Made by a program: the position numbers and the translations under genes. From positions 62,001 to 126,000 of the forward strand of contig JAUXWO010000055.1 of NCBI GenBank assembly GCA_030680175.1: a stretch of 64,000 bases of DNA, in the 5' to 3' direction. The stretch comes from Vicinamibacterales bacterium (lineage in GTDB: Bacteria; Acidobacteriota; Vicinamibacteria; Vicinamibacterales; UBA2999). The notes under the pieces were generated by a model. That model had not been told where the DNA came from and searched no databases. It worked only from the letters and a program-made list of their open reading frames with translations. The first letter of the stretch is position 1. Each line of letters begins with the position of its first letter. Of the stretch, positions 1 to 64,000 are shown in pieces.

Positions 1-375
1 AAGCTGCGCCCGACGCTGCTCGACCTCGCGCCCGGCACCCGCATCGTGTCGAACTCGTTCTCGATGGAGGACTGGACGGCGGACGAGACGGCGGAGGTCG
101 AAGAGGACTGCACGAGCTGGTGCACGGCGCTGCTGTGGATCGTGCCGGCCAAGGTGGCCGGCACGTGGCGCATGCCGCAGGGCACGCTGCAGCTCACGCA
201 GGAGTTCCAGCACGTGGGCGGGACGCTGGGCGAGGCGCCCGTCCGGGCCGGCAAGCTGCGCGGCGCCGAGCTGTCGTTCACCGTCGGCAACGTGATCTAC
301 ACCGGCCGGGTCGACGGCAACACCATGCGCGGCACGATGACCGGCGGCGGTCCGTGGACCGCGACGCGCCAGTAG
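1..375 (+). CDS. SAM-dependent methyltransferase, C-terminal part (5' end outside window)
   Basis: The reading frame is open from the first base and ends at a TAG at 373-375, so this is the 3' part of a gene that starts upstream. The segment PGTRIVSNSF followed by MEDW is the typical strand and loop after the Rossmann core of small class I methyltransferases. After it comes an extra beta-rich tail (TALLWIVPAK, then GTWRMPQGTL, then GNTMRGTM) seen in a longer subgroup of exported or stand-alone methyltransferases. The SAM-binding motif itself lies outside the window. A second, damaged member of the same family lies at 3272-3751. The substrate cannot be inferred. Confidence 0.75.
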   Translation, partial: KLRPTLLDLAPGTRIVSNSFSMEDWTADETAEVEEDCTSWCTALLWIVPAKVAGTWRMPQGTLQLTQEFQHVGGTLGEAPVRAGKLRGAELSFTVGNVIYTGRVDGNTMRGTMTGGGPWTATRQ

Positions 376-448
376 GCGCGCGCGCCCGTCGCCCGGGACC
401 CCCTGCACTCACACAGGGGGCGTGACACGCCGCCGGGGCGCCCCCTCG

Positions 449-454
449 TACAAT
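449..454 (+). promoter_or_regulatory. Candidate -10 hexamer TACAAT upstream of the dynamin-like gene
   Basis: TACAAT sits in an otherwise GC-rich gap and 23 bases before the ATG at 478. An AGGGGG Shine-Dalgarno-like stretch lies between them at 466-471. No convincing -35 box is visible. Sequence resemblance only. Confidence 0.35.
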
Positions 455-477
455 AGCAAGATGGCAGGGGGCCGGTG

Positions 478-2214
478 ATGCTCGAGCGGATTGTCGATAC
501 GGCGGCCCGGCGCCTGCTCGCCGACGAGCGCGAGGCGCTGGCCGGCCTCCAGCAGACGCTGGCCGGGCTCGGCGTGAGCGTCGAGGACCAGTCGGCGCTC
601 GAACAATCCGTGCGGCAACTCGACCAGCTGTTCCTGCTGGTTGTCATCGGCGAGTTCAACGCGGGCAAGAGCGCGTTCATCAACGCGCTGGCCGGCGCAC
701 GCCTGCTCGAGGAGGGCGTCACCCCCACGACCACCCGCGTCCAGATCCTCGCGCACGGCGCCACCGGGACACGCACCGCCATCGAAGCCGGCGTGGACGT
801 GGTGACCGCGCCCGTGGCGATGCTCGAAGACATCAACATCGTCGACACCCCCGGCACCAACGCCATCTACCGCGAGCACGAGCGCCTGACGAACGAGTAC
901 GTGCCGCGCGCGGATCTCGTGCTCTTCGTCACCTCCGCCGACCGGCCGTTCACCGAGAGCGAGCGCGCGTTCCTGCAGGTGATCCGCGACTGGGGCAAGA
1001 AGATCGTCGTCGTCATCAACAAGGTGGACATCCTCGAGACGCCGGCCGACGTGGCACGCGTGGAGGCGTTCGTCGCCGAGCACGCGCACCACCTCCTGGG
1101 GTTCGCGCCCGAGCTGTTCGCGGTCTCGGCGCGCCGCGCGCTGGCCGCGAAGCTCGGCGACCCGGCCCCACCGCTCGCGGCCGATCGCTTCGCCGACCTC
1201 GAGCGCTACATCCTCCGCACGCTGGATCAGCGCGAGCGCCTCCGGCTCAAGCTGCTCAACCCGCTCGGCGTGGGCCGGCGGCTCGTCGCGACGCACGCCG
1301 CGGTCGTGGCCGACCGCCTGACGCTGCTGGCCTCCGACCTCCAGACCATCGAGGACATCGAAGGCCAGCTCGCCGTCTACCGGCGCGACCTCGAACGCGA
1401 GTTCACCGCGCGGATGGCGGAAGTCGACAACGTCCTGCAGCAGTTCGAGAACCGCGGCATCCGCTTCTTCGACGACACGCTGCGCCTCGGGCGCATTGCC
1501 GACCTGCTGAACAAGTCCCGTATCCAGGCCGAGTTCGAGCGGGACGTCGTCGGTGACGTGCCGGCCGAGATCGAGCGCCTGGTGGGCGAGCTGATCGACT
1601 GGCTCGTCGCGAGCGAGCTCCGGCAGTGGCAGGTCCTGAGCGAGCACGTCAACCGCCGCCGCGCGGCGCACGAGGGCCGGCTCGCGGGAGACGGCAGCGG
1701 CTTCCAGTACGACCGGGCGCGGCTGCTCGACACAGTGGGCCGCGCGTCGCGGGACGCGGTGGAGAGCTACGACCGCGCGCGCGAGGCCGCGGCGCTCGCC
1801 GATTCCGTGCGGATGGCCGTGGCCGGCACGGCACTGGCACAGGCCGGAGCGGTCGGCCTCGGCACCGTGGTCGCGATGCTGGCGAGCACCACGGCCGCCG
1901 ACGTGACGGGCCTGCTGGCCGCCAGCCTCCTGGCGGTGGTCGGGCTGCTGGTGATTCCGGCGCGCCGCGGGCAGGCCAAGCGCCAGCTGCGCGAGAAGAT
2001 CGCGAGCCTGCGCACACAGCTGACCTCGGCGCTCACCGACCAGTTCCGCCGCGCCGTCGATCGCAGCGTCCACCGGCTGACCGAGGCGGTCTCCCCCTAT
2101 ACGCGCTTCGTCCGCGCCGAGCAGGATCAGCTCAGCGGGCGTCGCGACGACTTGCAGCGTGCCGGCGAGGCGCTGGCCCGGCTGCACGTCGAGGTCGAAC
2201 GGCAGCTCCGCTGA
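478..2214 (+). CDS. Dynamin-like GTPase with C-terminal membrane hairpin
   Basis: A 578-residue protein with a complete set of dynamin-type G motifs: G1 GEFNAGKS near residue 55-62, the G2 threonine in TPTTTR, G3 DTPGTN near 121 and G4 NKVD near 180. A helical stalk follows, and a hydrophobic hairpin lies near residues 445-500 (AQAGAVGLGTVVAML and a second stretch ending LLVIPARR). A basic helical tail closes the protein. This is the layout of bacterial dynamin-like proteins, which bind and remodel membranes on GTP hydrolysis. The ATG at 478 is preferred over the GTG at 475 because AGGGGG is 6 bases upstream of it. It is followed after 77 bases by a lipoprotein gene. The membrane it acts on is unknown. 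Confidence 0.88.
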   Translation: MLERIVDTAARRLLADEREALAGLQQTLAGLGVSVEDQSALEQSVRQLDQLFLLVVIGEFNAGKSAFINALAGARLLEEGVTPTTTRVQILAHGATGTRTAIEAGVDVVTAPVAMLEDINIVDTPGTNAIYREHERLTNEYVPRADLVLFVTSADRPFTESERAFLQVIRDWGKKIVVVINKVDILETPADVARVEAFVAEHAHHLLGFAPELFAVSARRALAAKLGDPAPPLAADRFADLERYILRTLDQRERLRLKLLNPLGVGRRLVATHAAVVADRLTLLASDLQTIEDIEGQLAVYRRDLEREFTARMAEVDNVLQQFENRGIRFFDDTLRLGRIADLLNKSRIQAEFERDVVGDVPAEIERLVGELIDWLVASELRQWQVLSEHVNRRRAAHEGRLAGDGSGFQYDRARLLDTVGRASRDAVESYDRAREAAALADSVRMAVAGTALAQAGAVGLGTVVAMLASTTAADVTGLLAASLLAVVGLLVIPARRGQAKRQLREKIASLRTQLTSALTDQFRRAVDRSVHRLTEAVSPYTRFVRAEQDQLSGRRDDLQRAGEALARLHVEVERQLR

Positions 2215-2291
2215 CGACGGCGGCGGACCGTCCCGGAGGGGTTTGCGGCGCGCCGTGCGCGCGGGGTAAGGTCAGGGCAAGGAGGCACGAG

Positions 2292-3230
2292 ATGACACGA
2301 CGCATTGTCGGCGCTCTGCTCTCAGTTTCGTTCGCCCTTGTCATGGCGGGTTGTGGCGCCCCGCCCACCGAGCGGGTGGATGCGGCCAAGGCCCGCGTCG
2401 AGGCGCTCTCCGCCGAGGCCGCCGTCTACGCCACCGAGGCGCACGCGCGCGCCCGGGAGGCCGTGGCCGCGCTCGACGCCGAGCTGGCGGCGCAGGCCGA
2501 CAGCTTCATGAAGTCGTACGACCGCACGGACACGCTGGTGGCGGCCGTGGAGTCGTCAGCCGATGCGCTGGAGCAGGCCATCGAGGCCGGCAAGACGCGC
2601 CTGGGCAACGAGACCGACTCGCTGATCGCCAGCGCCGGGCGCACGCTCACCGAGGCGCGCGCCGCCCTCGACGGACTGCCCGCGACGGCGCTGCGCGGGG
2701 AGCAGGCCACGGCCTGGCGCGCGGACCTCGACGCGGCCGAGGCGTCGATGGACGAAGCGAGCCGGCTGCGTACGGCGGGCCAGCTCGCAGACGCCCGGCA
2801 GGAGGCGCGCACCGCGCAGGAGTCGGCAACGCGGGTCCGCACCGAGGTCGGCACCATCGAGGCCGAGCGCGACGCGGCCCAACAGGCGGTCGCCGAGCGC
2901 ATGGCGCAGGGCGACGTCACGCTGTCACGATCCGTGGTGGCGGATGGAAAGCCGCTGGCCGCGGGCACCTACCGGCTGCGGCTGGCCGACGAGGGTCCGG
3001 CGGGTGACGGCACCACGCGGCCGGGCCGCTGGGTCGAGTTCGTCAGAGGCGGCAAGGTCGCCGGGCGCGCCCTGGCCGTGGTCGTGCCGGAGTCCGAGAT
3101 GGCCGAGATCGCGGCCAGCTCCAGTCCCCGGAACGAAGCCTGGGTCGCGGATCTGCAAGGTGGCGAGTACGTGCGTGTGTGGCTCCACCGCGGCGGCGTG
3201 CATTACCTGATGCACCTGCCCCCGGGGTAG
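2292..3230 (+). CDS. Helical lipoprotein of unknown function
   Basis: The start is fixed by AAGGAGG at 2279-2285. The N-terminus has a lipoprotein signal with lipobox MAGC (Cys near residue 20), so the mature protein should be membrane-anchored. Residues 25-210 are alanine-, glutamate- and arginine-rich and almost entirely helical, likely a coiled coil (DAAKARVEALSAEAAVYATE and similar). The last 90 residues form a compact beta domain with GTYRLRLADEG and GRWVEFVRGGKVAG. I do not recognise the family. It follows the dynamin-like GTPase on the same strand, so a shared envelope or membrane role is possible, but nothing in the sequence proves it. Confidence 0.75.
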   Translation: MTRRIVGALLSVSFALVMAGCGAPPTERVDAAKARVEALSAEAAVYATEAHARAREAVAALDAELAAQADSFMKSYDRTDTLVAAVESSADALEQAIEAGKTRLGNETDSLIASAGRTLTEARAALDGLPATALRGEQATAWRADLDAAEASMDEASRLRTAGQLADARQEARTAQESATRVRTEVGTIEAERDAAQQAVAERMAQGDVTLSRSVVADGKPLAAGTYRLRLADEGPAGDGTTRPGRWVEFVRGGKVAGRALAVVVPESEMAEIAASSSPRNEAWVADLQGGEYVRVWLHRGGVHYLMHLPPG

Positions 3231-3271
3231 CGGGCCGGCCTGGCGAAAAGGCGGGGTCAGAGAGGCGCGCC

Positions 3272-3751
3272 ATGACGGGCCCCCATCCGTTGGCCGCGTT
3301 CGCGGTCGTGGCGTGGGTCGTCACGGCCGCGGCGCAGGGCCAGCCGTCCCCCGCGCCCGACATCTTCTTGGTCCCGACGCCGCAGCACGTGGCCGATCGC
3401 GTGCGCATCATCGAAGGCGACCTCAAGGGGGCCGACCTCTCGGAGGCCACCGTCGTCACCCTGTACCTGTCCACGAGCCTGACCCGCGCGCTCGAGCCGA
3501 AGCTGCGCGCCGAGCTTCGTCCGGGTACGCGGATCGTGTCGCACCAGTTCCGCATGGGCGCCTGGACGCCGGACGCGCATGTGACCCGCCTCCTCCGCGT
3601 CGCCGGCGTGCCCGCCCGGTCACGCTGGCCGTCGCCCTCCCCGTCATGGCAAGATGGGTCGTTTCCCGAGGGCTCCTGGCAGCGACCCGAGGGTCCTTGG
3701 CCGAGACCCGAGGGCCCCTGGCAGAGAGGCGTGCATGGCCGGACTGATTGA
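3272..3751 (+). pseudogene. SAM methyltransferase with the SAM-binding core deleted
   Basis: The frame has a signal-like N-terminus, then LVPTPQHVADRVRIIEGDL, then SEATVVTLYLSTSL, then a methyltransferase strand PGTRIVSHQF with MGAWTPD. In intact relatives the VPTPQ(x)VVD segment is followed by about 55 residues carrying the SAM-binding motif DLGxGxG before ADRVxxIEGDL. Here the two are joined directly at VADRV, so the cofactor site is missing. The C-terminal reading after WTPDAH loses family resemblance and runs through a 21-base tandem repeat to a stop inside the next gene. Probably non-functional. The related gene tail at 1-375 shows the family's normal C-terminus. Confidence 0.7.
3665..3727 (+). 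repeat. Three tandem copies of a 21-base unit
   Basis: The units at 3665-3685, 3686-3706 and 3707-3727 all begin CCCGAGGG and contain CCTTGG or CCCTGG variants followed by a purine run. They lie just before the EF-P-like start codon and inside the 3' end of the damaged methyltransferase frame. The unit length is a multiple of three, so the repeat reads through in both overlapping frames. The GAGA at the end of the third copy and the following GGC are the only purine-rich stretch before the ATG. Confidence 0.85.
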
Positions 3752-4307
3752 AGCGATCGACGTCAAGCGCAAGATGTACTTCGAGCACGAGAATGCGCCG
3801 TACCACTGCATCGATGTGGAGATTTCCAAACCCACCGCGCGGGGCGGCCAGACGCTGGTCCGCCTGAAGATGCGGAACCTGCTGACGCGCGCCGTGTTCG
3901 ACAAGACCTTCAAGGCCGGCGAGAAGTTCGGCGAGCCCGACCTCGTCACCGTGTCGGCGACCTATCTCTACAAGGACGACGGCTACCACTTCATGGATCA
4001 GGAGTCGTTCGAGACCGTCACGCTGAACGCGGATACCGTGGGTGACGATGCGGAGCTGCTGGTGGACAACGCGGAGGTCCAGATCCAGAAGTACAACGGC
4101 AACGCGATCGGGATGCAGCTGCCGCCGCATGTGGAGCTGACGATCACCTACACGGAGCCGGCCACCCGTGGCGACACCGCGAGCGGCGGGGCGACCAAGG
4201 CCGCCACGCTCGAGACGGGCCTCGAGATCCGCGTGCCCCTCTTCATCAAGGAGGGGGAGCGTGTGAAGGTGCATACCGAAACGCGGGAGTTTGCGGGCCG
4301 CGCGTAG
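3735..4307 (+). CDS. Elongation factor P-like protein, EfpL/YeiP type
   Basis: A 190-residue protein with the three-domain EF-P layout: N-terminal KOW-like domain, central OB domain (YLYKDDGYHFMDQESFE) and C-terminal OB domain ending VKVHTETREFAGRA. EF-P binds stalled ribosomes between P and E sites and relieves stalling on proline-rich stretches. The tip loop reads SKPTARGGQ with Arg36 at the apex. This resembles the PTARG tip of EfpL/YeiP rather than the lysine tip of canonical EF-P. The C-terminal GLEIRVPLFIKEGERVKVH also matches that subgroup. The ATG at 3735 gives the family's normal start; the frame extends upstream through the 21-base repeat but without family similarity. No modification enzyme is present nearby. 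Confidence 0.85.
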   Translation: MAGLIEAIDVKRKMYFEHENAPYHCIDVEISKPTARGGQTLVRLKMRNLLTRAVFDKTFKAGEKFGEPDLVTVSATYLYKDDGYHFMDQESFETVTLNADTVGDDAELLVDNAEVQIQKYNGNAIGMQLPPHVELTITYTEPATRGDTASGGATKAATLETGLEIRVPLFIKEGERVKVHTETREFAGRA

Positions 4308-4344
4308 GCACGGCCCACCACGTCTCGGGTAGACTGCGCCTGTC

Positions 4345-4566
4345 ATGAGCCAATTCTTCCCCGTGCCCCGCGGCGACCGCTGGTACCTGGCCCTGCTGGT
4401 GGCCATCGCGGTGGTCGCGTTCCTGCCCTGGTCGCGGAACACGGCGGCCGGCAGCCTCCCGGTGTTCGGGTGGCTGATGGTGGCGCTGATGGTGCTCGCG
4501 CCGGCCGTGGCGCTGGTGCGCCTGCTGCTGGCCGGCCCCGGCCCCTCCGACGAGGAACGGCGATGA
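4345..4566 (+). CDS. Small membrane subunit preceding a solute symporter
   Basis: A 73-residue protein with two hydrophobic segments (YLALLVAIAVVAFLPW and VFGWLMVALMVLAPAVALV). It overlaps the following symporter gene by ATGA at 4563-4566, so the two are probably translated together. Small two-helix proteins (for example the DUF3311 type) are commonly encoded just before sodium:solute symporters. Assignment to a named family is inference from position and topology. TAGACT, a -10-like hexamer, lies at 4330-4335, only nine bases before the ATG, with no obvious Shine-Dalgarno sequence. Confidence 0.7.
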   Translation: MSQFFPVPRGDRWYLALLVAIAVVAFLPWSRNTAAGSLPVFGWLMVALMVLAPAVALVRLLLAGPGPSDEERR

Positions 4567-5990
4567 CGATTGAACGCATCGTCGGGCTGATCTACCTCCT
4601 CGTGTGCATCGGCGTCGGCCTGCTGGCGTCGCGGAAGGTCGCGGCGTCGCGGGACGAGTACTGGGTGGCGGGCCGGCGCATCGGCACCACCGTCAACAGC
4701 CTGGCGATCATGGCGGCGCTCGCGAGCGGCGGCTCGATCATCGGGGTGATGGGGCTCACCTACGCGCAGGGCATTCCGGCGGCGCTGGCGCTCTTCACCG
4801 GCGCGGTGATCGGCTTCCCGCTGGCGTCGATCCTCGTGGCCGGACCGCTCCGCCGCTTCGGCAAGTTCACGATCACCGACTTCCTCCGCTACCGCTATCC
4901 GCACGCCATCGTGGCCTGGGTGGTGCCGGTGCTGATCGTCGTCAGCTTCACGGTGTACATCGTGGCGCAGATGAAGGCGGCGGGCATCACGGCCGCGGTG
5001 TTGCTCGGCATCGACTACGAGACGGCGCTGACGCTGGCGACGCTGGTCTTCATCCTGTATGTGTCGATCGGCGGGATGCTGGCGGTGACCTGGACGGACG
5101 TGTTCCAGGGCGGGCTGATGCTGATTGTCGTGACCGGCGCGGCGGCCGCGCTCGTGTGGCAGGCCGGGTCCCCGGGCCACCTCCTGACGGCCGCGACGGC
5201 GGCCGCGCCCGAGCTCGGTACCCTGCGCGATCAGCCGCTCGGCAGCTACCTCGGGTCCTTTGTCATCTGGGCGACGGCGATTCCCGTGATCCCGCACATC
5301 GTGATGCGGGTCTTCACGGCGAAGGACGCACGCGGCGCCCGGATGGCGCTCAACATCGCGATGATCCTCTACGCTTTGATGATCCTCGCGGCGGTGTTCG
5401 CGGTGGCGCCGGTGGGCAAGATGCGCTTCCCGGATCTCGCGGATGCGGACATGGTCTTCCTGCGCGTGATGGAGGCCGACTTCCCGCCGTTCTTCCGGGG
5501 GCTGGCGGTGGCGGCGGTGATGGCGGCGGTGATGTCGACGACGGATGCGCTGCTGCTGGCGTGCAGTTCGGCAATCGCGCACGACCTGCTCGGGCAGACG
5601 CTGAAGCGGAAGGTCAGCGCGAGCGCGGCGCACTGGGTGGCGGTCGGATCGGCGTGGGTGGTGGGGCTGACGGCGATGGGCCTGGCGTACTCGCCGCCGG
5701 CGCTCATCTCGCAGTTCTACACCGCGGCGATCGGGTTGCTGACGGCCGGCCTGTTCGTGCCGACAATCGCCGGCCTCTGGTGGCGGCGTGCCAACCTCGC
5801 CGGCGGCATCGCCGCCATCCTGGTCGGCGCGAGTGTGTATCTGACGGTGCAGTTCACCCCGGGCACCCCGCCGCTCTCGGCGATTCTCTTCGCGCTCCCG
5901 GCGAGCACCCTGGCGATGTGGCTTGGGGGCACGTTCGGCGCGCAGGAGCGTCCGGAGATGATCGCGGAGATCGCCCGCCTTCACGACTGA
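4563..5990 (+). CDS. Sodium:solute symporter family (SSS) transporter
   Basis: A 475-residue integral membrane protein with about 13 predicted helices. SSS-family hallmarks are visible: YWVAGRRIG after the first helix, ALASGGSIIGVMGLTYAQG in the second, GKFTITDFLRYRY, and VMAAVMSTTDALLLACSSAIAHDL in the sodium-site helix. The family imports small organic solutes such as proline, acetate or pantothenate with sodium. The substrate cannot be read from sequence. The start overlaps the stop of the small membrane protein upstream, indicating a two-gene unit. The final residues form a short cytoplasmic tail. It is followed by the convergent AI-2E permease. Confidence 0.9.
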   Translation: MTIERIVGLIYLLVCIGVGLLASRKVAASRDEYWVAGRRIGTTVNSLAIMAALASGGSIIGVMGLTYAQGIPAALALFTGAVIGFPLASILVAGPLRRFGKFTITDFLRYRYPHAIVAWVVPVLIVVSFTVYIVAQMKAAGITAAVLLGIDYETALTLATLVFILYVSIGGMLAVTWTDVFQGGLMLIVVTGAAAALVWQAGSPGHLLTAATAAAPELGTLRDQPLGSYLGSFVIWATAIPVIPHIVMRVFTAKDARGARMALNIAMILYALMILAAVFAVAPVGKMRFPDLADADMVFLRVMEADFPPFFRGLAVAAVMAAVMSTTDALLLACSSAIAHDLLGQTLKRKVSASAAHWVAVGSAWVVGLTAMGLAYSPPALISQFYTAAIGLLTAGLFVPTIAGLWWRRANLAGGIAAILVGASVYLTVQFTPGTPPLSAILFALPASTLAMWLGGTFGAQERPEMIAEIARLHD

Positions 5991-6044
5991 GGGGACTGGC
6001 GCGGTCACGTCGCGTTTCCCGGCCCGTGTCGCTGATGACCGGGG

Positions 6045-7208
6045 TCACTCGCCGAGCAGTTCGCCGACGGCTTCGAGGTGGTCGACCCGGTCGGCAATCA
6101 CTTTCAGGGTGATCAGCAGGGGCACCGCGAGGACCATCCCCCAGAACCCCCAGAGCCAGCCCCAGAACAGCAGGCCGACGAACATCGCGACCGTGTTCAT
6201 CCGGGCCGCCCGGCTCATCAGCATCGGCGTCAGGAGCATGCCCTCCAGGCCCGTGATGACGAGCGACGCGCCGCCGGTGGCGGCAGCCATGCCGACGGCG
6301 TCGAAGTGCACGTACGCCACGACCGCGGCGCTCGTCCAGACGGCCGTCGGGCCGAGGTAGGGCACGAGGTTGGCCACCGCCGCGAGCACGCCCCAGAGGG
6401 CCGCGTTCGGCATGCCAAGCGCCGCGAACGCCAGCCACGTCGCCACCCCGACGATCGTGCACACGAGCGCTACCGTCCGCAGGTACCGCGAGATGGTCTC
6501 CCCGATCTCGTCGATGATCTGTACCGTGATCTTGCGCTCGGAGAGCGAGGGTCCCGTCAGCCTCACCATCTTGAGTTTGAACAGGTCGCCCGAGGTGAGG
6601 ATGAAGAAGACAAGAAAGCAGACGAGCGCGACCTGGACGGCGCTGCCCGCGAGGCCCAGAGAGCCTGTCAGCAGGTAGTCGCTCACGCGCGAGGAGGGCG
6701 TGACGATGCGCACGGCCGTTCCCGTCTGTGGCCCTCGGGACCCGGTGCCCTCCTTCGAGAGTTCGTCGGCCGCCTGCTGCAGTTGCGCCATCGCGCCGGA
6801 CTCGGTCGAGGTCGTCTGCGCGATGAGGTTGTTGACCTTCCTGGCGGCTGCCGGCAGTTCCTCGATGAGCGCCGCGGCCTGGCCGGAGACGCGATACCCG
6901 ACGCCCGCAACGGTGACGATCAGCGCGAGCAGCAGCACCGCCGCCCCCGCAGCGCGCGGCACGCGCCATCGTTCGAGGCGGGTGACGGCCGGCGCCAGCA
7001 CGAACGAAAGGCCCACGCCGAACAGAATCGGCACGAACAGGCTGCGGCCCACGTAGAGCACCCAGATCGCGGCCACCGTCGTGATGAACGTGAGGGCGAG
7101 GCTCTGGATGCTCACCGACGCCTGGTCGACAGTCCCGTCGCCTTGCGCGCCCGCTTTCACGATCGGTCGATCCGGCGGCGGCCGCACGTCTTCAGTTCCG
7201 TGCGTCAT
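6045..7208 (-). CDS. AI-2E family transporter-like permease
   Basis: A 387-residue membrane protein with the AI-2E exporter/TqsA-PerM layout: two N-terminal helices (FGVGLSFVLAPAVTRLERW), a long soluble loop near residues 95-175, then five or so helices with PYLGPTAVWTSAA, EGMLLTPMLMSRAARMN and FWGWLWGFWGMVLAVPLL. Members have been linked to autoinducer-2 export or ion transport, so the substrate is uncertain. The ATG at 7208 is chosen because GAGGG lies about ten bases upstream; an upstream start at 7250 would add a cysteine-rich stretch unlike the family. It is transcribed divergently from the Oar-like receptor. Confidence 0.88.
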   Translation of the reverse strand: MTHGTEDVRPPPDRPIVKAGAQGDGTVDQASVSIQSLALTFITTVAAIWVLYVGRSLFVPILFGVGLSFVLAPAVTRLERWRVPRAAGAAVLLLALIVTVAGVGYRVSGQAAALIEELPAAARKVNNLIAQTTSTESGAMAQLQQAADELSKEGTGSRGPQTGTAVRIVTPSSRVSDYLLTGSLGLAGSAVQVALVCFLVFFILTSGDLFKLKMVRLTGPSLSERKITVQIIDEIGETISRYLRTVALVCTIVGVATWLAFAALGMPNAALWGVLAAVANLVPYLGPTAVWTSAAVVAYVHFDAVGMAAATGGASLVITGLEGMLLTPMLMSRAARMNTVAMFVGLLFWGWLWGFWGMVLAVPLLITLKVIADRVDHLEAVGELLGE

Positions 7209-7405
7209 GCCACTGCATCCCTCGTCACACCTGGGACAACAGTGCTCCACGCCGTGTCCCGCGCGCTGTGCGCTTCAGCACGCGGCAACGCACCGCGCGT
7301 GTGCGCCTGACGACAGACGCTCGTCGCAGCGGGCGCGCTGGTCGTCCGTGCGGCCTGAACTGATGAGCCGGGCCTCTTGCCCGGCTCACCCCTCGAAGGC
7401 CGGGA

Positions 7406-7446
7406 TATACTCCCAGGTTGACTGTCTTGGTCCCGACGCTGGGACC
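7406..7446 (+). promoter_or_regulatory. Putative -10 box and inverted repeat before the receptor gene
   Basis: TATACT at 7406-7411 stands out as a -10-like hexamer. Downstream, GGTCCC (7429-7434) and GGGACC (7441-7446) form a perfect inverted repeat with a six-base loop. It ends six bases before the GGAGG ribosome-binding site at 7452-7456. In RNA this would be a small hairpin next to the ribosome-binding site; in DNA it could be an operator. No -35 box is obvious. Confidence 0.35.
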
Positions 7447-7461
7447 GATCTGGAGGTTTGG

Positions 7462-10383
7462 ATGGCGTTTGCTCGACTTCTTCGGCCGTTGCTCGCGGTG
7501 TGCCTCGTGCTGGCGCCGCTCGTCGCGTCGGCCCAACAGACCGGCGCGCTCAGCGGGCGCGTGACGGACACCGACGGTCTGGCGCTGCCCGGCGTCACCG
7601 TCGAAGCTCGGGCTGACGTGCTGCCGGTGCCCCGTGTGGCGATCACCGGGGGGAACGGCGACTACCGGCTGCCGGCGCTCCCGCCCGGCACCTACACCAT
7701 CACCTTCGCCCTGGCCGGGATGCAGACGGTGACGCGCGAGGCGCGCGTCCAGCTGGCGCAGACGACCGTGGCGGATGCGACGCTGGGCGTGGCGGGCCTC
7801 ACCGAGGTCGTGACGGTGACCGCGGGAGCTTCGCTGATTGACCGCGGCTCCTCCGCCATCTCGAGCTCCGTGTCGGCGGATCAGATCCTGGCGCTGCCCG
7901 TCGGGCAGGAGTACCGCGACCTGGTCAAGCTGATTCCCGGTGTGCAGTACACCGAGGAGCAGGTGCGCGGCCCGAGCGCGGGCGGCAGCGGCCAGGACAA
8001 CGTGTACCAGTTCGACGGCGTGAACGTCACGCTGCCGCTCTTCGGGACGCTGTCGGCCGAGCCGGCCTCCCACGACATCGACCAGGTCACGACGATCAAG
8101 GGCGGCGCGCAGGCGATCAACTTCGATCGATCGGGCGGTTTCACGATCGACTCGGTGAGCAAGTCGGGCACCAGCCGCTACCAGGGGATGCTGAGCTACC
8201 AGCTCCAGAACAACGCGATGGCGGCCGAGCTCGAGAGCGGGTCGCGCTCGCGGTACGAGCAGGATCGTACGTGGCTCACCGGCAACGTCGGCGGCCCGAT
8301 CCTCCAGAACCGCCTCTTCTTCTACGGCTCGTATTACCGTCCCACGCGGACGCGCGACAACCAGGCGAACCTGTACGGCGAGCTCCCGGCCTACGAGAGC
8401 ACGCGCAATGAAGGCTTCGGCAAGCTGACGTTCACGCCGTCGAGCGCGGTGCTGCTCAATGCCAGCTACCGCGATTCGAAGCGCGAGGACATCAGCGACC
8501 TGTTCGCGGCCAACGCCTCGGCCACCACCGGATCGGGCAGCGAGTTGCGCCTCCGCATCGCCACCGTGGATGGCTCGTGGGTCATCAACGACCGCAGCTT
8601 CCTGACCTTCAAGTACACGAACTTCGCCAACCGCACCCAGGGCCGGCCCGACAGCATCGCGAGCGTCACGCCGAGCACGCAGGCGGGCACGCGGCTCGAT
8701 GTCACCAGCCTCGACAGCCAGGGCCGCCTGACGGTCCCGACGCCGGTGGCCGGCGCCACGGCGTACAACGCGTTCATCCAGCCGCTCATCGACCGCTACG
8801 GTTCCGTGCAGAACGGCCAGCGCATCGGCGGTGGCATCGTCGGCTTCGGGGCGGAGTTCAACGACCAGGACTTCTTCCGGAACGCCGGGCAGGTGGCCTA
8901 CAACATCACGTTCGGCGGCAACGTCTCGCATGACGTGCACGTCGGCTACCAGCTCTATCAGGACGCCGAGGACCTGGTGCGCAGCTCGAACGGCTGGGGG
9001 CTCATCAGCGTGCCCGGCGGCCGGCTGGCGCCGATCGCCGGCACCGGCCAGTCGGCGTTCTACACGGCACGGTTCCAGCAGCAGTCGATCGGCGTGGCGC
9101 CGAAGATCCGCTCGGAGTACCTGTCGCAGAGCATCGAGGTGAACGACACGATCCGGTGGCAGAACTGGGCGTTCAACCTCGGCGTGCTCGTGAGCAACGA
9201 CACGCTCTACGGGCAGGGGCTGCGCGAAGACGCCTCGACGCTCTCCGGCTACGTGTCGGCGCCCGGCAACAAGTACAACATGTACGAGCTGCCGTTCAGC
9301 AAGATGATCCAGCCGCGCGTGGGTGCGACGTGGGCCTACAACGGCAACGACACCGTGTATGCCAGCTACGCCCGCTACCACCCGGCGGCCAGCTCGCTGC
9401 CCCGCGCGGCGTCGTGGGACCGCAACCTGATCGGCACGTTCATCGACGCGCACTTCGACCAGACGGGCACGCTGTTCGCCGCGGTGCCGGTCGGCTCCTC
9501 GTCGGGCAAGCTCTTCGTCGAAGACATGACGCCGCGCACGGTGGACGAGTTCCTCGTGGGCACGGCGCGCCAGATCAACCCGCAGTGGTCGATGCGGTTC
9601 TACGGCCGCTACCGTGAGGGCAGCCACTTCTGGGAAGACACGAACAACAACGCGCGCGTCGCGTTCAATCCGCCCGCGAACATCCCGCGCGAGCTCTACA
9701 TCACGGATCTGAGCCAGCGTCTGGCGCAGATCGGCAGCGGCTCGAGCTACGTCATCGCGGAGCTCGACGGCGCCTACACGAAGTTCTACGAGGCGACGGT
9801 CGAGAGCGAGTGGCGCGGCAGCCGCGCGTTCGTCCGCGGCTCCTACACCTGGAGCCGCTACACGGGCAACTTCGACCAGGACAACACGACGACGGGCAAC
9901 GATGCCAACGTGTTCATGGGATCGTCGTTCATCGCCGACGCGGCCGGCCGGCAGCTCTGGGACTTCCGCGATGGCACGCTGCGCGGCGACCGCCCGCACA
10001 TGCTGAAGGTCTACGGCTTCTACAACCTGGGCTGGAACGCCAGCGTCGGCGCCTTCGCCGTGGCGCAGTCGGGCCAGCCGTGGGAGGAGTGGAGCTTCGA
10101 GCCGTATCGCAGCCTGACGACGAGCACGAGCAGCACGTCACGGTTCGCCGAGCCGGCCGGGTCGCGCCGGAGCGATGCGCACTGGCAGCTCGATCTGAAC
10201 TACACGCAGAACGTGCGGCTGGCCGGCCGCTCGAGCCTCCAGATCGCCCTCGACCTGTTCAACGTCATGAACAACCAGACCGGCTACGACATCCAGCCGG
10301 TGCGGGAGAGTTCGGTGTTCGGACAGCCCCGCGCCTACTTCGACCCAAGGCGCATCCAGATCGCCGCCCGGCTCCTCTTCTAG
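7462..10383 (+). CDS. Oar-like TonB-dependent receptor with carboxypeptidase-regulatory-like domain
   Basis: A 973-residue outer-membrane protein. The signal peptide (LLAVCLVLAPLVASA) is followed by a carboxypeptidase-regulatory-like beta sandwich (GALSGRVTDTDGLALPGVTV to about residue 105). The plug is at roughly 120-240 (ISSSVSADQILALPVG, YQFDGVNVT, GGAQAINFD). A 22-strand barrel with typical periodic aromatic strands follows and ends in the C-terminal phenylalanine signature AARLLF. GGAGG at 7452-7456 fixes the start. Oar-like receptors take up large substrates or move proteins in a TonB-dependent way; the ligand is unknown. The gene ends one base before the left arm of a hairpin element. 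Confidence 0.92.
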   Translation: MAFARLLRPLLAVCLVLAPLVASAQQTGALSGRVTDTDGLALPGVTVEARADVLPVPRVAITGGNGDYRLPALPPGTYTITFALAGMQTVTREARVQLAQTTVADATLGVAGLTEVVTVTAGASLIDRGSSAISSSVSADQILALPVGQEYRDLVKLIPGVQYTEEQVRGPSAGGSGQDNVYQFDGVNVTLPLFGTLSAEPASHDIDQVTTIKGGAQAINFDRSGGFTIDSVSKSGTSRYQGMLSYQLQNNAMAAELESGSRSRYEQDRTWLTGNVGGPILQNRLFFYGSYYRPTRTRDNQANLYGELPAYESTRNEGFGKLTFTPSSAVLLNASYRDSKREDISDLFAANASATTGSGSELRLRIATVDGSWVINDRSFLTFKYTNFANRTQGRPDSIASVTPSTQAGTRLDVTSLDSQGRLTVPTPVAGATAYNAFIQPLIDRYGSVQNGQRIGGGIVGFGAEFNDQDFFRNAGQVAYNITFGGNVSHDVHVGYQLYQDAEDLVRSSNGWGLISVPGGRLAPIAGTGQSAFYTARFQQQSIGVAPKIRSEYLSQSIEVNDTIRWQNWAFNLGVLVSNDTLYGQGLREDASTLSGYVSAPGNKYNMYELPFSKMIQPRVGATWAYNGNDTVYASYARYHPAASSLPRAASWDRNLIGTFIDAHFDQTGTLFAAVPVGSSSGKLFVEDMTPRTVDEFLVGTARQINPQWSMRFYGRYREGSHFWEDTNNNARVAFNPPANIPRELYITDLSQRLAQIGSGSSYVIAELDGAYTKFYEATVESEWRGSRAFVRGSYTWSRYTGNFDQDNTTTGNDANVFMGSSFIADAAGRQLWDFRDGTLRGDRPHMLKVYGFYNLGWNASVGAFAVAQSGQPWEEWSFEPYRSLTTSTSSTSRFAEPAGSRRSDAHWQLDLNYTQNVRLAGRSSLQIALDLFNVMNNQTGYDIQPVRESSVFGQPRAYFDPRRIQIAARLLF

Positions 10384-10384
10384 G

Positions 10385-10501
10385 AGGGGTCTGGCACCGT
10401 GACATCGAAATCGGTGCAGTTCCGGCACTCCCGCCTGTTGAAGGACTGCGGAGGGGAGTGCAGAAAGTGCACCGATTTCGATGTCACGGTGCCAGACCCC
10501 T
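10385..10501. mobile_element. MITE/REP-like element with 34-base perfect inverted arms
   Basis: Arms at 10385-10418 and 10468-10501 are perfect reverse complements beginning AGGGGTCTGGCACC and ending CGGTGCA. The 49-base centre is itself nearly palindromic (GCACTCCC against GGGAGTGC), so the whole 117 bases can fold into one long hairpin. There is no room for a transposase, so it would be non-autonomous. It lies between the stop of the receptor gene and the 3' end of the sulfatase gene, and its right arm supplies the last five codons and stop of the latter. GGTCTGGCACC-type ends are reminiscent of REP elements mobilised by RAYT/Y1 transposases; that link is inference. Confidence 0.75.
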
Positions 10502-12529
10502 GAAGAGCGCCTCCCTGGCAATCAGCTCCCGCGTCGTTTCGTCTGCCCGTTCCCGGGCACGTGCGATGCGGGCGGCGGCGTCCGGTTCCTTCAGCAGCAC
10601 GCTCACCTGCGCCCGCTTGAAGAGCGCCATGGCGATCTCCGGATGCGCGTCCGGCACCCGGTCGAGTGCCTCGCGCGCCTCGGGGAAGCGCCGCACGTCC
10701 ATGTAGAGCACGCCGAGTTCCAGATCGTGCGCGAAGCCGGCGGGCTGCCGCCGGCGCGCGGCCTCGAATGATTCCAGCGCGAGCGGCGTCCGCCCCTCGT
10801 GCATCGCCATCTGACCGAGCTGCACGAGCTCCGCCGGGGACGGCGTCCTCATGCCGTAGACACGCTGGCGCAGGTCGACCGCGTCCCCGATGCGCCCCTC
10901 GCGCTCCCGCACGACGGCCAGCGCCTCGACGGCCGGCAGGCGGTCCGGCGTGTCGGCCACGATCTGCTCGAGCAGCGGCACCGCGCGGCGCCACTCCGCC
11001 CCGCGCGCGTAGTGCAGCGCGAGGTACGTGCGGACATCCGCGGACAGCGGCGCGATCGTCGCTGCCCGCCGGAACATCTCCACGGCACGCGCGTCCTCGC
11101 CGAGCGACGAGAACGCGGTCGCCAGCCGCAGCGCCGCATCGAGGTTGTAGGCGTCCTCGGCGAGGATCTGCTCGAGGAGCGGAACGACCTCGCGATAGCG
11201 TTCGGCGACGAAGAGCCCCGACGCGCGCTCGATCACCTCGAACAGGTGCACCATGTCGGCCGGCCTCGGCGCGTCGCGGCGCACGGGCGGTGCCACGCTG
11301 GAACTCACGTAGCCAAGGCTCGCGAGGTTGCGCCGGGCCTCGTCGCTCAGGCCTTCCGGGCCGCGCGCCGCCTCCGGCGACGGCACCGGGTAGTCGTCGA
11401 GCGCCTGCCGCAGCGCGGCCGGCACGCCCGCGCCCGGGAACAGGTCGCGCGTCTCACCGGGATCCGCGGCCAGGTCGTACACCTCGATCGGCCCTGCGAG
11501 GATCGCCTTGCGCGTGCCGTCCACCGCCATGATCTGCGGCTGCCAGCCGTACGACAGAAACGGCTTCATCGCCTCGCCCAGCACGATCTCCCGCGGCTCC
11601 CCGCGCAGGCTGCCCTCGGCGTCGAGGCCCGCCCAGTCGCGGATGGTGTGGAAGATGCGGCGGATGCTCGCCGGCGTCTCGCTCACGCCGGGCGCGATCC
11701 CCGGCCCCGCCATCACCATCGGCACCTGCATCGTTGGCTGGTAGAGGAGGCTCCCGTGCTGCCGTTCGCCGTGATCGCCGAGTCCCTCGCCGTGGTCGCC
11801 GGAGACGATGATGGCGATGGGGCCGGGGGCCTGGCGGTCGAACGCCTCGATCAGGCGGCCGAGTTGCTCGTCCATGGCCGCGACCTCGCCGAGGTAGGGA
11901 TTCTCCGGGAAGCGGCTCAGGTACGGCTCCGGCGGTGCGTAGGGCGTGTGCGGGTCGAAGTAATGAACCCAGAGGAAGACGGGGGCGTCCGACGGCTGCG
12001 CGAGGAAGGCGAGCGCGCGATCGGTCGTCTCTCTCGCGCTGCGCTCCACGCGCCCCTCGTCGAGCGCATCGTCGTACGCGTCGAACCCGCGCGCGAGGCC
12101 GAACCGGCGCGAGAGCACGAACGACGACACGAACGCCGCGGTGCGGTAGCCGGACTCCCGCAACTGCTCGGCGACGACGGGGTGATCGGGGGAGAGGTAG
12201 CGTGCGTTTTCGTGGATGCCGTGTCCGCCGGGATAGAGCCCCGTCATCATCGAGGCATGCGACGGGAGCGTCTCCGGGGTGGTGGCGTAGGCGTGGCGGA
12301 AGCGGCGGCCGCGTGCGGCCAGCGCATTGAAGGCCGGGGTCTCGATGCCAACGGCGTCGGGGCCGATGGCATCGGCGCGCGTGGTGTCGAGCGTGACGAG
12401 GAGGATGGAGGGGCGTGCGGCTCCGGTCGTGGCCGCGCCGGGCTGCGGACCGTCGCTCCGGCCGCACCCGGCGATGAGGACAAGCGCAGCGAACGTCAGG
12501 AGGCCCAGGGATGAAGGGACACGGCGCAT
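10484..12529 (-). CDS. Sulfatase-family (alkaline phosphatase fold) lipoprotein with TPR tail
   Basis: A 681-residue protein. The lipobox LIAGC places a lipid-modified Cys at 22. Residues 40-400 form a sulfatase-type domain: metal-binding TLDTTRADA at 46-54, the nucleophile region ETLPSHASMMTG at 86-97, HYFDPHTPY, and the metal motif SGDHGEGLGDHG. At the nucleophile position the sequence is T-L-P-S-H, with Thr87 in place of the usual Cys or Ser of C/S-x-P-x-R, so classical formylglycine sulfatase chemistry is unlikely. Residues 450-681 are TPR-like helical repeats. The last five codons come from the adjacent hairpin element. The start at 12529 gives the lipoprotein signal. Confidence 0.85.
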   Translation of the reverse strand: MRRVPSSLGLLTFAALVLIAGCGRSDGPQPGAATTGAARPSILLVTLDTTRADAIGPDAVGIETPAFNALAARGRRFRHAYATTPETLPSHASMMTGLYPGGHGIHENARYLSPDHPVVAEQLRESGYRTAAFVSSFVLSRRFGLARGFDAYDDALDEGRVERSARETTDRALAFLAQPSDAPVFLWVHYFDPHTPYAPPEPYLSRFPENPYLGEVAAMDEQLGRLIEAFDRQAPGPIAIIVSGDHGEGLGDHGERQHGSLLYQPTMQVPMVMAGPGIAPGVSETPASIRRIFHTIRDWAGLDAEGSLRGEPREIVLGEAMKPFLSYGWQPQIMAVDGTRKAILAGPIEVYDLAADPGETRDLFPGAGVPAALRQALDDYPVPSPEAARGPEGLSDEARRNLASLGYVSSSVAPPVRRDAPRPADMVHLFEVIERASGLFVAERYREVVPLLEQILAEDAYNLDAALRLATAFSSLGEDARAVEMFRRAATIAPLSADVRTYLALHYARGAEWRRAVPLLEQIVADTPDRLPAVEALAVVREREGRIGDAVDLRQRVYGMRTPSPAELVQLGQMAMHEGRTPLALESFEAARRRQPAGFAHDLELGVLYMDVRRFPEAREALDRVPDAHPEIAMALFKRAQVSVLLKEPDAAARIARARERADETTRELIAREALFRGLAP

Positions 12530-12544
12530 GGTCCCTTCATTGTA
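12511..12544 (-). promoter_or_regulatory. Inverted repeat around the sulfatase start and a TACAAT hexamer
   Basis: ATGAAGGGAC at 12511-12520 and GTCCCTTCAT at 12531-12540 are perfect reverse complements separated by ten bases. On the minus strand the start codon (12529-12527) lies in the loop and the ribosome-binding-like AAGGGA lies in the stem. TACAAT on the minus strand (12544-12539) is a -10-like hexamer nine bases before the start. If transcription starts normally from it, the upstream arm would be only partly transcribed, so an operator is as likely as an mRNA hairpin. Confidence 0.45.
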
Positions 12545-12606
12545 CGGAGATCGACGACGCGATCGCCGGGGCTCTGCCGTGGTTCCCGGCGCTTGTGATC
12601 CGACGC

Positions 12607-12655
12607 GATTCCGCGGGCCGCCCACCGGGCAGTCCGGTCGTAGCCAATCAACGTC
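12607..12655 (+). repeat. Dispersed structured element, degenerate copy 1
   Basis: The segment beginning GATTCCGCGGGCCGCCCA and continuing through a GGGC..CCGG stretch to AATCAACGTCAC matches the two longer copies at 45030-45127 and 60001-60100, the former in reverse orientation. The conserved core can form a GCCC/GGGC hairpin. Similarity fades upstream of 12600. It lies in the gap between the divergent upstream ends of the sulfatase gene and the 3' end of the STAS-like gene. Confidence 0.5.
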
Positions 12656-12658
12656 ACT

Positions 12659-13045
12659 TCACGAGTCGCCTGGGTGCGCCGGCTCCCGGGAGGACCGCAG
12701 CCACGCCACGGCCTCCTCCGGATCGGTGAAGGCCTCGACCTGGCCGTTCGATCGGGCGCTGACCTGCCGCACCACGCCGTAGGCGGCGCCGCCGGGCGGC
12801 GCGACTATGGCGACGTGGCTGCCGGGGACGAGGCGGCGCCAGCCCTCGGCGGCGCGGGCGCTCTCGCCGGGGGGCGGCAGCGTCGTCTGGTCGCGCACGT
12901 CCAGCAGGACGGGCGTGCCCGGCGCGAAGCCGGGGTCGCGCACGACGGTGCGCATCGTCTTCTCCCAGGCCGCGTAGTCGGTGGCGCCCCGGCTGCGCAC
13001 CCGCACCAATCCCGCCGATCGATCGATTTCGTATTCGTACGCCAT
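12659..13045 (-). CDS. STAS/SpoIIAA-like small protein
   Basis: A 128-residue protein. The start MAYEYEIDRSAGLVRVRSRG, the middle WEKTMRTVVRDPGFAPGTPVLLDVRDQTT and the end EAFTDPEEAVAWL fit the SpoIIAA-like/STAS_2 fold that occurs in many acidobacterial and proteobacterial genomes, usually as a stand-alone domain of unknown function. The ATG at 13045 is used because the longer frame upstream has no similarity. It is the last gene of a minus-strand run that includes the Tat protein and the CHAT protein, separated from them by 65 bases. Confidence 0.7.
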   Translation of the reverse strand: MAYEYEIDRSAGLVRVRSRGATDYAAWEKTMRTVVRDPGFAPGTPVLLDVRDQTTLPPPGESARAAEGWRRLVPGSHVAIVAPPGGAAYGVVRQVSARSNGQVEAFTDPEEAVAWLRSSREPAHPGDS

Positions 13046-13110
13046 ACGTGTCGCTCCCGCGGAGGTCCGGGGACCGGCGCCAGGCGCCGGCCCCCGAAGC
13101 AACCGCCACA

Positions 13111-14043
13111 TCAGATCCCGCCGCCGTCGTCGCCGTAGTACGCCTGGAAACAGAGGTCCATGAACGGGGGGAACACCGCCCCGGCGCCCGCCTCCAAGGA
13201 CACGAACGCCGGAACCCCGCACGGAAGACCCGTTGCCGGCGTGTTCCTTCCGGTCGCCGATTCGCACTCGGCGATCACCGGATCCGCGCCCACGAGGAAC
13301 TGCGAGAGCAGCTCGCCATGCTCGAGGCGCTTCGGGTCGCCCTGGTCGATGCGCGGGCCCGCGGAGCTGATAAACCACAGCTCCGCCGCGTCGTCCGCGG
13401 CCGGGGTGAAGGACCGCACGGTGCGCCCCGCGCTCAGGCGGAGCGAGGCGGCGCCGGCCTCGAAGTTGACGGCATCGGTCAGCGGCTGCTTGTGCGCGCC
13501 GAACGACCAGATCCTCCCCGCATCGGGATGCGCGGACGAGTTCACCAGCCGCCCGCCCGAGAGCGATGCCGTGGCGTGCGACCAGCGCCCCAGGTCGCTG
13601 CGCAGGCGCTTGCCCGGGGCGATGAGGTGCATCTGCGCGAGGTGGTCGGCGCGGTTGTCGACGGTCGCTCGGCCGTCATGCGCCACGACGTCAATCGACA
13701 TGTGCTCGAGGCACAGGAACACGAAGTCGTCCGGGCCGGATCCGGTGACCTGCTGGTCGAACGCCTCGGCGACGACGCCGGGGGCGGGCTGCATGCCGAG
13801 GGCGGCCGCGATGGCGCTCCCGGTGCGCGCCATGGCGAACGGCACGTGCGCGAAGTGCTGCATGGCGTGGTGGCCGGGGGTGACGGCGAGCAGCGTGCCG
13901 TCGGTGCGCTTGACGAAGCCCATCATGCCGACGAAGCGCACGGTGAGCCCGCCCTGTCGCGCCGAGGCGTGCGGGACGGCGGTGGCGGCGAGTGCGGCGG
14001 CCACGCCGGTGGAAACGGAGCGGAGAAAGCGTCTGCGGTTCAC
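13111..14043 (-). CDS. Tat-exported protein of unknown function, coupled to the CHAT gene
   Basis: A 310-residue protein with a classical twin-arginine signal: MNRRRFLRSVSTGVAAALAA, cleaved after about residue 28 (SASA-like PHASA). This predicts export in a folded state. The mature part has recurring GxVxF strands (LTVRFVGMMGFVKR, DDFVFLCLEHMSIDVV) and several histidines but no family I recognise. The ATG at 14043-14041 overlaps the stop of the upstream CHAT gene (14042-14040), so the two are translationally coupled. It is therefore a candidate partner or substrate of that protease; this is inference from position only. Confidence 0.75.
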   Translation of the reverse strand: MNRRRFLRSVSTGVAAALAATAVPHASARQGGLTVRFVGMMGFVKRTDGTLLAVTPGHHAMQHFAHVPFAMARTGSAIAAALGMQPAPGVVAEAFDQQVTGSGPDDFVFLCLEHMSIDVVAHDGRATVDNRADHLAQMHLIAPGKRLRSDLGRWSHATASLSGGRLVNSSAHPDAGRIWSFGAHKQPLTDAVNFEAGAASLRLSAGRTVRSFTPAADDAAELWFISSAGPRIDQGDPKRLEHGELLSQFLVGADPVIAECESATGRNTPATGLPCGVPAFVSLEAGAGAVFPPFMDLCFQAYYGDDGGGI

Positions 14044-17000
14044 GGGAGACTCCCACGGTGCGGGTCGTTAGGGGTGGTGTGACTTGCCCCGAACACGGCG
14101 AGCCGGGCCCACGGGCCAGGCTGCCGGCCGGTCCGCTGGAGGGCCTGGACCTGCACCTGCTGCAGGCTCTCCGCAGCTGATGCACCGCGCGCGTACGCGC
14201 GGTGAAACTCGACGAACATCTGCCGCGCCAGGGTGTCGTCCAGGGGGCCGAGTGCGCTCACCACCGTGGGGGCGCCCGCCGCCAGAAACGCGCGCGCCAG
14301 GCTGAGCGCGCCTTCGCCGCGAGCCGAGGGGCCGCCGCCGCTGTCGCAGGAGGCCAGCACGACGAGGCCGGTGCGCGAGAAGTCCCGTGCCGCGACCTCG
14401 CGTGCGAACACCGCGCCGGAGTACGGCCGTCCCGGCGCGTCGGCGAGCATCAGCCGCGAGAGCATCGGGTACTCGGCGTTGGTCATCCCGTGGGCCGCTA
14501 CGTGCACGACGTCGCGCCCTGGGCCATCGTCAAGCAGGCGATCAGGAGTGGCTGTGACACCCGCGCGGAGTTCTGCCGATCCGTAAATCGCCGCGATGGC
14601 GGCCGCTTCGTCGCGGGAGCCTGGAAGGGGCGCAAGGCGGGCGCCGGTGGACGTCGATGGCGCGCCGATGATGAGTGCCGAAGGCCGCCCACCCGGTCGC
14701 GCGACCGCTCGCTCGGTGGCGCGCACGAAGACGGTGGCGCTCGGCGCGACCGTCAGAGCCATATCCTCGATGAGGTAGCGACCTCGCCGCCGATCATGCA
14801 GACCTGCAAACGCCAGCGAGCTGTAAGGGCCGTCCGGAACGATCACGAGGAGTCGCGCGCCACGAAGACTCGCGAGGTGTGGACGAATGAGCGCATCGAA
14901 TAGCTCACCGCTGGCGTGTGTGCCACCCGTGCCTGTGGTGATGCCGTTGCTGTATGCCGCTGCCAACGAGACGGCCCTATCGCGCAACACAGGCACGGTG
15001 GCCGCCGAAATAGACCCACGGTGAACCAGCCACGAAACAAGCTCGTCCTGGAACTGATTCAAGATCAGTACAGCTGTGCCCTCCGGAATCGCGGCTGCGA
15101 GGCCTGGGAGAGACACCTCTTCAGCCCCGCTCCATTGGTGTGCCTCGACAACCGTGCGTGCCCGGCCTCGCTCTCCGTAGTTGAAGGCTGCGTTCCTGTC
15201 CCCCCGTGCCAACGCGAGCTGAATTGCCTGCTCGAACAGCGCCCAGGACCGGTCCGAGTACGAGATACGACCCTCGCTAGACATGGAAGCTCGCTCGTCA
15301 TCGAAAGCCGCAATGCCCGCCGAGATGTGGCGCTCGGCCTCGTTCAACATGCCTTGAGCGAGGAACGCGGTTGCCAACGTCACAGAGAGCTGGGCAACAC
15401 CGAGCCGGTCCCGCCGTTCGTCGAGTCGTTGCCGTGCCTCGGTTGCAGCGGCAATTGCTCTAGGAGGGTCGGCTGTTCCGAACAGCTCGGCCTCTGCAGC
15501 CAGAACAGATGTCTCCACACGGCGCCTCATCACTGGATCGCTCAGCGTCGCCAATCGCTCAGTAGCGAGCCTTAGGTCCTGACTTGCTGCTCCGCGCTGA
15601 CCGACTGCGTGGTGGATCCGAGCTCGCTGCGCAAGGGCCTCGACCTCAACAGCGGCCCCCAACGAATGGCCCGTCTGCGAAGCGGCTGATTGAATAACGA
15701 GGGCAGCCTCTGGCAGGCCGTTTGTCAGCATGTCCCCGGCGGCGCTGAGTAGGATCCCGTGTCGGACCCTCGTGGCTTCTGCCCCAGAGAGGCTCGAAGC
15801 CGCCAGTGTTCGGTACTGCCACGCGTGCGGTTCGTCTCCGATGTAATAGAAGAGATTCGCGAGGAGAAGCGCGCCGCCGGCCATGCGCTCTGCATCGCCC
15901 ATCGCCGAGACGGTTTCGAGTGTCTGCTCGTAGAGAAACTGCGCGTCGCCCAGACGGCCCTGGGCGAACGCGGCCATCCCGCCCAGCCAGAGGACTTGCC
16001 CTAGTACGTCCCCGTAGCCCTGACGTCGCGCGGCGACTTCGATACCTGCCAGCGTCTGCTCGACGTCCTTGTAGTTGGCGCGGTAGTAGTCGGCCGACGC
16101 GAGATCGATGGCTGCGCGCAGCTCCAGGGGCACAGCTGCGGCGCGGAGGCCCTTCCTGGCGTCGAGCAGGCTTGTGGGCGACCGCCCTGGGCTCACCGAT
16201 GCCCCCGGTGAGACCGCAGCGTAGGCATCGATTGCGGCCGCCAACGCCTGCGCAGCCGCACCACCCGCCGCTTCCGCCCGGTCGATCGTGACGACGACGT
16301 CGCGGCCGAGTTGATCGCCGGTCAGCCGTGCGAAGGCGTCCGCGAGCATGCGTGCGGTGGCGAGCGGGGTTGTGGCGTCGCCGCGATTCAGCGTGGCCGT
16401 GGCCCAGGCGGGGAAGAGGTCGCGTTCGAGGAACTCGCGCGCGCGGCTCGTGTGCTGGCGCACCGCCGCATCCACATCGGCCTGGCTCGGTGACGCCTGC
16501 AGGCGGGCGAGCACCTCCGGCCACGGGTCGCCGACCGGCATCAGCGCCTGGAGCCGGCCTTCGGCCTCGGCGCGCCACTCGGGGTTCGATTCGTGTGCGA
16601 GGTAGGCCTGCCACGCCTCGCGCGCGAGGTCGCGCGGGGCGATGGCCGCGATCGCCAGGGCGCGGTTGAACCACGCTTCCGCCCGCGACGGATCCGCCGC
16701 GATCGCGCGCTCGGCCGCCGACAGCGCGCGGGGGAGATCGTCGGGCCGGCCGCCAAGGCGCGCGCGCTCGTGGTACGCCGCGGCCAGATCCGCCAGGACC
16801 GCCGCGTCCTGGGGCGCGATGTCCGCCGCCGCCGTCAGCGCGCGGATCGCCTCGTGGTACTCGCCGACGAGCAGCGCCGCCACGCCGGTGGCGTGCTGGC
16901 TCGCCGCGCTCAGGTCCGCGTGGTGCGCCTCGCGGATCTCGCCGGCCGCCGCCACGAGCATCCACGGGCGGGCCACGGCTGTGTCGCCATCCACGGAGCG

Positions 17001-17435
17001 GACCGCGGGGCGCAGCGGTGCATAGGGGAAGGGCCCGGACAGCCGGGCCTCGACGGTGCGCTCGCGGCCAGAGGCCTCGGCGAGCCGCGCGCGGTGGCCC
17101 TCCGGCGCCTGCCGGCGCACCCAGCCGTCGGTGGCGACCAGCATCGCGAGCGCCACGACCAGAATCGACCCGGCCAGCCCCCCGCCCGTCCATGCCGCCC
17201 CGAGCACGTGGCGCAGGTTGTCCAGCCGCGACGGGCTCTCGCCCACCGCCACCAGCTCCGTCCGCATCGCCGGCACCGCGTCCTGGGTGCGGACGACGTC
17301 CGCGATCAGACGGCGGCAGCGGTCGCACTCGGCCAGATGGTGGACCACCGCCTCGCGGGCGGCCGGGTCCAGGCCGGCGTCGAGATACGCAGAGAGCAGC
17401 TCGGGGTCAGGACAGTGGGTGTCTGGGTCCATCAT
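14040..17435 (-). CDS. Zinc anti-sigma domain-TPR-CHAT caspase-like protease fusion
   Basis: A 1131-residue protein. Residues 8-45 carry a zinc anti-sigma motif, H-x3-C-x2-C in VVHHLAECDRCRRL. A single membrane helix (GSILVVALAMLVAT) lies near 85-105. Residues 160-750 are TPR-like helical repeats. The C-terminal 300 residues are a CHAT domain with the predicted catalytic pair: His in HVAAHG near 977 and Cys in LASCDSGG near 1028. CHAT proteases are caspase relatives found in signalling and defence. The sigma factor gene lies 102 bases upstream and the Tat protein overlaps the stop. The central part (about 14.9-15.8 kb) has visibly lower third-position GC than its surroundings, which may mean a separately acquired TPR block. 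Confidence 0.88.
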   Translation of the reverse strand: MMDPDTHCPDPELLSAYLDAGLDPAAREAVVHHLAECDRCRRLIADVVRTQDAVPAMRTELVAVGESPSRLDNLRHVLGAAWTGGGLAGSILVVALAMLVATDGWVRRQAPEGHRARLAEASGRERTVEARLSGPFPYAPLRPAVRSVDGDTAVARPWMLVAAAGEIREAHHADLSAASQHATGVAALLVGEYHEAIRALTAAADIAPQDAAVLADLAAAYHERARLGGRPDDLPRALSAAERAIAADPSRAEAWFNRALAIAAIAPRDLAREAWQAYLAHESNPEWRAEAEGRLQALMPVGDPWPEVLARLQASPSQADVDAAVRQHTSRAREFLERDLFPAWATATLNRGDATTPLATARMLADAFARLTGDQLGRDVVVTIDRAEAAGGAAAQALAAAIDAYAAVSPGASVSPGRSPTSLLDARKGLRAAAVPLELRAAIDLASADYYRANYKDVEQTLAGIEVAARRQGYGDVLGQVLWLGGMAAFAQGRLGDAQFLYEQTLETVSAMGDAERMAGGALLLANLFYYIGDEPHAWQYRTLAASSLSGAEATRVRHGILLSAAGDMLTNGLPEAALVIQSAASQTGHSLGAAVEVEALAQRARIHHAVGQRGAASQDLRLATERLATLSDPVMRRRVETSVLAAEAELFGTADPPRAIAAATEARQRLDERRDRLGVAQLSVTLATAFLAQGMLNEAERHISAGIAAFDDERASMSSEGRISYSDRSWALFEQAIQLALARGDRNAAFNYGERGRARTVVEAHQWSGAEEVSLPGLAAAIPEGTAVLILNQFQDELVSWLVHRGSISAATVPVLRDRAVSLAAAYSNGITTGTGGTHASGELFDALIRPHLASLRGARLLVIVPDGPYSSLAFAGLHDRRRGRYLIEDMALTVAPSATVFVRATERAVARPGGRPSALIIGAPSTSTGARLAPLPGSRDEAAAIAAIYGSAELRAGVTATPDRLLDDGPGRDVVHVAAHGMTNAEYPMLSRLMLADAPGRPYSGAVFAREVAARDFSRTGLVVLASCDSGGGPSARGEGALSLARAFLAAGAPTVVSALGPLDDTLARQMFVEFHRAYARGASAAESLQQVQVQALQRTGRQPGPWARLAVFGASHTTPNDPHRGSLP

Positions 17436-17537
17436 CTTGGCAGCGCGGCCGGCGGCGGCCGGTGAATGCGCATACCTAATTAGACGGACATGATCTCAAA
17501 TCATGACACGCGATCTCTGTAAGTTGTTGATGTGAAA
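17436..17537 (-). promoter_or_regulatory. AT-rich gap with inverted repeat between sigma factor and CHAT gene
   Basis: This 102-base gap is much more AT-rich than the surrounding genes. It contains CATGAT (17489-17494) and ATCATG (17500-17505), a perfect six-base inverted repeat with a five-base spacer, plus TAATTAG and AAATTAGTTAAC stretches. It is a good candidate for an internal, possibly autoregulated, promoter of the CHAT gene. No standard -35/-10 pair can be assigned with confidence. Confidence 0.4.
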
Positions 17538-18362
17538 TTAGTTAACGGCGCGCTGCTGTACACTTCGCCAGCGGCCGCGCTTGAGCAGCGTGTCCACCGT
17601 GGAGGTGGGATGCCCGAGCAGGCCGGCGATGTCTTCGGGCGTGATGCCTTCGGCGAGCATCGATGCGCGGACGGTCTCGGTGGCCTGACCGAGCCGTCGG
17701 TAGACCGGCCGCACGTCCAGGCCGATGGCCCTGGCCACCTGCGGGGGCGTGAGGTCGTCCATGTAGCGCATCGCCATCAGGACCCGGTCGTTCGCCGTGA
17801 GCTTGGCGAGGGCCCGCTTGAGGGCGGTCTCCACCCGGTCCACCCGTTCGAGGTGTTCAGCCAGCGCCAGCCCTTCGTCGGGCGCGCCGCCCTCGGCGTG
17901 GCTGGTGGCCAGGGCCGCCTCATCGACGCGGAGCCGGGGCGTGCGCACGGGCAGTTCGTGCAGCAGGTCCCGGAGGGCTTCGCGTGACAGCGGCACGCGG
18001 TGCGTGCCCTGCATCACCTCGACGGCCTCGGGAAACGACATCCCCTCGCGCGTGATGAGCTCCTCGAGCAGCACGGCCGTGGGCCCGAGCCGCTCCGCCG
18101 TGGCCGAGGGCCGCCAGCGGCCCCACAGCGAATCCCGGAAGTCGAACAGCAGGTGGGTGACGACCGTGACGAGGTAGGTCTTCGGATGCGACCGCCCCTC
18201 GAAGCCGCGGAGCGCCCGGTAATCGTCTTCGACCAGCCGCAGCTTCACCACGCTGGCGAAGTCCTCGCCCTCGTCGGCAGAAAGGTGATGGCGCCAGGCG
18301 ACGTACTGGACCACCTCGTCGACCAGCGGGAGCAGGTCGACCAAGCGCTGACTCAACGGCAC
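17538..18362 (-). CDS. ECF-like RNA polymerase sigma factor
   Basis: A 274-residue protein. Residues 1-95 match sigma region 2 (FEGRSHPKTYLVTVVTHLLFDFRDSLWGRW). Residues 170-245 match region 4 with a helix-turn-helix (LTPPQVARAIGLDVRPVYRRLGQA). It is longer than a minimal ECF factor, with an extended linker and an extra tail ending GHPTSTVDTLLKRGRWRSV that resembles another HTH. The start is a GTG at 18362; a GACAAT hexamer lies nine bases upstream and there is no clear Shine-Dalgarno site. The next gene on the strand encodes an H-x3-C-x2-C anti-sigma domain, so the pair forms a sigma/anti-sigma module. Confidence 0.85.
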   Translation of the reverse strand: MPLSQRLVDLLPLVDEVVQYVAWRHHLSADEGEDFASVVKLRLVEDDYRALRGFEGRSHPKTYLVTVVTHLLFDFRDSLWGRWRPSATAERLGPTAVLLEELITREGMSFPEAVEVMQGTHRVPLSREALRDLLHELPVRTPRLRVDEAALATSHAEGGAPDEGLALAEHLERVDRVETALKRALAKLTANDRVLMAMRYMDDLTPPQVARAIGLDVRPVYRRLGQATETVRASMLAEGITPEDIAGLLGHPTSTVDTLLKRGRWRSVQQRAVN

Positions 18363-18384
18363 GGCGGGGTCATTGTCGCATGAG

Positions 18385-18855
18385 TTACCTCTTCTTCCGC
18401 CCCAGTCGCACGACGATGTCGAATTCGGCCTTGGTGACGGGCTGCACCGACAGCCGGCTGCCCTTCTGGACGACCTTCATCTGCTCAAGGCCGGTGGTCG
18501 ACTTGAGCGTCTCGAGCGGCACGACGCCGGGAAACCGCTCCACGAACCCGATGTCGACCATGTACCAGACGGGCTTCTCGCGGGTGCTGGCCTTGTCGAA
18601 GTAGTGGTGGCCCTTCGTCCAGGCGGTGTGATCGGGGTAGCCGTCCTGAACGATTTCGGCCAGGCCGGTGACGCCGGAGGGGTCGGCATTCGACGCGTAG
18701 AACAGGACGCCGTCCCCCACCTGCATGTCATCGCGCATGAAGTTGCGCGCCTGGTAATTGCGCACCCCCTCCCAGCTCGTCGTCTTATCCCGCGCGAGAT
18801 CGTCGATCGTGTACGCGTCGGGCTCGCACTTCATCAACCAGAACTTCCTCGCCAT
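18385..18855 (-). CDS. EVE domain protein
   Basis: A 156-residue single-domain protein with EVE hallmarks: FWLMKCEPDAYTIDDL at the start, WEGVRNYQARNFMRDDMQVG and GVLFYASNADPSGVTGLAEI. EVE is a PUA-like fold related to YTH domains and is thought to read modified bases in nucleic acid. The start at 18855 is supported by GGGAGG five bases upstream. The stop is only 22 bases before the sigma factor start on the same strand, so they may be cotranscribed. A functional link to the sigma/CHAT module is not demonstrated. Confidence 0.9.
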   Translation of the reverse strand: MARKFWLMKCEPDAYTIDDLARDKTTSWEGVRNYQARNFMRDDMQVGDGVLFYASNADPSGVTGLAEIVQDGYPDHTAWTKGHHYFDKASTREKPVWYMVDIGFVERFPGVVPLETLKSTTGLEQMKVVQKGSRLSVQPVTKAEFDIVVRLGRKKR

Positions 18856-18922
18856 GAACCTCCCAGGCTCGCAAGCAGCGATCGGCTTTCGGCTATCAGC
18901 GATCAGCAATCTTCCGATCTAT

Positions 18923-20071
18923 CTACTGCTTCCGATACGAGCTCACTGGAGGCAGATAGGCGCCCGTGCCGGGCGTCGGCACGGGGCCGGCGACGACGGG
19001 CAGGGTGAGCGTGCCGATCCCCTCGATGCTTGCCACGATCTCGTCGCCGGGCTTCAGGAACTGCGGCGCGCCGCGCACGGCGGAGCCCATGCCGACGCCG
19101 CCCGACGTGCCGTTGTTGACGACGTCGCCGGGGAAGAGCGTGATGATCGACGAGGCGTACTCGATCAGTTCGTAGACGGAGTGGATCATGTCGCCCGGCA
19201 GGCCTTCCTGCATCTGCTGGCCGCCGACGGTGAGCGTCTGGCGCAGCCGCTGCATCGGGTCGCCGTAGAACTCCTTCGGGACGATCCACGGCCCCATCGG
19301 GGCGAACGTGTCGTGGCCCTTGCCGACGAACCAGTCGGAGCCGGGCCGCGAATCCGGCGGGCGCCCGCCGCGATCCGAGATGTCCACCGTCACCATGTAG
19401 CCGAAGATGTGCTCGGCGGCCTGTGGCGCGGGGACGTACTTCGCCGCGCGGCCGATCACGATGCCGAGCTCCACTTCCCAGTCGATGCGGTCGCGGCCGT
19501 ACGGGATCACGACGGCCTCGCGGTTGCCGATGATCGCGCCTTCGGTGGGCTTCAGGAACAGGTACGGGATGCCGCGGCTGGCGCGCCGCGCTTCGGCCGC
19601 CTTGCGCTGCTCTTCGGGCGTGCCGCCTTCGTTCACGTGGCTGTAGAAGTTCACGGCCGCATTCAGCATCTTGCCGGGCATGAGCGGCGGCAGCGTGCGC
19701 ACGGCGCCCACCTCGCGCACGAATCCCGGGCGGCTGCCGCCTTCGAGCTGGCGGCGCGCCACGAGGTCCGCCACGATCTCGTACAGCCGGTGCTTCATCC
19801 CGTACTCGTACTGGCCGATCAGGTCCCGCATGGTTTCGGGCATCGGCAGCCGCGGATAGGCGGGGTTCCGCTCGAGCGCACGGTTGGCCGCGGCCAGATC
19901 CACGATCAGGGTGTCGTTGCGCACGACGAGGCCGATCCGCGCCTCGCCGTCGATCTCGAACGTGCCGAGCTTGAAGGGCTCGGTGCTGGTGGCGGCCGCG
20001 CCGGTCTGCGCCGCGGCAAGGGCCGGCAGCGCCAGCGTCAGGAGCATCAGGAAGAGCCAGGTGCGTCGCAT
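18923..20071 (-). CDS. Exported fumarylacetoacetate hydrolase (FAH) family protein
   Basis: A 382-residue protein with a clear signal peptide (LFLMLLTLALPALAAAQ). The FAH fold follows: NFYSHVNEGG, the metal-binding region DWEVELGIVIG, FGYMVTVDIS, KGHDTFAPMGPWIVP and the C-terminal GTSGGVGMG and LKPGDEIVASIEGIGTL. FAH enzymes cleave C-C bonds of or decarboxylate acylpyruvates, usually in the cytoplasm. A periplasmic location is unusual for the family. The ATG at 20071 is preferred over an upstream TTG at 20077. Substrate unknown. It lies on the same strand as the EVE gene, 67 bases away. Confidence 0.85.
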   Translation of the reverse strand: MRRTWLFLMLLTLALPALAAAQTGAAATSTEPFKLGTFEIDGEARIGLVVRNDTLIVDLAAANRALERNPAYPRLPMPETMRDLIGQYEYGMKHRLYEIVADLVARRQLEGGSRPGFVREVGAVRTLPPLMPGKMLNAAVNFYSHVNEGGTPEEQRKAAEARRASRGIPYLFLKPTEGAIIGNREAVVIPYGRDRIDWEVELGIVIGRAAKYVPAPQAAEHIFGYMVTVDISDRGGRPPDSRPGSDWFVGKGHDTFAPMGPWIVPKEFYGDPMQRLRQTLTVGGQQMQEGLPGDMIHSVYELIEYASSIITLFPGDVVNNGTSGGVGMGSAVRGAPQFLKPGDEIVASIEGIGTLTLPVVAGPVPTPGTGAYLPPVSSYRKQ

Positions 20072-20184
20072 GAGCAATCCCCAGGAATCTCGGGTGGACG
20101 GAGGGCGCGCGGGTGCGCGCCGCGGGCTAACTGTGACGCTGCCCTGTCGGCACTGTCAAGGCGCGTCCGGATTATCATGAATCC

Positions 20185-21165
20185 TTGTCCGCCCCCCTGC
20201 GCCTGGCGTTTCTCGGCTGCGGCTTCATCACCCGGGTGCACAGCCGCCACCTGAAGGCCCTGAAGGGCCACATCGCCCCGGCGTACGCGAGCCGCGACCG
20301 CGGCCGCGCCGACGACTACTGCCGCCGCTTCGGCGGGGCCGCCGCCTACGGCGACTACCGGGCCGCCATCCATGACCCCGCCGTCGATGCCGTGGTCATC
20401 GCCGTGCCGCCGCGCTATCACCTCGACCTCACGCTCGAGGCGCTGGCCGCCGGCAAGCACGTGCTCGTCGAGAAGCCGGCCTTCCCGCGGCTCACGGACT
20501 ACGAGGCCGTGCGCGAGGCGCGCGACCGCGCGGGCCGCGTCATCCTCGTCGGCGAGAACGATCACTACAAGCCGCTCGCCGTCACGCTGCGCCGGCTCAT
20601 GGCCGAGGGCGTGATTGGCGACATGGTGTTCGGCCACTTCACGACCATCGCGCATCGCCTGAAGACCGCCGACGACTGGCGCAACGACGAGGCGATGGCG
20701 GGGGGCGACGCCTTCTTCGAGGAGGGCATTCACTGGCTCCACGTGGCCGGCAGCCTCGGTCCGGCGATCGTCACGGCGCACGGGCACCGGCCCACGCCAT
20801 CGCCGGAGGGGCCAGACCGCCGCGCCAAGAGCATGCTCGTCGCCCTGCGCTACGACAACGGCGCCGTCGGTTCGCTGTACTACTCGCGCGAGATCCCGTC
20901 GCTCTTCAAGGGGCTGCGGCTCTCGAAGCTGTTCGGGCGGAAGGGCATCATCACCTTCGAGTCGAACGGCGTGTTCGTCCTCGCGCGCGGCCAGGGCTGG
21001 CCGCGGCTGATCTTCCCCGGCTTCCGCGACATCCGCGGCTACCAGGCGATGTACCGCGACTTCGCGGGTGCGATCCGCGAGGGCCGCGCGCCCGAGATGA
21101 GCCTCGAGCGCGCGATGGAGGATCAGCGCCTGATGGATCAGATCTATGCCACCGTCCACGGCTGA
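20185..21165 (+). CDS. Gfo/Idh/MocA family NAD(P)-dependent oxidoreductase
   Basis: A 326-residue protein starting with TTG at 20185. The Rossmann nucleotide site is LAFLGCGFITRVHSRHL. Next come AVVIAVPPRYHLDL and the family signature GKHVLVEKPAFP with the catalytic Lys. The C-terminal substrate domain includes GDAFFEEGIHWLHVAGS, in which the histidine fits the family's general base region. These enzymes oxidise or reduce sugars, inositols and related compounds. The gene overlaps the following GMC gene by 20 bases, the first link of a three-gene translationally coupled unit. Confidence 0.88.
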   Translation: MSAPLRLAFLGCGFITRVHSRHLKALKGHIAPAYASRDRGRADDYCRRFGGAAAYGDYRAAIHDPAVDAVVIAVPPRYHLDLTLEALAAGKHVLVEKPAFPRLTDYEAVREARDRAGRVILVGENDHYKPLAVTLRRLMAEGVIGDMVFGHFTTIAHRLKTADDWRNDEAMAGGDAFFEEGIHWLHVAGSLGPAIVTAHGHRPTPSPEGPDRRAKSMLVALRYDNGAVGSLYYSREIPSLFKGLRLSKLFGRKGIITFESNGVFVLARGQGWPRLIFPGFRDIRGYQAMYRDFAGAIREGRAPEMSLERAMEDQRLMDQIYATVHG

Positions 21166-22678
21166 CGCCGGACGCGTCCCGCACTACGACATCGTCATCA
21201 TCGGCACCGGCGCCGGCGGCGGGACGATGGCGCGGGCGCTGGCGGGGAGCGGGGCGCGGATCCTCGTCGTGGAGCGCGGGGAGGCGGTGCCGCGGGAGCC
21301 CGAGAACCGCAGCCCCGAGGCCGTCTGGAAGCACCTGCGCTACCGGGCGGACGAGCGGTGGCTCGACGCCGACGGCGCGGAGTTCCTGCCGTACACCCAC
21401 TACGGCGTCGGCGGGAACACGAAGTACTGGGGCAGCGTGCTCTACCGGCTGCGGCGCGAGGACTTCGGCGAAATCGAGCACGCCGAGGGCGTGTCGCCCG
21501 CGTGGCCGATCGACTACGACACGCTCGCGCCGTACTACGATCGGGCCGAGCGCATGTACCACGTGCACGGCCAGCACGGGCAGGACCCCACCGAGCCGCC
21601 TCGGGGACCGTATCCGTATCCGGCCGTGCCGCATGCCCCGCTGATGGCGGCGATCGTCGAGCAGCTCTCCGCGCAGGGGCTGCATCCCTCGCCGTTGCCG
21701 CTTGGCCTCATCCGTCCGGGCGAAGACGGCGGCTGCGTGCTCTGCAATACGTGCAATTCGTTTCCGTGCCACATGCGCGCGAAGAGCGATGCGGAGGTGT
21801 GCGGACTCGAGCCGGCGCTGGCGGCGCCGAACGTGGAGCTCTGGACCGGCGCGGACGCACGACGCCTCATCGCCGGCCCGTCCGGACGCACGGTCGAGGC
21901 CGTCGAGATCCTCCATCGCGGCGAGACCGTCCGCGTCGGGGCCTCGCGCGTCGTCGTCTCATGCGGCGCGGTGAATTCGGCGGCGCTGCTCCTGCGATCG
22001 GCCTGCGACACGCATCCGGCGGGGTTCGCGAATTCGTCGGGTCTCGTCGGCAAGCGCTACATGGCGCACCTGGCGACCATGATGCAGGGGTTTCATCCGT
22101 TCCGGCGGAACGACACGGTGTTCCAGAAGACGGTCGCCGTGAACGACTTCTATTTCCGCGGTCCGAACGCGCCGTATCCCCTGGGCCAGATCCAGTCGCA
22201 GGGCCGCACGCACGGCGTGATGGCGCAGACGGTCGCGCCGTGGATTCCGCTCTGGGCGTACGAGGCGTGGGTGGCGCGCGGCGTCGACTGGCTCGCGATC
22301 TCGGAGGACCTGCCGCGCGAGGACAACTTCGTCGCCCTCGACGCGGGCGGGCGCATCCGCCTGCACTACCGCCCGAACAACGTCGGGCCGCATCAGCAGC
22401 TCGTGAAGGAGGCGACGCGCATGCTGCATCGCCTGGGCTACTGGAAGGTGATGACGTACTCGCACCGCACGCGGAACACGACACACCAGTGCGGCACGGC
22501 GGTCTTCGGCACCGACCCGCGCCAGTCCGTGCTCGATCCCTTCTGCCGCACCCACGACGTCGAGAACCTGTTCGTCGTCGACGCCTCGTTCTTCCCCTCG
22601 TCAGCCGCCGTCAACCCCGGCCTGACCATCGTCGCGCAGGCGCTTCGCGCCGCCGATCATCTGCTGGAGACTGCATGA
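21146..22678 (+). CDS. GMC family FAD-dependent oxidoreductase
   Basis: A 510-residue protein. The FAD site IVIIGTGAGGGTMARAL lies near residues 16-32 and GGNTKYWGSVLYRLR is the GMC signature 1 region. At the C-terminus, NTTHQCGTAVFGTDP and VVDASFFPSSAAVNPGLTIVAQA contain the His/Asn pair typical of GMC active sites. A four-cysteine stretch CVLCNTCNSFPC near 195-206 is a feature of the gluconate/fructose-dehydrogenase-like branch and may bind a cluster or metal. It overlaps the Gfo/Idh gene upstream by 20 bases and the VOC gene downstream by four. Confidence 0.88.
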   Translation: MPPSTADAGRVPHYDIVIIGTGAGGGTMARALAGSGARILVVERGEAVPREPENRSPEAVWKHLRYRADERWLDADGAEFLPYTHYGVGGNTKYWGSVLYRLRREDFGEIEHAEGVSPAWPIDYDTLAPYYDRAERMYHVHGQHGQDPTEPPRGPYPYPAVPHAPLMAAIVEQLSAQGLHPSPLPLGLIRPGEDGGCVLCNTCNSFPCHMRAKSDAEVCGLEPALAAPNVELWTGADARRLIAGPSGRTVEAVEILHRGETVRVGASRVVVSCGAVNSAALLLRSACDTHPAGFANSSGLVGKRYMAHLATMMQGFHPFRRNDTVFQKTVAVNDFYFRGPNAPYPLGQIQSQGRTHGVMAQTVAPWIPLWAYEAWVARGVDWLAISEDLPREDNFVALDAGGRIRLHYRPNNVGPHQQLVKEATRMLHRLGYWKVMTYSHRTRNTTHQCGTAVFGTDPRQSVLDPFCRTHDVENLFVVDASFFPSSAAVNPGLTIVAQALRAADHLLETA

Positions 22679-23187
22679 AAGCCCGTTCGTTCAGCCACGT
22701 CGGCGTCACCGTCTCGGACTTCAATCGCGCGGTGAAGTTCTGGTGGGACGTGTTCGGCTGCCCGCTCGTCGGCGTCTCGGAAGCGCCGATCGATCGCGTG
22801 CAGGGCTTCTTCGGCGTCGACGCGCCGGACGGCACGTGCCGTATCGGCTGGATCCGCATTCCCGGCGGCGCGGTGATCGAGATCTTCCACTTCGAGCCGA
22901 AAGAGGGCGCCGAGCCGGTGCACTGGAACCGCGTGGGGCTGACGCACATCTGTCTGAACGTGCGCGGCATCCACAAGTGGCACGATCACCTGGTGGCGAA
23001 GGGCGTCGAGATCGTGAGCCCGCCCGAGCAGTCGCCCCGCGGGCACTGGCTGTTCTTCGTGAAGGACTTCGACGGCAACCTGATCGAGATCACCGACCTC
23101 GGACACATGTACTACGTGCTCGGCTGGCTCGGGCCGCTCGGAGGGTTCATCTTCAGGCGGGGGATGTATAGGAAGTACTACGAATAG
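22675..23187 (+). CDS. VOC superfamily (glyoxalase/dioxygenase-like) protein
   Basis: A 170-residue protein with two paired beta-alpha-beta modules: SFSHVGVTVSDFNRAVKFW with the first metal His, GAVIEIFHFEP, GLTHICLNVRGI with a second His, and DFDGNLIEITDL with the terminal Glu. This His/His/Glu pattern fits a metal-dependent vicinal-oxygen-chelate enzyme such as an epimerase, isomerase or dioxygenase. The ATG at 22675 overlaps the GMC stop. Together with the two upstream oxidoreductases it suggests oxidation and rearrangement of a sugar or cyclitol. The stop codon is the first base of a nine-base repeat tract. Confidence 0.85.
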   Translation: MKARSFSHVGVTVSDFNRAVKFWWDVFGCPLVGVSEAPIDRVQGFFGVDAPDGTCRIGWIRIPGGAVIEIFHFEPKEGAEPVHWNRVGLTHICLNVRGIHKWHDHLVAKGVEIVSPPEQSPRGHWLFFVKDFDGNLIEITDLGHMYYVLGWLGPLGGFIFRRGMYRKYYE

Positions 23188-23246
23188 GTGCCCAGGGTGC
23201 CCAGGGTGCCCGGGGTGCCCAAGGTGCCCAGGGTGCCCAAGGTGCC
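23187..23246 (+). repeat. Nine-base tandem repeat GGTGCCCAG, about 6.7 copies
   Basis: Perfect nine-base periodicity from 23187, with variants only in the last two bases (AG, GG or AA). It begins with the last base of the VOC stop codon and ends at the stop codon of the minus-strand thioredoxin gene, filling the whole convergent gap. The same unit in reverse complement fills 24021-24160 on the other side of the thioredoxin gene. Confidence 0.9.
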
Positions 23247-23720
23247 TCAGTGCTTTCGTGCCGTGGGGGCCTGGGCGATGAAGGCTTCGATGCGGTCGGC
23301 GGACATGACGCCTGCCGTGCGGGCGGCTTCGCGGCCGCCGGCGTAGACCGCCAGCGTCGGGATGGACTGGATCCCCAGTCGGGCCGCGAGATCGGACACG
23401 GCTTCGGTGTCGACCTTGACGACCAGCAGGCGGCCGGCGTTGGCACTCGCCACCTTCGCCACCTCGGGCGCGACCATGCGGCACGGCGCGCACCACGCCG
23501 CCCAGAAGTCGACGAGCACCGGCAGCGGCGACTGGCGCACCAGCGCATCGAAGTGCGCCGCGGTGGCCACGTCAACCGGCGTTGAGGGCGCGGGCAGATC
23601 CGTCTGGCACTTCGCGCACCGCGCGCGCGCACCCAACCGGGCATATGCCACCCGGTTCTGCGCCCCGCACGCCCCACACGCCATCACGATCCCCTTGTCG
23701 TCCGTCCTGAGGCCAGCCAT
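23247..23720 (-). CDS. trxC: Thioredoxin 2-like protein with N-terminal zinc ribbon
   Basis: A 157-residue protein. It starts with a four-cysteine zinc ribbon (CGACGAQNR and CAKCQTDLP) followed by a thioredoxin fold with active site WCAPC in VDFWAAWCAPCRMVAP. Downstream are KVDTEAVSDLAARLGIQSIPTL with the cis-proline. The zinc ribbon plus thioredoxin is the TrxC architecture; the active-site Gly of WCGPC is Ala here. TrxC reduces protein disulfides in the cytoplasm and is usually tied to oxidative stress. GGAGGG eight bases before the ATG at 23720 supports the start. The gene is flanked by inverted nine-base repeat tracts. Confidence 0.88.
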   Translation of the reverse strand: MAGLRTDDKGIVMACGACGAQNRVAYARLGARARCAKCQTDLPAPSTPVDVATAAHFDALVRQSPLPVLVDFWAAWCAPCRMVAPEVAKVASANAGRLLVVKVDTEAVSDLAARLGIQSIPTLAVYAGGREAARTAGVMSADRIEAFIAQAPTARKH

Positions 23721-23776
23721 ACACGCTCCCTCCTTCCATCCTACGCCTTCAGCACACCTCGGCACCTGATCCCGAT

Positions 23777-24008
23777 CGGCACTTGAGTTGCCGCCGCTCC
23801 GGCCTCCGGGAGCGCGCGCTCGCAACCTGCGCCTCCGTGCGCGCGCGCTTTCGTACTGACGCCCATCGCGCCGCGCCTACCCGGCCCCCCTTCGGCTGAG
23901 CCTACGGCGCCGGCGCTCGAAAGCGCACGCTCCCTGCGGCGCAGGTTGCGTACTGACGCCCATCGCGCCCCTCCCACGTCGGCCTCCGCGACGCCAACTC
24001 AAGTGCCG
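23777..24008. repeat. 232-base intergenic element bounded by 14-base inverted ends
   Basis: The ends CGGCACTTGAGTTG (23777-23790) and CAACTCAAGTGCCG (23995-24008) are perfect reverse complements. Inside, CGCAACCTGCGCC pairs with GGCGCAGGTTGCG and GCGCTTTCG pairs with CGAAAGCGC at equal spacing, giving nested imperfect palindromes. A 21-base direct repeat starting CGTACTGACGCCCATC occurs at 23852-23872 and 23949-23969, once after each inner arm. No credible gene is present. The left end also fits GGCAC-N5-TTGC, the sigma-54 -24/-12 pattern, which may be chance. The architecture resembles a mobile or repetitive element. Confidence 0.65.
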
Positions 24009-24020
24009 CTCGGGATGTGA

Positions 24021-24160
24021 GGCACCCCAGCACCCCGGCACCCAGCACCCGGGCACCCGGGCACCGTGGGCACCCCGGCACCGTGGGCACCCCGGGCACC
24101 CGGGGCACTCTGAGCACTCTGAGCGCCCTGAGCACCCTGAGCACCCTGAGCACCCCCGGT
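24021..24160 (-). repeat. Nine-base tandem repeat, reverse orientation of the 23187 tract
   Basis: About 15 imperfect units of GGGCACCCN/GAGCACCCT with nine-base spacing. The unit is the reverse complement of GGTGCCCAG found at 23187-23246. It ends eight bases before TACGAT and the start of the alpha/beta hydrolase. The two tracts could pair in single-stranded DNA or RNA around the thioredoxin gene. Confidence 0.8.
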
Positions 24161-24179
24161 ACCTTGATACGATCCCCTG

Positions 24180-24983
24180 ATGTCCCTGTCCTCGACGCGT
24201 GTCGCTGCCACAGATCATCCGACCCGCGCTCTCGTGATGCTGCACGGCATCTACGGCCGCGGCCGTAACTGGCAGGGGATCGCCCGTGCGTTGGTCAAGG
24301 CGCGGCCGGAGTACGCCTGCTGGCTCGTGGACATGCCGCATCACGGGGACTCGGGACCCGGCGCGCATGCCGACGGCGTGCTCGGGTTTGCCGAGGACCT
24401 GCGGGACTGGAGCGTGGCGCAGGGCGTGACGCCCGATGCCGTGCTTGGGCATTCCTACGGAGGCAAGGTCGCGCTGGCGTACGCGGCCGCCGGCCACGTG
24501 CGGCCACTCCAGGTGTGGGTGATCGACTCGACGCCCGAGACCAAGCCGCCGTCAGGCAGCGCGTGGGGCATGCTCGAGATCGTGCGCGCGCTCCCGCGGC
24601 GGTTCGCGACCCGCGACGAGGCGATCGCCGGCATCGTGGCGGGCGGCTACGCGCTCGGCGTGGCGCAGTGGATGAGCACCAACCTCACGCGCGATGCCGC
24701 CGGCGGGTTCACGTGGCGCCTCGACTTCGACGTGATGGACCGGCTCCTCCACGATTTCTTCACCACCGACCTCTGGGCCATCGTCGAGGCCGGCGATGCA
24801 CAGCTCGATCTGCACTTCCTGAAGGCGTCGGAGTCGAATGCGATGTCGGAGACGGCCGTCGCGCGCATCACGGCCGCCGCCGGCGACCACGTGCACCTGC
24901 ACCACCGTCCCGGCGGCCACTGGATTCACGCCGAGTCGCCGGAAATCGTGACGGAGCTGCTGGTCGGCTCGCTGCCCTCGTAG
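24180..24983 (+). CDS. Alpha/beta hydrolase
   Basis: A 267-residue protein with an alpha/beta hydrolase core: oxyanion-hole region LVMLHGIYGRGRNWQ, LVDMPHHGDS, nucleophile elbow GHSYGGK (Ser near 104) and the catalytic His in RPGGHWIH near residue 250. This layout is like YbfF-type acyl-CoA esterases, but the substrate is unknown. TACGAT lies at 24168-24173, six bases before the ATG, and there is no Shine-Dalgarno sequence, suggesting a leaderless transcript. A 30-base inverted repeat follows the stop after 16 bases. Confidence 0.85.
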   Translation: MSLSSTRVAATDHPTRALVMLHGIYGRGRNWQGIARALVKARPEYACWLVDMPHHGDSGPGAHADGVLGFAEDLRDWSVAQGVTPDAVLGHSYGGKVALAYAAAGHVRPLQVWVIDSTPETKPPSGSAWGMLEIVRALPRRFATRDEAIAGIVAGGYALGVAQWMSTNLTRDAAGGFTWRLDFDVMDRLLHDFFTTDLWAIVEAGDAQLDLHFLKASESNAMSETAVARITAAAGDHVHLHHRPGGHWIHAESPEIVTELLVGSLPS

Positions 24984-24999
24984 GCACGGCCGACGGACA

Positions 25000-25129
25000 A
25001 ACACGAAGAACACGAAGGCCACGAAGACGCCGAAAGAGAAAACATCCAGGATCGGGGACGACGTTGGAGTCCGGACCCCTGACCTGAGTGTCCTTCCAAC
25101 GTCTTCGTGGCCTTCGTGTTCTTCGTGTT
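25000..25129. repeat. Inverted repeat with 30-base perfect arms built from CACGAAG units
   Basis: Arms at 25000-25029 and 25100-25129 are perfect reverse complements. Each arm is itself three nine-base units (CACGAAGAA, CACGAAGGC, CACGAAGAC). An inner ACGTTGGA/TCCAACGT pair extends the palindrome. It lies between the convergent hydrolase and GAF genes and could act as a bidirectional terminator. The large loop and repeat-built arms look more like a dispersed MITE-type element. Confidence 0.75.
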
Positions 25130-25147
25130 TTGTACGTGAAGCCAGCG

Positions 25148-26545
25148 CTACTCACGCGTCGTGAGCGTCAGCGGGGCGGTGACCTGCAGCGCGAAACGGC
25201 CGCGGCCTCGGGGGACGATGCGGATGTCGGGACGCTTTTCGTCGAGCCGGCGGCGGAGCAGGAGGAGGCGGCTCTCGAGGTTGTCCTTCCACTCGGGCAG
25301 CTGCAGCGACTTGTCGAGGCGCAGCTCGCGATTCGTGAACTCCTCCCGGCCCGTGGTCTCGCGCACCCTCAGCAGCCGCCACAGGATCCGCGCCGGAAGT
25401 CCGCGGATCAGGTACTCATCGTCCACCAGAATCGCATCGTCGCCCTCGTAGTAGACGATGCCGCGCGTCGGCGGGCCGGGCGTGGACCCGGGGACCGGCG
25501 ACGGCGGCGCGGGGGACTCGGTGGTGGTCTGGGACGCCTCGGCCTCGCGCTCCTGCCACTGCACGTTCTGGATCGCGATGGCGAGGTAGCTGCCGAGCAG
25601 CTCGATCGAGGCCTTGTCCTCCTCGTGAAAGCGGTAGGGCACTTCGCTCTCGAGGCAGAGCACGCCGACGAGCTCGCCGCGTACGAGCAGCGGCACCCCA
25701 AGCTGGCTCTCGGGATTGGGCAGCCCCGGCAGCGCGATGCGGCGGACCGGGGCCGCCGGGCTGGTGGCGCGCGCGGCCTTGTGCATCGCGAGCGCGTACA
25801 GCATCCCGCGCATCAGGCCCGAGACGCGAATCGGCTTGCGTGCCTCCGCGACAAGGCCGCCGATCCCCTCGCCGTGCCGCACCTCGGCGCCGGCGCCGTC
25901 CTCGGCGTAGCCGCGCGTCGCGATGGTGACGAGCACGCCCTCCTCCTCCGTTGGCACGAGCATCATCGAGTGCTTGAAGCCGAAGCTCGTGTCGAGGCCC
26001 TCGAGGATCGAATCGACGAGCGCCTCGAGCGAGTCGGCGCCGTGCAGGCGGCTGGCCAGATCCTGAAGGGCCGTGATGGTGAAGATGGGATTGGCCTCGC
26101 GCGAGGCGCGGGCGCGTCCCTGGCTGTCCACGGGCGCGAGGCCGGTTTCCTCGGGGGCCGCCTCGATGCCGAGCACTTCGTAGACGTCCGCGGCGCGCAG
26201 CTTGAAGATGCCTTTCAGTCCGCAGTACGACGCGATGGCCTCGATCCGCAGCGCCATGCGATCGAACAGCGGCCCCGACGTCTCCGAACGCACGTAGCGC
26301 AGGCGCAGGCACCAGCCCTGGCCCGTGTCCGGGTCGGGGACCATCACCATCGCGCGCGGGTTCTCCGCGATGTTGCGCCGGCTCTTGTTGAAGAACTGGA
26401 ACGACAGCGCGACGTGCGAGGCGTCGACGTAGTCCACGTGACTGAGGTACGCCGCATTCGGCACGCCGTCGGCCGAACAGGTGAAGAACTGCGCCGGCAG
26501 CAGGCCCTGGAAACAGGTGGCGAGCGATTCGAGCGTGGGTGTCAC
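25148..26545 (-). CDS. PNPOx-like / GAF / winged-helix regulatory protein
   Basis: A 465-residue protein starting with GTG at 26545, which overlaps the stop of the preceding PNPOx gene (GTGA). Residues 1-130 resemble a flavin-binding split barrel (CSADGVPNAAYLSHVDYVDASHVALSFQFFNKSRRNIAENP). Residues 180-335 are a GAF domain (LGVPLLVRGELVGVLCLESEVPYRF). The C-terminal 90 residues look like a winged-helix output domain (YLIRGLPARILWRLLR, ELRLDKSLQLPEWKDNLESR). The protein probably senses a flavin, haem or other small ligand and controls transcription; the ligand is unknown. Confidence 0.75.
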   Translation of the reverse strand: MTPTLESLATCFQGLLPAQFFTCSADGVPNAAYLSHVDYVDASHVALSFQFFNKSRRNIAENPRAMVMVPDPDTGQGWCLRLRYVRSETSGPLFDRMALRIEAIASYCGLKGIFKLRAADVYEVLGIEAAPEETGLAPVDSQGRARASREANPIFTITALQDLASRLHGADSLEALVDSILEGLDTSFGFKHSMMLVPTEEEGVLVTIATRGYAEDGAGAEVRHGEGIGGLVAEARKPIRVSGLMRGMLYALAMHKAARATSPAAPVRRIALPGLPNPESQLGVPLLVRGELVGVLCLESEVPYRFHEEDKASIELLGSYLAIAIQNVQWQEREAEASQTTTESPAPPSPVPGSTPGPPTRGIVYYEGDDAILVDDEYLIRGLPARILWRLLRVRETTGREEFTNRELRLDKSLQLPEWKDNLESRLLLLRRRLDEKRPDIRIVPRGRGRFALQVTAPLTLTTRE

Positions 26546-27000
26546 GGCAGGCGCGCCCCCGCGTCGGGTCCCGGGGTCTGCTCGAAGAGCGCTGTCACGC
26601 GCAGCCGGATCGCCGTCGCCGGCCACATCGTCCAGCCGGCGAACACGGCGCGGGGAATGCCGATCTGGGCGAGGTTCGTGAGGTAGCCCTGCCACTGGGC
26701 CTCAATCGCAGGGCGCGCGCCGGCGTCTGCGTCCGAGATGCCGACAAGCTCACCCTTCACCTGGCAGGCCCGGTCGTCGATGGGCCGGCCGAACGAGACG
26801 GCGACGCGGCCGTTCGACTGCAGCGCCGGACGGAGGCGAGCCGCCGCCACGGTGGCGAGGTACACCGTGAGGTGGGCGCCATCGGCATCAACCGTGGCCG
26901 CGATCGCGCGAGCGCCCTGCGGTTCGAGGCCTGCGTCCGAGACGCCCAGGTGGATGCCGAGTCCTTCTTCGAGAAAGCAGGCGAGGGAGGGGTCGATCAT
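26542..27000 (-). CDS. Small PNPOx-like split-barrel protein
   Basis: A 152-residue protein beginning MIDPSLACFLEEGLGIHLGV. The pattern of alternating strands (ARAIAATVDADGAHLTVYLA, NGRVAVSFGRPIDDRACQVKGELV) fits the pyridoxamine-phosphate-oxidase-like split barrel that binds FMN or haem. It lacks features for a specific enzyme assignment. TATACT on the minus strand at 27019-27014 lies 13 bases before the ATG. The stop overlaps the start of the larger PNPOx/GAF protein, so the two are translationally coupled and may form one sensory unit. Confidence 0.7.
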   Translation of the reverse strand: MIDPSLACFLEEGLGIHLGVSDAGLEPQGARAIAATVDADGAHLTVYLATVAAARLRPALQSNGRVAVSFGRPIDDRACQVKGELVGISDADAGARPAIEAQWQGYLTNLAQIGIPRAVFAGWTMWPATAIRLRVTALFEQTPGPDAGARLP

Positions 27001-27159
27001 TTGAGCGCCCGCCAGTATAGCGCCGCTTAGGGAACTTTTAAGGTTCCATAGGGTTTCGGCAGGGTGCGAGCGGCCCTCCGTTTCCGTCTCCCTCCTGTGC
27101 ATGCCGCACACGCGGGCCGCTTCGGCCCGGGCGGCTCTTCATAAGGGAGCACGACTTTC

Positions 27160-27759
27160 ATGGCACGACACACACTCACCACCGGGCTGCTGGCGCTCGG
27201 CTTCGTCGCGTTCTCGGGCGCGTTGACCTGGCACGGCCTGAACGCCGCGCCCGCCGTCGACCGTCCCGCCGTTGAACTGGACGCAGCCGCCGTCGAACGC
27301 GGCGCGTACCTCGTGAAGACGATGGGTTGCCACGACTGCCACACGCCGTGGACGATGGGGCCACGCGGTCCGGAGCCGGATATGTCGCGTGCACTCACCG
27401 GACATCCCGCCGACTTCGTCATGCCGCCGCCGCCGCCGCTGCCGCCGGGCCCGTGGCTCTGGCTGGGCGCCGCGACCAACACGGCGTTCGCGGGCCCGTG
27501 GGGGGTCAGCTTCACGGCGAACCTCACGCCCGACAAGGAGACGGGCCTCGGCAACTGGACGGCCGAGACGTTCATCGCGATGCTCAAGACGGGGCGGCAC
27601 GAGGGGAAGGGACGGGCCGTGCTGCCGCCGATGCCCGTGCAGGTCTACGCGGAGCTCACGGAGGAGGACATGCGGGCGGTGTTTGCCTACCTGCAGTCGC
27701 TGGCCCCCGTGCACAACCGCGTGCCGCAGCCGATCGATCCGCCGGAGGCCGGGCAATGA
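27160..27759 (+). CDS. Exported c-type cytochrome (single haem)
   Basis: A 199-residue protein with an N-terminal signal or anchor helix (LLALGFVAFSGALTWHGL). A single haem-c motif CHDCH is near residue 57 in GAYLVKTMGCHDCHTPW. A candidate axial Met is in AVLPPMPVQVYAELTEEDM, which is typical of class I cytochromes that accompany alcohol or sugar dehydrogenases. It acts in periplasmic electron transfer. AAGGGAG lies upstream of the ATG. The stop overlaps the start of the next cytochrome gene, so both are coexpressed. Confidence 0.88.
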   Translation: MARHTLTTGLLALGFVAFSGALTWHGLNAAPAVDRPAVELDAAAVERGAYLVKTMGCHDCHTPWTMGPRGPEPDMSRALTGHPADFVMPPPPPLPPGPWLWLGAATNTAFAGPWGVSFTANLTPDKETGLGNWTAETFIAMLKTGRHEGKGRAVLPPMPVQVYAELTEEDMRAVFAYLQSLAPVHNRVPQPIDPPEAGQ

Positions 27760-28829
27760 CACGACGCGTGCGTGGGGCGTTCGCCGTCGTGCTCGCCGCG
27801 TGGGGGTGTGCCGTCACCCTGCAGGCGGGCCTGACGGCGGGCGCCGACGCGCCACCCGTCGTGGCGCCGGTACCCGACCTCGCGCCGGCGCGGCTGGCGG
27901 AGACCGGGCTTTACGTGGACGGACAGGCCGGCGCGATCGACGCACGCAACCAGCCGTTCACGCCGCAGTATGTGCTGTGGACGGACGGGCTCGAGAAGCA
28001 GCGCTGGGTGTACCTGCCCCCGGGCGAAGCGATCGACGCCACGGACGAGCACGCGTGGGAGTTCCCCGTGGGCACGCGCTTCTGGAAGCAGTTCAGCCGC
28101 CAGGGCCGGCCCGTGGAGACGCGCTTCTCGTGGCGGACGGCGTCGGGGTGGGTGTTTGCCAGCTACATGTGGAACGAGGACGGCACCGACGCGCGTCGCG
28201 CGGACGAGGCCGGGGTGCCCGGCGTGATTGAGGTGGCGCCGGGGCGGGGACACAGCATCCCGTCGCAGACCGACTGCACCGCGTGTCACGGCACGGAGCG
28301 CCCGTCACCGCTCGGCTTCACGGCGCTGCAGCTCTCCTCCGATCGCGATCCCCATGCGGTGCACGGTGAGGCGGTGACGCCGGGGATGGTGACGCTCGAC
28401 ACGCTGGTCGCCGAGGGCCGCCTGCCCGGCGCGCGCGCGGATCTACTGACCAGGCCGCCGCGCATCCGTGCGTCCGATCCGGAGACGCGCGCCGTGCTCG
28501 GGTACCTCGCGTCGAACTGCGGCGCGTGCCACAACGGACGCGGCGAGATCGCCGCGTTTGGTCCGACGATCCGCGAGGCGGATCTCGTCGTGGACGGCGA
28601 CGCCGTGGCGCGGGCGCTCGTGGGCCAGCGCACGAAGTGGCAGATTCCCGGCGTGCCGGACGGCGAGAGCGTGCTCGTCGCCCCGGGTGATCCCGACGCG
28701 AGTGCGGTGCTCGTCCGCATGCGGTCTCGCCGGCCCTCGTCGCAGATGCCGCCGCTCGGCACCGTCGTCCGCGATGAGGCCGCGGTGGATCTGGTGACGC
28801 GGTGGATCGCTCGAGGCCGGGTGCCCTGA
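27756..28829 (+). CDS. Exported diheme-type cytochrome-like protein
   Basis: A 357-residue protein with a signal peptide. Two CxxCH motifs, CTACH near 170 and CGACH near 260, predict two covalent haems. The N-terminal part contains YVLWTDGLEKQRWVYLPPG and WEFPVGTRFWKQFS, which characterise SO2930-type diheme cytochromes of unknown role. The PLGFTALQLS segment after the first haem site also fits. It overlaps the upstream cytochrome by ATGA. The electron donor is not encoded nearby; the nearest candidate dehydrogenases are at 20-23 kb and 35.8 kb. Confidence 0.85.
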   Translation: MTRRVRGAFAVVLAAWGCAVTLQAGLTAGADAPPVVAPVPDLAPARLAETGLYVDGQAGAIDARNQPFTPQYVLWTDGLEKQRWVYLPPGEAIDATDEHAWEFPVGTRFWKQFSRQGRPVETRFSWRTASGWVFASYMWNEDGTDARRADEAGVPGVIEVAPGRGHSIPSQTDCTACHGTERPSPLGFTALQLSSDRDPHAVHGEAVTPGMVTLDTLVAEGRLPGARADLLTRPPRIRASDPETRAVLGYLASNCGACHNGRGEIAAFGPTIREADLVVDGDAVARALVGQRTKWQIPGVPDGESVLVAPGDPDASAVLVRMRSRRPSSQMPPLGTVVRDEAAVDLVTRWIARGRVP

Positions 28830-28907
28830 GCGAACGGGAAAGGCGCCTGCCCCCATCGGTGGCATCATTGGGGTCCTGCAGCCATACCCTGGCTGCGGAG
28901 GTCACTG

Positions 28908-29249
28908 ATGGGGCAGGCCCTTTTCAAGATCGTGCCGGCGAGCCTCTGGCGCGCGGCAGAAGCGGACGGGCGGTTCACCGGATCGCCGGTGGATGCCCGC
29001 GACGGGTTCATCCACCTGTCGACGGCGGCACAGGTCCGCGAAACCGCCGCGCGCCACTTCGCGGGCCAGACGGACCTGCTGCTCGTGACCGTGGCGCCCG
29101 AGGGCCTCGACGTACGGTGGGAGCCCTCGCGAGGCGGCGATCTCTTCCCGCATCTCTACGGCGACCTGCCCATGCGCGCCGTGCAGGCGGTCGCGCCGCT
29201 GCCGCTCGGCGCCGATGGAACGCACGCCTTTCCTGGCGATCGGCCGTAG
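28908..29249 (+). CDS. DUF952 family protein
   Basis: A 113-residue protein matching the DUF952 pattern: ALFKIVPASLWRAAE, DARDGFIHLSTAAQVRETAARHF, LLLVTVAPEGLDVRWE and GGDLFPHLYGDLP. DUF952 proteins are small, mostly cytoplasmic and of unknown biochemical role; some occur fused to transferases. The ATG at 28908 follows a GGAGGTCACTG stretch, a plausible ribosome-binding site. No coupling to neighbours is visible. Confidence 0.88.
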   Translation: MGQALFKIVPASLWRAAEADGRFTGSPVDARDGFIHLSTAAQVRETAARHFAGQTDLLLVTVAPEGLDVRWEPSRGGDLFPHLYGDLPMRAVQAVAPLPLGADGTHAFPGDRP

Positions 29250-29328
29250 CAGGGACAGCGCGCGTCCGCATTCATGCCCCCGCGGCATTCACGGCCCCAC
29301 CCCGGCCCCTGGGGGCTACAATGGATGC

Positions 29329-29721
29329 ATGCGATTCGCAGGGATCCTCGCGCTGGTGCTCGTGGCCGCCGCCTCGTCGGCGTGCCGGTCCAATGCGCCG
29401 CTCGAGGTCTCCGGCATTCAGCTCGGCCGGTCGCTGAACACCGACAACACGGTCGGCAACCTGACGACGACGTTCAGCCCGTCCGACACCGTGTACGTCT
29501 CCGTCCTGACCGGTGACACGGGGTCCGGCACGATCGCCGTTCGCTGGGAGCATGAAGGACGGCTGGCCAGCGAGTTCTCGAAGCGCGTGTCCTACAAGGG
29601 CGCCGCGGCCACGGAGTTCCACCTGCAGTACCCCGGCGGCCTCCCCGAAGGCAACTACGCGGTGGAGCTCTTCGTCGACGAGGCCTCGGTCGGCCGGCGC
29701 ACGTTCGCGGTCCGGCGCTGA
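29329..29721 (+). CDS. Small lipoprotein of unknown function
   Basis: A 130-residue protein with a lipoprotein-like signal (ILALVLVAAASSAC, Cys near 19). The mature domain is a beta-rich fold with GTIAVRWEHEGRLASEF and YPGGLPEGNYAVELFVDEASVGRRTFAV, similar in style to Ig-like or carbohydrate-binding sandwiches. I do not recognise a family. TACAAT at 29317-29322 lies six bases before the ATG at 29329; ATGs at 29321 and 29325 are in other frames. No Shine-Dalgarno site is visible, so a leaderless mRNA is plausible. Confidence 0.65.
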   Translation: MRFAGILALVLVAAASSACRSNAPLEVSGIQLGRSLNTDNTVGNLTTTFSPSDTVYVSVLTGDTGSGTIAVRWEHEGRLASEFSKRVSYKGAAATEFHLQYPGGLPEGNYAVELFVDEASVGRRTFAVRR

Positions 29722-29751
29722 GTTGCCCGGTCCTGCTCGCCGTTTGCTCTA

Positions 29752-32202
29752 TCAGTCCGACCTGAGCGCGGTCATCACGTCCACGCGCGCCGCGCGCGCC
29801 GCCGGGATGAGCGAGGCCAGCACCGCCGCCGTCACCAGAATCGTCGCCGCGCCGAGGACCGGCAGCAGTCCGGGAACGTTGACCTCCTGGATGAACCCGC
29901 TGACCAGCCGCACGAGAACCAGCCCGCCGATCGCCCCGGCCACGATCCCGATGCCCGCGATCAGCGCACCCTGCGAGAGGACGCCCACGAGCAGCTGTCG
30001 CGGCTCGGACCCGATCGCCAGCCGCACCCCGAATTCCCGCGTCCGCGCGCTCACCGAAAACGCCAGCACGCCGGCCACGCCGACGACCGCGATCATCAGG
30101 GCCACGCCGGCCACGCCGCCAAAGACCAGCGCGTTGAGACGATCCGGCGCGAGCACCTCCGCGCGGACGTCCTCGAGCGTCGCGGCGCGTTCGACGGGCT
30201 GATCGGGCGCGAGGTCGCGGATGATCCGCGTGATCGGCGTCACCAGCGCGTACGGATCCCCGAGCGCGTGGACGAACAACCGTCCCCCGCCCACCTCCTG
30301 TTCGAACGGGTGGTAGATCGTCATCGCCGGTCCCGGCACGACGTTCTCGTCATCCACATCCGCCGCGACGCCGACGATCCGGCGTCCGTCCGTGTGGATG
30401 CCGATGAAGGCCATCACGGGATCGGTCCACAGCACGCGCCGGTTGACCGCATCCTCGACGTTCGCCATGCGCCGCGCCACGCTCTCGCTGACGATGACGA
30501 CGGACTCCCGGCCGCTGCGGTCGTCGTCGTTGAAGTCCCGGCCCGCGATGATCGGGACGCCGAGCGACGCGAAGAAGCCCGGGGACACGGTGCGGAACCG
30601 CGCGCGCGGATCCTCCTCGCCATCGGCCTTGCCGTAGCCCTCGAGCGAGAACTGGAAGCCCGGGCCGAAGACGCCCGCATCGCGCCACGGCACCGCGGTG
30701 CCGACGGCCACACGCTCCACCCCGGGGAGCTCCGCGACGCGCCGCATGATCTCCCGATAGAGCACGCGCGAGTCCTCGGGCGGGCGATCGAACGAGATCG
30801 GCACGTGGAGCGCCAGCACGTTGCTCAGGTTGAAGCCGGTCGGTGCGGTCTGGAGCGCAATGAGCGCCGTCACGAGCGCGCCCGCGCCCGCGAGCAGGAC
30901 GAACGAGGCGGCGATCTGCGTCACCGCGAACACGCGCAGCCGGCGGTTCGTGCCGGTGGTGATGCGCACGCCGCCGCCCGACAGCCCCAGCCCGTTGGCG
31001 GCCTCCGCCGACGGCAGCCGCGGCACGAACGCCAGCAGCACGGCGGCGGCCATCGCCAGGCTGACGCCCACCCACAACATGCTGGCATCCACCGTCAGGT
31101 CGAGCGCGCGCACTGAGAAGCGGGACGCGTAGCGTGCCAGCACATCCACCATCGGACGCGCGATGGCGACGCCGAGCAGCGCGCCGCCCCCGCAGAGCAG
31201 GAGGCTCTCGGCGAGCAGCGTCCGGCGCAGCGCGCCGCGGCTGGCGCCGAGGGCCGCACGAATCGCCAGCTCCCCCTCGCGCCGTACCGACCGCGCCAGG
31301 ATCAGGTTCGCGACGTTCGAGCACGCGATGATGAAGATGAGCGCCGAGGCCGCGAGCAGCACGAGGAGGACCGTCCGCGCCGGCGCCGTGATCTGATCGC
31401 GGAGCCGCACGGCGGTCAGCTGAAACCGTCCGCGCTCCGGATACGCCTCCGGGTGCGACGCGATCATCGCCGCGTGCGCCGTGCGCAGCTCGGCCAGCGC
31501 CGTGTCGACCTCCACGCCGGGCGCCAGACGGCCGAACAGCTCCGTCATCCGGTGCACCCGGCCATCCACCATCGTTGCGTCCAGGTGGTGCGGGCTTGTC
31601 ACGACGTTGGCGACGATCTCCGTCTCTGATGGATACGGGACCGAGGGCTCGAGCACGCCGACGATCGTCGCCGCGCGTTCCCCGAGCCGGATTCGCTTGC
31701 CGACGAGCGACGGATCGGCGCCGAGCGACGTCCAGAACCGGTGCGTGAGCACCGCGGCGCCGTCCGCCTGCGGCCCGTCGTCGGACGGGCCGAGCAGGCG
31801 GCCGAGGATGGGGCGCAGGCCCATCACCTCGAAGTAGGTGCCGCCGACGACACCGGCGCGCACGACGCGCGGTTCGCCGAGGCCGACCATCGTGAACTCG
31901 ATCACCGAGAAGTCGCCGAAGGCCGATACCGAGGTGACGCCCGCCTGGAGATCGCGGAGCTCGGGGACGGAGAAGGCGGCGTTCTCGACGTCGAGGCCGG
32001 GCGCGCTGTGCCGGATGTAGATCAGCCGGTCTTCGTCTTCGTTGACGAGGGGGCGCAGGAGCACGCCCTGCACGACGGTGAAGATGGCGGCGTTGGCGCC
32101 GATGCCGAGTGCCAGCGTGACGACGACCGTCATGGCGAGCCCCTTGACGCGGGACAGCGACCGGGCGGCGTGACGCAGATCGTTGAGCAGGGTCATGTTC
32201 AT
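29752..32202 (-). CDS. ADOP-type MacB/FtsX family permease
   Basis: An 816-residue protein with the duplicated permease layout: N-terminal helix (LAMTVVVTLALGIGANAAIF), a large periplasmic MacB-like domain, three helices with FIIACSNVANLILARSVRREGELAIRAALGASRG, then a second periplasmic domain and three C-terminal helices with ARTREFGVRLAIGSEPRQL and the end LIPAARAARVDVMTALRSD. Acidobacteria carry many such ADOP genes, often without a linked ATPase; none is linked here. The role in export is unknown. The ATG at 32202 has AAGGTGG just upstream. A degraded fragment of another member's C-terminus lies at 45131-45215. Confidence 0.92.
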   Translation of the reverse strand: MNMTLLNDLRHAARSLSRVKGLAMTVVVTLALGIGANAAIFTVVQGVLLRPLVNEDEDRLIYIRHSAPGLDVENAAFSVPELRDLQAGVTSVSAFGDFSVIEFTMVGLGEPRVVRAGVVGGTYFEVMGLRPILGRLLGPSDDGPQADGAAVLTHRFWTSLGADPSLVGKRIRLGERAATIVGVLEPSVPYPSETEIVANVVTSPHHLDATMVDGRVHRMTELFGRLAPGVEVDTALAELRTAHAAMIASHPEAYPERGRFQLTAVRLRDQITAPARTVLLVLLAASALIFIIACSNVANLILARSVRREGELAIRAALGASRGALRRTLLAESLLLCGGGALLGVAIARPMVDVLARYASRFSVRALDLTVDASMLWVGVSLAMAAAVLLAFVPRLPSAEAANGLGLSGGGVRITTGTNRRLRVFAVTQIAASFVLLAGAGALVTALIALQTAPTGFNLSNVLALHVPISFDRPPEDSRVLYREIMRRVAELPGVERVAVGTAVPWRDAGVFGPGFQFSLEGYGKADGEEDPRARFRTVSPGFFASLGVPIIAGRDFNDDDRSGRESVVIVSESVARRMANVEDAVNRRVLWTDPVMAFIGIHTDGRRIVGVAADVDDENVVPGPAMTIYHPFEQEVGGGRLFVHALGDPYALVTPITRIIRDLAPDQPVERAATLEDVRAEVLAPDRLNALVFGGVAGVALMIAVVGVAGVLAFSVSARTREFGVRLAIGSEPRQLLVGVLSQGALIAGIGIVAGAIGGLVLVRLVSGFIQEVNVPGLLPVLGAATILVTAAVLASLIPAARAARVDVMTALRSD

Positions 32203-32269
32203 CCGTTCCACCTTCGGGGGGCGTGTCTGTACCGGGGCCCCGTCCTCCGCAGGGACCGGGCGGACCCGG

Positions 32270-33529
32270 TCACCCCTCCGTTCCGGCCCGGGCCATGAGC
32301 CGCGCGCGCTCGCGCGTGTTGGCCGTCAGCGCCGCCGCCATCAGAAACGCCGCGCGGGCCTCGGTTGTGCGGCCGAGGCGCTCCAGCATGTCGCCCCGCG
32401 CCGCCGGCAGGTAGGGGTACCCGTCGAGCGCGGGGTCCGCGGCCAGCCGGTCGATCGCCGCCAGGCCCGCCTCGGGTCCGCGGGCCATGCTGATGGCCAC
32501 GGCGTGGTTCAACTCCACGACAGGCGACGGCATCACCCGCGCCAGCCGCTCGTACAGCGTCACGATGCGTGCCCAGTCCGTCTCGTCTGCCGACCGCGCG
32601 CGCGCGTGGCAGGCGGCGATCGCGGCCTGCAGCGCATACGGGCCCTCTGCCCCGCCCAGCTGCTCGGCACGCGCCAGGGCGCCGAGCCCGTGCTGGACCA
32701 GCCAGCGATCCCAGCGCGCACGGTTCTGCTCGTTGAGCGTCACGACCGCTCCGCCGGGCCCGACACGCGCCCGGGTTCGCGACGCGTGGAGTTCCATCAA
32801 CGCCACGAGTCCGTGCACCTCGGGATCCTCCGGCAGCAGCCCGGCGAGCACCCGCCCGAGCCGCAGCGCCTCGTCGCAGAGGGCCGGCCGCATCCAGTCG
32901 TCGCCCGCCGTCGCAGCGTAGCCCTCGTTGAAGATCAGGTAGATGACCTCCAACACCGAGGACACGCGCGCCGCGCGGTCCGGTCCGCGCGGCATCTCGT
33001 ACGGCACCCCCGACGAGGACAGGGTGCGTTTCGCCCGGACGATGCGCTGCGCCACTGTGGGCTCCGGCACGAGAAACGCACGCGCGATCTCGCTGGTCGA
33101 GAGCCCGCCGAGCAGCCGCAACGTGAGCGCCACGCGCGCCTCGCGCTTGAGCACGGGGTGGCAGGCGGTGAAGATCAGCCGCAGCAGGTCGTCGCCGATG
33201 TCGTCGTCGAGCGCGGCGTCCACCGCCTGGCTCACGCTGCCGTGTGCGGCGTCGAGCGCACGCCCGAGTTCCTCGTGCGTGCGTTCGAGCCGCCGGGCGC
33301 GGCGAAACTGATCGATGGCGCGGTGCTTGGCCGCCGCCATCAGCCATGCCCCTGGATTCCGCGGGATGCCGTCCTGCGGCCACTGCTGCAGCGCCGCCAC
33401 GAGCGCATCCTGCGCCAGGTCCTCGGCCATCCCGACGTCGCGCGTGACGCGCACGAGGGCGCCGATCAGCCGGGGCGCCTCGATGCGCCACACGGCGTCG
33501 ATCGCGCGGTGGGTGTCGGGGGCCGTCAC
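32270..33529 (-). CDS. ECF42-type RNA polymerase sigma factor with TPR-like tail
   Basis: A 419-residue protein. Region 2 (IEAPRLIGALVRVTRDVGMAEDLAQDALVAAL) and region 4 (LSTSEIARAFLVPEPTVAQR) are followed by a 200-residue C-terminal extension. The extension has VIYLIFNEGYAATAG, PEDPEVHGLVALMELHASR and TPR-like repeats. This is the architecture of ECF42 factors, which lack a classical anti-sigma factor and are regulated through the C-terminal extension. The gene for a YCII/DGPF protein lies just upstream on the same strand, the known companion of this group. A second sigma factor lies beyond it. Confidence 0.9.
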   Translation of the reverse strand: MTAPDTHRAIDAVWRIEAPRLIGALVRVTRDVGMAEDLAQDALVAALQQWPQDGIPRNPGAWLMAAAKHRAIDQFRRARRLERTHEELGRALDAAHGSVSQAVDAALDDDIGDDLLRLIFTACHPVLKREARVALTLRLLGGLSTSEIARAFLVPEPTVAQRIVRAKRTLSSSGVPYEMPRGPDRAARVSSVLEVIYLIFNEGYAATAGDDWMRPALCDEALRLGRVLAGLLPEDPEVHGLVALMELHASRTRARVGPGGAVVTLNEQNRARWDRWLVQHGLGALARAEQLGGAEGPYALQAAIAACHARARSADETDWARIVTLYERLARVMPSPVVELNHAVAISMARGPEAGLAAIDRLAADPALDGYPYLPAARGDMLERLGRTTEARAAFLMAAALTANTRERARLMARAGTEG

Positions 33530-33577
33530 GGCCCCCGATCACACCACCGACGCCGATGTGGCGCAAGGGCCCGGGCG

Positions 33578-34015
33578 TCAGGCGTTGCCCTTCGCCCGAG
33601 CCTCGAGCTCGGCGCGCAGGCGGTCTTCCTGCGCCCGCAGTTCCGGCGTCAACTCCGCGCCGAAGTCCTCGACCTCGAACACCGGCCGGATCTCGATCTC
33701 GGAGTCGGACAGCATGGGATTGGGGCAGCGCTTCACCCACTCCACCGCCTCCTCCATCGACCGGACCTGCCACATCCAGAACCCGGCGATGAGCTCCTTG
33801 GTCTCGGCGAACGGCCCGTCGACGACGGTGCGCGTGGCGCCGGAGAAGCGGATGCGCTTGCCCTTGACGCTCGGGTGCAGCCCGTCCCCGGCCAGCATGA
33901 TGCCCGCCTTGACGAGCTCCTCGTTGTACGCGCCCATGTCGGCGAGCAGCTGCTCGCCCGGCATCACGCCCGCCTCCGACTCCTCCGTTGCCTTCACGAT
34001 CACCATCACCCGCAT
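33578..34015 (-). CDS. YCII-related (DGPF domain) protein
   Basis: A 145-residue protein with MRVMVIVKATEESEAG, SVKGKRIRFSGATRTVVDGPFAETKELIAGFW including the DGPF motif that names the family, and VEWVKRCP. The fold is ferredoxin-like. These proteins are encoded next to ECF42 sigma factors, as here with a 48-base gap, but their function is unknown. The ATG at 34015 agrees with the family start; the longer upstream frame has no similarity. Confidence 0.9.
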   Translation of the reverse strand: MRVMVIVKATEESEAGVMPGEQLLADMGAYNEELVKAGIMLAGDGLHPSVKGKRIRFSGATRTVVDGPFAETKELIAGFWMWQVRSMEEAVEWVKRCPNPMLSDSEIEIRPVFEVEDFGAELTPELRAQEDRLRAELEARAKGNA

Positions 34016-34441
34016 CGTCGTCTCCACGTGATGAGGCGCCCCGAACCCGTCGGAGCGACCGGGGCAGGCCGATTCCCGCCCTCTGTATGCACGTCGAACG
34101 GGCAGGGGCGGGATCGACATCTGGACGGCCCTGCCCCCCAAAAAAAGATCGGGGCACGGTTCCGACGCGTTGCTCTCGCCGACCTGCACGGTTTCTGCAC
34201 CCCCAACGACGAAGTGTGCCGGGCGCTGGTCGCGCGTCCTGTTCCCTTATAGACGGTTGAGCGGGCCGAAAATCATCGGTGCCGGCGATCGCGCAATATT
34301 CCGCGCGATGCGGCCGTTCCCCAGGCGTCACGCACGCCGTGGGCGACCGCATTCTGGTGGTTGATGCCGAGGCGCTGCTCGCGATGCTGCACGTCGTGCT
34401 GAACGAGACGAGCGGCGGGTCATCCGGGGGGCGGCGGCGCG
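34016..34441. other. Gene-free gap of 426 bases
   Basis: No credible coding region. GGGCAGGG (34100-34107) and CCCTGCCC (34129-34136) form an eight-base stem, followed at 34140-34147 by an A-run that is unusual in this GC-rich DNA. As the run is A-rich on the plus strand and T-rich before the stem on the minus strand, it does not read as a standard terminator in either direction. A short stretch near 34340-34420 has coding-like composition, but I cannot assign it. Confidence 0.5.
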
Positions 34442-35398
34442 TCAGGCCGCCAGGCGGAGCGGCAGTCCGAAGCGCGGGAACAGCGCCTCGACGTCGAGGA
34501 ACGCGTTCCACGCCGTGATCGCGCCCCCGGCCACTTCCAGCACCGTGAGCGACCAGGCGTGATAGCCGGCGCCGGGTCCGGTGTGCCGGTACTGCGCGAA
34601 GGCGGGCGAGCCACAGGCCTCGACGCGCACGAGGCGTGACCCGCGGCACCCGGCCCCGGGACCGGTGAGCCACGCGGCGATCGCCTCGCGTCCCTGCAGC
34701 CACAGCGTGTACGGCGGCATCGACAGCGTGGCGTCCTCGCGCATCAGCGCCACGAGCGCCTCGACGTCGTACCGAGCGAAGGCGTCCACGTAGCGCTCGA
34801 GGAGCGCCGTGGCGTCCTCGGGCAGGGCCTGTGCGGTGGGCAGGGCCACCTGCTTCGCGGTGAGCGTGGCGCGGGCGCGCTGGAGGGCGCTGTTGATCGC
34901 GGTGGTGGACGTATCGAGACAGTCGGCGGCCTCCGCCGCCGACCAGCCGAGGACCTCGGTGAGGAGCAGCGCGGCGCGCTGGCGCGGGGGCAGGTGCTGC
35001 AGGGCGGCGACGAACGCCAGCCGGATACTCTGGCGCAGCGCGGCCTGCTCGAGCGGGCTGGCCGAGGGCGGCAGGACGTGCGCATCGGGGACCGGCTCGA
35101 GCCAGTCGGTGCGCGGCCGTGTCTCGAGCGAGCTGCTGGCCGTGCCCGGCGGCCCCTCCTCCATCGGCCGTGCGCGGCGCGACCGGCTGGCCAGGGTATC
35201 GAGGCACACGTTCGTGGCAATCCGGTAGAGCCATGTGCCGATGGCCGCGCGTCCCTCGAAGCGTTCCCGTCCCTGCCACGCGCGGATCATCGTGTCCTGC
35301 ACGGCGTCTTCCGCATCGCACACCGACCCCAGCATGCGATAGCAGTGGCCGATGAGCGCCGGGCGGTGGGTCTCGAGCTGCGCGACGTCGAAGGGCAT
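34442..35398 (-). CDS. ECF sigma factor with C-terminal SnoaL-like domain
   Basis: A 318-residue protein. Region 2: [29 protein letters not shown]. Region 4: [44 protein letters not shown]. The C-terminal 120 residues form an NTF2/SnoaL-like domain ([49 protein letters not shown]). This matches the SigG/TIGR02960 group, in which the SnoaL-like domain tunes activity in place of an anti-sigma factor. The ATG at 35398 is chosen because the frame upstream only translates a heptamer repeat tract. It lies on the same strand as the ECF42/YCII pair. Confidence 0.88.
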
Positions 35399-35456
35399 CC
35401 GGTCGAGATGATACCGCGCCCGGTCCGGGCCCGGGCCATCCCGGGTTGACACGGCG

Positions 35457-35540
35457 CCCACGACCCACGACCCACTACCCACGGCCCACGGCCCACGGCC
35501 CACGACCCACGACCCACTACCCACTACCCACTACCCACTC
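35457..35540. repeat. Twelve tandem heptamers of the form CCCACNN
   Basis: Twelve uninterrupted seven-base units (CCCACGA, CCCACTA, CCCACGG and a final CCCACTC) run from 35457 to 35540, followed by a few degraded units to about 35557. The tract lies just upstream of the SnoaL-type sigma factor and just before a truncated gene remnant. Because seven is not a multiple of three it reads in all frames. Such heptamer tracts recur in other bacterial genomes and expand by slippage. Confidence 0.92.
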
Positions 35541-35562
35541 CCTACCCACTCCCCACGCGAGC

Positions 35563-35661
35563 CGCGACGCGCGCGACGGCGTGATGAAGTCGGGCATGGA
35601 GACCGGCATGGTGGCCAGCTACGACCGGCTGGACGAAGTGCTCGCGACCCTCGACGCCTAG
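35563..35661 (+). pseudogene. C-terminal remnant of an SRPBCC/AHSA1-type protein
   Basis: The last 33 codons before the TAG at 35659-35661 read ARDGVMKSGMETGMVASY then DRLDEVLATLDA. This closely resembles the final helix of AHSA1/SRPBCC domain proteins (usual form: R-A-x-x-x-x-x-GMxxGxxxSxDRLDELLA). No upstream domain exists; the heptamer tract takes its place. It seems to be the surviving tail of a gene cut by deletion or repeat expansion. SRPBCC genes commonly neighbour ECF sigma factors of this type, which fits the location. Confidence 0.6.
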
Positions 35662-35781
35662 TCGCGCATCGACCGGCGCCGCACCCGGGCACGGGCTCGA
35701 CGGCGGTCTGTTTGACGCTGGAAAGCCCGGCCACCCATAATGGCGATCTCCGAACCTGTTCCTTTTCCGAGGAGTGTCGAG

Positions 35782-36948
35782 ATGGCCCGAGCAATGGGGA
35801 TTCTACTGGTGGCGGGCCTCGTCCTGACGGGCGGCGCCCTGCTGTCCGGCCAGGCCGGGATCCAGCGGTCGGCGTATCACGACTACCGCGTGACGACGGT
35901 GGTGGACGGGCTGATGAACCCGTGGTCCATCGCCTTCCTCCCCGGTGGCGACATGCTCGTCACCGAGAAGCCCGGCCGGCTGCGGATCGTGCGGAATGGG
36001 ACGCTCCTGCCGAACGCGGTCGAAGGTGTGCCGGCCGTCCAGAGCGAAGGCCAGGGCGGGCTGCTCGAAGTGGTGCCGCACCCGCAGTTCGCCACCAACC
36101 GGCTGCTGTACCTGAGCTACTCGAAGCCTGGCGTGGGCGACCGGACCGCGAACACCGCTGTCATCCGCGGACGCTTCGAGAACGACCGGCTCACCAACGT
36201 CGAGGAGATCTTCGAGTCGGTGGCGCAGGGGCGTGGCCACTACGGCTGCAAGCTGGTCTTCGACGGCAAGGGCTACCTCTTCATCACGCTCGGCGATCGC
36301 CAGGTGCCGCCCACGGGGAACCTCGAGGCGCACCCCGCGCAGGACCTCTCGAACCACCACGGCGTCACCGTGCGCATTCACGACGATGGGCGCGTGCCGG
36401 CGGACAATCCGTTCGTGGGACGCGAGGGCGCGCTGCCGACGATCTGGAGCTACGGCCACCGCAACGCGCAGGGCATGGCGATTCACCCGGATACCGGCGA
36501 CCTGTGGCAGAACGAGCACGGCCCGCAGGGCGGCGACGAGCTGAACCTGGTGCAGCCCGGCAAGAACTACGGCTGGCCGGTGGTCGGCTACGGCGTCAAC
36601 TATACGAGTGGCACCGCCATCCATGCGGGCACGCACCGCGAGGGGATGGAGCCCCCGGTGCACGTCTGGGTGCCGTCGATCGGCATCTCGGGCATGATGA
36701 TCTACACGGGTGACCGCTTCCCGCAGTGGAAGGGCAACATCTTCGTCGGCGGCATGGCCGGCGAGCAGCTCGCGCGGCTGACGCTCGACGGCCAGCGCGT
36801 CGTCAACGAGGAGACGCTCGTGCAGCGCATGGGCCGCATCCGCGACATCCGGCAGGGCCCCGACGGCCTCATCTACCTGGCCATCGACAACCGGCAGGGC
36901 CGCACGTCGCCGATCCTGCGCCTCGAGCCGGCCGAGACGACGCGCTGA
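35782..36948 (+). CDS. PQQ-dependent aldose sugar dehydrogenase-like protein
   Basis: A 388-residue protein with a signal peptide (GILLVAGLVLTGGALLSGQA). A six-bladed propeller of the soluble glucose dehydrogenase/YliI type follows: GLMNPWSIAFLPGGDMLVTEKPGRLR, SEGQGGLLEVVPHPQF, ITLGDR, SYGHRNAQGMAIHP, NEHGPQGGDELNLVQPGKNYGWP and DGLIYLAIDN. It should oxidise aldose sugars in the periplasm with PQQ as cofactor. A GGAG lies eight bases before the ATG at 35782. The cytochromes c at 27-29 kb could be acceptors, but they are not adjacent. Confidence 0.9.
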   Translation: MARAMGILLVAGLVLTGGALLSGQAGIQRSAYHDYRVTTVVDGLMNPWSIAFLPGGDMLVTEKPGRLRIVRNGTLLPNAVEGVPAVQSEGQGGLLEVVPHPQFATNRLLYLSYSKPGVGDRTANTAVIRGRFENDRLTNVEEIFESVAQGRGHYGCKLVFDGKGYLFITLGDRQVPPTGNLEAHPAQDLSNHHGVTVRIHDDGRVPADNPFVGREGALPTIWSYGHRNAQGMAIHPDTGDLWQNEHGPQGGDELNLVQPGKNYGWPVVGYGVNYTSGTAIHAGTHREGMEPPVHVWVPSIGISGMMIYTGDRFPQWKGNIFVGGMAGEQLARLTLDGQRVVNEETLVQRMGRIRDIRQGPDGLIYLAIDNRQGRTSPILRLEPAETTR

Positions 36949-37085
36949 CCGCCCGCCGCCGATTGGTGTCTTGACGACCTGGGTCACGCCGGGCGCGCTC
37001 TGTTCCGAGCACGCCCGGCGTTGCTCGTTGCAGCGCGGGCGAGTCCAAGGTTGACCGGCACGGCGGATTGCTGTCTGCTCGACCC

Positions 37086-38345
37086 ATGGAGACGGACGGC
37101 GACGCGCAACGCCGGCCGGCGCCGCGTTGGTTGAATCGCACCGTGGCTGGCGCCGGCGTGACGAGCGCGCTTGGCGACTTCTCGTACGAAACGACGACGG
37201 TGGTGCTGCCGGGATTCCTGGCGGTGCTCGGCGTGCCCGCGGCCGCGTTGGGCTTCATCGAGGGCGTGGCCGACGCCGTGTCGAGCTTCACCAGGTTGCT
37301 GGCCGGGTTCGTGGCCGACAAGCTGGGGCACCGCAAGGCGCTCGTCGTCGTGGGCTACGCGCTCACGCCCCTGGGGCAGGCGGCGATTGCCCTCGCCAAC
37401 GGCTGGCCGCTCGTGCTCTGCGGCCGGCTCATTTCATGGTTCGGCAAGGGCCTGCGCGGCCCACTGCGTGATGCCATCGTGGCGCAGGCGATCGCGCCAG
37501 AGACCCGTGGGCGCGCGTTCGGGTTCCACCGCGCGATGGACACGGGTGGCGCCATCGCGGGCCCGCTGCTCGGCGTCGCATTGCTCGGCTGGGCGCAGGG
37601 TCTGGCCTGGGCAGACGCCGCCGGCCCGTTTCGACTGGTCTTCTGGCTGACGCTCGTGCCCGGCATCCTGGCGGTGGTTGCGTTCCTCGTGCTCGTGCGC
37701 GATCCCGAGCGCGCGCCGAACCCCGCGCTCAGGCTGGCCACCGCGCTCGGCGGCCTTCCCCCGAGGTTCCGACGGTACCTGGGCGCGGTCGGGCTGTTCG
37801 GCTCCGGTGACTTCTCGCACGCGCTGCTGATCCTTGCGGCGACACACTTGCTGACGCCGGACCTCGGTGTTGTTCGCGCGGCGCAGGTGGCCGGACTGCT
37901 CTACGTTGCCCGAAACGTCGTCCAGGTCGTCATCTCGTACCCGATCGGCGCGCTTGCGGATCGGCAGGGGCCGGCGCGGGTCCTGGTGCTCGGGTACGCC
38001 GCGGGTGCGGCGACCGCGGCGATGATGGCCGCGGCGTTCACGGGCGGGACGGGTGGGGTGTGGCTGCTTGCCGGCGTGTTCGGGCTGGCGGGGGTGTCCG
38101 TCGCGACCCAGGAGGCGCTCGAGCCGACCGTGACGGCCAGCCTGGTGCCAGCGGACGTCATCGCCACCGGGTACGGCGCGCTCGGCACGGTGAACGGTGC
38201 CGCGAAGTTCGTGGCCAGCACCGGCGTCGGCCTGCTGTGGACGTACGTGTCGCCAGCGTTTGCCTTCACGGCGGCCGCGCTGTTGATGGCGGCAGGCACG
38301 GGCACGCTGGCGGCGGCGACGGGGAGAAGGGGCCTGCCTCATTAG
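37086..38345 (+). CDS. Major facilitator superfamily transporter
   Basis: A 419-residue protein with twelve predicted helices. Family landmarks include the loop 2-3 motif GFVADKLGHRKALVVVGY and GRLISWFGKGLRGPLRDAIVAQ with an Arg/Asp pair. The second half repeats the loop motif as PIGALADRQGPARVLVLGY. This resembles the UMF-type or Nre-like MFS group annotated in acidobacteria and proteobacteria as putative drug or metal exporters. The substrate is unknown. The ATG at 37086 is preferred over a TTG at 37068. Confidence 0.88.
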   Translation: METDGDAQRRPAPRWLNRTVAGAGVTSALGDFSYETTTVVLPGFLAVLGVPAAALGFIEGVADAVSSFTRLLAGFVADKLGHRKALVVVGYALTPLGQAAIALANGWPLVLCGRLISWFGKGLRGPLRDAIVAQAIAPETRGRAFGFHRAMDTGGAIAGPLLGVALLGWAQGLAWADAAGPFRLVFWLTLVPGILAVVAFLVLVRDPERAPNPALRLATALGGLPPRFRRYLGAVGLFGSGDFSHALLILAATHLLTPDLGVVRAAQVAGLLYVARNVVQVVISYPIGALADRQGPARVLVLGYAAGAATAAMMAAAFTGGTGGVWLLAGVFGLAGVSVATQEALEPTVTASLVPADVIATGYGALGTVNGAAKFVASTGVGLLWTYVSPAFAFTAAALLMAAGTGTLAAATGRRGLPH

Positions 38346-38354
38346 GCCCCTGCT

Positions 38355-38681
38355 TCACTTCAACATCACCAGCAGCATGCGCGCCGCCGCCGGCGCGTCG
38401 ACGGCGTGTGGCACGTCGGCGGGCATGCGCACGACGGTGCCCGGCGTGGCCTGCACCGCTGCGCCGCCGATGGTCAGCGTGAGTGCACCCTCCAGCACCA
38501 GCACGAGCGCGTCGAATGGCGAGGTGTGCTCGGTGAGCCCCTGCCCCGCGTCGAACGCGAAGAGCGTCAGGTTGCCGCCGCTCGCTTTCGCGAGGATGCG
38601 GCTGGCGATGCCGTGCTCGGTGGGCGTCACCAGCGCGTGAAGTGCCAGCGCCTCGGCGGGTGGAAGTTGCGGTGCGGCCAT
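38355..38681 (-). CDS. Small cupin-domain protein
   Basis: A 108-residue single cupin. FDALVLVLEGALTLTIGGAAVQATPGTVVRMPADVPHAVDAP contains the second cupin motif with the PHA histidine. The first motif (GQGLTEHTSPFDAL) retains one clear metal-type His and Glu. The role may be sensory or enzymatic, with no specific function visible. The start at 38681 follows the minus-strand frame after a low-similarity extension. It ends ten bases from the convergent MFS stop. Confidence 0.8.
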   Translation of the reverse strand: MAAPQLPPAEALALHALVTPTEHGIASRILAKASGGNLTLFAFDAGQGLTEHTSPFDALVLVLEGALTLTIGGAAVQATPGTVVRMPADVPHAVDAPAAARMLLVMLK

Positions 38682-38813
38682 GGGTGGTGTGCTCCTGTCG
38701 GGGCGCCGGAGGCCGCCGGCGCGCGGATCGATGTGGTGTCTCGACCGATGGTGTGTCGCGATGGACGAGAGACGGCCTCCGCCCAGTCGCGATACGGTGG
38801 GCGGCGCCACCAA

Positions 38814-39116
38814 CTACAGGTCGAACAGCGCCTGCAGGAAGTCGCCCGTGCCGGGCGGGCCGCTGAGCGTCAACTGAATCGGTCCGCCGTCGGGCGCGAC
38901 GGTCACGTCGAACCGAAGAAACCGGCAGCACTGCCGTTCCGCGTCGATCGTCGTCATCAGATCGGTGAACGCGGTGGCATCGAACTGCAGGCGCACCGTG
39001 TCCCCCTCGCCTTCGCGCGCGGTGGCGCGCCGCACCAGCCCGGGCAGCAGCGCCGCCTTGCGCGCGCTGAGGGCGTCCGGCGTCAGGGTGCAGGCGATGG
39101 GGAGCGGTGCGGCCAT
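38814..39116 (-). CDS. Conserved small protein with an ERxCCxFL motif
   Basis: A 100-residue protein. TLTPDALSARKAALLPGLVR is followed by a central pattern TTIDAERQCCRFLRFDVTV and GPIQLTLSGPPGTGDFLQAL. A paired-cysteine motif of this kind occurs in small uncharacterised proteins, sometimes near mercury- or MerR-linked genes; that link is from memory of the family and is not proven here. The two cysteines could bind a metal. It is followed on the same strand by the small cupin gene after 132 bases. Confidence 0.65.
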   Translation of the reverse strand: MAAPLPIACTLTPDALSARKAALLPGLVRRATAREGEGDTVRLQFDATAFTDLMTTIDAERQCCRFLRFDVTVAPDGGPIQLTLSGPPGTGDFLQALFDL

Positions 39117-39147
39117 GGTCCCAGCTTACGTCACCGCGGCGGCGCGG

Positions 39148-39828
39148 CTACTTGATGCCGACGCTCAGCACCTCGAACGGTGCGCCGCCGATGTTCGACA
39201 CGGCGTGCGGCACGTCGCGCGGCAGAAACAGCACGTCGCCCGCCGCGTGCTCCTTCATCGTCACCTCGTCGCCCAGCCGCACCTCGACGCGGCCCGGCGT
39301 GAGCTGCACCACGACGAGGTCAAAGGGATGCGTGTGGATGGGTTCACGGGCGCCGACGGCGAAGCCGACCAGGGTGACGCGCGCCTCGGCGTTGTCGAGT
39401 CCGAGCGTGCGCGTGATGCCCTCCGGCGCCGCGGAGGCGGGCGCCTCGCCGCCGGGCGTCCGATCCGGCTTGATCGCGATGGTGACGACGTCGAAGGGGG
39501 CGGTGCCGGCGTTGCCGGCCGCATGCGGCAGCTCGCGCGGGATGAAGTCCACGAACCCGTGCGGCCGCCGGCCGCGCGTGTGCGCGCTGCCCAGCCGCAT
39601 GTCCACGTCGCCATCGCCGATCTGGACCACGACGGCCGAGAAGGGATGCGTGTGCACCTCCTCCTGCGCGCCGGGCGCCATGCCGAGACGCGCCATCATC
39701 ACCGTGCGGTTGTCGACCAGCACGGTGCGCGTGATGCCGGGCGGCATGGTGGGCGCCGGCTGCGCGGCGATCGCGGCGACGGCACAGACGAGAAACCCGC
39801 CGAGTGGCATGGCCAGTGCTGGCCGCAT
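39148..39828 (-). CDS. Exported bicupin protein
   Basis: A 226-residue protein with a signal peptide (LGGFLVCAVAAIAAQPAP) and two cupin domains that are clearly duplicates of each other: MAPGAQEEVHTHPFSAVVVQIGDG and VGAREPIHTHPFDLVVVQLTPG, each followed by PRELPHAAGNAGTAPFDVVTI or PRDVPHAVSNIGGAPFEVLSV. Both copies keep the metal-type histidines (HTHP and PHA). It is therefore a periplasmic or secreted double cupin of unknown substrate. Confidence 0.85.
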   Translation of the reverse strand: MRPALAMPLGGFLVCAVAAIAAQPAPTMPPGITRTVLVDNRTVMMARLGMAPGAQEEVHTHPFSAVVVQIGDGDVDMRLGSAHTRGRRPHGFVDFIPRELPHAAGNAGTAPFDVVTIAIKPDRTPGGEAPASAAPEGITRTLGLDNAEARVTLVGFAVGAREPIHTHPFDLVVVQLTPGRVEVRLGDEVTMKEHAAGDVLFLPRDVPHAVSNIGGAPFEVLSVGIK

Positions 39829-39922
39829 ACGACCTCCAATCAGTCCGACCGCGTCCCTGTCAACGCGCGCGGACCCTCAGTGTCCCACACTCCCCGACCG
39901 AACGCGCCGCTGCCCGGGCGGG

Positions 39923-40312
39923 CTACGCCATCCGCACCATGGTCTCGAGCAGCCGCTCGAGGGCCGCGGCCGGATCCGGCGTGCGCCCGGTGTGCACGGG
40001 CGACATCTGAATCACCGTGCTGCGCGGGGACACGAGCCAGCGAAACCGCCCGCGCGGCGGCAGCGCCCCGATGGGACCCGCGGCGGGGCCGCCGGCGCAG
40101 ACCGCCGGAATGATGGCCAGGTGCGCGCGCACCGCCTCCAGATCGAGCGACGGGTCCAGGGCCCGCAGACGCGCCTCGTCAAGCTCGATGCGCGATTCGA
40201 GAAACGACGAATCGGCGCACGACAGGATCACGCCCACGTTGATCTGCTCGCCGCGATCGACGCGGGGCACCACGCGGACGATCGCGTAGTCGTACGCGTG
40301 CTCAACGGCCAC
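39923..40312 (-). CDS. DUF3037 family protein
   Basis: A 129-residue protein with the pattern of DUF3037: HAYDYAIVRVVPRVDRGEQINVGVILSC and ARLRALDPSLDLEAVRAHLAII, ending in a region with SPRSTVIQMSPVHTG. A GTG at 40312 with GAGGAGG seven bases upstream is the likely start. It overlaps the HipA-like gene by 11 bases. DUF3037 genes are typically next to HipA-like kinases, and that pairing is present here. Confidence 0.85.
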   Translation of the reverse strand: MAVEHAYDYAIVRVVPRVDRGEQINVGVILSCADSSFLESRIELDEARLRALDPSLDLEAVRAHLAIIPAVCAGGPAAGPIGALPPRGRFRWLVSPRSTVIQMSPVHTGRTPDPAAALERLLETMVRMA

Positions 40313-41093
40313 CGAGCGCCTCCTCGACAAAAGCGCGCGGCGCCTGCAGCCGCTCCACCAGGTACCGCGTGTAGCCGGCCCGTGCCCCGACGCCCTCGCT
40401 GCCGGGCGTGGCGGCCAGCCACTCGTCGGGAATCAGCCCCGTGATCTCGCCGATCACCGCCGGCGTGAGGACGGATGCCAACGCCGCATCCGCTTCCCGG
40501 AGCCGTGTCGCATCGCGCAAGAGCACGTGCGTGGCGATCAGCGGGAACGGATCGCCGGCGCGCGTGGGCCCGGACGCCCAGCCCGGGGTGTGATGGAAAT
40601 ACAGCGTGGCGCCGTGGTCGATGAGCCACGGCCGCTTGTGCCACATCAGCATGTTCGTGTTCCTGACCGTCCGATCCACGTTCATCACATAGGCGTCGAA
40701 CCAGACGATCCGTGACGCAAGATCGGCATCGAGCGTCTGCACGAGCGGGTCGAACGTGACCGATCCGGGCAGGTAGTCGAGCGCCAGGTTCAGTCCCGCG
40801 CTGTCGTGAATCAGCTGGTGAATCTCGGGATCCGGTTCCGTGCGCGCGAGATCCTGGTCGAGGTCCGCCAGCACGAGGTCCGGCACGGGAAGGCCGAGGA
40901 CCCGCGCGATCTCCCCCGATACCAGCTCCGCGATCAGCGCCCGCGCCCCCTGCCCCGCACCACGGAACTTCAACACATACATCCCGTCATCGTCCGCCTC
41001 GACGATGGCGGGCAGGGAGCCGCCCTCGCGCAGGGGCGTGACGTACCGGGTGACGCGGACGGTCCGGAGGGTGCGCACGGGCAATTGTGACAC
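40302..41093 (-). CDS. HipA-like kinase (HipA_2 type)
   Basis: A 263-residue protein with kinase-type motifs: GMYVLKFRGAGQGARALIAELVSGEIAR includes the ATP-anchoring Lys and a Glu partner; VDRTVRNTNMLMW has the catalytic Asp and Asn; LIDHGATLYF is the metal-binding Asp region. It is shorter than classical HipA toxins and lacks the N-terminal domain. There is no HipB-like antitoxin; instead a DUF3037 gene overlaps its 3' end. The start codon is GTG at 41093. Confidence 0.85.
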   Translation of the reverse strand: MSQLPVRTLRTVRVTRYVTPLREGGSLPAIVEADDDGMYVLKFRGAGQGARALIAELVSGEIARVLGLPVPDLVLADLDQDLARTEPDPEIHQLIHDSAGLNLALDYLPGSVTFDPLVQTLDADLASRIVWFDAYVMNVDRTVRNTNMLMWHKRPWLIDHGATLYFHHTPGWASGPTRAGDPFPLIATHVLLRDATRLREADAALASVLTPAVIGEITGLIPDEWLAATPGSEGVGARAGYTRYLVERLQAPRAFVEEALGGR

Positions 41094-41112
41094 GGGGGTG
41101 GTCCGCGGTGAC

Positions 41113-41922
41113 TCAGGGCCGCGCCAGCGTATACACGCCGCGCGTGGGCGTGGTCGCGAAGCCCTCGGCGACCAACGCGCGGTTGCCCAGTCCCGCCTCC
41201 GGACGCGACAGGCCCGTCACGCGCGCGAGTTCGCCCGGCACGGTCATCCCGGCGCCCTCGAGGAAGCCCCGGGCGATCTCCCGGACGGCGACGTCCCGGC
41301 GGACGCGCTTCCGCAACGCGTCCGGGAACCGGCCGACCGCCAGCGTCCAGAGATAGGTGAACTTCGGCGCGTAGACGACTTCGCTGGGCACCACGATCAT
41401 CGCGGCCTGCAGTTCGTCGAGGGCTTTGGTGAAGATCCCGCGGTCCCTCACGCCGGAGTCCTCGCGGAGGTCGAGCGTGCTCATCTCCCACTCGTGGCGC
41501 AGCACCCGGAGGATCGCCCGCGCCTCGGGCGACAGCCGCGCCGCCTCCTCGGACCGGCGCAGGCCCCAGACGGCGTGGAAGTACGGCACCATGCGTGGCG
41601 CCACGAAGAGGGCTTTCCCCCGGGCGAGCTTGCCGTAGTAGACCTGACCGCGCCGCACGATCTCGTCCTTGAGGAGCCACGTGCGCGAGGCCTCCTCGTC
41701 CTTCTGGACATTCCGGGGCATCACCGCGTCCCGGCGCCCGCACACAGCCACGTAGAGGGAGGGGCCCGGCCGGCGCGAGTCCGTCAGGCACGCGGCGAAG
41801 CCCACCTGCTCGATGAAGCGCTCCGCATCGAGCGCGGTCTCCACCTGCCGCGCGCCCTCACGGCGCCAGCGTGCATCGCGGTGATCTTCGAACTCGGCGG
41901 GGATCCCGGGTGGTGTCCTCAC
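41113..41922 (-). CDS. AlkZ-related winged-helix protein
   Basis: A 269-residue protein. [54 protein letters not shown] and LRREDSG-like DNA-reader motifs fit the AlkZ-related family, which shares tandem winged helices with the DNA glycosylase AlkZ/YcaQ. The catalytic QxQ motif of AlkZ is not visible, so glycosylase activity cannot be assumed. The start is uncertain; the GTG at 41922 avoids overlap with the divergent PPIase gene, while the frame is open to 42015. Confidence 0.7.
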
Positions 41923-42013
41923 AAGCGGCCTGCCGCTGATCGTATGGCGATTCCTGGAACGGCGAAAGGATCTCCTGCCAGCGGCGACCGGCCTCGCGTT
42001 TAGAATGGTGTCC

Positions 42014-43096
42014 ATGATTCATCCTGCCCGCCGGTCTGCCGCCCTTCTGTTCGTGTTTGCCACCGCCGTGATCGCCGGCGCCTGCGGGTCGACCCCGGGG
42101 ACGCCCGCCGCGCCTCCCACGCCCTCGGCCGATGCCTGGGCCGTGGTGAACGGCCGCGAGATCCGGACCGAGGAGGTCGAGAAGGCCTACCGCCGCTCGG
42201 GGCCGCCCGAGCCCGCGGGGGCCGAAGACGAGGTGTTCGCCGCCAAGCTCGGGCTGCTCGACGAGCTGATCGCCCAGGAGATCCTCGTCGGCAAGGCGGG
42301 CACACTCCAGATCACGCTGACGGACGCCGAACTCGACGAGGCCTACAAGGAGCGCTGGGGCAGCGCGCCCGCCGAGGAGTTCAACAAGGAGCTGGCCGCG
42401 CGCAACCTGACGGTGGCCGATCTGCGTGAAGCCCTGCGGCGCGATCTGCTGACGCAGAAGGTGCTCGAGCGCGAGGTGACGTCCAAGGTCAACGTCACCG
42501 AGGACGAGATCACCGCGTTCTTCGAGGCCAACCGCGCGCAGTTCAATCGCGCCGAGGAGGCGTACCGCATCGCGCAGATCGTCATCACGCCGACGCGCGA
42601 GCCGCAGCAGGTCAATCGCACCGGGGATGATGCCGGCACGGCGCAGGAAGCCAACGCCAAGGTCCAGCGGCTCATCGAGCAGCTGAAGACCGGCGCCGAC
42701 TTCGGCGCCCTGGCCGCGGACTTCTCGGAGCACGCGGAGACGGCGCAGCGGGGCGGCGATCTCGGGTTCATCCCCGTGTCGGCCCTGCGCCAGGCGCCTC
42801 CGGCCCTGCGCGACGCCGTTATCGGCCAGGAGCCCGGCACCGTGCGCGTGGTCAGCGACGGCGGCGCCCACGCCATCGTGCTCGTGGCCGCGCGCGAGCC
42901 CGCGGGCCAGCGCGACCTGAGCATGCCGGAAGTGAAGGCGCAGATCAGCGAGGCGCTGCGCGGCCGCCGCGAGCAGCTGCTGCGCGCCGCCTACCTCACC
43001 ACCGCGCGCACCGAGGCCGCCGTCGTGAACGTCATGGCGCGCCGGCTGGTCGAGTCGCAGGGCAAGGTGCCGGCGGCGACGCCGGCCGTGCCGTAA
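42014..43096 (+). CDS. SurA-like peptidyl-prolyl isomerase lipoprotein
   Basis: A 360-residue protein with a lipoprotein signal (VIAGAC). A SurA-N-like helical domain follows ([38 protein letters not shown]). Residues 190-290 form a parvulin-type PPIase domain ([60 protein letters not shown]). It should help fold outer-membrane proteins from the inner-membrane face. TAGAAT at 42001-42006 lies seven bases before the ATG at 42014; ATG 42005 is an alternative. It is divergent from the AlkZ-related gene. Confidence 0.85.
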
Positions 43097-43151
43097 CCAC
43101 GGGCGCCCGTGACGCCGCCGGGGCTCGCGCCCCGGCGCAGACCTCAGACGC

Positions 43152-45014
43152 CTACCTGGTGGCCGTGAGCGCCGGGATCGGCAGCCGGAACGCGGCCATC
43201 TCCTCGCCGTTGCGAATCAACAGGAGGTCGCCGATCACGACCGGGTGGTTCCACGTCTTGGCGTCGAGCGCGCGCGCGCGTGCGATCTCCGTGTGCGCGT
43301 CCGGCGTCGCCGACACGAGGACGAGCTCGCCGTCCTCCGACAGGACGAGCAGCAGGTCCTGATCGGCCAGCAAGATCATCTGGCCGTTGCCGTAGCGCCC
43401 GCCCTTCCAGTTGCGTTCGCCGTCCTCGAGGTTGATCGACGACAGGATGCTGCCGTCGAATCCGTACGCGTGGCCGTTGTGGACGACGAAGTCGTTGAAG
43501 TACGGCTTCAAACCGCGCGACGTCCAGCGCTCTTCGATGTCCCACCCGCTGGCGGAGTGCGAGAGGTGCAGCCGGCGTATGCCCAGCCCGCCCGTACTCG
43601 CCAGCGCGTTGATCAGCAGATCGCCATCCGGCATGAGCCCGGGCTGCACGATTGGCCCCGGACTCCATGCGTGCTCCCAGAGCACGGCGCCCGTGTCGGG
43701 GGCGAGGCCGATCGCGCCCGGCCCGCCGAGCAGCACGACCTGCACGATGCCATCGATCACGGCGCGATGCGGCGAGCTGTAGCTGCCGCCATACGACGGT
43801 CCCTGCCAGCGTGGCGCACCCGTCGCCAAATCGTACGCCGCCAACGTTCCCGCCGCCGCGACGATGACGACGTCGTCGATGACGAGCGGCGAGCTGGCGA
43901 AGCCCCAGCCTGGCACCTGCCGTCCCGTGTCCTCGGCGACCTGGCGCGACCAGAGGCGCGCGCCGGTTGCGGCGTCGAGGGCATTCAACACGCCGGTGGC
44001 GCCAAACGCGAAGACCCGCCCGCCATGCACCGTGGGTGTGGCGCGCGGCCCGGCGCCGCCGTTCGATTCCCAGAACCGCACCGGATCCCGGTGCTGCCAG
44101 ACTGGCTCGCCCGTCGAGACGCGATAGCACGCCACCATCTCATCGTCTCCGCGCTGCTCCTGCGTGTAGAGCAGATCGCCATCCACCGCAAAGGACGACC
44201 ACCCGGGTCCGACCGGACGCCGCCACAGCGCGACGGGCGGCGCCGCGGCCCAGTCAGTGCTGATGCGCACGCCGCGCACGATGCCGTCGCGCGCCGGGCC
44301 ACGGAAGCCGGGCCATGCGGGCGCCCTCACCGCATCTTCGTCGCCACGTGCATCCACGGCCGCCGCTGCCGGGGCCGGGGCTTCGTGTGGTACGACGGCG
44401 ACAGGGGCCGCAGCGGGCTCGCGTACGTCGGGCTCGGACGGCGTGGCTGGTTGAGTCTCGGGTGGCGCCGCCTGCACCGGCGGCACGGCGCTGATCTCAC
44501 TGGCGAGCAGCCGCTCCTCGGGCGTTGGCGTCCATCGCCAGTGCAGCTCCGCGCCGCCGTCCCTGATCCCCGACGTGCGCATCAACGCGAACGGCGCGCT
44601 CGCCAGCACGAGCACCACGGCGAGCATCGCGCGACGTCCGCCCTCGCCGAGCGACCGCGTCGCCGCGGCCCAGGCCACCAGTGCGAGCGTCATGGCCGGC
44701 ACCGCCATGATGTAGAACAGCATCCCCTGTCCCGCGCCGGCGATCGACGCATGCAGCACCAGGCTCGTGGCCCAGAGCGCCACCGCCATGAGCACAAGGG
44801 CGCCGAGGCGATCGAGCCAGGCCGCGCGGCTGAAGAGCAGCCACCACACCAGCGTGGCCGCCGCGCCGAACACGCTGGCGATGACGCCGACCGGCAGGTC
44901 CGCCTCGACGAAGACGACCGGTCCGGCCAGCCACAGCGCGACCTGCGCCACCGCAATGACGACACCGGGCCAGAGACGAAGCGGGGGGCGCGTGGCTGTC
45001 ATGTCTGACTCCAT
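43152..45014 (-). CDS. Membrane protein with PQQ/BamB-like beta-propeller
   Basis: A 620-residue protein. The first 150 residues hold four or five membrane helices. A proline/alanine-rich linker follows (residues 195-250). The C-terminal 370 residues form a PQQ-type propeller: WPGFRGPARDGIV, LWRRPVGPGWSSFAV, GRVFAFGATGVLNALDAATGARLWSRQV and TGAVLWEHAWSPGP. No PQQ-binding or enzymatic residues are evident, so it may be a structural or sensory propeller. A copy of the dispersed element lies just upstream of its start. Confidence 0.85.
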   Translation of the reverse strand: MESDMTATRPPLRLWPGVVIAVAQVALWLAGPVVFVEADLPVGVIASVFGAAATLVWWLLFSRAAWLDRLGALVLMAVALWATSLVLHASIAGAGQGMLFYIMAVPAMTLALVAWAAATRSLGEGGRRAMLAVVLVLASAPFALMRTSGIRDGGAELHWRWTPTPEERLLASEISAVPPVQAAPPETQPATPSEPDVREPAAAPVAVVPHEAPAPAAAAVDARGDEDAVRAPAWPGFRGPARDGIVRGVRISTDWAAAPPVALWRRPVGPGWSSFAVDGDLLYTQEQRGDDEMVACYRVSTGEPVWQHRDPVRFWESNGGAGPRATPTVHGGRVFAFGATGVLNALDAATGARLWSRQVAEDTGRQVPGWGFASSPLVIDDVVIVAAAGTLAAYDLATGAPRWQGPSYGGSYSSPHRAVIDGIVQVVLLGGPGAIGLAPDTGAVLWEHAWSPGPIVQPGLMPDGDLLINALASTGGLGIRRLHLSHSASGWDIEERWTSRGLKPYFNDFVVHNGHAYGFDGSILSSINLEDGERNWKGGRYGNGQMILLADQDLLLVLSEDGELVLVSATPDAHTEIARARALDAKTWNHPVVIGDLLLIRNGEEMAAFRLPIPALTATR

Positions 45015-45029
45015 GGGAACTAGTGGAGT

Positions 45030-45127
45030 GTTGTTGACGATTCACTACCGGGCCGCCCGTTGGGCGGCCCGCGGAATCGCGGTTGAGCAGAGGCGCGGGT
45101 AGTACCTCTTCAGTCGATACAGTCCAC
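45030..45127 (-). repeat. Dispersed structured element, copy 2
   Basis: The core GGGCCGCCC-GTT-GGGCGGCCC (45050-45070) is a perfect hairpin. Around it, TTGACGAT, CACTACC, CGCGGAATC and TACCTCTTCAGTCGA are shared with copy 3 (60001-60100, reverse complement). The element is directly upstream of the minus-strand propeller protein, in the same relative orientation as copy 3 has to its downstream plus-strand gene. A degraded permease tail follows on the far side. Confidence 0.75.
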
Positions 45128-45130
45128 GAG

Positions 45131-45215
45131 TCGGACCTGAGCGTGCAGGACGTCGGTGCGCGATGCGCGAGCGGCGGGCATCAGCGCGGCACGGAAGGCG
45201 GCGCTCCCCAGACGA
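45131..45215 (-). pseudogene. Degraded C-terminal fragment of an ADOP permease
   Basis: On the minus strand this segment reads AFRAALMPAARASRTDVLHA, then shifts frame. It matches the end of the intact ADOP protein, SLIPAARAARVDVMTALRSD, and at DNA level both share GTCCGACCTGAGCG-like and GCGCGAGCGGCGGG-like stretches. A one-base loss near the last codons removes the normal stop. Only the tail remains, next to the dispersed element. It is evidence of deletion or recombination at this spot. Confidence 0.6.
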
Positions 45216-45460
45216 GGGGCCGCACGATGAGCATGTGGCGCGTGCTCTTGGAGGAGGTGAAGTCGCCGGTCGTCAGGGGTGACGGCCATAGGGTGTGAAG
45301 CCACTTTCATAGACGTCGTGCGCCCACACTCTGTTCCGCTCTTGGCACGCCGGGGCGTTCGGTCTATAGTTCGCGCACCCGCGGTGGATCGGCCTGGGCT
45401 GGGCCTTCAGCTCAGCCGTGAATGCCTCTGCCGTCCGGGGACACAAGGGAGATGGAGATC

Positions 45461-46132
45461 ATGAACAGGACTACAGGCCTCATGGCGACGGCGGCGCTCG
45501 TGCTGCTCGTCGGCGCGGCGTCGATGAGCGGACAGGGGCAGGCGCAGCCACCGCAGCAGCCCATGAGCTTCTTCGTCACGAGCACGGGCCCCGGCAACGG
45601 CGGCAATCTCGGCGGGCTCGCCGGCGCCGACGCGCACTGCCAGACGCTGGCCGCGGCGGCCGGCGCGGGCAACCGCACGTGGCGCGCCTATCTGAGCCAG
45701 GGCGCGGCCGGCAGCGCGCCGGTCATCAATGCACGCGATCGGATCGGTTCCGGGCCCTGGTACAACGCGCGCGGCGTGCTCATCGCCTCGAATGTCGAGG
45801 ACCTGCACGAGGATCGCAACAACATCCGCAAGCCCACCGCGCTCGACGAGAAGGGCGCCGAGGTGCTGGGCGTCGGCGACAAGCCGAACCAGCACGACAT
45901 CCTCACCGGGTCCGATTCGCAGGGCCGCGTCGTGCCGGGCAATGTGCTCGTCACCACCTGCAACAACTGGACGAGCGCCGACCCCGCGCACCGCGCGATG
46001 GTCGGCCACCACGATCGGCTGGGCGGCGCCAGCGCGTCGTGGAACGCCGTCCACTCGAGCGGCGGCTGCAGCCAGGAGAACCTGGTGGCGACCGGCGGTG
46101 CGGGCCTGCTGTACTGCTTCGCGGTGAACTAG
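45461..46132 (+). CDS. Exported lectin-like/endostatin-like domain protein
   Basis: A 223-residue protein with a signal peptide (GLMATAALVLLVGAASMSGQ). FFVTSTGPGNGGNLGGLAGADAHCQTLA, WRAYLSQGAAGSAPVINARDRIGSGPWYNARG and TCNNWTSADPAHRAMVGHHDR with a final CSQENLVATGGAGLLYCFAV match a small lectin-like family found in many acidobacterial and planctomycete secretomes. Four cysteines could form two disulfides. The ATG at 45461 is preferred; GGAG lies four bases upstream. It is followed by a strong hairpin. Confidence 0.75.
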   Translation: MNRTTGLMATAALVLLVGAASMSGQGQAQPPQQPMSFFVTSTGPGNGGNLGGLAGADAHCQTLAAAAGAGNRTWRAYLSQGAAGSAPVINARDRIGSGPWYNARGVLIASNVEDLHEDRNNIRKPTALDEKGAEVLGVGDKPNQHDILTGSDSQGRVVPGNVLVTTCNNWTSADPAHRAMVGHHDRLGGASASWNAVHSSGGCSQENLVATGGAGLLYCFAVN

Positions 46133-46140
46133 CGGAACGT

Positions 46141-46189
46141 CGCCGGTCGCGACGCGTGTGGCCCCCGGGGCCACGCGTCGCGGCCGGCG
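46141..46189 (+). terminator. Long GC-rich hairpin after the lectin-like gene
   Basis: CGCCGGTCGCGACGCGTG (from 46141) and its near-perfect complement ending CGCGTCGCGGCCGGCG (to 46189) form a stem of about 22 pairs with one mismatch and one bulge. It starts eight bases after the stop. A T-tract is missing, so termination efficiency is uncertain; it could also protect the mRNA 3' end. Confidence 0.55.
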
Positions 46190-46205
46190 TCGACTGACCT
46201 TCCAG

Positions 46206-47528
46206 ATGGCCGCCGCCACGGAACCGCCGTCGCCTGCGGGCGCCCCAGGCGCGCCGCCGCGCCTCGAGCGCGTGGTCGGCCTCGCGGGCCTCACCGCCAT
46301 CGCGGTCAACGGGGTGGTGGGCTCCGGCATCTTCGTCCTGCCCGCCACCGTCGCCCTCATCCTCGGCCCCGCCAGCCCCGTCGCATATCTCGTGGCCGCC
46401 CTGCTCACGGCGCTGGTCGTGCTGTGCTTTGCGGAAGCGGGGAGCCGGACGGAGCGCACGGGCGGCCCCTACGTCTACGCGCGCGAGGCCTTCGGCCCGT
46501 TCGTCGGGTTCCAGGTCGGATGGCTCTTCTTCCTCACGCGGCTCACCGCCGCGGCCGCGATCGCCAACGCGTTTGTCGCCTACCTGGGGGTGCTGTGGCC
46601 GGCGGCGTCCGCCGGCCTCGGCCGCGCTGCCGTCCTGGCAGCCCTCATCGGCAGCTTCGCGGCCGCCAATGCGGCCGGCATCCGGCACGGCGCGTTCCTC
46701 GTCAACGCGCTCACCGTCGCCAAGCTGCTGCCGCTGCTCTTCTTCGTGGGCGTCGGGCTCGCCTACGCCGACCCGTCGCGCTACGACGTGCTCACGATCC
46801 CGCCGCTCGCGGGCCTCCGCGAAGCGAGCCTGCTGCTCATCTTCGCGTTCGGCGGGTTCGAGAACGCGTCGGTGCCGGCCGAAGAGGTCAAGCAACCTCG
46901 GCGCAACGTCCCGATCGCGCTCCTCCTGGCCATCGCCGCCACGACGGTGCTCTACGTCCTCATCCAGATCGTCACGCTCGGGACATACCCGGATCTGGCC
47001 GGCGATCCGGCGCCGCTGGCCTCGTCGGCCCGCGCGTTTCTCGGCCCCGCGGGGGCGTTGCTGCTGACGGCGGGCGCCGTGCTCTCGACGGCGGGCAGCA
47101 TCAGCGCGCTCAGCCTCGTCGGCCCGCGCATCCTCTACGCCCTGTCGGTCGGCGGCCAGTTCCCACGGGCCTTCGGCCTCGTGCACCCGCGCTGGCACAC
47201 GCCGCATGTCTCGATCGCGGTCTTTGCCGCCGCCACGTTGCTGATCGCGATCTGGGGATCGTTCGCCCAGCTGGCGGCCGCGAGCGTGGTCGCGCGGCTC
47301 ATCTTCAGCGCGGTGACCTGCCTGGCCGTGCCGGTGCTGCGGCGGAAGCAGGGCAGCGAGCCAGCACAATTCGTGATCCCGGGGGGGATGACCGTGCCGC
47401 TGCTTGCGACCGCCGTGTCGCTGTGGCTGCTGAGCGGCATGACCGAGGGGCAGGTGATGGGAGGGGGGATCGCCATTGCCGTTGGGACGATGGCGTACGG
47501 GGTGGCAAGGCGAAGAGATAGATCGTAG
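46206..47528 (+). CDS. APC family amino acid permease
   Basis: A 440-residue protein with twelve predicted helices. LTAIAVNGVVGSGIFVLPAT is the substrate-binding helix 1 motif. GGPYVYAREAFGPFVGFQVGWLFFL is the helix 3 region. FGGFENASVPAEEVKQPRRNVPIAL is the helix 6 signature of the amino acid-polyamine-organocation family. It should transport amino acids or polyamines. The specific substrate is unknown. The ATG at 46206 starts just after the upstream hairpin. Confidence 0.9.
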   Translation: MAAATEPPSPAGAPGAPPRLERVVGLAGLTAIAVNGVVGSGIFVLPATVALILGPASPVAYLVAALLTALVVLCFAEAGSRTERTGGPYVYAREAFGPFVGFQVGWLFFLTRLTAAAAIANAFVAYLGVLWPAASAGLGRAAVLAALIGSFAAANAAGIRHGAFLVNALTVAKLLPLLFFVGVGLAYADPSRYDVLTIPPLAGLREASLLLIFAFGGFENASVPAEEVKQPRRNVPIALLLAIAATTVLYVLIQIVTLGTYPDLAGDPAPLASSARAFLGPAGALLLTAGAVLSTAGSISALSLVGPRILYALSVGGQFPRAFGLVHPRWHTPHVSIAVFAAATLLIAIWGSFAQLAAASVVARLIFSAVTCLAVPVLRRKQGSEPAQFVIPGGMTVPLLATAVSLWLLSGMTEGQVMGGGIAIAVGTMAYGVARRRDRS

Positions 47529-47620
47529 ATTGGTCTTAGCTGGTGATCTTGTGATGTGGTGATCTGGTGATGGGATGTGCGATGCTCAGATCTTGGTGAT
47601 GACGGGTGCATCTATCTCTT

Positions 47621-47690
47621 GATCTGTCGATCTTTTGATCTGTGATCTTTTGATCTGTGATCTGCTGATCTGCTGATCTGTCGACCTATG
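47621..47690. repeat. Tandem GATCTNNN repeat
   Basis: Nine units beginning GATCT (once GACCT) at seven- or eight-base spacing fill the gap immediately before the ArgA-like gene. The upstream 90 bases contain looser GTGATCT/GTGATGT variants. The tract is AT-rich for this DNA and has many GATC sites. No function is assigned. Confidence 0.85.
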
Positions 47691-47700
47691 TGGCGCCTGT

Positions 47701-48996
47701 GTGGCGCGGACCATTGTGAAACCGACCGACCTGCGCGGCATCCTGCAGTACATCCCTCGCTACCGCGAGCGGACCTTCATCCTTGCCGTGGACGGCGCCA
47801 TCGTCGCCGACGAGAACTTCGCCAATATCCTGCTCGACGTCGCCGTCCTGCGGTCGCTCAATATTCGTGTCGTGCTCGTTCACGGTGCGGCGCTGGAGAT
47901 TGCGCGGCTGGCCGCGGAGCGGGGCATCACGCCGAGCGACCTGGATGGGACGGGCGTCACGGATGCCGCGACGCTGTCGCTCGCGCTGACGGCGTCCAAC
48001 CGGCTCACCCACGAGATCCTCGAGGGCCTGTCGGCCAACGACCTGCGGGCCGCCGCGACCAACGCCGTCATCGCCCACCCGGCGGGCATCATTCGTGGCG
48101 TCGACCTCGAGTGCACCGGGCGGGTGGAACGGGTGGACGTCGAGCTGCTCCAGACCCTGCTCGCGCATGGCATCGTCCCCGTTGTGCCTCCGCTCGGGTT
48201 CGACGGCGACGGCAAGACGTACCGCGTGAACTCCGATGCGGCGGCGGTGGCCGTGGCGCAGGCGCTCAAGGCCATCAAGCTGATCTACATCACGACCGAG
48301 CACGGGCTGATCGTGAACGGCGAGTTGATCCGGCAGATGAAGGTCGGAGAACTCGAGGGGCTGCTGCAGCGGACCCGCGGTGACTTCCTGCCGGCGAGCG
48401 TCTCCAAGGCGCAGCATGCCGTCGCCGCCTGCCGGGCCGGTGTGGAGCGCGTCCACATCATCCACGGCGGCGAGGACGAGGGCCTGCTGGCCGAGGTGTT
48501 CTCGAACGACGGCATCGGCACGCTGATTCACGCGAACGAGTATCAGCAGATTCGCGCCGCGAAGAAGACGGACGTGCCCGCGATCCAGGCGCTGATCCGC
48601 ACGGGCGTCGAGGCGGGGGAACTCGTCGACCGGGGCCGGGCGAGCATCGAGAAGACGCTCGGCGATTTCTACGTGTTCGAGATCGACAGGAACCCCGTGG
48701 CGTGCGTGGCGCTGCACGTCGATGCCGGCGGACGGACGGCCGAGCTCGCCTGCCTGTACGTGAGCAGCTCGCACGAACACCAGGGCATCGGCCGCAAGCT
48801 CGTGCAGTTTGTCGAAAGCCGCGCCCGCGAGCTCGGACTCACGCAGATCTTCGCGCTCTCGACGCAGGCCTTCACCTACTTCCAGTCGAAGGCCGGGTTC
48901 GTCGAGGGCACGCCGGATGATCTGTCACCGGCCAGGCGCGAGCGCTATCATCGCAGCGGGCGGCGGTCGAAGGTGCTGGTGAAACGCCTCGGATAG
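47701..48996 (+). CDS. argA: N-acetylglutamate synthase-like protein (amino-acid N-acetyltransferase)
   Basis: A 431-residue protein with an amino acid kinase-like domain (RTFILAVDGAIVADENFANILLDVAVL, VVLVHGAA, RVNSDAAAVAVAQALKAIKLIYIT) and a C-terminal GNAT domain (CVALHVDAGGRTAELACLYVSSSHEHQGIGRKLVQFVESRARE with the acetyl-CoA loop HQGIGRKL). This is the ArgA layout: it acetylates glutamate in the first step of arginine synthesis. The GTG at 47701 immediately follows the GATCT repeat; no Shine-Dalgarno site is visible. No other arg gene is nearby. Confidence 0.88.
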   Translation: MARTIVKPTDLRGILQYIPRYRERTFILAVDGAIVADENFANILLDVAVLRSLNIRVVLVHGAALEIARLAAERGITPSDLDGTGVTDAATLSLALTASNRLTHEILEGLSANDLRAAATNAVIAHPAGIIRGVDLECTGRVERVDVELLQTLLAHGIVPVVPPLGFDGDGKTYRVNSDAAAVAVAQALKAIKLIYITTEHGLIVNGELIRQMKVGELEGLLQRTRGDFLPASVSKAQHAVAACRAGVERVHIIHGGEDEGLLAEVFSNDGIGTLIHANEYQQIRAAKKTDVPAIQALIRTGVEAGELVDRGRASIEKTLGDFYVFEIDRNPVACVALHVDAGGRTAELACLYVSSSHEHQGIGRKLVQFVESRARELGLTQIFALSTQAFTYFQSKAGFVEGTPDDLSPARRERYHRSGRRSKVLVKRLG

Positions 48997-49006
48997 GGAG
49001 GGTCGC

Positions 49007-49537
49007 ATGTTGTTCAGCGAACGCAGCCTCTGGACGATGGTCCACGGGATCGGGCTCGGCGGTGGCGCGCTTCTGGGGCTCGCGGCCGCCATGTTCTACC
49101 TCTACGCCTCGCACCCGCCGATGGGGACGGACCGACTCCCGGTGGGGTCGCGCGCCCTGGCCGGGGTGACGGCCTTCACCGCGGCTCTGCTCTGGCTGAC
49201 GGTGCTCGTCGGCACCTACGTCGTCTTCCCGCCGTATCGGGCCACGCCGCCGGCCGGTCTGGCCGATCTCTCCCAGTTTCCCCGCGCGCTGGTGCTGTCC
49301 AACCCGGGCACCGCCTGGCTCCACGCCTTCGCGATGGAGAGCAAGGAACACATGCCCTGGATTGCCTCGATGCTCGCGACGGCGGTCGCGTTCGTGTGCG
49401 TGCGCCATCCCTCCAGGGTGCTCCACGATGCTCCGCTGAGGAGGATGGCCCTCAGCTTCCTCGCGATCGCGCTGGCGCTGGTGGCGTTCGTCTCGCTGCT
49501 CGGCGTGTTCGTCAACAAGGTTGCGCCGCTGCAGTAG
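49007..49537 (+). CDS. Small membrane protein of unknown function
   Basis: A 176-residue protein with four predicted helices (TMVHGIGLGGGALLGLAAAMFYLYA, VTAFTAALLWLTVLVGTYVVF, WIASMLATAVAFVCV, LSFLAIALALVAFVSLLG). The loop WLHAFAMESKEHMPW carries several His and Met residues that might bind haem or metal. I do not recognise a family. It follows ArgA by ten bases and a second membrane protein follows after 18 bases, so the three may be cotranscribed. Confidence 0.65.
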   Translation: MLFSERSLWTMVHGIGLGGGALLGLAAAMFYLYASHPPMGTDRLPVGSRALAGVTAFTAALLWLTVLVGTYVVFPPYRATPPAGLADLSQFPRALVLSNPGTAWLHAFAMESKEHMPWIASMLATAVAFVCVRHPSRVLHDAPLRRMALSFLAIALALVAFVSLLGVFVNKVAPLQ

Positions 49538-49555
49538 CCGGCAAAGAAGGCTCGT

Positions 49556-49897
49556 ATGGCCACTTCAGATTCGCCACACACATCGGCCGTCAACAGCGCG
49601 ACGAACGGGAGCGCCATGGCCGCGTTCGCCGCTGCAGGCGCCGGGGCATTCGCGATGGGCGCGGTCGTGCTCCTCAATGAAGCCGGCCTTCTGGCCGTGC
49701 CGGCGTTGTATGGCCCGGCCGGCGGCGTGTCCGGGCGCACGACGCTCGCGGTGGTCATCTGGCTGGTGTCCTGGGCCGTGTTGCATCACCGGTGGAAGGC
49801 CCGCGAGATCAGGCCCGTGCGAGTCCAGGTCGTCACCGCAGGATTGATCGCGCTGGGGATCCTGGCGACGTTCCCGCCCGTGTGGGGACTGCTCTGA
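49556..49897 (+). CDS. Small three-helix membrane protein
   Basis: A 113-residue protein with three hydrophobic stretches (AAGAGAFAMGAVVLLNEAGLLAV, TTLAVVIWLVSWAVLHHRW, VVTAGLIALGILATFPPVWGLL). It starts 18 bases after the preceding membrane protein and probably belongs to the same transcript. No family is recognised. The last helix ends at the stop, so the C-terminus is likely in the membrane or periplasm. Confidence 0.6.
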   Translation: MATSDSPHTSAVNSATNGSAMAAFAAAGAGAFAMGAVVLLNEAGLLAVPALYGPAGGVSGRTTLAVVIWLVSWAVLHHRWKAREIRPVRVQVVTAGLIALGILATFPPVWGLL

Positions 49898-50001
49898 GAC
49901 TTTGATGATGCGCGCTCGGCGCGTGGGTGGCGGGGCGCGTCGTCGGGAACGGCGATCTGACGGGGGGCCGCGCCGGCATGCTCTGCCAAGCCATCGCGAG
50001 G

Positions 50002-50979
50002 CTATTTCACCCGGCAGTCGGGGCTGGCGCCGCCGTTGGTCCGCAGGAAGTCGACGTAGTACGCAGCGAAGCCCGTCGCCTGACGGCGGTCCACGTCCGT
50101 CTTGAGCAGCGTCCCCACATCACGCGTCCAGGCGTCGGCGCAGGCGCGGGACTCCGCCTCGCTGCCCACACACGCGCGGAATGCACGGAACGCGCCGCGG
50201 TACATGTCGAACCCCTCGCGCGTCATCGGCGCGCCGTGGCCCGGCACCGCCAGACGGAACGGCATGGCCCACACCGCGTCGAGCGCCTGCTGCCACTGCG
50301 CGGGACACGCCGTCTCGAAGAACGGCGCGGGCAGCGTCACGAGATCGCCAATCACCGCGACGCCGGTCGCCTCGTCGTACAGCCACAGGTCCGCATCCGT
50401 CACGGCGTCCTCCGCGGCGCGGACCGAGAGCGGACGCCCCGCAAGGCGCATCGTCCCCGAGGCCTCCACGGGCACGTCCGGGCGCAGTTCATCGAAGGCC
50501 TCCATCGTGGCGAGGAAGATCGCCGTCTCCTCCGCGCGCGTGGGGGGATCCGTCGGCTCCGGCGTCCGCCCGCGCGCCATCTCGGCGTTGCGTGTGAGGA
50601 ACCCGTCGGGCGCGAGCGCGCGATCCACGGCGCGCGTCGTGTAGACCCGGGCGTCCGGATGCGCCGCCTTCAGGCGCCCGTTCCCGCTCGAGTGATCCAG
50701 GTGCCAGTGTGTGTTGACGATGGCCCGGATGGGCTGGCGTCGCGCGCGCGCGAACGCGAGGATGCCGTCGCTGTGCCACGCATGACGGCCCGTGTCGACG
50801 ACGACGAGGCCGTCGGGGCCGGCGAAGACGACGGTGTTGCCGTCGGGACCGCGGTTGGGCAGCATCCCGCCCGGCACGAGGAACGTGTCGGGGGCGATCT
50901 CGCGCGCCTCGGGTGGGGAGGGCGGGGTCGCCGCCGCCTGCGTCAACGCCAGGGCCACGAGCAGGGCGGCGAGTCGCAT
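50002..50979 (-). CDS. Exported metallo-beta-lactamase-fold hydrolase
   Basis: A 325-residue protein with a signal peptide (LLVALALTQAAA). The metal site is NTHWHLDHSSGN (H-x-H-x-D-H) near residue 92. Downstream ligands are GDLVTLP and the final PGHGAP. The strand VVDTGRHAWHSD before the first motif is typical. The family includes many hydrolases, such as quorum-quenching and cyclase-like enzymes, so the substrate is unknown. The two helices after residue 250 have paired cysteines (RACVGSEAESRACADAW) that could form a disulfide. Confidence 0.85.
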   Translation of the reverse strand: MRLAALLVALALTQAAATPPSPPEAREIAPDTFLVPGGMLPNRGPDGNTVVFAGPDGLVVVDTGRHAWHSDGILAFARARRQPIRAIVNTHWHLDHSSGNGRLKAAHPDARVYTTRAVDRALAPDGFLTRNAEMARGRTPEPTDPPTRAEETAIFLATMEAFDELRPDVPVEASGTMRLAGRPLSVRAAEDAVTDADLWLYDEATGVAVIGDLVTLPAPFFETACPAQWQQALDAVWAMPFRLAVPGHGAPMTREGFDMYRGAFRAFRACVGSEAESRACADAWTRDVGTLLKTDVDRRQATGFAAYYVDFLRTNGGASPDCRVK

Positions 50980-51175
50980 TGGTCAGTCGAGCGTAACAGA
51001 GGGCCGGCGCACCAGGCGCCATCGCCACGCATTCCGCAGGGGCGGGGCGAGGGACACGCTGGGTCCATCCTGCGGCAAGTTCAGCTCGTCCCATCGAAAT
51101 TCCTTGTGTCCGCCAATGACCTCCGCTATAGAGGAGTGTCACTAACGCGCGATCACTGTCCCCGGGGGCGCCATC

Positions 51176-51991
51176 TTGAGATCTCACTCGCACGGCGCCG
51201 CCGTGGTCCTGCTCTGTTCCGCGCTCCTTGTCCCCTCCACCGTCTTCGCACAGGCCGCCTCAGAGACACAGGCCCTCACCGCTGAGATGGCGGCGATGCG
51301 CAGGCAGATCGAAGCCCTCCAGAAGGATGTGGACACGATCCGCAACCTGCTGCAGATACTGGCGTCGGGGAAGCCCCCGGTGGACATCCACGCGGCGGAC
51401 GCGGCCGAGCCCCCGCCCGTCCAGACCCTGCGCATTGCCGGACGCTCGGCCGTCGGATCGCCGTCGGCCCCCGTGGTCGTCCTCGAGTTCACCGACTACG
51501 AGTGCCCGTACTGCGCGCAGTACACGACGCAGACGTGGCCGGCCATCGAGCGGGACTACGTCAAGACGGGCAAAGTGCGGTACGTCTACAAGAACTTCCC
51601 GATCGAACAGCTTCATCCGAATGCCTTCCGGGCGGCGCTCGCGGCGTCGTGTGCCGGAGACCAGGGCCGCTTCCCGGAGATGCATGCGCGGCTCTTCGCC
51701 CACCAGTCGCAGCTCGGCGCCGCGGATCTGCCCGCGCACGCGCGGGCCCTTGGACTCGACATGACCGCGTTCGATGCCTGCATGGCCGGCACGGCGCACG
51801 TCGCGGCCATCAAGGAAGACACGGCCGAGGCGACCGCGGGCGGCGTCCGCGGGACGCCCGTCTTCGTGCTTGCCGTCCGCGGGCCGGATCCCGATGTCGT
51901 CTCGCCCGTACGCGTCCTCGTGGGCGCGCAGCCGTTCGACGCGTTTCAGAGGGCGCTCGATGCGCTGCTGGCGCAGCAGCAGGAGAACTAG
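51176..51991 (+). CDS. DsbA-like thiol oxidoreductase with coiled-coil N-terminus
   Basis: A 271-residue protein starting with TTG at 51176. A signal peptide (VVLLCSALLVPSTVFAQA) is followed by a coiled-coil stretch (ALTAEMAAMRRQIEALQKDV). A DsbA/thioredoxin_4 domain comes next: FTDYECPYCAQY with redox motif CPYC, VYKNFPIEQLHPNAFRAALAASC and VRGTPVFVLAV with the cis-proline. It should catalyse disulfide formation or rearrangement in the periplasm. It ends three bases before the start of a 1353-residue cysteine-rich secreted protein, so that protein is a likely dedicated client; inference from position. Confidence 0.85.
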   Translation: MRSHSHGAAVVLLCSALLVPSTVFAQAASETQALTAEMAAMRRQIEALQKDVDTIRNLLQILASGKPPVDIHAADAAEPPPVQTLRIAGRSAVGSPSAPVVVLEFTDYECPYCAQYTTQTWPAIERDYVKTGKVRYVYKNFPIEQLHPNAFRAALAASCAGDQGRFPEMHARLFAHQSQLGAADLPAHARALGLDMTAFDACMAGTAHVAAIKEDTAEATAGGVRGTPVFVLAVRGPDPDVVSPVRVLVGAQPFDAFQRALDALLAQQQEN

Positions 51992-51994
51992 TTC

Positions 51995-54900
51995 ATGGCC
52001 TCTCGTTCACTGATGGTGCTCGCGTCAGTCCTCGTCGCGTGTGGGGTGGCCGCGCCTCCGGCATGGGCCGGCACGGACGCCACGAAGACCACCACGGCGG
52101 TGATGGAGACGGCCCTGTTCGGCCTCGATGCGACCGCAGGCGCCGGCGGCGTCGTCGAGACGTCAGGGGCGGGGTTCTTCGGGTTGGACGCGGAGGCCCT
52201 GGACGGCCTGGCCGACACATCCGATGGCGGGATGTTCGGCCTTGAGGCCTCCGCGGTGGAGTCGGACGATACGTGCGGGGGCGCCGGGCAGGTGCCTTGC
52301 ATGACGTGGAGCTGGTGTGCGTGGACCGGCCTTTTCGGCGAGTGCTGGGGCGGCCTGGTGCTGCGGCAGCCCTATTCGGGATGCGACTCAAGCCGGCTGA
52401 ACAACTGGGGACTCGTGTGCGTGGCGTGCGGCGGCACCGGGCAGCCGACGTGCGCGATCGCGCCGACCTGCGAGCCGCGGCACAATGCCGCCGGCCTCTG
52501 CTACAAGTGCGGCGGCAGCGGCGAACCCGTCTGCTGGGATGCTCCGCAATGCGATGCCGGGTATCGCAACGTCATGGGCTTCTGCAGCTACGCGGGCTTC
52601 TCGTCCGAGCCGGGCACCAACACCACCGCGACACGCGTGACGCAGCCGGGCACCGGCCCCGTGCGCGGCATCGCCGACGTCCACACCCATCAGTTCTCGA
52701 ACCTCGGCTTCGGCGGCGTGGTCTTCTGGGGCGCGCCCTTCGACTGGGGCGGCATCAACGAGGCCCTGCCCTGGTGTGACTACACCTGGGACTTCGCGAC
52801 GACGTCGTACTTCAACACGCCGCTGCCGCCGGTGTTGACCTTCGGGTACGAAGTGCATGGGCCCCGCGAGTTCCAGTGGGGCGGCAACCCGATCAGCGTC
52901 GCCATGGAAGAGGGGATGCACAACGTGGGCGGCACCGGCCCGTTCGACGGCTGGCCCCACTACACCACGGTCTCGCACCAGCAGATGTACTACAAGTGGG
53001 TGGAGCGGGCCTTCCTCGGCGGCCTCCGCCTGACCGTGGTGCATGCCGTGTCGAACGAAGCGCTCTGCCGCATCAGCAAGCGGCGCGCCGGCTGGACGTG
53101 CAACGACATGGAGTCCGTCGACCGCCAGATCCAGGCGGCCAAGGACATGGAGTGGGCCATCGACTGGATGGACAACAACCAGATCGACGGCAGCGGGTGG
53201 TACCGCATCGCCTACTCGTCGGCCCACGCGCGCGAGATCATCCGCAGCGGCAAGCTCGCCGTCGTGCTCGGCATCGAGGTCGATACGCTCTTCAACTGCC
53301 GGCCCGGCATGAACTGCTCGCGCGAGTACCTGCGGGGCCAGTTGCAGCACTACTACAACCTGGGCGTCCGCCATGTGTATCCGATTCACCAGTTCGACAA
53401 CGACTTCGGCGGCGCGGCGATCTTCCGGAACACGCTGAACAGCGGCAACTACCTCGTGGCGGGGTCGCACTTCCAGGCGCGGGATTGCTCGGCCGAGGGG
53501 TACGACTTCAACATCACCCCCGACTCCCTCGTCGAGTTCATCTCGCTGCTCGCGCTGGGCGTGCCGCCCGCGAACCAGGCGGCGTACGACGCGTTCGCCG
53601 CCGACTGCAATGCCATCGGCCTGACGGGCGCCGGGCGCGTGTTGATCGAGGAGATGATGGACATGAAGTTCATCATCGACACGGACCACATGTCGCGGCT
53701 CATGGTGGATGCGGTCCTGGACATGGCCAAGGCCCACACCCCGAACCCCTACCCGCTGATCTCGGGGCACACCTCGTTCAACGGCATGGGCGTGGGCAAC
53801 GAGTTCTCGATCACCGATCAGCAGATCGCCGACTTCAAGGCGATCGGCGGCATGATCACCGCGCCGATCCCGAGGACCGCGTGCGGAGGGACCCGGAACT
53901 ACCCGAACACCTACCGTTATGCCGTCGAGCGAATGAAGAAGTCGGAGGACGATCCCTTCGCGGCGGTGGCCTTCTCGACCGACATGAACGGCTTCGGCCT
54001 GGCGACGTCGCCCCGCTTCCGTTCGGACTGCCCGCCGGAGGATCCGGCGTCGGCGCTCCAGTATCCGTTCACGGGGCTGTTCGGCGGGTCGTTCCAGCGG
54101 CAGGTGACCGGCAGCCGCACGTTCGACTTCAACACGCAGGGCCTCGCGCACTTCGGCCTGATCCCGGACTTCGTGGCCGACCTGAAGCGAATCGGCATGA
54201 CGGACGCCGAGCTGGACCCGCTCTTCAACTCGGCCGAGAGCTACATCCGGATGTGGGAGGCGATCGACAGCGCCGACCGCGTGGCGCCGCCGACCATCAC
54301 GGCGGACGTCCAGGGCACCCGGGGCGCCAACGGCTGGTATACGTCGAACGCGACCGTCACGTGGCAAATCAGTGGCGGCGCCGCCGCCAGCGGGTGCGTG
54401 AACCAGGTCGTCTCGGACGATACGGGGGGCCTGACGCTCAGTTGCAGCGCCTCCGGCGAAGGCGGGACCTCCACCTCGTCGGTCACCATCCGGCGTGATG
54501 CGACGCCCCCCGTGCTCGTCAGTGCCGAGGTCCTCACGCCGCCCAACGCGGAGGGCTGGAACAACACGAACGTCCAGGTCCGGTTCGCCGTGTCCGATGC
54601 CGCATCCGGCATGCCGTCGGGCGGCGCGACCGAGAGCGTGATCGTGACCCTGACGAACGAGGGCACCAACCTCCAGGCGCGGCACGACTTCTACGACAGG
54701 GCCGGCAACCGCTTCACCGCGCAGTTCGACGGCATCAGAATCGACAAGACGCCGCCGCGTCTCGGCCTGCAGTTCGCCAGCCTGCCCCCGGACGCCACCA
54801 TTGCGCAGCAGGCCGCCGAGCAGGCCCGCTGGCACAACGCGCCCGTGCGCTTCCGCGTCAGCGCGGACGACGGCCCGTTCGGGTCCGGGGTGGCGGACAT

Positions 54901-56056
54901 CTCGGCGCAGGAACTCGTGCTGGCGACCGAGGGCCTGGCGGTGATGGGCAGCATCACGCTCACGGACCGCGCGGGCAACGTCGCCTCGGTGGCCTCGGAT
55001 CCGGTGAAGATCGACCTGACCCCGCCCGTCATCACGTTCGTGTCGCGGGCGCCGCTGGCCAACACGCACGGGTGGAACAACGTCCCGGTCACCGGTCTCT
55101 GGGCGTGCAGCGACGCCCTCTCCGGCGCCGCCGCGCCTCAGGCGCAGGCCACGTTGAGCACCGAGGGTGGCAACCAGGCGCTGACGGGCACGTGCGCGGA
55201 CGTGGCGGGCAACACCGCATCGCACGACGTGCCGGGCGTCAACATCGACTGGACGCCGCCGGTCATCACGGCCGGGGCGCTGCCCGTCGCGAATGCCGCG
55301 GGGTGGAACAACACCGACGTGACGCTGACCTTCACGGCCACCGACGCGCTGTCGGGAGTCGATGGCGCCGAGATCGTGCCGGTCGTCTTGTCGGCGGAGG
55401 GCACGGACCTCGGGGATTCACGCACCTTTACGGACAGGGCTGGGAACAGCGCGACCGGGTCGTTTGGCGGTATTCAGATCGACAAGACGCCGCCAACGCT
55501 GGCGTACACGTTGCAGTCGCCGTCGGCGAACGCGGCCGGGTGGAACAACACGGACGTGGCGTTCGGCTTCACCGCCGCGGACGCGCTGTCGGGCCTGCTG
55601 TCCACGTCCATTCCGACACCGCTGGTGCTGTCGGCCGAGGGCGCCGCCGTCACCGGGCACGTCACCGCCACCGACGTCGCGGGCAACAGCGCCACATTCA
55701 CGTCGCCCGCGGTGCGCATCGACAAGACGGCGCCGATCGTGATGTGCGTGGCCTCTCCCGATGAGATTTGGCCGCCGAACAACCAGATGCGCCCGGTCGC
55801 CGTGACGCTGACGTTCACCGACGCGTTGTCGGGGACGGACGCGTACGAGTTGACGTCGGCCACGAGCAGCGAGCCCGGCAATCACCTGTCCGGGTTCGTG
55901 CCCGGCTCGCAGGCGCTGACGGGCCAGGTGCGCGCGCAGCGCCTGGGCAACGGGCCGGGCCGCACCTACGCGCTCAGCTATGAAGGGCGCGACCTCGCCG
56001 GCAACGCCGCCTCGTGCACCACCGAAATCCTGGTGCCGCACGACCGTCGACGGTGA
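51995..56056 (+). CDS. Large secreted cysteine-rich dipeptidase-like protein with Ig-like repeats
   Basis: A 1353-residue protein. After the signal peptide (ending PAWA) come three short repeats (ALFGLDA, FFGLDA, MFGLEA; residues 39-85). Residues 93-200 hold 14 cysteines in modules with [18 protein letters not shown] and CGGSGEPVC. Residues 225-760 resemble a renal-dipeptidase (M19)-like amidohydrolase: [29 protein letters not shown] and SGHTSFNG are candidate metal-site regions. The rest is about six Ig-like repeats marked by GWNNTDV and DKTPP. The DsbA-like gene lies three bases upstream. Substrate unknown. Confidence 0.82.
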
Positions 56057-56160
56057 GCACGCCATCGCGTCCGCGAGGATGCGACACGCGCCGCGCCCGG
56101 CGGCAAGGGGGGGCTGAGGGCGCCTCCCCGCCCGGCCCGCCCGTGCTACCGTGGCTGGCG

Positions 56161-57216
56161 ATGGACATGACGACGTTGCTGCTGCTGGTGGCGGGCCTCA
56201 TCCTGCTCACGACCGGCGCCGAGTTGCTGGTCCATGGCGCGACGAAGCTGGCCGCCGCCGCCCGCATCTCACCCCTCGTCATCGGACTGACCGTTGTGGC
56301 CTACGGCACGAGCGCGCCGGAGATGGCGGTCAGCGTCCTCTCGACCCTGGCCGGTGCGCCGGACATCGCGCTCGGCAACGTCATCGGCAGCAACATCTTC
56401 AACGTCCTGCTCATCCTGGGCCTGTCGGCGGCGATTGCCCCGCTCGCCGTGTCCGGGCAGCTCATCCGGCTGGACGTCCCCGTCATGATTGCCGTCTCGG
56501 TGGCGGCCTGGCTGATGGCGCTCGACGGGATGATCTCGCGACTCGAGGCCGGGGCGCTGGTGGCCGGGGCCCTGGTGTACACGGGAATTCTGCTTCGTCA
56601 GGGCCGCCGCGACGAGACCGCGGCCCAGCCGCTGGAGGTCCCCGTGTCGGGCGGCGCGCTGGCGGCCGCCGGTGCGCGTGTGATCGCCGGGCTCGTCCTG
56701 CTCGTCGCCGGCTCGCGGTGGCTCGTGGATGGGGCGACGACGATCGCGCGCGGGTTCGGTGTGGATGACCTGGTGATCGGGCTGACGATTGTGGCCGCCG
56801 GGACCTCGCTGCCCGAACTGGCGACCTCGGTGATGGCCAGCCTGCGCGGTCAGCGCGACATCGCCGTCGGCAATGTCGTGGGCAGCAACATCTTCAACCT
56901 CCTCGGCATCCTTGGGGTGGCGGGCCTCGCCGGCGGCGGCATCCCCGTGTCGCTGGCCGCGCAGACGTTCGATTTGCCGATCATGACCGCCGTGGCGGTC
57001 GCGTGCCTGCCGGTCTTCTTCACGGGGCGCACGATCGCCCGCTGGGAGGGCCTCGTCTTCCTGGGATACTACGTGGCCTACACGGCCTTCCTCGCGATGC
57101 ACGCCACGGGCCACGCCATGGTCGACCAGTTCGGCGCCGCGATGCTCTTCTTCGTGATCCCGCTCACGCTGCTGACGCTCGCGGTGACGGTCGTCCGTGC
57201 GCGGTCGCGCACGTGA
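56161..57216 (+). CDS. Calcium/sodium antiporter (CaCA family)
   Basis: A 351-residue membrane protein with about ten helices and the two inverted alpha repeats of the CaCA family: [18 protein letters not shown] with [10 protein letters not shown], and [18 protein letters not shown] with [10 protein letters not shown]. The acidic residues in both repeats form the ion site in this family. It is YrbG-like and should exchange calcium or potassium for sodium. The ATG at 56161 is chosen because the longer frame overlaps the 3' end of the secreted protein gene and lacks similarity. Confidence 0.92.
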
Positions 57217-57346
57217 TGGAGCACCCTGATCGCGCCTCCTGAATACGCCCTGCACGACGTGCAATAACGAACAGACGCCGTCCGAACCCTCACTCTATCG
57301 TCGTGGTTTCACCCAATCTCGCAGGACTTCAGGATCGGGGGGCCAC

Positions 57347-58684
57347 ATGGCGACGGCGACTGCGCGCGACGAGGCCGCGCCGGGAATACGCCGGGGGCAG
57401 ATAGAGGCGGTGCTCAACCGGGTCCGCCCGCTCCTTCGGGCCGATGGCCTCGACATCGCGCTCGTCGATCTGCAGGGCGATGGCGCCAGCGTGCGCCTGG
57501 CGGGCCCGCACGCGACTTGCGGGAGCACGCCACTCAACCTGCACACGGGCCTGGCCGAAGCGCTTCGTGACGAGATTCCCGACTTCGGCGCGCTCCAACT
57601 CCTCGTAACCCCACAGCCGTGGGAGCGGCATCCGCCATCCGCCCCGGCGAGGGGGCCCACACCGTGCGACCAGCGCCAGGCCGGCGCGAGGACCCCTGCG
57701 CCCCTGTCGGATGAGGTGGTCGTCGGGCCGAGCGCCCGCATGCAGGCGGTCTTCGCGTTCGTCCGCACCATCAGCGAGAGCGAGAGCACGGTCCTCATCA
57801 CCGGGGAGACCGGTACCGGCAAGGAGGTCACCGCCACGTCGATTCACGAGGCGAGCCGCCGCCGTGGCCGGCCATTCGTCGCGGTCAGTTGCGCGCTGTT
57901 CTCCGACGAGATCGTCGAGTCGGAACTCTTCGGCCACACCCGTGGCGCGTTCACCGGTGCGGCCCACGACCGGGCCGGCCGCTTCGAACTCGCCGACGGG
58001 GGGACGCTGTTTCTCGACGACCTCGATGACGTGCCGCTGTCGATGCAGGTGAAGCTGCTGCGCGTGCTCCAGGACCGGACGGTCCAACGCGTGGGAGGTT
58101 CGCACACGATACCGGTGGACGTGCGCATTCTCGCAGGGACCAAGCGCGACCTGAAGCACCTGGTGGCCAGCGGCACGTTCCGCGAGGATCTCTACCATCG
58201 CCTGAACGTCCTCTCGGTGCTGCTGCCGCCGCTGCGGGAGCGTCGCGAGGACATTCCGATGCTGATGGACCACTTCCTGTCTCGCTACTGCCGCCGGCGC
58301 GGCGAAGCCGTGCCCGCCATCGCCTCCGCGGTCCAGGACGCCTTTCTTCGCTACCCGTGGCCCGGAAACGTGCGGGAGCTCGAGCACGCGTGCGAGCGGA
58401 TGGCGCAGACCTGCACCTGTGGCACGATGCGCACCGGGTGCCTGTCGATGACCATCATGCTGGAAGCCTCGAAGCAGCCGACGCTGGAGGCCCTGCCGCC
58501 CGAGGCCGCGCGCGGGGACGCAACACCGTTCTCCCTTGACGCCCGCATGCGCGAGGAAGAGGCCACCCTCATCGGCTGGGCCCTGGAGGCCAGCGGCGGC
58601 AACAAGACCAGGGCCGCGGCGCTGCTGCAGATCAAGCGCACCACGCTCGGGGATCGCATCGAGCGATGCGGCCTCAACGCGTGA
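57347..58684 (+). CDS. Sigma-54-dependent activator with N-terminal NifU-like domain
   Basis: A 445-residue protein. Residues 15-85 match the NifU C-terminal scaffold domain: QIEAVLNRVRPLLRADGLDIALVDLQGD and LHTGLAEALRDEIPDF. The cluster-binding CxxC is altered to HxxC (PHATCGST, residues 54-57). Residues 125-365 are a sigma-54 AAA+ domain: Walker A GETGTGKE, the sigma-54 contact loop GAFTGA, Walker B GGTLFLDDLDD and arginine-finger region FREDLYHRLN. The end is a Fis-type HTH (EASGGNKTRAAALLQIKRTTL). It should activate RpoN promoters in response to a signal sensed by the NifU domain. It overlaps the convergent next gene by 11 bases. Confidence 0.88.
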   Translation: MATATARDEAAPGIRRGQIEAVLNRVRPLLRADGLDIALVDLQGDGASVRLAGPHATCGSTPLNLHTGLAEALRDEIPDFGALQLLVTPQPWERHPPSAPARGPTPCDQRQAGARTPAPLSDEVVVGPSARMQAVFAFVRTISESESTVLITGETGTGKEVTATSIHEASRRRGRPFVAVSCALFSDEIVESELFGHTRGAFTGAAHDRAGRFELADGGTLFLDDLDDVPLSMQVKLLRVLQDRTVQRVGGSHTIPVDVRILAGTKRDLKHLVASGTFREDLYHRLNVLSVLLPPLRERREDIPMLMDHFLSRYCRRRGEAVPAIASAVQDAFLRYPWPGNVRELEHACERMAQTCTCGTMRTGCLSMTIMLEASKQPTLEALPPEAARGDATPFSLDARMREEEATLIGWALEASGGNKTRAAALLQIKRTTLGDRIERCGLNA

Positions 58685-59954
58685 TGCGTTGATCAACGGC
58701 GCCCGCGTCCCGCGCGAACGTTTCCGCAATCGCGAGCGCCAGCGGCGCCACCTGCGCGTACGAGATGTTCGACGTGACGGCAACGACGATCCCGAGATCG
58801 GGGAACGTCATGAACGACGCCACCGTCCCCCCGAGCGACTCGCCGTCGTGCCCCGCCTGGCGCGTGGGGGCCCCCGCCAGCGACACGATCTCGACATCCC
58901 AGCCAAGTCCGTAACCCGTCTCCTGCCCCGACGCCAGGCGCTGTGACGTCTGGAGCCGTTGGACCGTGGCGGGTTGCAGCAGCCTGCCGCCAGTGATCGC
59001 CAGGCCGAAGCGCACGAGGTCGGACGGCGTGGACAGGAACACGCTGGCTCCCGCGTAGCACGAGTAGTCGAGCGGGCGCATCAGATGCTGGCCGTAGAGG
59101 GGGTCCGCCCCGAATCTCGGGAAGTAGAACGTCGCCCGTTCCGGAATGGATTCCGTCGCGGAGTCGGCCATCGTGTCGTTCATGCCGAGGGGTTCGAAGA
59201 TCTGCCGCTGCATGAACGCGAGGAACGGTTCGTCCGCGGCGGCCTCGACGGCGGCACTCACAAGAATCCAGCCGTAGCTCGAGAAGCGGTAACGGGTCCC
59301 CGGCGCGAAGAGCAGCGATCGGTCCGCGAAGTACGGCAGCGCGTCGACCGGCCGCTCGCAGCGTACTGAGAACAACGGCCCCTCGTCGCCACCGTCGGGC
59401 CTGACGCCGGCCACATGCCCCATCACCTGGCGGAGCGTCACGGGCCATGCCGCCGTGTCCACGGGCTGCGAAAGCAGACGCCGCTCCAGCTTGTCGAACA
59501 CCGGGACGGGCGCCTGTTTGGCTGGGAACTGAGGCACGTAGGTCTGAATGGACTCGTCGAGCGTGAGCCGGTCGTCCTCCAGCAGGAGTCCAACCGCGGC
59601 CGAGGTGAGCGCCGTGGAGGCGGTGCCGATCCGGAAGCGCGTCTTCGGGGTCATCGGGATCCGCTGCTCGAGGTCGGCCCAGCCGACACCCTCGGCCCAG
59701 ACGATCTCGCCACCGACGCCGACGGCCACGGACACGCCGGGCAGGTTCCCGTCGACGACCGCCGTGTCGGCGAGGCGCCGGCTTGCCTCGACCGCGCGTG
59801 CCCACCGCGCCGCCGGCGGCGCGGCCGCCCGAGACGGAGGGGCCTCCTCCGTATGCAGCGGGGCCGTCATGAGCAGCACGTCCTTGACCACGAACCCCAG
59901 CCCCGTCAGCATCCCGAGCGCAACGACGAGCCCTGCCAGCAGCTTCCCCACCAT
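58674..59954 (-). CDS. Beta-lactamase-fold (LACTB/AmpC-like) protein lacking the SxxK motif
   Basis: A 426-residue exported or membrane-anchored protein (LLAGLVVALGMLTGLGFVV). Fold landmarks are clear: NLPGVSVAVGVGGEIVWAEGVGWADL, RFRIGTASTALTSAAVGLL, GTRYRFSSYGWILVSAAVE and QAGHDGESLGG (the third HxG motif). The catalytic SxxK, expected in the RIGTAST stretch, is T111-A-S-T114, so both Ser and Lys are replaced, and the Tyr of YxN/YSx is Phe. It is likely a binding protein or pseudoenzyme. It is divergent from the molybdate operon and convergent with the NifU/sigma-54 gene. Confidence 0.85.
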   Translation of the reverse strand: MVGKLLAGLVVALGMLTGLGFVVKDVLLMTAPLHTEEAPPSRAAAPPAARWARAVEASRRLADTAVVDGNLPGVSVAVGVGGEIVWAEGVGWADLEQRIPMTPKTRFRIGTASTALTSAAVGLLLEDDRLTLDESIQTYVPQFPAKQAPVPVFDKLERRLLSQPVDTAAWPVTLRQVMGHVAGVRPDGGDEGPLFSVRCERPVDALPYFADRSLLFAPGTRYRFSSYGWILVSAAVEAAADEPFLAFMQRQIFEPLGMNDTMADSATESIPERATFYFPRFGADPLYGQHLMRPLDYSCYAGASVFLSTPSDLVRFGLAITGGRLLQPATVQRLQTSQRLASGQETGYGLGWDVEIVSLAGAPTRQAGHDGESLGGTVASFMTFPDLGIVVAVTSNISYAQVAPLALAIAETFARDAGAVDQRITR

Positions 59955-60000
59955 GTGTCCCCCCGCCAGTCCGGTATAGGATGCGAGCGGACCCCTCCAG

Positions 60001-60100
60001 TGGACTGACTCGACTGAAGAGGTACCACCAGCGCCTCGGCTCGGCCGAGATTCCGCGGGCCGCCCAAACGAGGGCCCGGTAGTCGATCGTCAACGACACA
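60001..60100 (+). repeat. Dispersed structured element, copy 3
   Basis: It shares with copy 2 (45030-45127, opposite strand) TCGACTGAAGAGGTAC, GAGATTCCGCGGGCCGCCCA, GGGCCCGGTAGTC and ATCGTCAACGACAC. The core can fold as a GGGC/GCCC hairpin. It lies in the divergent gap between the beta-lactamase-like gene and the ModA-fusion gene, in the orientation of the latter. Copy 1 (12607-12655) is shorter. Confidence 0.75.
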
Positions 60101-60140
60101 CCGCTGGAAGTCGTGAGCACGACGTGAGATCTATCTGAGC

Positions 60141-62033
60141 ATGCTGCCAGACGCGCCGCAGTATCGATTCGAGGACGTCCTGATCGACGTGCCGAACAGG
60201 CGGGTCAGCAGGGCTGGCACCCCGATCGTGTTGACGGCGCGCTACTTCGACGCGCTGGTGCTGCTGGCGCGGAGCCAGGGTGAGCTCGTCACGAAAGACC
60301 GGTTCTTCACCGAGGTCTGGCGCGATGTCATCGTGAGCGACGCCGCGCTCACGCAGTGCATCAAGGAGATCCGGCGGCAGCTCGGCGACGAGGCGGCGCG
60401 ACCGCGCTACGTGCAGACCGTGCCTGGCTACGGGTACCGGTTCATGGCATCCGTGGAGACGCTCTCCGTCGGCGCGCCGGACGCCGGGCCGGGAGCCGCA
60501 CCGGCGAGCGACACGGTCCCCTCGGCGAACACGGCCGCACCTCCATCCCAGTCCACGTCCCAGGTCTTCCGGCGTTCAGGCTGGCAGGCGTTCCTGGCGG
60601 ACGGCGCCGCCGGGACAGTCGGCGGTGCGGCCGCGGGGGCGTTCGGCGGTGTGCTGTACGGGATCGCCCTGGCGTTCACACCCACCCAGGCCGGCGTCGG
60701 GACGGCCTCGATTCTCCTCGTCCTCATCGTGCTCAACGTGGTCGTCGGGGCCGCGGGGGCGTTTGGCGTGAGCTTCGGGATGGCTGCCGGGGGCGCACTG
60801 ACCGGGAGCGGCGTGGCGCGGATCGCGGGGGGTGGCCTTGGCGGCCTGCTGGCCGGCGGGGTGGCGACGCTGCTTGGTCTCGACGTGTTCAACCTCCTCT
60901 TCGGCCGGGCGCCGGTCGGCATGACGGGCGGCCTCGAGGGCGCCGTGCTCGGCGCCGCCCTCGCCGCGGGCGCGCAGCTCGGGGGTGGGCTCGACCGGGT
61001 GCCGGCCTGGCGGCCGGTCGCGGGCGCGGCCGCCGGCGGGATGGCCGCGGGCCTCGCGATCCCGCTGGCTGGTGGCAACCTGATGGGCGGGAGCCTGGCC
61101 CTGCTCGCCCGCTCGTTTGCCGGCTCGCGTCTCAACCTCGACCCGCTGGGCCGCTTCTTCGGCGAGGTGCACTTCGGCGCGCTGACACAGATCGGTCTCG
61201 CCGGAATCGAGGGCCTGCTGTTTGGCGGTGGCGTCGTCGGCGCGATCGTGCTGGCTCGGCGCCGCGTGGGCCCGGGGGTCCCGCTCGTCCTCCTCGCCCT
61301 CGTCGCCGGACACGGCTGCGCATCAGGGGCCGCGCCCCCCAGGGTGGCTGCTGCGTCGGACCTGCAGTTTGCATTGACGGAGATCGCCGATCGGTTCGCC
61401 CAGGACACCGGCGATCGCGTGGAGCTCGTCTTCGGATCGTCCGGCGTGCTCGCGCGGCAGATCCAGGACGGAGCGCCGTTCGCGCTGTTCCTCTCGGCGG
61501 ATGAGGCGTTCGTCGAACAACTGTCGCGCGCCGGACGGACGCGCGACGAGGGCACGCTGTACGCGATTGGGCGCATCGTCCTGTTCGCGCCGCCCGGCTC
61601 TCCGCTGATCCCGAGCGAGGGGTTCGATGGCCTCGCCCGGCTGATCGCACGTGACGAGGTGGCGCGCTTCGCCATCGCGAACCCCGATCACGCCCCCTAC
61701 GGCCGGGCGGCCGAACAGGCGCTGCGCACGCGCGCACTGTGGGAGGCGCTGCGCCCGCGATTGGTGCTGGGCGAGAACGTGTCCCAGGCGGCGCAGTTTG
61801 CCACCACGGGGAATGCCGTCGGTGGCATCATTGCCTACTCGCTCGCGCTCGCCCCCGCCATGGCGGATCGGGGCACGCACTTCCTGATCGACGCCGACGA
61901 CCACGAGCCCCTCAGGCAACGCATGGTGCTGCTCGAGAACGCAGGTCCCGTGGCCGAACAGTTCTACCACTACCTGCAGGAGCCCGTCGCGCGCGAGATG
62001 CTGGCCCGATACGGCTTCGCCCTGCCAGAGTAA
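60141..62033 (+). CDS. Winged helix-membrane domain-ModA fusion (molybdate-binding DNA-binding receptor)
   Basis: A 630-residue protein. Residues 1-105 form an OmpR/CadC-type winged helix (LTARYFDALVLLARSQGELV, VSDAALTQCIKEIRRQLGD, RYVQTVPGYGYRF). Residues 150-390 are glycine/alanine-rich membrane segments. Around 385-395, RRRVGPG then VPLVLLALVAGHGC looks like an embedded lipoprotein-type signal. Residues 397-630 are a ModA-like binding protein: RVAAASDLQFALTEIADRF, LVFGSSGVLARQIQDGAPFALFLSADEAFVEQL, YAIGRIVLF and NPDHAPYGRAA. ModB starts three bases after its stop. No internal start with a good ribosome-binding site is visible, so a true fusion is likely. Confidence 0.85.
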   Translation: MLPDAPQYRFEDVLIDVPNRRVSRAGTPIVLTARYFDALVLLARSQGELVTKDRFFTEVWRDVIVSDAALTQCIKEIRRQLGDEAARPRYVQTVPGYGYRFMASVETLSVGAPDAGPGAAPASDTVPSANTAAPPSQSTSQVFRRSGWQAFLADGAAGTVGGAAAGAFGGVLYGIALAFTPTQAGVGTASILLVLIVLNVVVGAAGAFGVSFGMAAGGALTGSGVARIAGGGLGGLLAGGVATLLGLDVFNLLFGRAPVGMTGGLEGAVLGAALAAGAQLGGGLDRVPAWRPVAGAAAGGMAAGLAIPLAGGNLMGGSLALLARSFAGSRLNLDPLGRFFGEVHFGALTQIGLAGIEGLLFGGGVVGAIVLARRRVGPGVPLVLLALVAGHGCASGAAPPRVAAASDLQFALTEIADRFAQDTGDRVELVFGSSGVLARQIQDGAPFALFLSADEAFVEQLSRAGRTRDEGTLYAIGRIVLFAPPGSPLIPSEGFDGLARLIARDEVARFAIANPDHAPYGRAAEQALRTRALWEALRPRLVLGENVSQAAQFATTGNAVGGIIAYSLALAPAMADRGTHFLIDADDHEPLRQRMVLLENAGPVAEQFYHYLQEPVAREMLARYGFALPE

Positions 62034-62036
62034 ACG

Positions 62037-62702
62037 ATGGATTTCGCCGCACTTCGCGTGTCGTCGTTGCTGGCTCTGGCCACGGTGGTGGTCCTGCTCC
62101 CGCTGGGCGTCTGGGCCGGTCACGCGCTCGCCGTCCGCACCTTCCGCTTCAAGCCCGTCGTCGAGGCGCTCGTCGCGGTGCCGCTCATCCTGCCGCCCAC
62201 GGTGCTCGGCTTCTACCTGCTGGTGATATTCAGCCCGCGCTCACCGCTCGGCGCCGCCTTCGAGGCCGTCGCCGGCCAGACGCTGGCCTTCTCGTTCGCG
62301 GGGCTGCTGGTCGCGTCGATGATCGTCAATATTCCGTTCGTGGTGCAGCCGATTCAGCGCGCGTTCGAGTCCGTACCGCGGGAGGTCCGGGAGGCCGCGG
62401 CGTGTTGCGGCCTGACGCCGCTCCAGCGGTTCCTCCGGATCGAGATCCCGCTCGCCTGGCCGGGCATCCTCACGGCCGCCATGCTGGCGTTTGCGCATAC
62501 GCTGGGGGAGTTTGGCGTGGTGCTGATGGTCGGCGGCAACATCCCCGGGGAAACACGCACGCTCAGCATCGCCATCTACGATCGGCTGCAGGCCTTCGAC
62601 GATCAGGCCGTCGGCGTCATGGCGGCCACGCTGCTTGTGATCGCGGTTGCCACCCTGAGCGTCACCACATGGCTCGGACGTGCGGCGGGGCGTCGTGGGT
62701 AG
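62037..62702 (+). CDS. modB: Molybdate ABC transporter permease
   Basis: A 221-residue protein with five or six helices. ALVAVPLILPPTVLGFYLLVIFSP is the ModB helix-2 region, and VREAAACCGLTPLQRFLRIEIPLAWPGI holds the EAA loop that contacts the ATPase. AFAHTLGEFGVVLMVGGNIPGETRTLSIAIYD is the family signature. It starts three bases after the ModA fusion gene and overlaps modC by 23 bases. Molybdate or tungstate import is inferred from family. Confidence 0.93.
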   Translation: MDFAALRVSSLLALATVVVLLPLGVWAGHALAVRTFRFKPVVEALVAVPLILPPTVLGFYLLVIFSPRSPLGAAFEAVAGQTLAFSFAGLLVASMIVNIPFVVQPIQRAFESVPREVREAAACCGLTPLQRFLRIEIPLAWPGILTAAMLAFAHTLGEFGVVLMVGGNIPGETRTLSIAIYDRLQAFDDQAVGVMAATLLVIAVATLSVTTWLGRAAGRRG

Positions 62703-63795
62703 TCGCGCCCTCGGCGTGACGCTGCGGCAGGCGGCGCCGATTCCGCTCGACGTGTCCTTCACCTGCGACCCCGGGCAGGTGCTGGCCATCTTCGGCCCGT
62801 CTGGCAGCGGCAAGACGACGATCCTCCGCAGCATCGCCGGTCTCTACACGCCCAGCGAGGCCCTGGTGCAGGCGGGCGACGAGACCTGGGTGGACACCGC
62901 GGCGCGGTCTTCCGTGCCGGTGCATCGCCGCGCGGTGGGTGTCGTCTTTCAGGACTACGCGCTCTTTCCGCACCTCACCGCACTCAGCAATGTGATGACG
63001 GCCCTCGGGCATCTCCCGCGCGGCGAGCGCCGTGCACGCGCCGAGGCCCTGTTGACGCTCGTGCACCTCTCCCGTCACCGGGACCGTCGTCCTGCGGCGC
63101 TGTCGGGTGGTGAGCGTCAGCGCGTCGCCGTGGCGCGGGCGCTCGCGCGCGATCCGGCCGTGCTGCTCCTCGACGAGCCGTTCGCGGCCGTCGATCGATC
63201 GGTGCGCCGGCACCTGCAGGACGAGATCGACCAGATCCGCCGGTCGCTCGACATTCCGCTCATCCTGGTGACGCACGACTTCGACGATGTCGTGCGTCTG
63301 GCGACGCACTTGTTGCTGCTGGACGGGGGTCGCATGGTGGCGCTCGGCCCGCTCGGTGCGCTGACGAGCCGGCCTGATCTCCCGTGGCTGCGCGAGACCG
63401 CGGGTCTCGGGAGCCTGTTCGAAGCGACCGTCGTGCGGATCCACGCGTCACGGGGCCTGGCGGAGCTGGCCTTTCAGGGGGGGACCCTCTTCGCGCCGTG
63501 CCGCGCCCTGGTCGAGGGCCTGCGCGTGCGGGTGCGGATTCCGGCGCGCGAGATCATCCTGGCGAAGGAGCCGCCGCGGGGCCTGAGCCTGCACAACGTC
63601 CTGTCGGGGGCCGTCTCGGCGATGTACGGCGACCGAGACGCCGATCACGTGGTCGTGCAGATCGTCGTGGGCGAGGTCCGGCTGCTGGCGGAGGTGACGC
63701 GGGACGCCGTCACGCAACTCGGGATCGTGACGGGGCTCCCGTTGCACGCGCTGATCAAGTCGCTGTCGCTCGAGGTGCTGACGTCCCAGGCCTGA
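62680..63795 (+). CDS. modC: Molybdate ABC transporter ATP-binding protein
   Basis: A 371-residue ABC ATPase with Walker A GPSGSGKTT, Q-loop FQDYALFPHL, signature LSGGERQRVAVARAL, Walker B LLLDEPFAAVD and H-loop VTHD. The C-terminal 110 residues are a TOBE/Mop-type regulatory domain (RVRIPAREIILAKEPPRGLSLHNVLSGAV, VQIVVGEVRLLAEVT) that in ModC binds oxyanions. The start is a GTG at 62680; a GTG at 62695 is an alternative just before the modB stop. Together with modB and the ModA fusion it completes the importer. Confidence 0.92.
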   Translation: MRRGVVGSRALGVTLRQAAPIPLDVSFTCDPGQVLAIFGPSGSGKTTILRSIAGLYTPSEALVQAGDETWVDTAARSSVPVHRRAVGVVFQDYALFPHLTALSNVMTALGHLPRGERRARAEALLTLVHLSRHRDRRPAALSGGERQRVAVARALARDPAVLLLDEPFAAVDRSVRRHLQDEIDQIRRSLDIPLILVTHDFDDVVRLATHLLLLDGGRMVALGPLGALTSRPDLPWLRETAGLGSLFEATVVRIHASRGLAELAFQGGTLFAPCRALVEGLRVRVRIPAREIILAKEPPRGLSLHNVLSGAVSAMYGDRDADHVVVQIVVGEVRLLAEVTRDAVTQLGIVTGLPLHALIKSLSLEVLTSQA

Positions 63796-63930
63796 GGAAC
63801 ACCCCTTCGCCGGAACCCCGGCACTGAGGCTGCCGAACCGCCGAGCCGCAGCCTCCTTCCGGGAGAGCATCACCCGGTAGGGGTGGTGCACGGGATGGCG
63901 GGCGACGCCTGACACACAGGCCGGCGAAAG
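63796..63930 (+). other. Structured gap after modC
   Basis: No gene is visible. AGGCTGC/GCAGCCT form a stem near 63827-63853, and GCATCACCC with GGGGTGGTGC (about 63868-63892) forms another around a GGTA loop. The second could be a weak terminator for the mod operon. A structured RNA is possible in view of the molybdate context, but no known molybdenum-cofactor or tungsten riboswitch consensus was recognised. Confidence 0.4.
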
Positions 63931-64000
63931 ATGAGGCGCCCCTTGCTGCTCGTCACTGCAGCGCTGCTGGCGGTGTGCCTCATCCTCCTGGGCACGCTGC
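63931..64000 (+). CDS. Start of an exported or membrane protein, cut by the window end
   Basis: An ATG at 63931 opens a frame reading MRRPLLLVTAALLAVCLILLGTL to the end of the window, a typical signal peptide or N-terminal membrane anchor. GCGAAAG is the only upstream purine stretch. The rest of the gene is outside the window, so function cannot be judged. It follows the mod operon on the same strand after 135 bases. Confidence 0.5.
   Translation, partial: MRRPLLLVTAALLAVCLILLGTL

Follow-up and report, generated by a model that had tools for sequence, protein, structure and literature searches.

The closest described counterpart of the locus analysed here is DdvA, the cognate anti-sigma factor of the ECF sigma factor DdvS in Myxococcus xanthus; the signal inactivating DdvA is stated to be unknown (PMC4374960). 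According to a further report, DdvS/DdvA controls a CBASS and CRISPR-Cas island in the same species (PMC12288465). ECF sigma factors with CHAT neighbours also make up the ECF54 group, for which CHAT, subtilase and carboxypeptidase proteins are listed as neighbours (PMC8999054). Finally, in the Craspase system (Cas7-11/Csx29/Csx30/CASP-sigma), the CHAT protease is a separate protein on Cas7-11 which, once activated by target RNA, cuts the sigma inhibitor Csx30 (PMC10028731).

In the window (i.e. the whole stretch of 64,000 nucleotides that was analysed), three genes of the minus strand encode, in this order, a sigma factor, a protein combining a zinc anti-sigma (ZAS) domain, a transmembrane helix (TM), TPRs and a CHAT domain, and a protein with a Tat signal. 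The first gene (17538..18362, minus strand, GTG start) specifies an ECF-type sigma factor of 274 aa with a short C-terminal HTH-like extension, recognised by Pfam (Sigma70_r4_2, E 1.4e-12; sigma4 region at about 17682-17825, minus strand) and by the NCBIfam sigma70-ECF model above its cut-off. Used as a query against PDB sequences, it gave no match. In nearly all related modules, the gene immediately preceding the ZAS/CHAT genes encodes a homologue of this sigma factor. The same succession of three genes is also found in other genomes, amid different flanking genes, so that the order is not due to chance. The overlap of four bases (GTGA) between the CHAT and Tat genes, already described in the original prediction, was confirmed. 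An EVE-domain gene (window 18385-18909, minus strand) ends about 20 bases before the sigma gene and the two may therefore be co-transcribed. The sigma factor has a second close relative (41 % identity; L064 and L065, G000:C64:4824-5543), which had no CHAT neighbour in the stretch read. At another locus (L127, 3333-7652), two tandem sigma genes are followed by a ZAS-TM-TPR protein, with an NMT1-like solute-binding protein in place of CHAT.

The second gene (14040..17435, minus strand, ATG start) encodes a protein of 1131 aa, in which Pfam detected zf-HC2 (E 1.9e-7), TPRs and CHAT (E 2e-50). All its features likewise read on the minus strand. The ZAS domain (17313..17414) contains the motif H33-x3-C37-x2-C40, and C8, H33, C37 and C40 are invariant across six homologues, in agreement with an anti-sigma domain as first proposed; its best PDB match, the DdvA ZAS (8rlz), is weak (E 0.11). 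It is followed by a single transmembrane helix according to hydropathy (residues about 77-104, 17124..17207), a TPR superhelix supported by Pfam and by the structural model (residues about 174-741, 15213..16916) and the CHAT domain (residues 842-1116, 14088..14912). The His/Cys dyad of active CHAT proteases is present, as far as can be read from the sequence, as His982 (codon 14490..14492) and Cys1030 (codon 14346..14348). The domain composition that had been announced for this protein and its sigma factor thus stands.

In the homologues, basic residues cluster on the N side of the membrane helix and, following the positive-inside rule, the ZAS domain is predicted to be cytoplasmic and the TPR-CHAT part periplasmic. 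With this topology CHAT would occupy the same compartment as the Tat-exported protein, and the direct cleavage of the sigma factor by CHAT that had been suggested becomes implausible, the two lying on opposite sides of the membrane. What holds of the proposed signalling circuit is a sigma/zinc-anti-sigma pair equipped with a TPR-CHAT sensor, together with a conserved downstream partner that is predicted to share the compartment of this sensor. The receptor is not always a single chain: at five loci (L052, L053, L061, L062 and L138) it is split into two adjacent genes, i.e. ZAS-TM-TPR and TM-TPR-CHAT. The window genome itself has a second CHAT gene pair (L058, G000:C68:113000-132000, positions 6402-11016), in the order TM-TPR, TM-TPR-CHAT and a signal-less partner protein, and no related sigma gene lies beside it.

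Structural and sequence comparisons both led to DdvA. With the full-length AlphaFold model of the CHAT protein, whose pLDDT is modest in the ZAS and CHAT parts, the top Foldseek matches were two DdvA entries (E 4e-16 and 7e-16), and DdvA was also the best structural match with VIA (Z 22.5 over 701 residues, model residues 175-1116). A profile built from six homologues matched the DdvA chain 8rot_B (E 3e-9), and the CHAT region alone matched DdvA (E 1.2e-7) with the His and Cys residues aligned. Given the N-terminal zinc domain, the helix after it, TPR and CHAT regions with the DdvA fold and an adjacent ECF sigma gene, we class the CHAT protein as a transmembrane anti-sigma factor of the DdvA type, whose ZAS domain presumably binds and inhibits the sigma factor. 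As DdvA matches by fold and by sequence, the fusion of ZAS to CHAT is an architecture already known and is not new in kind.

The third gene (13111..14043, minus strand, GTG start) encodes the partner, a protein of 310 aa from an unnamed family. Its predicted Tat signal peptide (NRRRFLRS...ASA, residues 1-28, 13960..14043, minus strand) has an RR pair that is invariant in alignment A1. Pfam has no entry for this family, and the window protein had no sequence match in the PDB. The core of its AlphaFold model (residues about 31-228), predicted with partial confidence, found no counterpart of its fold in the PDB, the best Foldseek hit having E 0.018 at probability 0.06 and VIA giving no Z of 2 or more. 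Orthologues occur in 9 of 149 related genomes, that of the window included, all nine genomes belonging to one taxonomic family. On every contig that is long enough to tell, the orthologue immediately follows the CHAT gene. At the same place, more distant modules mostly have a protein that shares an N-terminal motif (x-V-x-F-x-G-M) and a G-x-L...W-x-F...Q-x-x-T-D pattern; profile-profile comparison of the Tat protein with these distant partners gave a probability of 87 % (E 4e-6). The joint profile found members in 16 of 193 genomes of the class, which we take to be Vicinamibacteria. A partner-family gene thus accompanies nearly all the related modules inspected, as does the sigma gene, and the association on which the original prediction relied is conserved in related genomes.

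Tat signals were found on the partners of L047, L052 and the clade with Tat-protein orthologues (hereafter Tat clade), whereas those of seven deep modules (L055, L056, L058, L061, L138, L140 and L141) are devoid of a signal peptide; Tat export was thus gained within the family, in one subclade. When about 390 genomes of the phylum were searched for signal-less partners with a weak profile of five rows, only the window genome and one genome of the same family were recovered. Immediately after the signal-less partner gene of L055 lies a subtilase gene (4399-5235), also without signal peptide, which recalls ECF54 neighbourhoods.

The CHAT catalytic residues have largely been lost in the Tat clade. 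In all 8 of the other readable modules with a Tat-protein orthologue (L043, L044, L045, L046, L049, L054, L059 and the L057 fragment), residues of several kinds have taken the place of both His and Cys. Counted with the window, the dyad is lost in 8 of 9 CHATs of this clade and kept in 14 of the 14 other CHATs of the loci, and the window protein is, among readable modules, the only Tat-clade CHAT in which it is intact. The dyad-less domains evolve under purifying selection, with dN/dS of 0.19 (L044/L049) and 0.32 (L043/L046), and so does the partner. The best tree groups the window protein with that of L059 and requires the dyad to have been lost twice; a tree in which the window protein is basal and the dyad was lost only once was not rejected by the topology test (AU p 0.07).

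Cleavage of the Tat protein, as first put forward, is therefore not supported as the conserved function of the module, and we read CHAT as mainly a sensing or binding domain, proteolysis being dispensable in this clade. In the window genome, where the dyad is intact, CHAT may still cut, and for this one genome cleavage of the Tat protein is a possibility. One competing explanation is that the window CHAT acts in the periplasm as a protease on the Tat protein, cleavage altering receptor or partner and thereby controlling the sigma factor. Intact His982 and Cys1030, the shared predicted compartment, the translational coupling of the two genes and the precedent of Csx29-Csx30-CASP-sigma, in which a CHAT protease acts in a sigma circuit (PMC10028731), would agree with it; yet CHAT and partner are kept by selection in modules that have lost the dyad, and the deep partners bear no signal peptide. 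We regard this explanation as unlikely.

Slightly less probable still is the explanation by which CHAT would cut its own anti-sigma protein, in a site-1-like autoproteolysis that releases the sigma factor. Regulated proteolysis is the established means of sigma release for other membrane anti-sigma factors, RseA and RsiW, and the dyad is intact in the window and in the deep members. This scheme cannot, however, hold for related modules of this kind that have lost the dyad, and the solved structures of DdvA (8rot, 8rw5) contain a long chain. Tentatively, and with odds that we place clearly below even, the caspase-like CHAT sensor of a membrane anti-sigma receptor may have turned from a protease into a pseudoprotease receptor for a dedicated, sigma-controlled, Tat-exported protein. 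The window would then hold the sole known intact member and, with its relatives, form a natural before/after pair.

Upstream of the anti-sigma gene, we identified a candidate ECF promoter, TGTCA-N16-CCGTCTA (17481..17508, minus strand), which reads into the anti-sigma/Tat operon. Its -10 element, CCGTCTA, keeps its position in all modules of the Tat clade in which the region is intact; most of these have TGAGA 16-17 bases before it, where the window has TGTCA instead. The pattern TGAGA-N16/17-CCGTCTA is strongly enriched in genomes with the module: of the 149 genomes searched, 7 module-bearing relatives (about 36 Mb) had 31 sites and the remaining 142 had 17, and in genus g2, to which most of the modules belong, three module-less genomes had zero sites. 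This co-occurrence makes the CCGTCTA-type promoter a candidate target of the sigma factor. In the window genome, a search with a loose pattern gave 5 matches versus 17 for the reversed control, so that all matches except the operon's own site were treated as chance.

In the relatives, the genes that follow further sites include a response regulator or histidine kinase gene divergent from and beside the sigma gene, as well as genes for hybrid histidine kinases, for surface proteins and for a phosphoesterase, a lipase-like protein and an AraC-type regulator; several sites are not followed by any clear gene. Neither death nor defence genes were recognised in this candidate regulon of the relatives. 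These data bear on the suicide circuit that had been envisaged, or more broadly on an anti-phage role comparable to that of CHAT defence effectors. CHAT effectors are known to act in defence, and in M. xanthus a CBASS and CRISPR-Cas island is reported to be under DdvS/DdvA control (PMC12288465). Against this, the candidate regulon consists mostly of signalling and surface genes, no defence gene adjoining the module was recognised, and PADLOC recognised neither the anti-sigma factor nor the Tat protein as a member of any of its families, its one match being a weak CARF hit to the sigma factor (E 0.0085). A defence or suicide function is, to our mind, the least probable of the explanations considered.

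A more serious competitor is that the partner is only a downstream output, i.e. an effector of the sigma regulon that takes no part in sensing. The conserved sigma-type promoter before the operon fits such a role. So does genome G040 (L057, G040:C101, 5589-8064), in which the sigma and anti-sigma genes have collapsed by deletion and frameshift and the Tat partner gene is intact, so that the partner may also act independently of the receptor; this case argues, too, against the partner being a toxin that the receptor restrains. At L139 (G024:C6:178000-187442, positions 5020-8592), a solo partner that carries a Sec-like signal and has no CHAT nearby is encoded next to a MacB/FtsX-like permease gene, which points in the same direction. 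On the other hand, the partner gene has stayed by the CHAT gene through large divergence, in several flanking contexts and even as the compartment changed, a constancy that mere membership of the regulon would not require. We therefore hold the output-only role to be a real, if minority, possibility.

Taken together, these results favour an autoregulated sigma/anti-sigma receptor of the DdvA type, a reading to which we give a probability of roughly 70 %. In this receptor, the cytoplasmic ZAS domain would hold the ECF sigma factor, a single helix would cross the membrane, and the periplasmic TPR-CHAT part would form the sensing and docking half. A periplasmic event at TPR-CHAT would free the sigma factor, which would then transcribe mainly its own anti-sigma/partner operon from the CCGTCTA-type promoter and, in the relatives, also a few genes for two-component and surface proteins. 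Itself a product of sigma activity, the exported partner would return to the compartment of the receptor and dock on TPR-CHAT as a ligand or feedback modulator. The contact between partner and TPR-CHAT is speculative, and docking as a universal model is weakened by the deep modules, in which the signal-less partners would lie on the opposite side from the periplasmic CHAT. The G040 case likewise counts against docking, and the modest pLDDT of the ZAS and CHAT parts and the TGTCA of the window promoter count against the reading as a whole.

The conserved and predicted co-transcribed partner would provide a concrete candidate ligand or modulator for DdvA-type receptors. Moreover, the loss of catalytic residues across a whole branch implies that protease activity is not a requirement for CHAT in these receptors, and the promoter motif makes both regulon and circuit directly testable by reporter.

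When compared with known systems, DdvA (PDB 8rot, 8rw5, 8rlz) has, like the window protein, ZAS, one membrane helix, TPR and CHAT in one chain and is paired with an ECF sigma factor. The two share about 19 % identity and match in sequence and fold for most of their length; the DdvA CHAT has His and Cys at the aligned positions, whereas the dyad is missing from the proteins most closely related to that of the window. ECF54 resembles the locus by its ECF sigma factor with CHAT neighbours but is described as lacking an anti-sigma factor, and its model is actinobacterial (PMC8999054); the CHAT protein next to the window sigma factor carries a ZAS domain, and the locus does not fit ECF54. Craspase shares with it a TPR-CHAT protein in an ECF sigma circuit (PMC10028731). 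In the window module, however, CHAT is fused to the anti-sigma factor across the membrane and there is no CRISPR effector; membership of type III-E CRISPR was rejected, as no Cas7-11 gene was found among the immediate neighbours scanned and the CHAT protein has a ZAS domain and a helix. EACC2/caspase systems with ECF sigma neighbours (PMC8195603) differ in domain make-up, and the term anti-sigma is absent from the text of that paper. The DdvA-type sigma/anti-sigma receptor is thus known, and what is new is the undescribed partner family, the pseudoprotease branch and the conserved promoter.

What the first reader, a model, noticed from the sequence alone, without database searches (positions are those of the whole stretch)
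23777..24008. 232-base element with 14-base inverted ends and nested palindromes
Perfect terminal inverted repeats, two pairs of inner complementary arms at equal spacing, and a 21-base direct repeat after each inner arm form a designed-looking unit. The left end also matches GGCAC-N5-TTGC. There is no gene inside. It may be a new MITE family or a regulatory RNA.
Basis: seen in the sequence. Interest (0 to 1): 0.5.

Follow-up and report, generated by a model that had tools for sequence, protein, structure and literature searches.

The report
New family of palindromic DNA repeats
This stretch is one of seven scattered copies of a roughly 250-base hairpin-forming DNA element in this bacterium, belonging to a repeat family found in related bacteria that keeps its folded shape while its sequence changes; what moves it and what it does are not known.

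Summary
23777-24008 has perfect 14-bp inverted ends, inner complementary arms and two 21-base direct repeats. The palindrome really spans 23769-24016 and folds as one long nested hairpin (z -8.5). It is one of 7 dispersed copies in its own genome (6 whole, 1 interrupted by another repeat), plus an end fragment. Covariance models find the family in 13 of 193 genomes of the class (own included). In a sample of 396 genomes of the phylum, the 3 that matched are all in the window's order. Shared layout: outer stem, unpaired tag (GGCGTCAGyACG-like), stem A with a purine-rich internal loop, second tag, apical stem. Pairing is kept by changes on both sides in 25 of 39 model pairs; the outer arms diverge faster than the core yet still pair. 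At two loci one congener has the element and the other lacks it. No target-site duplication, cognate transposase, promoter, terminator or Rfam match was found. Best reading: a new family of non-autonomous foldback (REP/BIME-like) mobile DNA recognised by structure, mover unknown. "New MITE" is half right (MITE hallmarks are not met). "Regulatory RNA" is neither shown nor excluded.

The parts
23769..24016 (-). whole palindromic element (the strand carrying GGGCGTCAGTACG is taken as its forward strand)
   Evidence: inverted arms, fold z -8.45, homology to the other copies ends about here
23769..23804 (.). outer arm, left; its first 22 bp (ATCCCGATCGGCACTTGAGTTG) are the terminal inverted repeat
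23981..24016 (.). outer arm, right
23808..23977 (-). conserved core recognised by covariance model R1 (163 bits; the window copy is one of the sequences R1 was built from)
23821..23853 (.). stem A, one arm, with purine-rich internal loop
23918..23950 (.). stem A, other arm
23949..23961 (-). first copy of the tag GGGCGTCAGTACG (M1); bulges out of the hairpin in the window copy
23852..23864 (-). second copy of the tag GGGCGTCAGTACG (M2)
23852..23872 (+). 21-base direct repeat, copy 1 (contains M2)
   Evidence: read
23949..23969 (+). 21-base direct repeat, copy 2 (contains M1)
   Evidence: read
23868..23917 (-). apical stem-loop (type with ...CCGTAGGC...GGCCGGGTAGG...); limits approximate

Best explanation
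The element is a copy of a new family of non-autonomous, palindromic (foldback) mobile DNA elements of one acidobacterial order. It works in the manner of REP/BIME repeats. Shown: it is dispersed and multi-copy, it is present or absent at orthologous sites of two congeners, and it has a conserved two-tag hairpin layout kept through compensatory change. Inferred: when single-stranded (for example at the lagging strand of a fork) it forms a hairpin of about 250-300 nt; the two unpaired tags and the purine-rich internal loop, arranged with pseudo-two-fold symmetry, are what an enzyme supplied in trans recognises; the outer arms need only to pair, so they drift quickly, and intrastrand template switching may keep them alike. 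The enzyme is not identified.
For: Seven copies in the own genome with flanks that look unrelated by eye, apart from GGTGCC-type tracts beside C71 and C13. 23 core sequences from 9 genomes, 5 genera and two families align with the tags in place. On A7, 95.0% of cells pair, 25 of 39 pairs change on both sides, 145 such cells against 38.8 in shuffles (0/500), and slid structures pair 33-45% of cells (that alignment is fitted to the model). On plain MAFFT alignments the counts are 15 of 86 pairs and 9 of 39. Unconstrained folds of the 23 elements with flanks keep at least 9 of 10 apical pairs in 19, at least 7 of 14 stem-A pairs in 20, and at least 4 of the outer pairs in 21. Within the own genome the outer arms are 0.54-0.91 identical between copies and the core 0.85-0.96, yet the arms pair. 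Presence/absence: G030 C113 filled, G025 orthologue without it; G025 C25a filled, G030 without it. A third site is shared, with about 47 nt of the core missing in G025. The C11 copy is interrupted by a second, high-copy repeat.
Against: No target-site duplication and no clean empty site: the intergenic DNA at the compared loci is too diverged. No mover found. The three Y1 transposase genes of the own genome have other repeats near them, not this element. A Y1 profile finds a Y1 gene in only 1 of 24 element-bearing stretches, L053. G051 carries two elements and is not among the 104 genomes with a Y1_Tnp match. 1-7 matches per positive genome, far below typical REPs. In 3 of 23 elements (both G129 C326 copies, G130 C228) the unconstrained fold does not form stem A. 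The conserved unpaired motifs could equally be protein- or ligand-binding parts of an RNA.
Confidence: 0.58

Rival explanations
1. It is a structured RNA (small RNA or UTR element) that acts after transcription, and copies spread by duplication. The tags and internal loops bind a protein or ligand.
For: Deep covariation. Unpaired motifs are conserved across two families. G.T exceeds A.C on the tag-forward strand in g1 (44 against 7), g81 (35 against 16) and g33 (7 against 1, one element). Consensus folding is stronger on that strand (-150 against -129 and -135 against -123 kcal/mol). The window copy lies just upstream of a thioredoxin gene and the C25 copy just upstream of an Hsp70/DnaK gene.
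Against: G.T does not exceed A.C in g10 (9 against 11) or g41 (6 against 14). One-sided changes that keep a pair are fewer than two-sided ones (33 against 145 cells). Gene contexts differ (rough gene calls). No promoter-like or terminator-like site at the window copy (sigma-70 type only). No convincing Rfam match.
Confidence: 0.24
2. It is a classical MITE: an internally deleted transposon moved by a DDE transposase that recognises the terminal inverted repeats.
For: 22-bp inverted ends shared, within 3 mismatches at one or both ends, by five of the seven own-genome copies and by an end fragment.
Against: No target-site duplication by eye in six whole copies. The ends differ in sequence in two copies of the same genome (C25, C50) while staying largely complementary. 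No other element with these ends in the draft genome.
Confidence: 0.12
3. It is an old, inert palindrome. Arm similarity is produced by quasi-palindrome correction (template switching), without selection on structure.
For: Two-sided changes dominate. A.C mismatches are not rare (47 against 89 G.T over 26 elements).
Against: Correction should also erase the unpaired tags and the purine loop, yet these persist across two families. Copies are dispersed and differ between congeners.
Confidence: 0.06

Closest known systems
REP / BIME / REPIN elements with RAYT (TnpA-REP) enzymes
   Same: Intergenic, palindromic, with an unpaired tag at a hairpin; dispersed copies; paired units can make larger hairpins (PMC3733652: abstract, passages and section 16 read).
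   Different: About 250-330 nt instead of 20-40 bp. Two tags in direct orientation inside one hairpin. Few copies. No Y1 gene flanked by it among the loci tested.
CGTC-tagged REPs (Di Nocera 2013)
   Same: The tag contains CGTC; that group is reported to lack a dedicated transposase (PMC3733652).
   Different: Reported stems are 8-9 bp with 4-5 nt loops and CCA-like tails. The five phyla named there for CGTC repeats do not include Acidobacteria. The CGTC match may be chance.
TIRtrons / TIRYT repeats of Acidobacteria
   Same: Y1 transposase genes with long inverted repeats, some with dispersed copies, are described in Acidobacteria (PMC3733652, section 16). The own genome has Y1 genes with inverted repeats nearby.
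   Different: The repeats beside those genes here carry GGGGTCAG/GGGGTCTG motifs, not this element.
ERIC / YPAL-type long intergenic palindromes
   Same: Recalled: about 127-170 bp palindromic intergenic repeats that can fold.
   Different: Recalled only; no sequence comparison was made. Different lineage, and no two-tag layout that I know of.

Membership tests
REP/RAYT (REPtron) elements | palindromic extragenic repeat with an unpaired conserved tag | tested here: met
REP/RAYT (REPtron) elements | unit of 20-40 bp, many copies | tested here: not met
   hairpins of 251-333 nt over 23 elements; 7 copies in the own genome
REP/RAYT (REPtron) elements | a Y1 transposase gene flanked by the repeat in at least one genome | tested here: not met
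   R1 on 36 sources (35 Y1 loci, some overlapping, plus L057): best E 0.064, inside the Y1 gene itself. A Y1 profile on 24 element-bearing stretches (222,423 bases, window included) finds one Y1 gene, in L053, its frame ending 1.8 kb from an element with a 619-aa amidohydrolase ORF between. Y1 loci of most element-bearing genomes outside the own one were not fetched.
REP/RAYT (REPtron) elements | GTAG/GGAG guide tetranucleotide at the hairpin foot | tested here: not met
   the conserved tag is GGCGTCAG-like
MITE | terminal inverted repeats and no coding capacity | tested here: met
   coding judged from mechanical ORFs only
MITE | target-site duplication | tested here: not met
   flanks of six whole copies read by eye; no clean empty site
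MITE | autonomous partner sharing the ends | tested here: inconclusive
   9 TIR matches, all in copies or a fragment, but the genome is a draft of 143 contigs and relatives were not searched for these ends
structured non-coding RNA | covariation supporting a conserved structure | tested here: met
structured non-coding RNA | strand-specific tolerance of G.U over A.C | tested here: inconclusive
   yes in g1 and g81, no in g10 and g41
structured non-coding RNA | transcription | not testable with these tools
   no expression data; the promoter scan found 0 sites but covers the sigma-70 type only
known Rfam families | match at the curated threshold | tested here: not met
   Searches (window 23000-25000; six relatives' loci): only a tRNA outside the elements and two sub-threshold matches outside them

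The most novel reading that the evidence does not exclude
The family is a new kind of structure-recognised mobile element. A pseudo-two-fold-symmetric rod hairpin with two direct tags is moved or copied by a dimeric enzyme that reads the unpaired tags and loops while ignoring the outer-arm sequence. Interchangeable apical modules are shared between bacterial families.
Probability: 0.2. Interest if true: 0.78.

Novelty: new variant of a known kind. Interest (0 to 1): 0.46.

Why it matters
It adds a long, strongly covarying palindromic repeat family from a little-studied phylum, where most small-repeat work that I know of concerns Proteobacteria (recalled). If the tags and loops are the recognition code, it makes a testable case of structure-only recognition in mobile DNA. 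It also bears on how long hairpins survive in bacterial chromosomes. If it turns out to be RNA, it is an undescribed structured RNA family.

Tried and rejected
Sigma-54 promoter reading of GGCAC-N5-TTGC: not kept in the C25 and C50 copies, dropped. Known RNA families: none. Plasmid or phage origin: no blastn match at E 1e-5 in 72,556 plasmid and 50,697 phage records, and no exact two-tag pattern in the viral collection. Y1/RAYT enzymes as mover: see the membership test.

Rows set aside: short BLAST matches in other relatives (L020, L021, L022, L024, L025, L026) did not show the family layout by eye; I took L024 and L026 to be NAD kinase coding sequence by eye only. The weak R1 match L058:1343-1451 (E 0.0088), the truncated G025 copy, the interrupted C11 copy and the weaker G051 copy were left out of A7. 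The further weak R2 matches (G024, G007, G132, G134, and an extra copy each in G130, G133 and G135) were not analysed, apart from one listing of sequence for G135. Gene orientation around copies comes from a crude GC-frame caller and is used only as a rough guide.

In three literature searches I saw no listed paper describing this element: 15 of 55 listed; 7 of 7; 10 of 38,832 listed, a poor query. Only PMC papers under open licences are held.

On re-checking for this report I added, corrected the number of genomes behind A7 (9) and changed the MITE 'autonomous partner' test to inconclusive.

Full report
WHAT IS THERE. The reported features are all in the sequence. The palindrome is longer than reported: 23769-24016, with 36-nt outer arms (83% complementary) and a 33-nt inner stem (85%). 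It folds far better than shuffles (z -8.45 as RNA, -7.41 as DNA). The '21-base direct repeats' hold a tag, GGGCGTCAGTACG on the minus strand, that stands just 5' of each inner arm and bulges out of the hairpin. On the minus strand the order is: outer arm, tag 1, arm of stem A, apical stem-loop, tag 2, other arm of stem A, outer arm. The two halves are also a direct repeat (72 nt, 71%, spacing 97), so I read the hairpin as pseudo-two-fold symmetric about the purine-rich internal loop of stem A (inference).

COPIES IN THE SAME GENOME. The window lies in a 4.98-Mb draft genome (143 contigs). Blastn finds copies on C71 (window), C13, C65 and C137 (93-95% identical to the window copy), C25 and C50 (83%), and an interrupted one on C11. 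An end fragment lies on C22. By eye, homology stops at about the palindrome ends and the flanks differ, except that C71 and C13 both lie beside GGTGCC-type tracts. I see no target-site duplication. The copies on C25 and C50 have different outer-arm sequences that still largely pair. Between copies, outer arms are 0.54-0.91 identical and cores 0.85-0.96.

RELATIVES. Weak DNA matches in genus g10 proved to be whole elements with the same layout. One of these genomes corresponds by contig number and length to the named record JADZCN010000113.1, 'Acidobacteria bacterium isolate SJ725'. A covariance model of the core (R1, 168 positions, 11 sequences) matched in 9 of 162 genomes of the order, own included, among them members of a second family, f10. 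A second model (R2, 23 sequences) matched in 13 of 193 genomes of the class; four of these (G024, G007, G132, G134) rest on weaker matches that I did not examine. In a sample of 396 genomes drawn across the phylum, 3 matched, all in this order; the call does not say how many of the 396 lie outside it. Infernal's stricter filters were used, so weak members may be missed.

STRUCTURE IS KEPT WHILE SEQUENCE CHANGES. On plain MAFFT alignments, 15 of 86 pairs (6 own-genome copies) and 9 of 39 pairs (11 sequences from g1 and g10) show changes on both sides. On A7 (23 sequences from 9 genomes; fitted to the model), 95.0% of cells pair and 25 of 39 pairs change on both sides. No shuffle of 500 reaches this, and slid structures pair 33-45% of cells. 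In unconstrained folds of the 23 elements with 70-base flanks, 19 keep at least 9 of 10 apical model pairs, 20 at least 7 of 14 stem-A pairs and 21 at least 4 outer pairs. Both G129 C326 copies and G130 C228 do not form stem A in that fold.

DNA OR RNA? If a transcribed RNA were selected, G.U mismatches should outnumber A.C ones on one strand. In pairs predicted on both strands, the own-genome copies have 12 columns with G.T and 1 with A.C on the tag-forward strand; the g10 copies have 3 and 3. With a strand-neutral hairpin alignment of 26 elements the totals are 89 G.T and 47 A.C (16 elements with more G.T, 6 with more A.C, 4 ties). By genus, over 23 elements, the G.T/A.C counts are g1 44/7, g81 35/16, g33 7/1, g10 9/11 and g41 6/14. 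Related copies are not independent. Five tRNAs from the fetched DNA gave 8 G.T and 0 A.C, a very small yardstick from a program that expects G.U. I call this test inconclusive.

MOBILITY. G030 C113 carries an element between two convergent genes (MaoC-like and peptidase M28). In its congener G025 the orthologous genes are adjacent with no element between them (matches of 90-95%). Conversely, G025 has one between an amidohydrolase and a VWA gene where G030 has other repeats and no R1 match. A third site is shared, with about 47 nt of the core missing in G025. The intergenic DNA is too diverged to show a junction, so gain and loss are not told apart.

MODULES. The apical part comes in types that cross family lines. 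g10 (family f1) and three copies of G133 (f10) are 74% alike there, while g10 and g1 (same family) are 35% alike; outside the apex the same comparisons give 58% and 62% (gaps count as differences, which lowers the apical figure between types). This means either old subfamilies or exchange.

WHO MOVES IT? The own genome has three Y1 transposase genes. Near them lie inverted repeats with GGGGTCAG or GGGGTCTG motifs: 47-bp perfect at one, only 19 bp at another. Such motifs recall the GGGGWSAS of TIRYT genes in PMC3733652 (section 16 read). R1 finds no element at those or 29 other fetched Y1 loci (best E 0.064). A Y1 profile made from 22 fetched proteins finds a Y1 gene in 1 of 24 element-bearing stretches (L053), with another gene between; its three positive controls were all found. 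Y1 genes are present in 104 of 162 genomes of the order, so co-occurrence says little, and G051 carries elements without a listed Y1 match. PMC6006769 (passages only) reports class 3 Y1 proteins in Acidobacteria flanked by atypical structures. That is a lead, not tested here.

VERDICT. A real and, as far as my three literature searches show, undescribed family of long palindromic repeats limited to one order in the genomes searched. It works most like REP/BIME elements, but it fails several tests of membership in that family and in MITEs. Mechanism and function remain inferred.

Noticed in passing
window 45020-45130 (G000:C71:107020-107130), also L068 about 4145-4262: A second, much more abundant repeat of about 111 bp with CTAGTGGAG...CTCCACTAG ends: 49 matches in the own genome (one only 40 bases; 40 of 139 candidates scored), some in head-to-tail rows at 107-bp spacing. 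It interrupts the C11 copy and adjoins the C22 end fragment; by eye, part of it lies beside the C65 copy.
   Followed up: partly
window 24019-24170: Degenerate GGCACC/GAGCACC tandem repeats right beside the element. Similar GGTGCC tracts flank the C13 copy, and GGCAGGTCC tracts flank the C50 copy (by eye).
   Followed up: no
L054 2043-2089, 3078-3124 and 3844-3888 (G000:C142): A Y1 transposase gene flanked by perfect 47-bp inverted repeats, each itself palindromic (GGGGTCAGATCTTGATCC...), with a third copy nearby.
   Followed up: partly
L099 2180-3225 (G129:C326): Two elements in the same orientation about 0.6 kb apart. A Y1 profile finds nothing in this stretch; other transposases were not searched for.
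   Followed up: partly
window 23247-23723: Thioredoxin gene with an N-terminal zinc ribbon of thioredoxin-2 type, transcribed away from the element.
   Followed up: no
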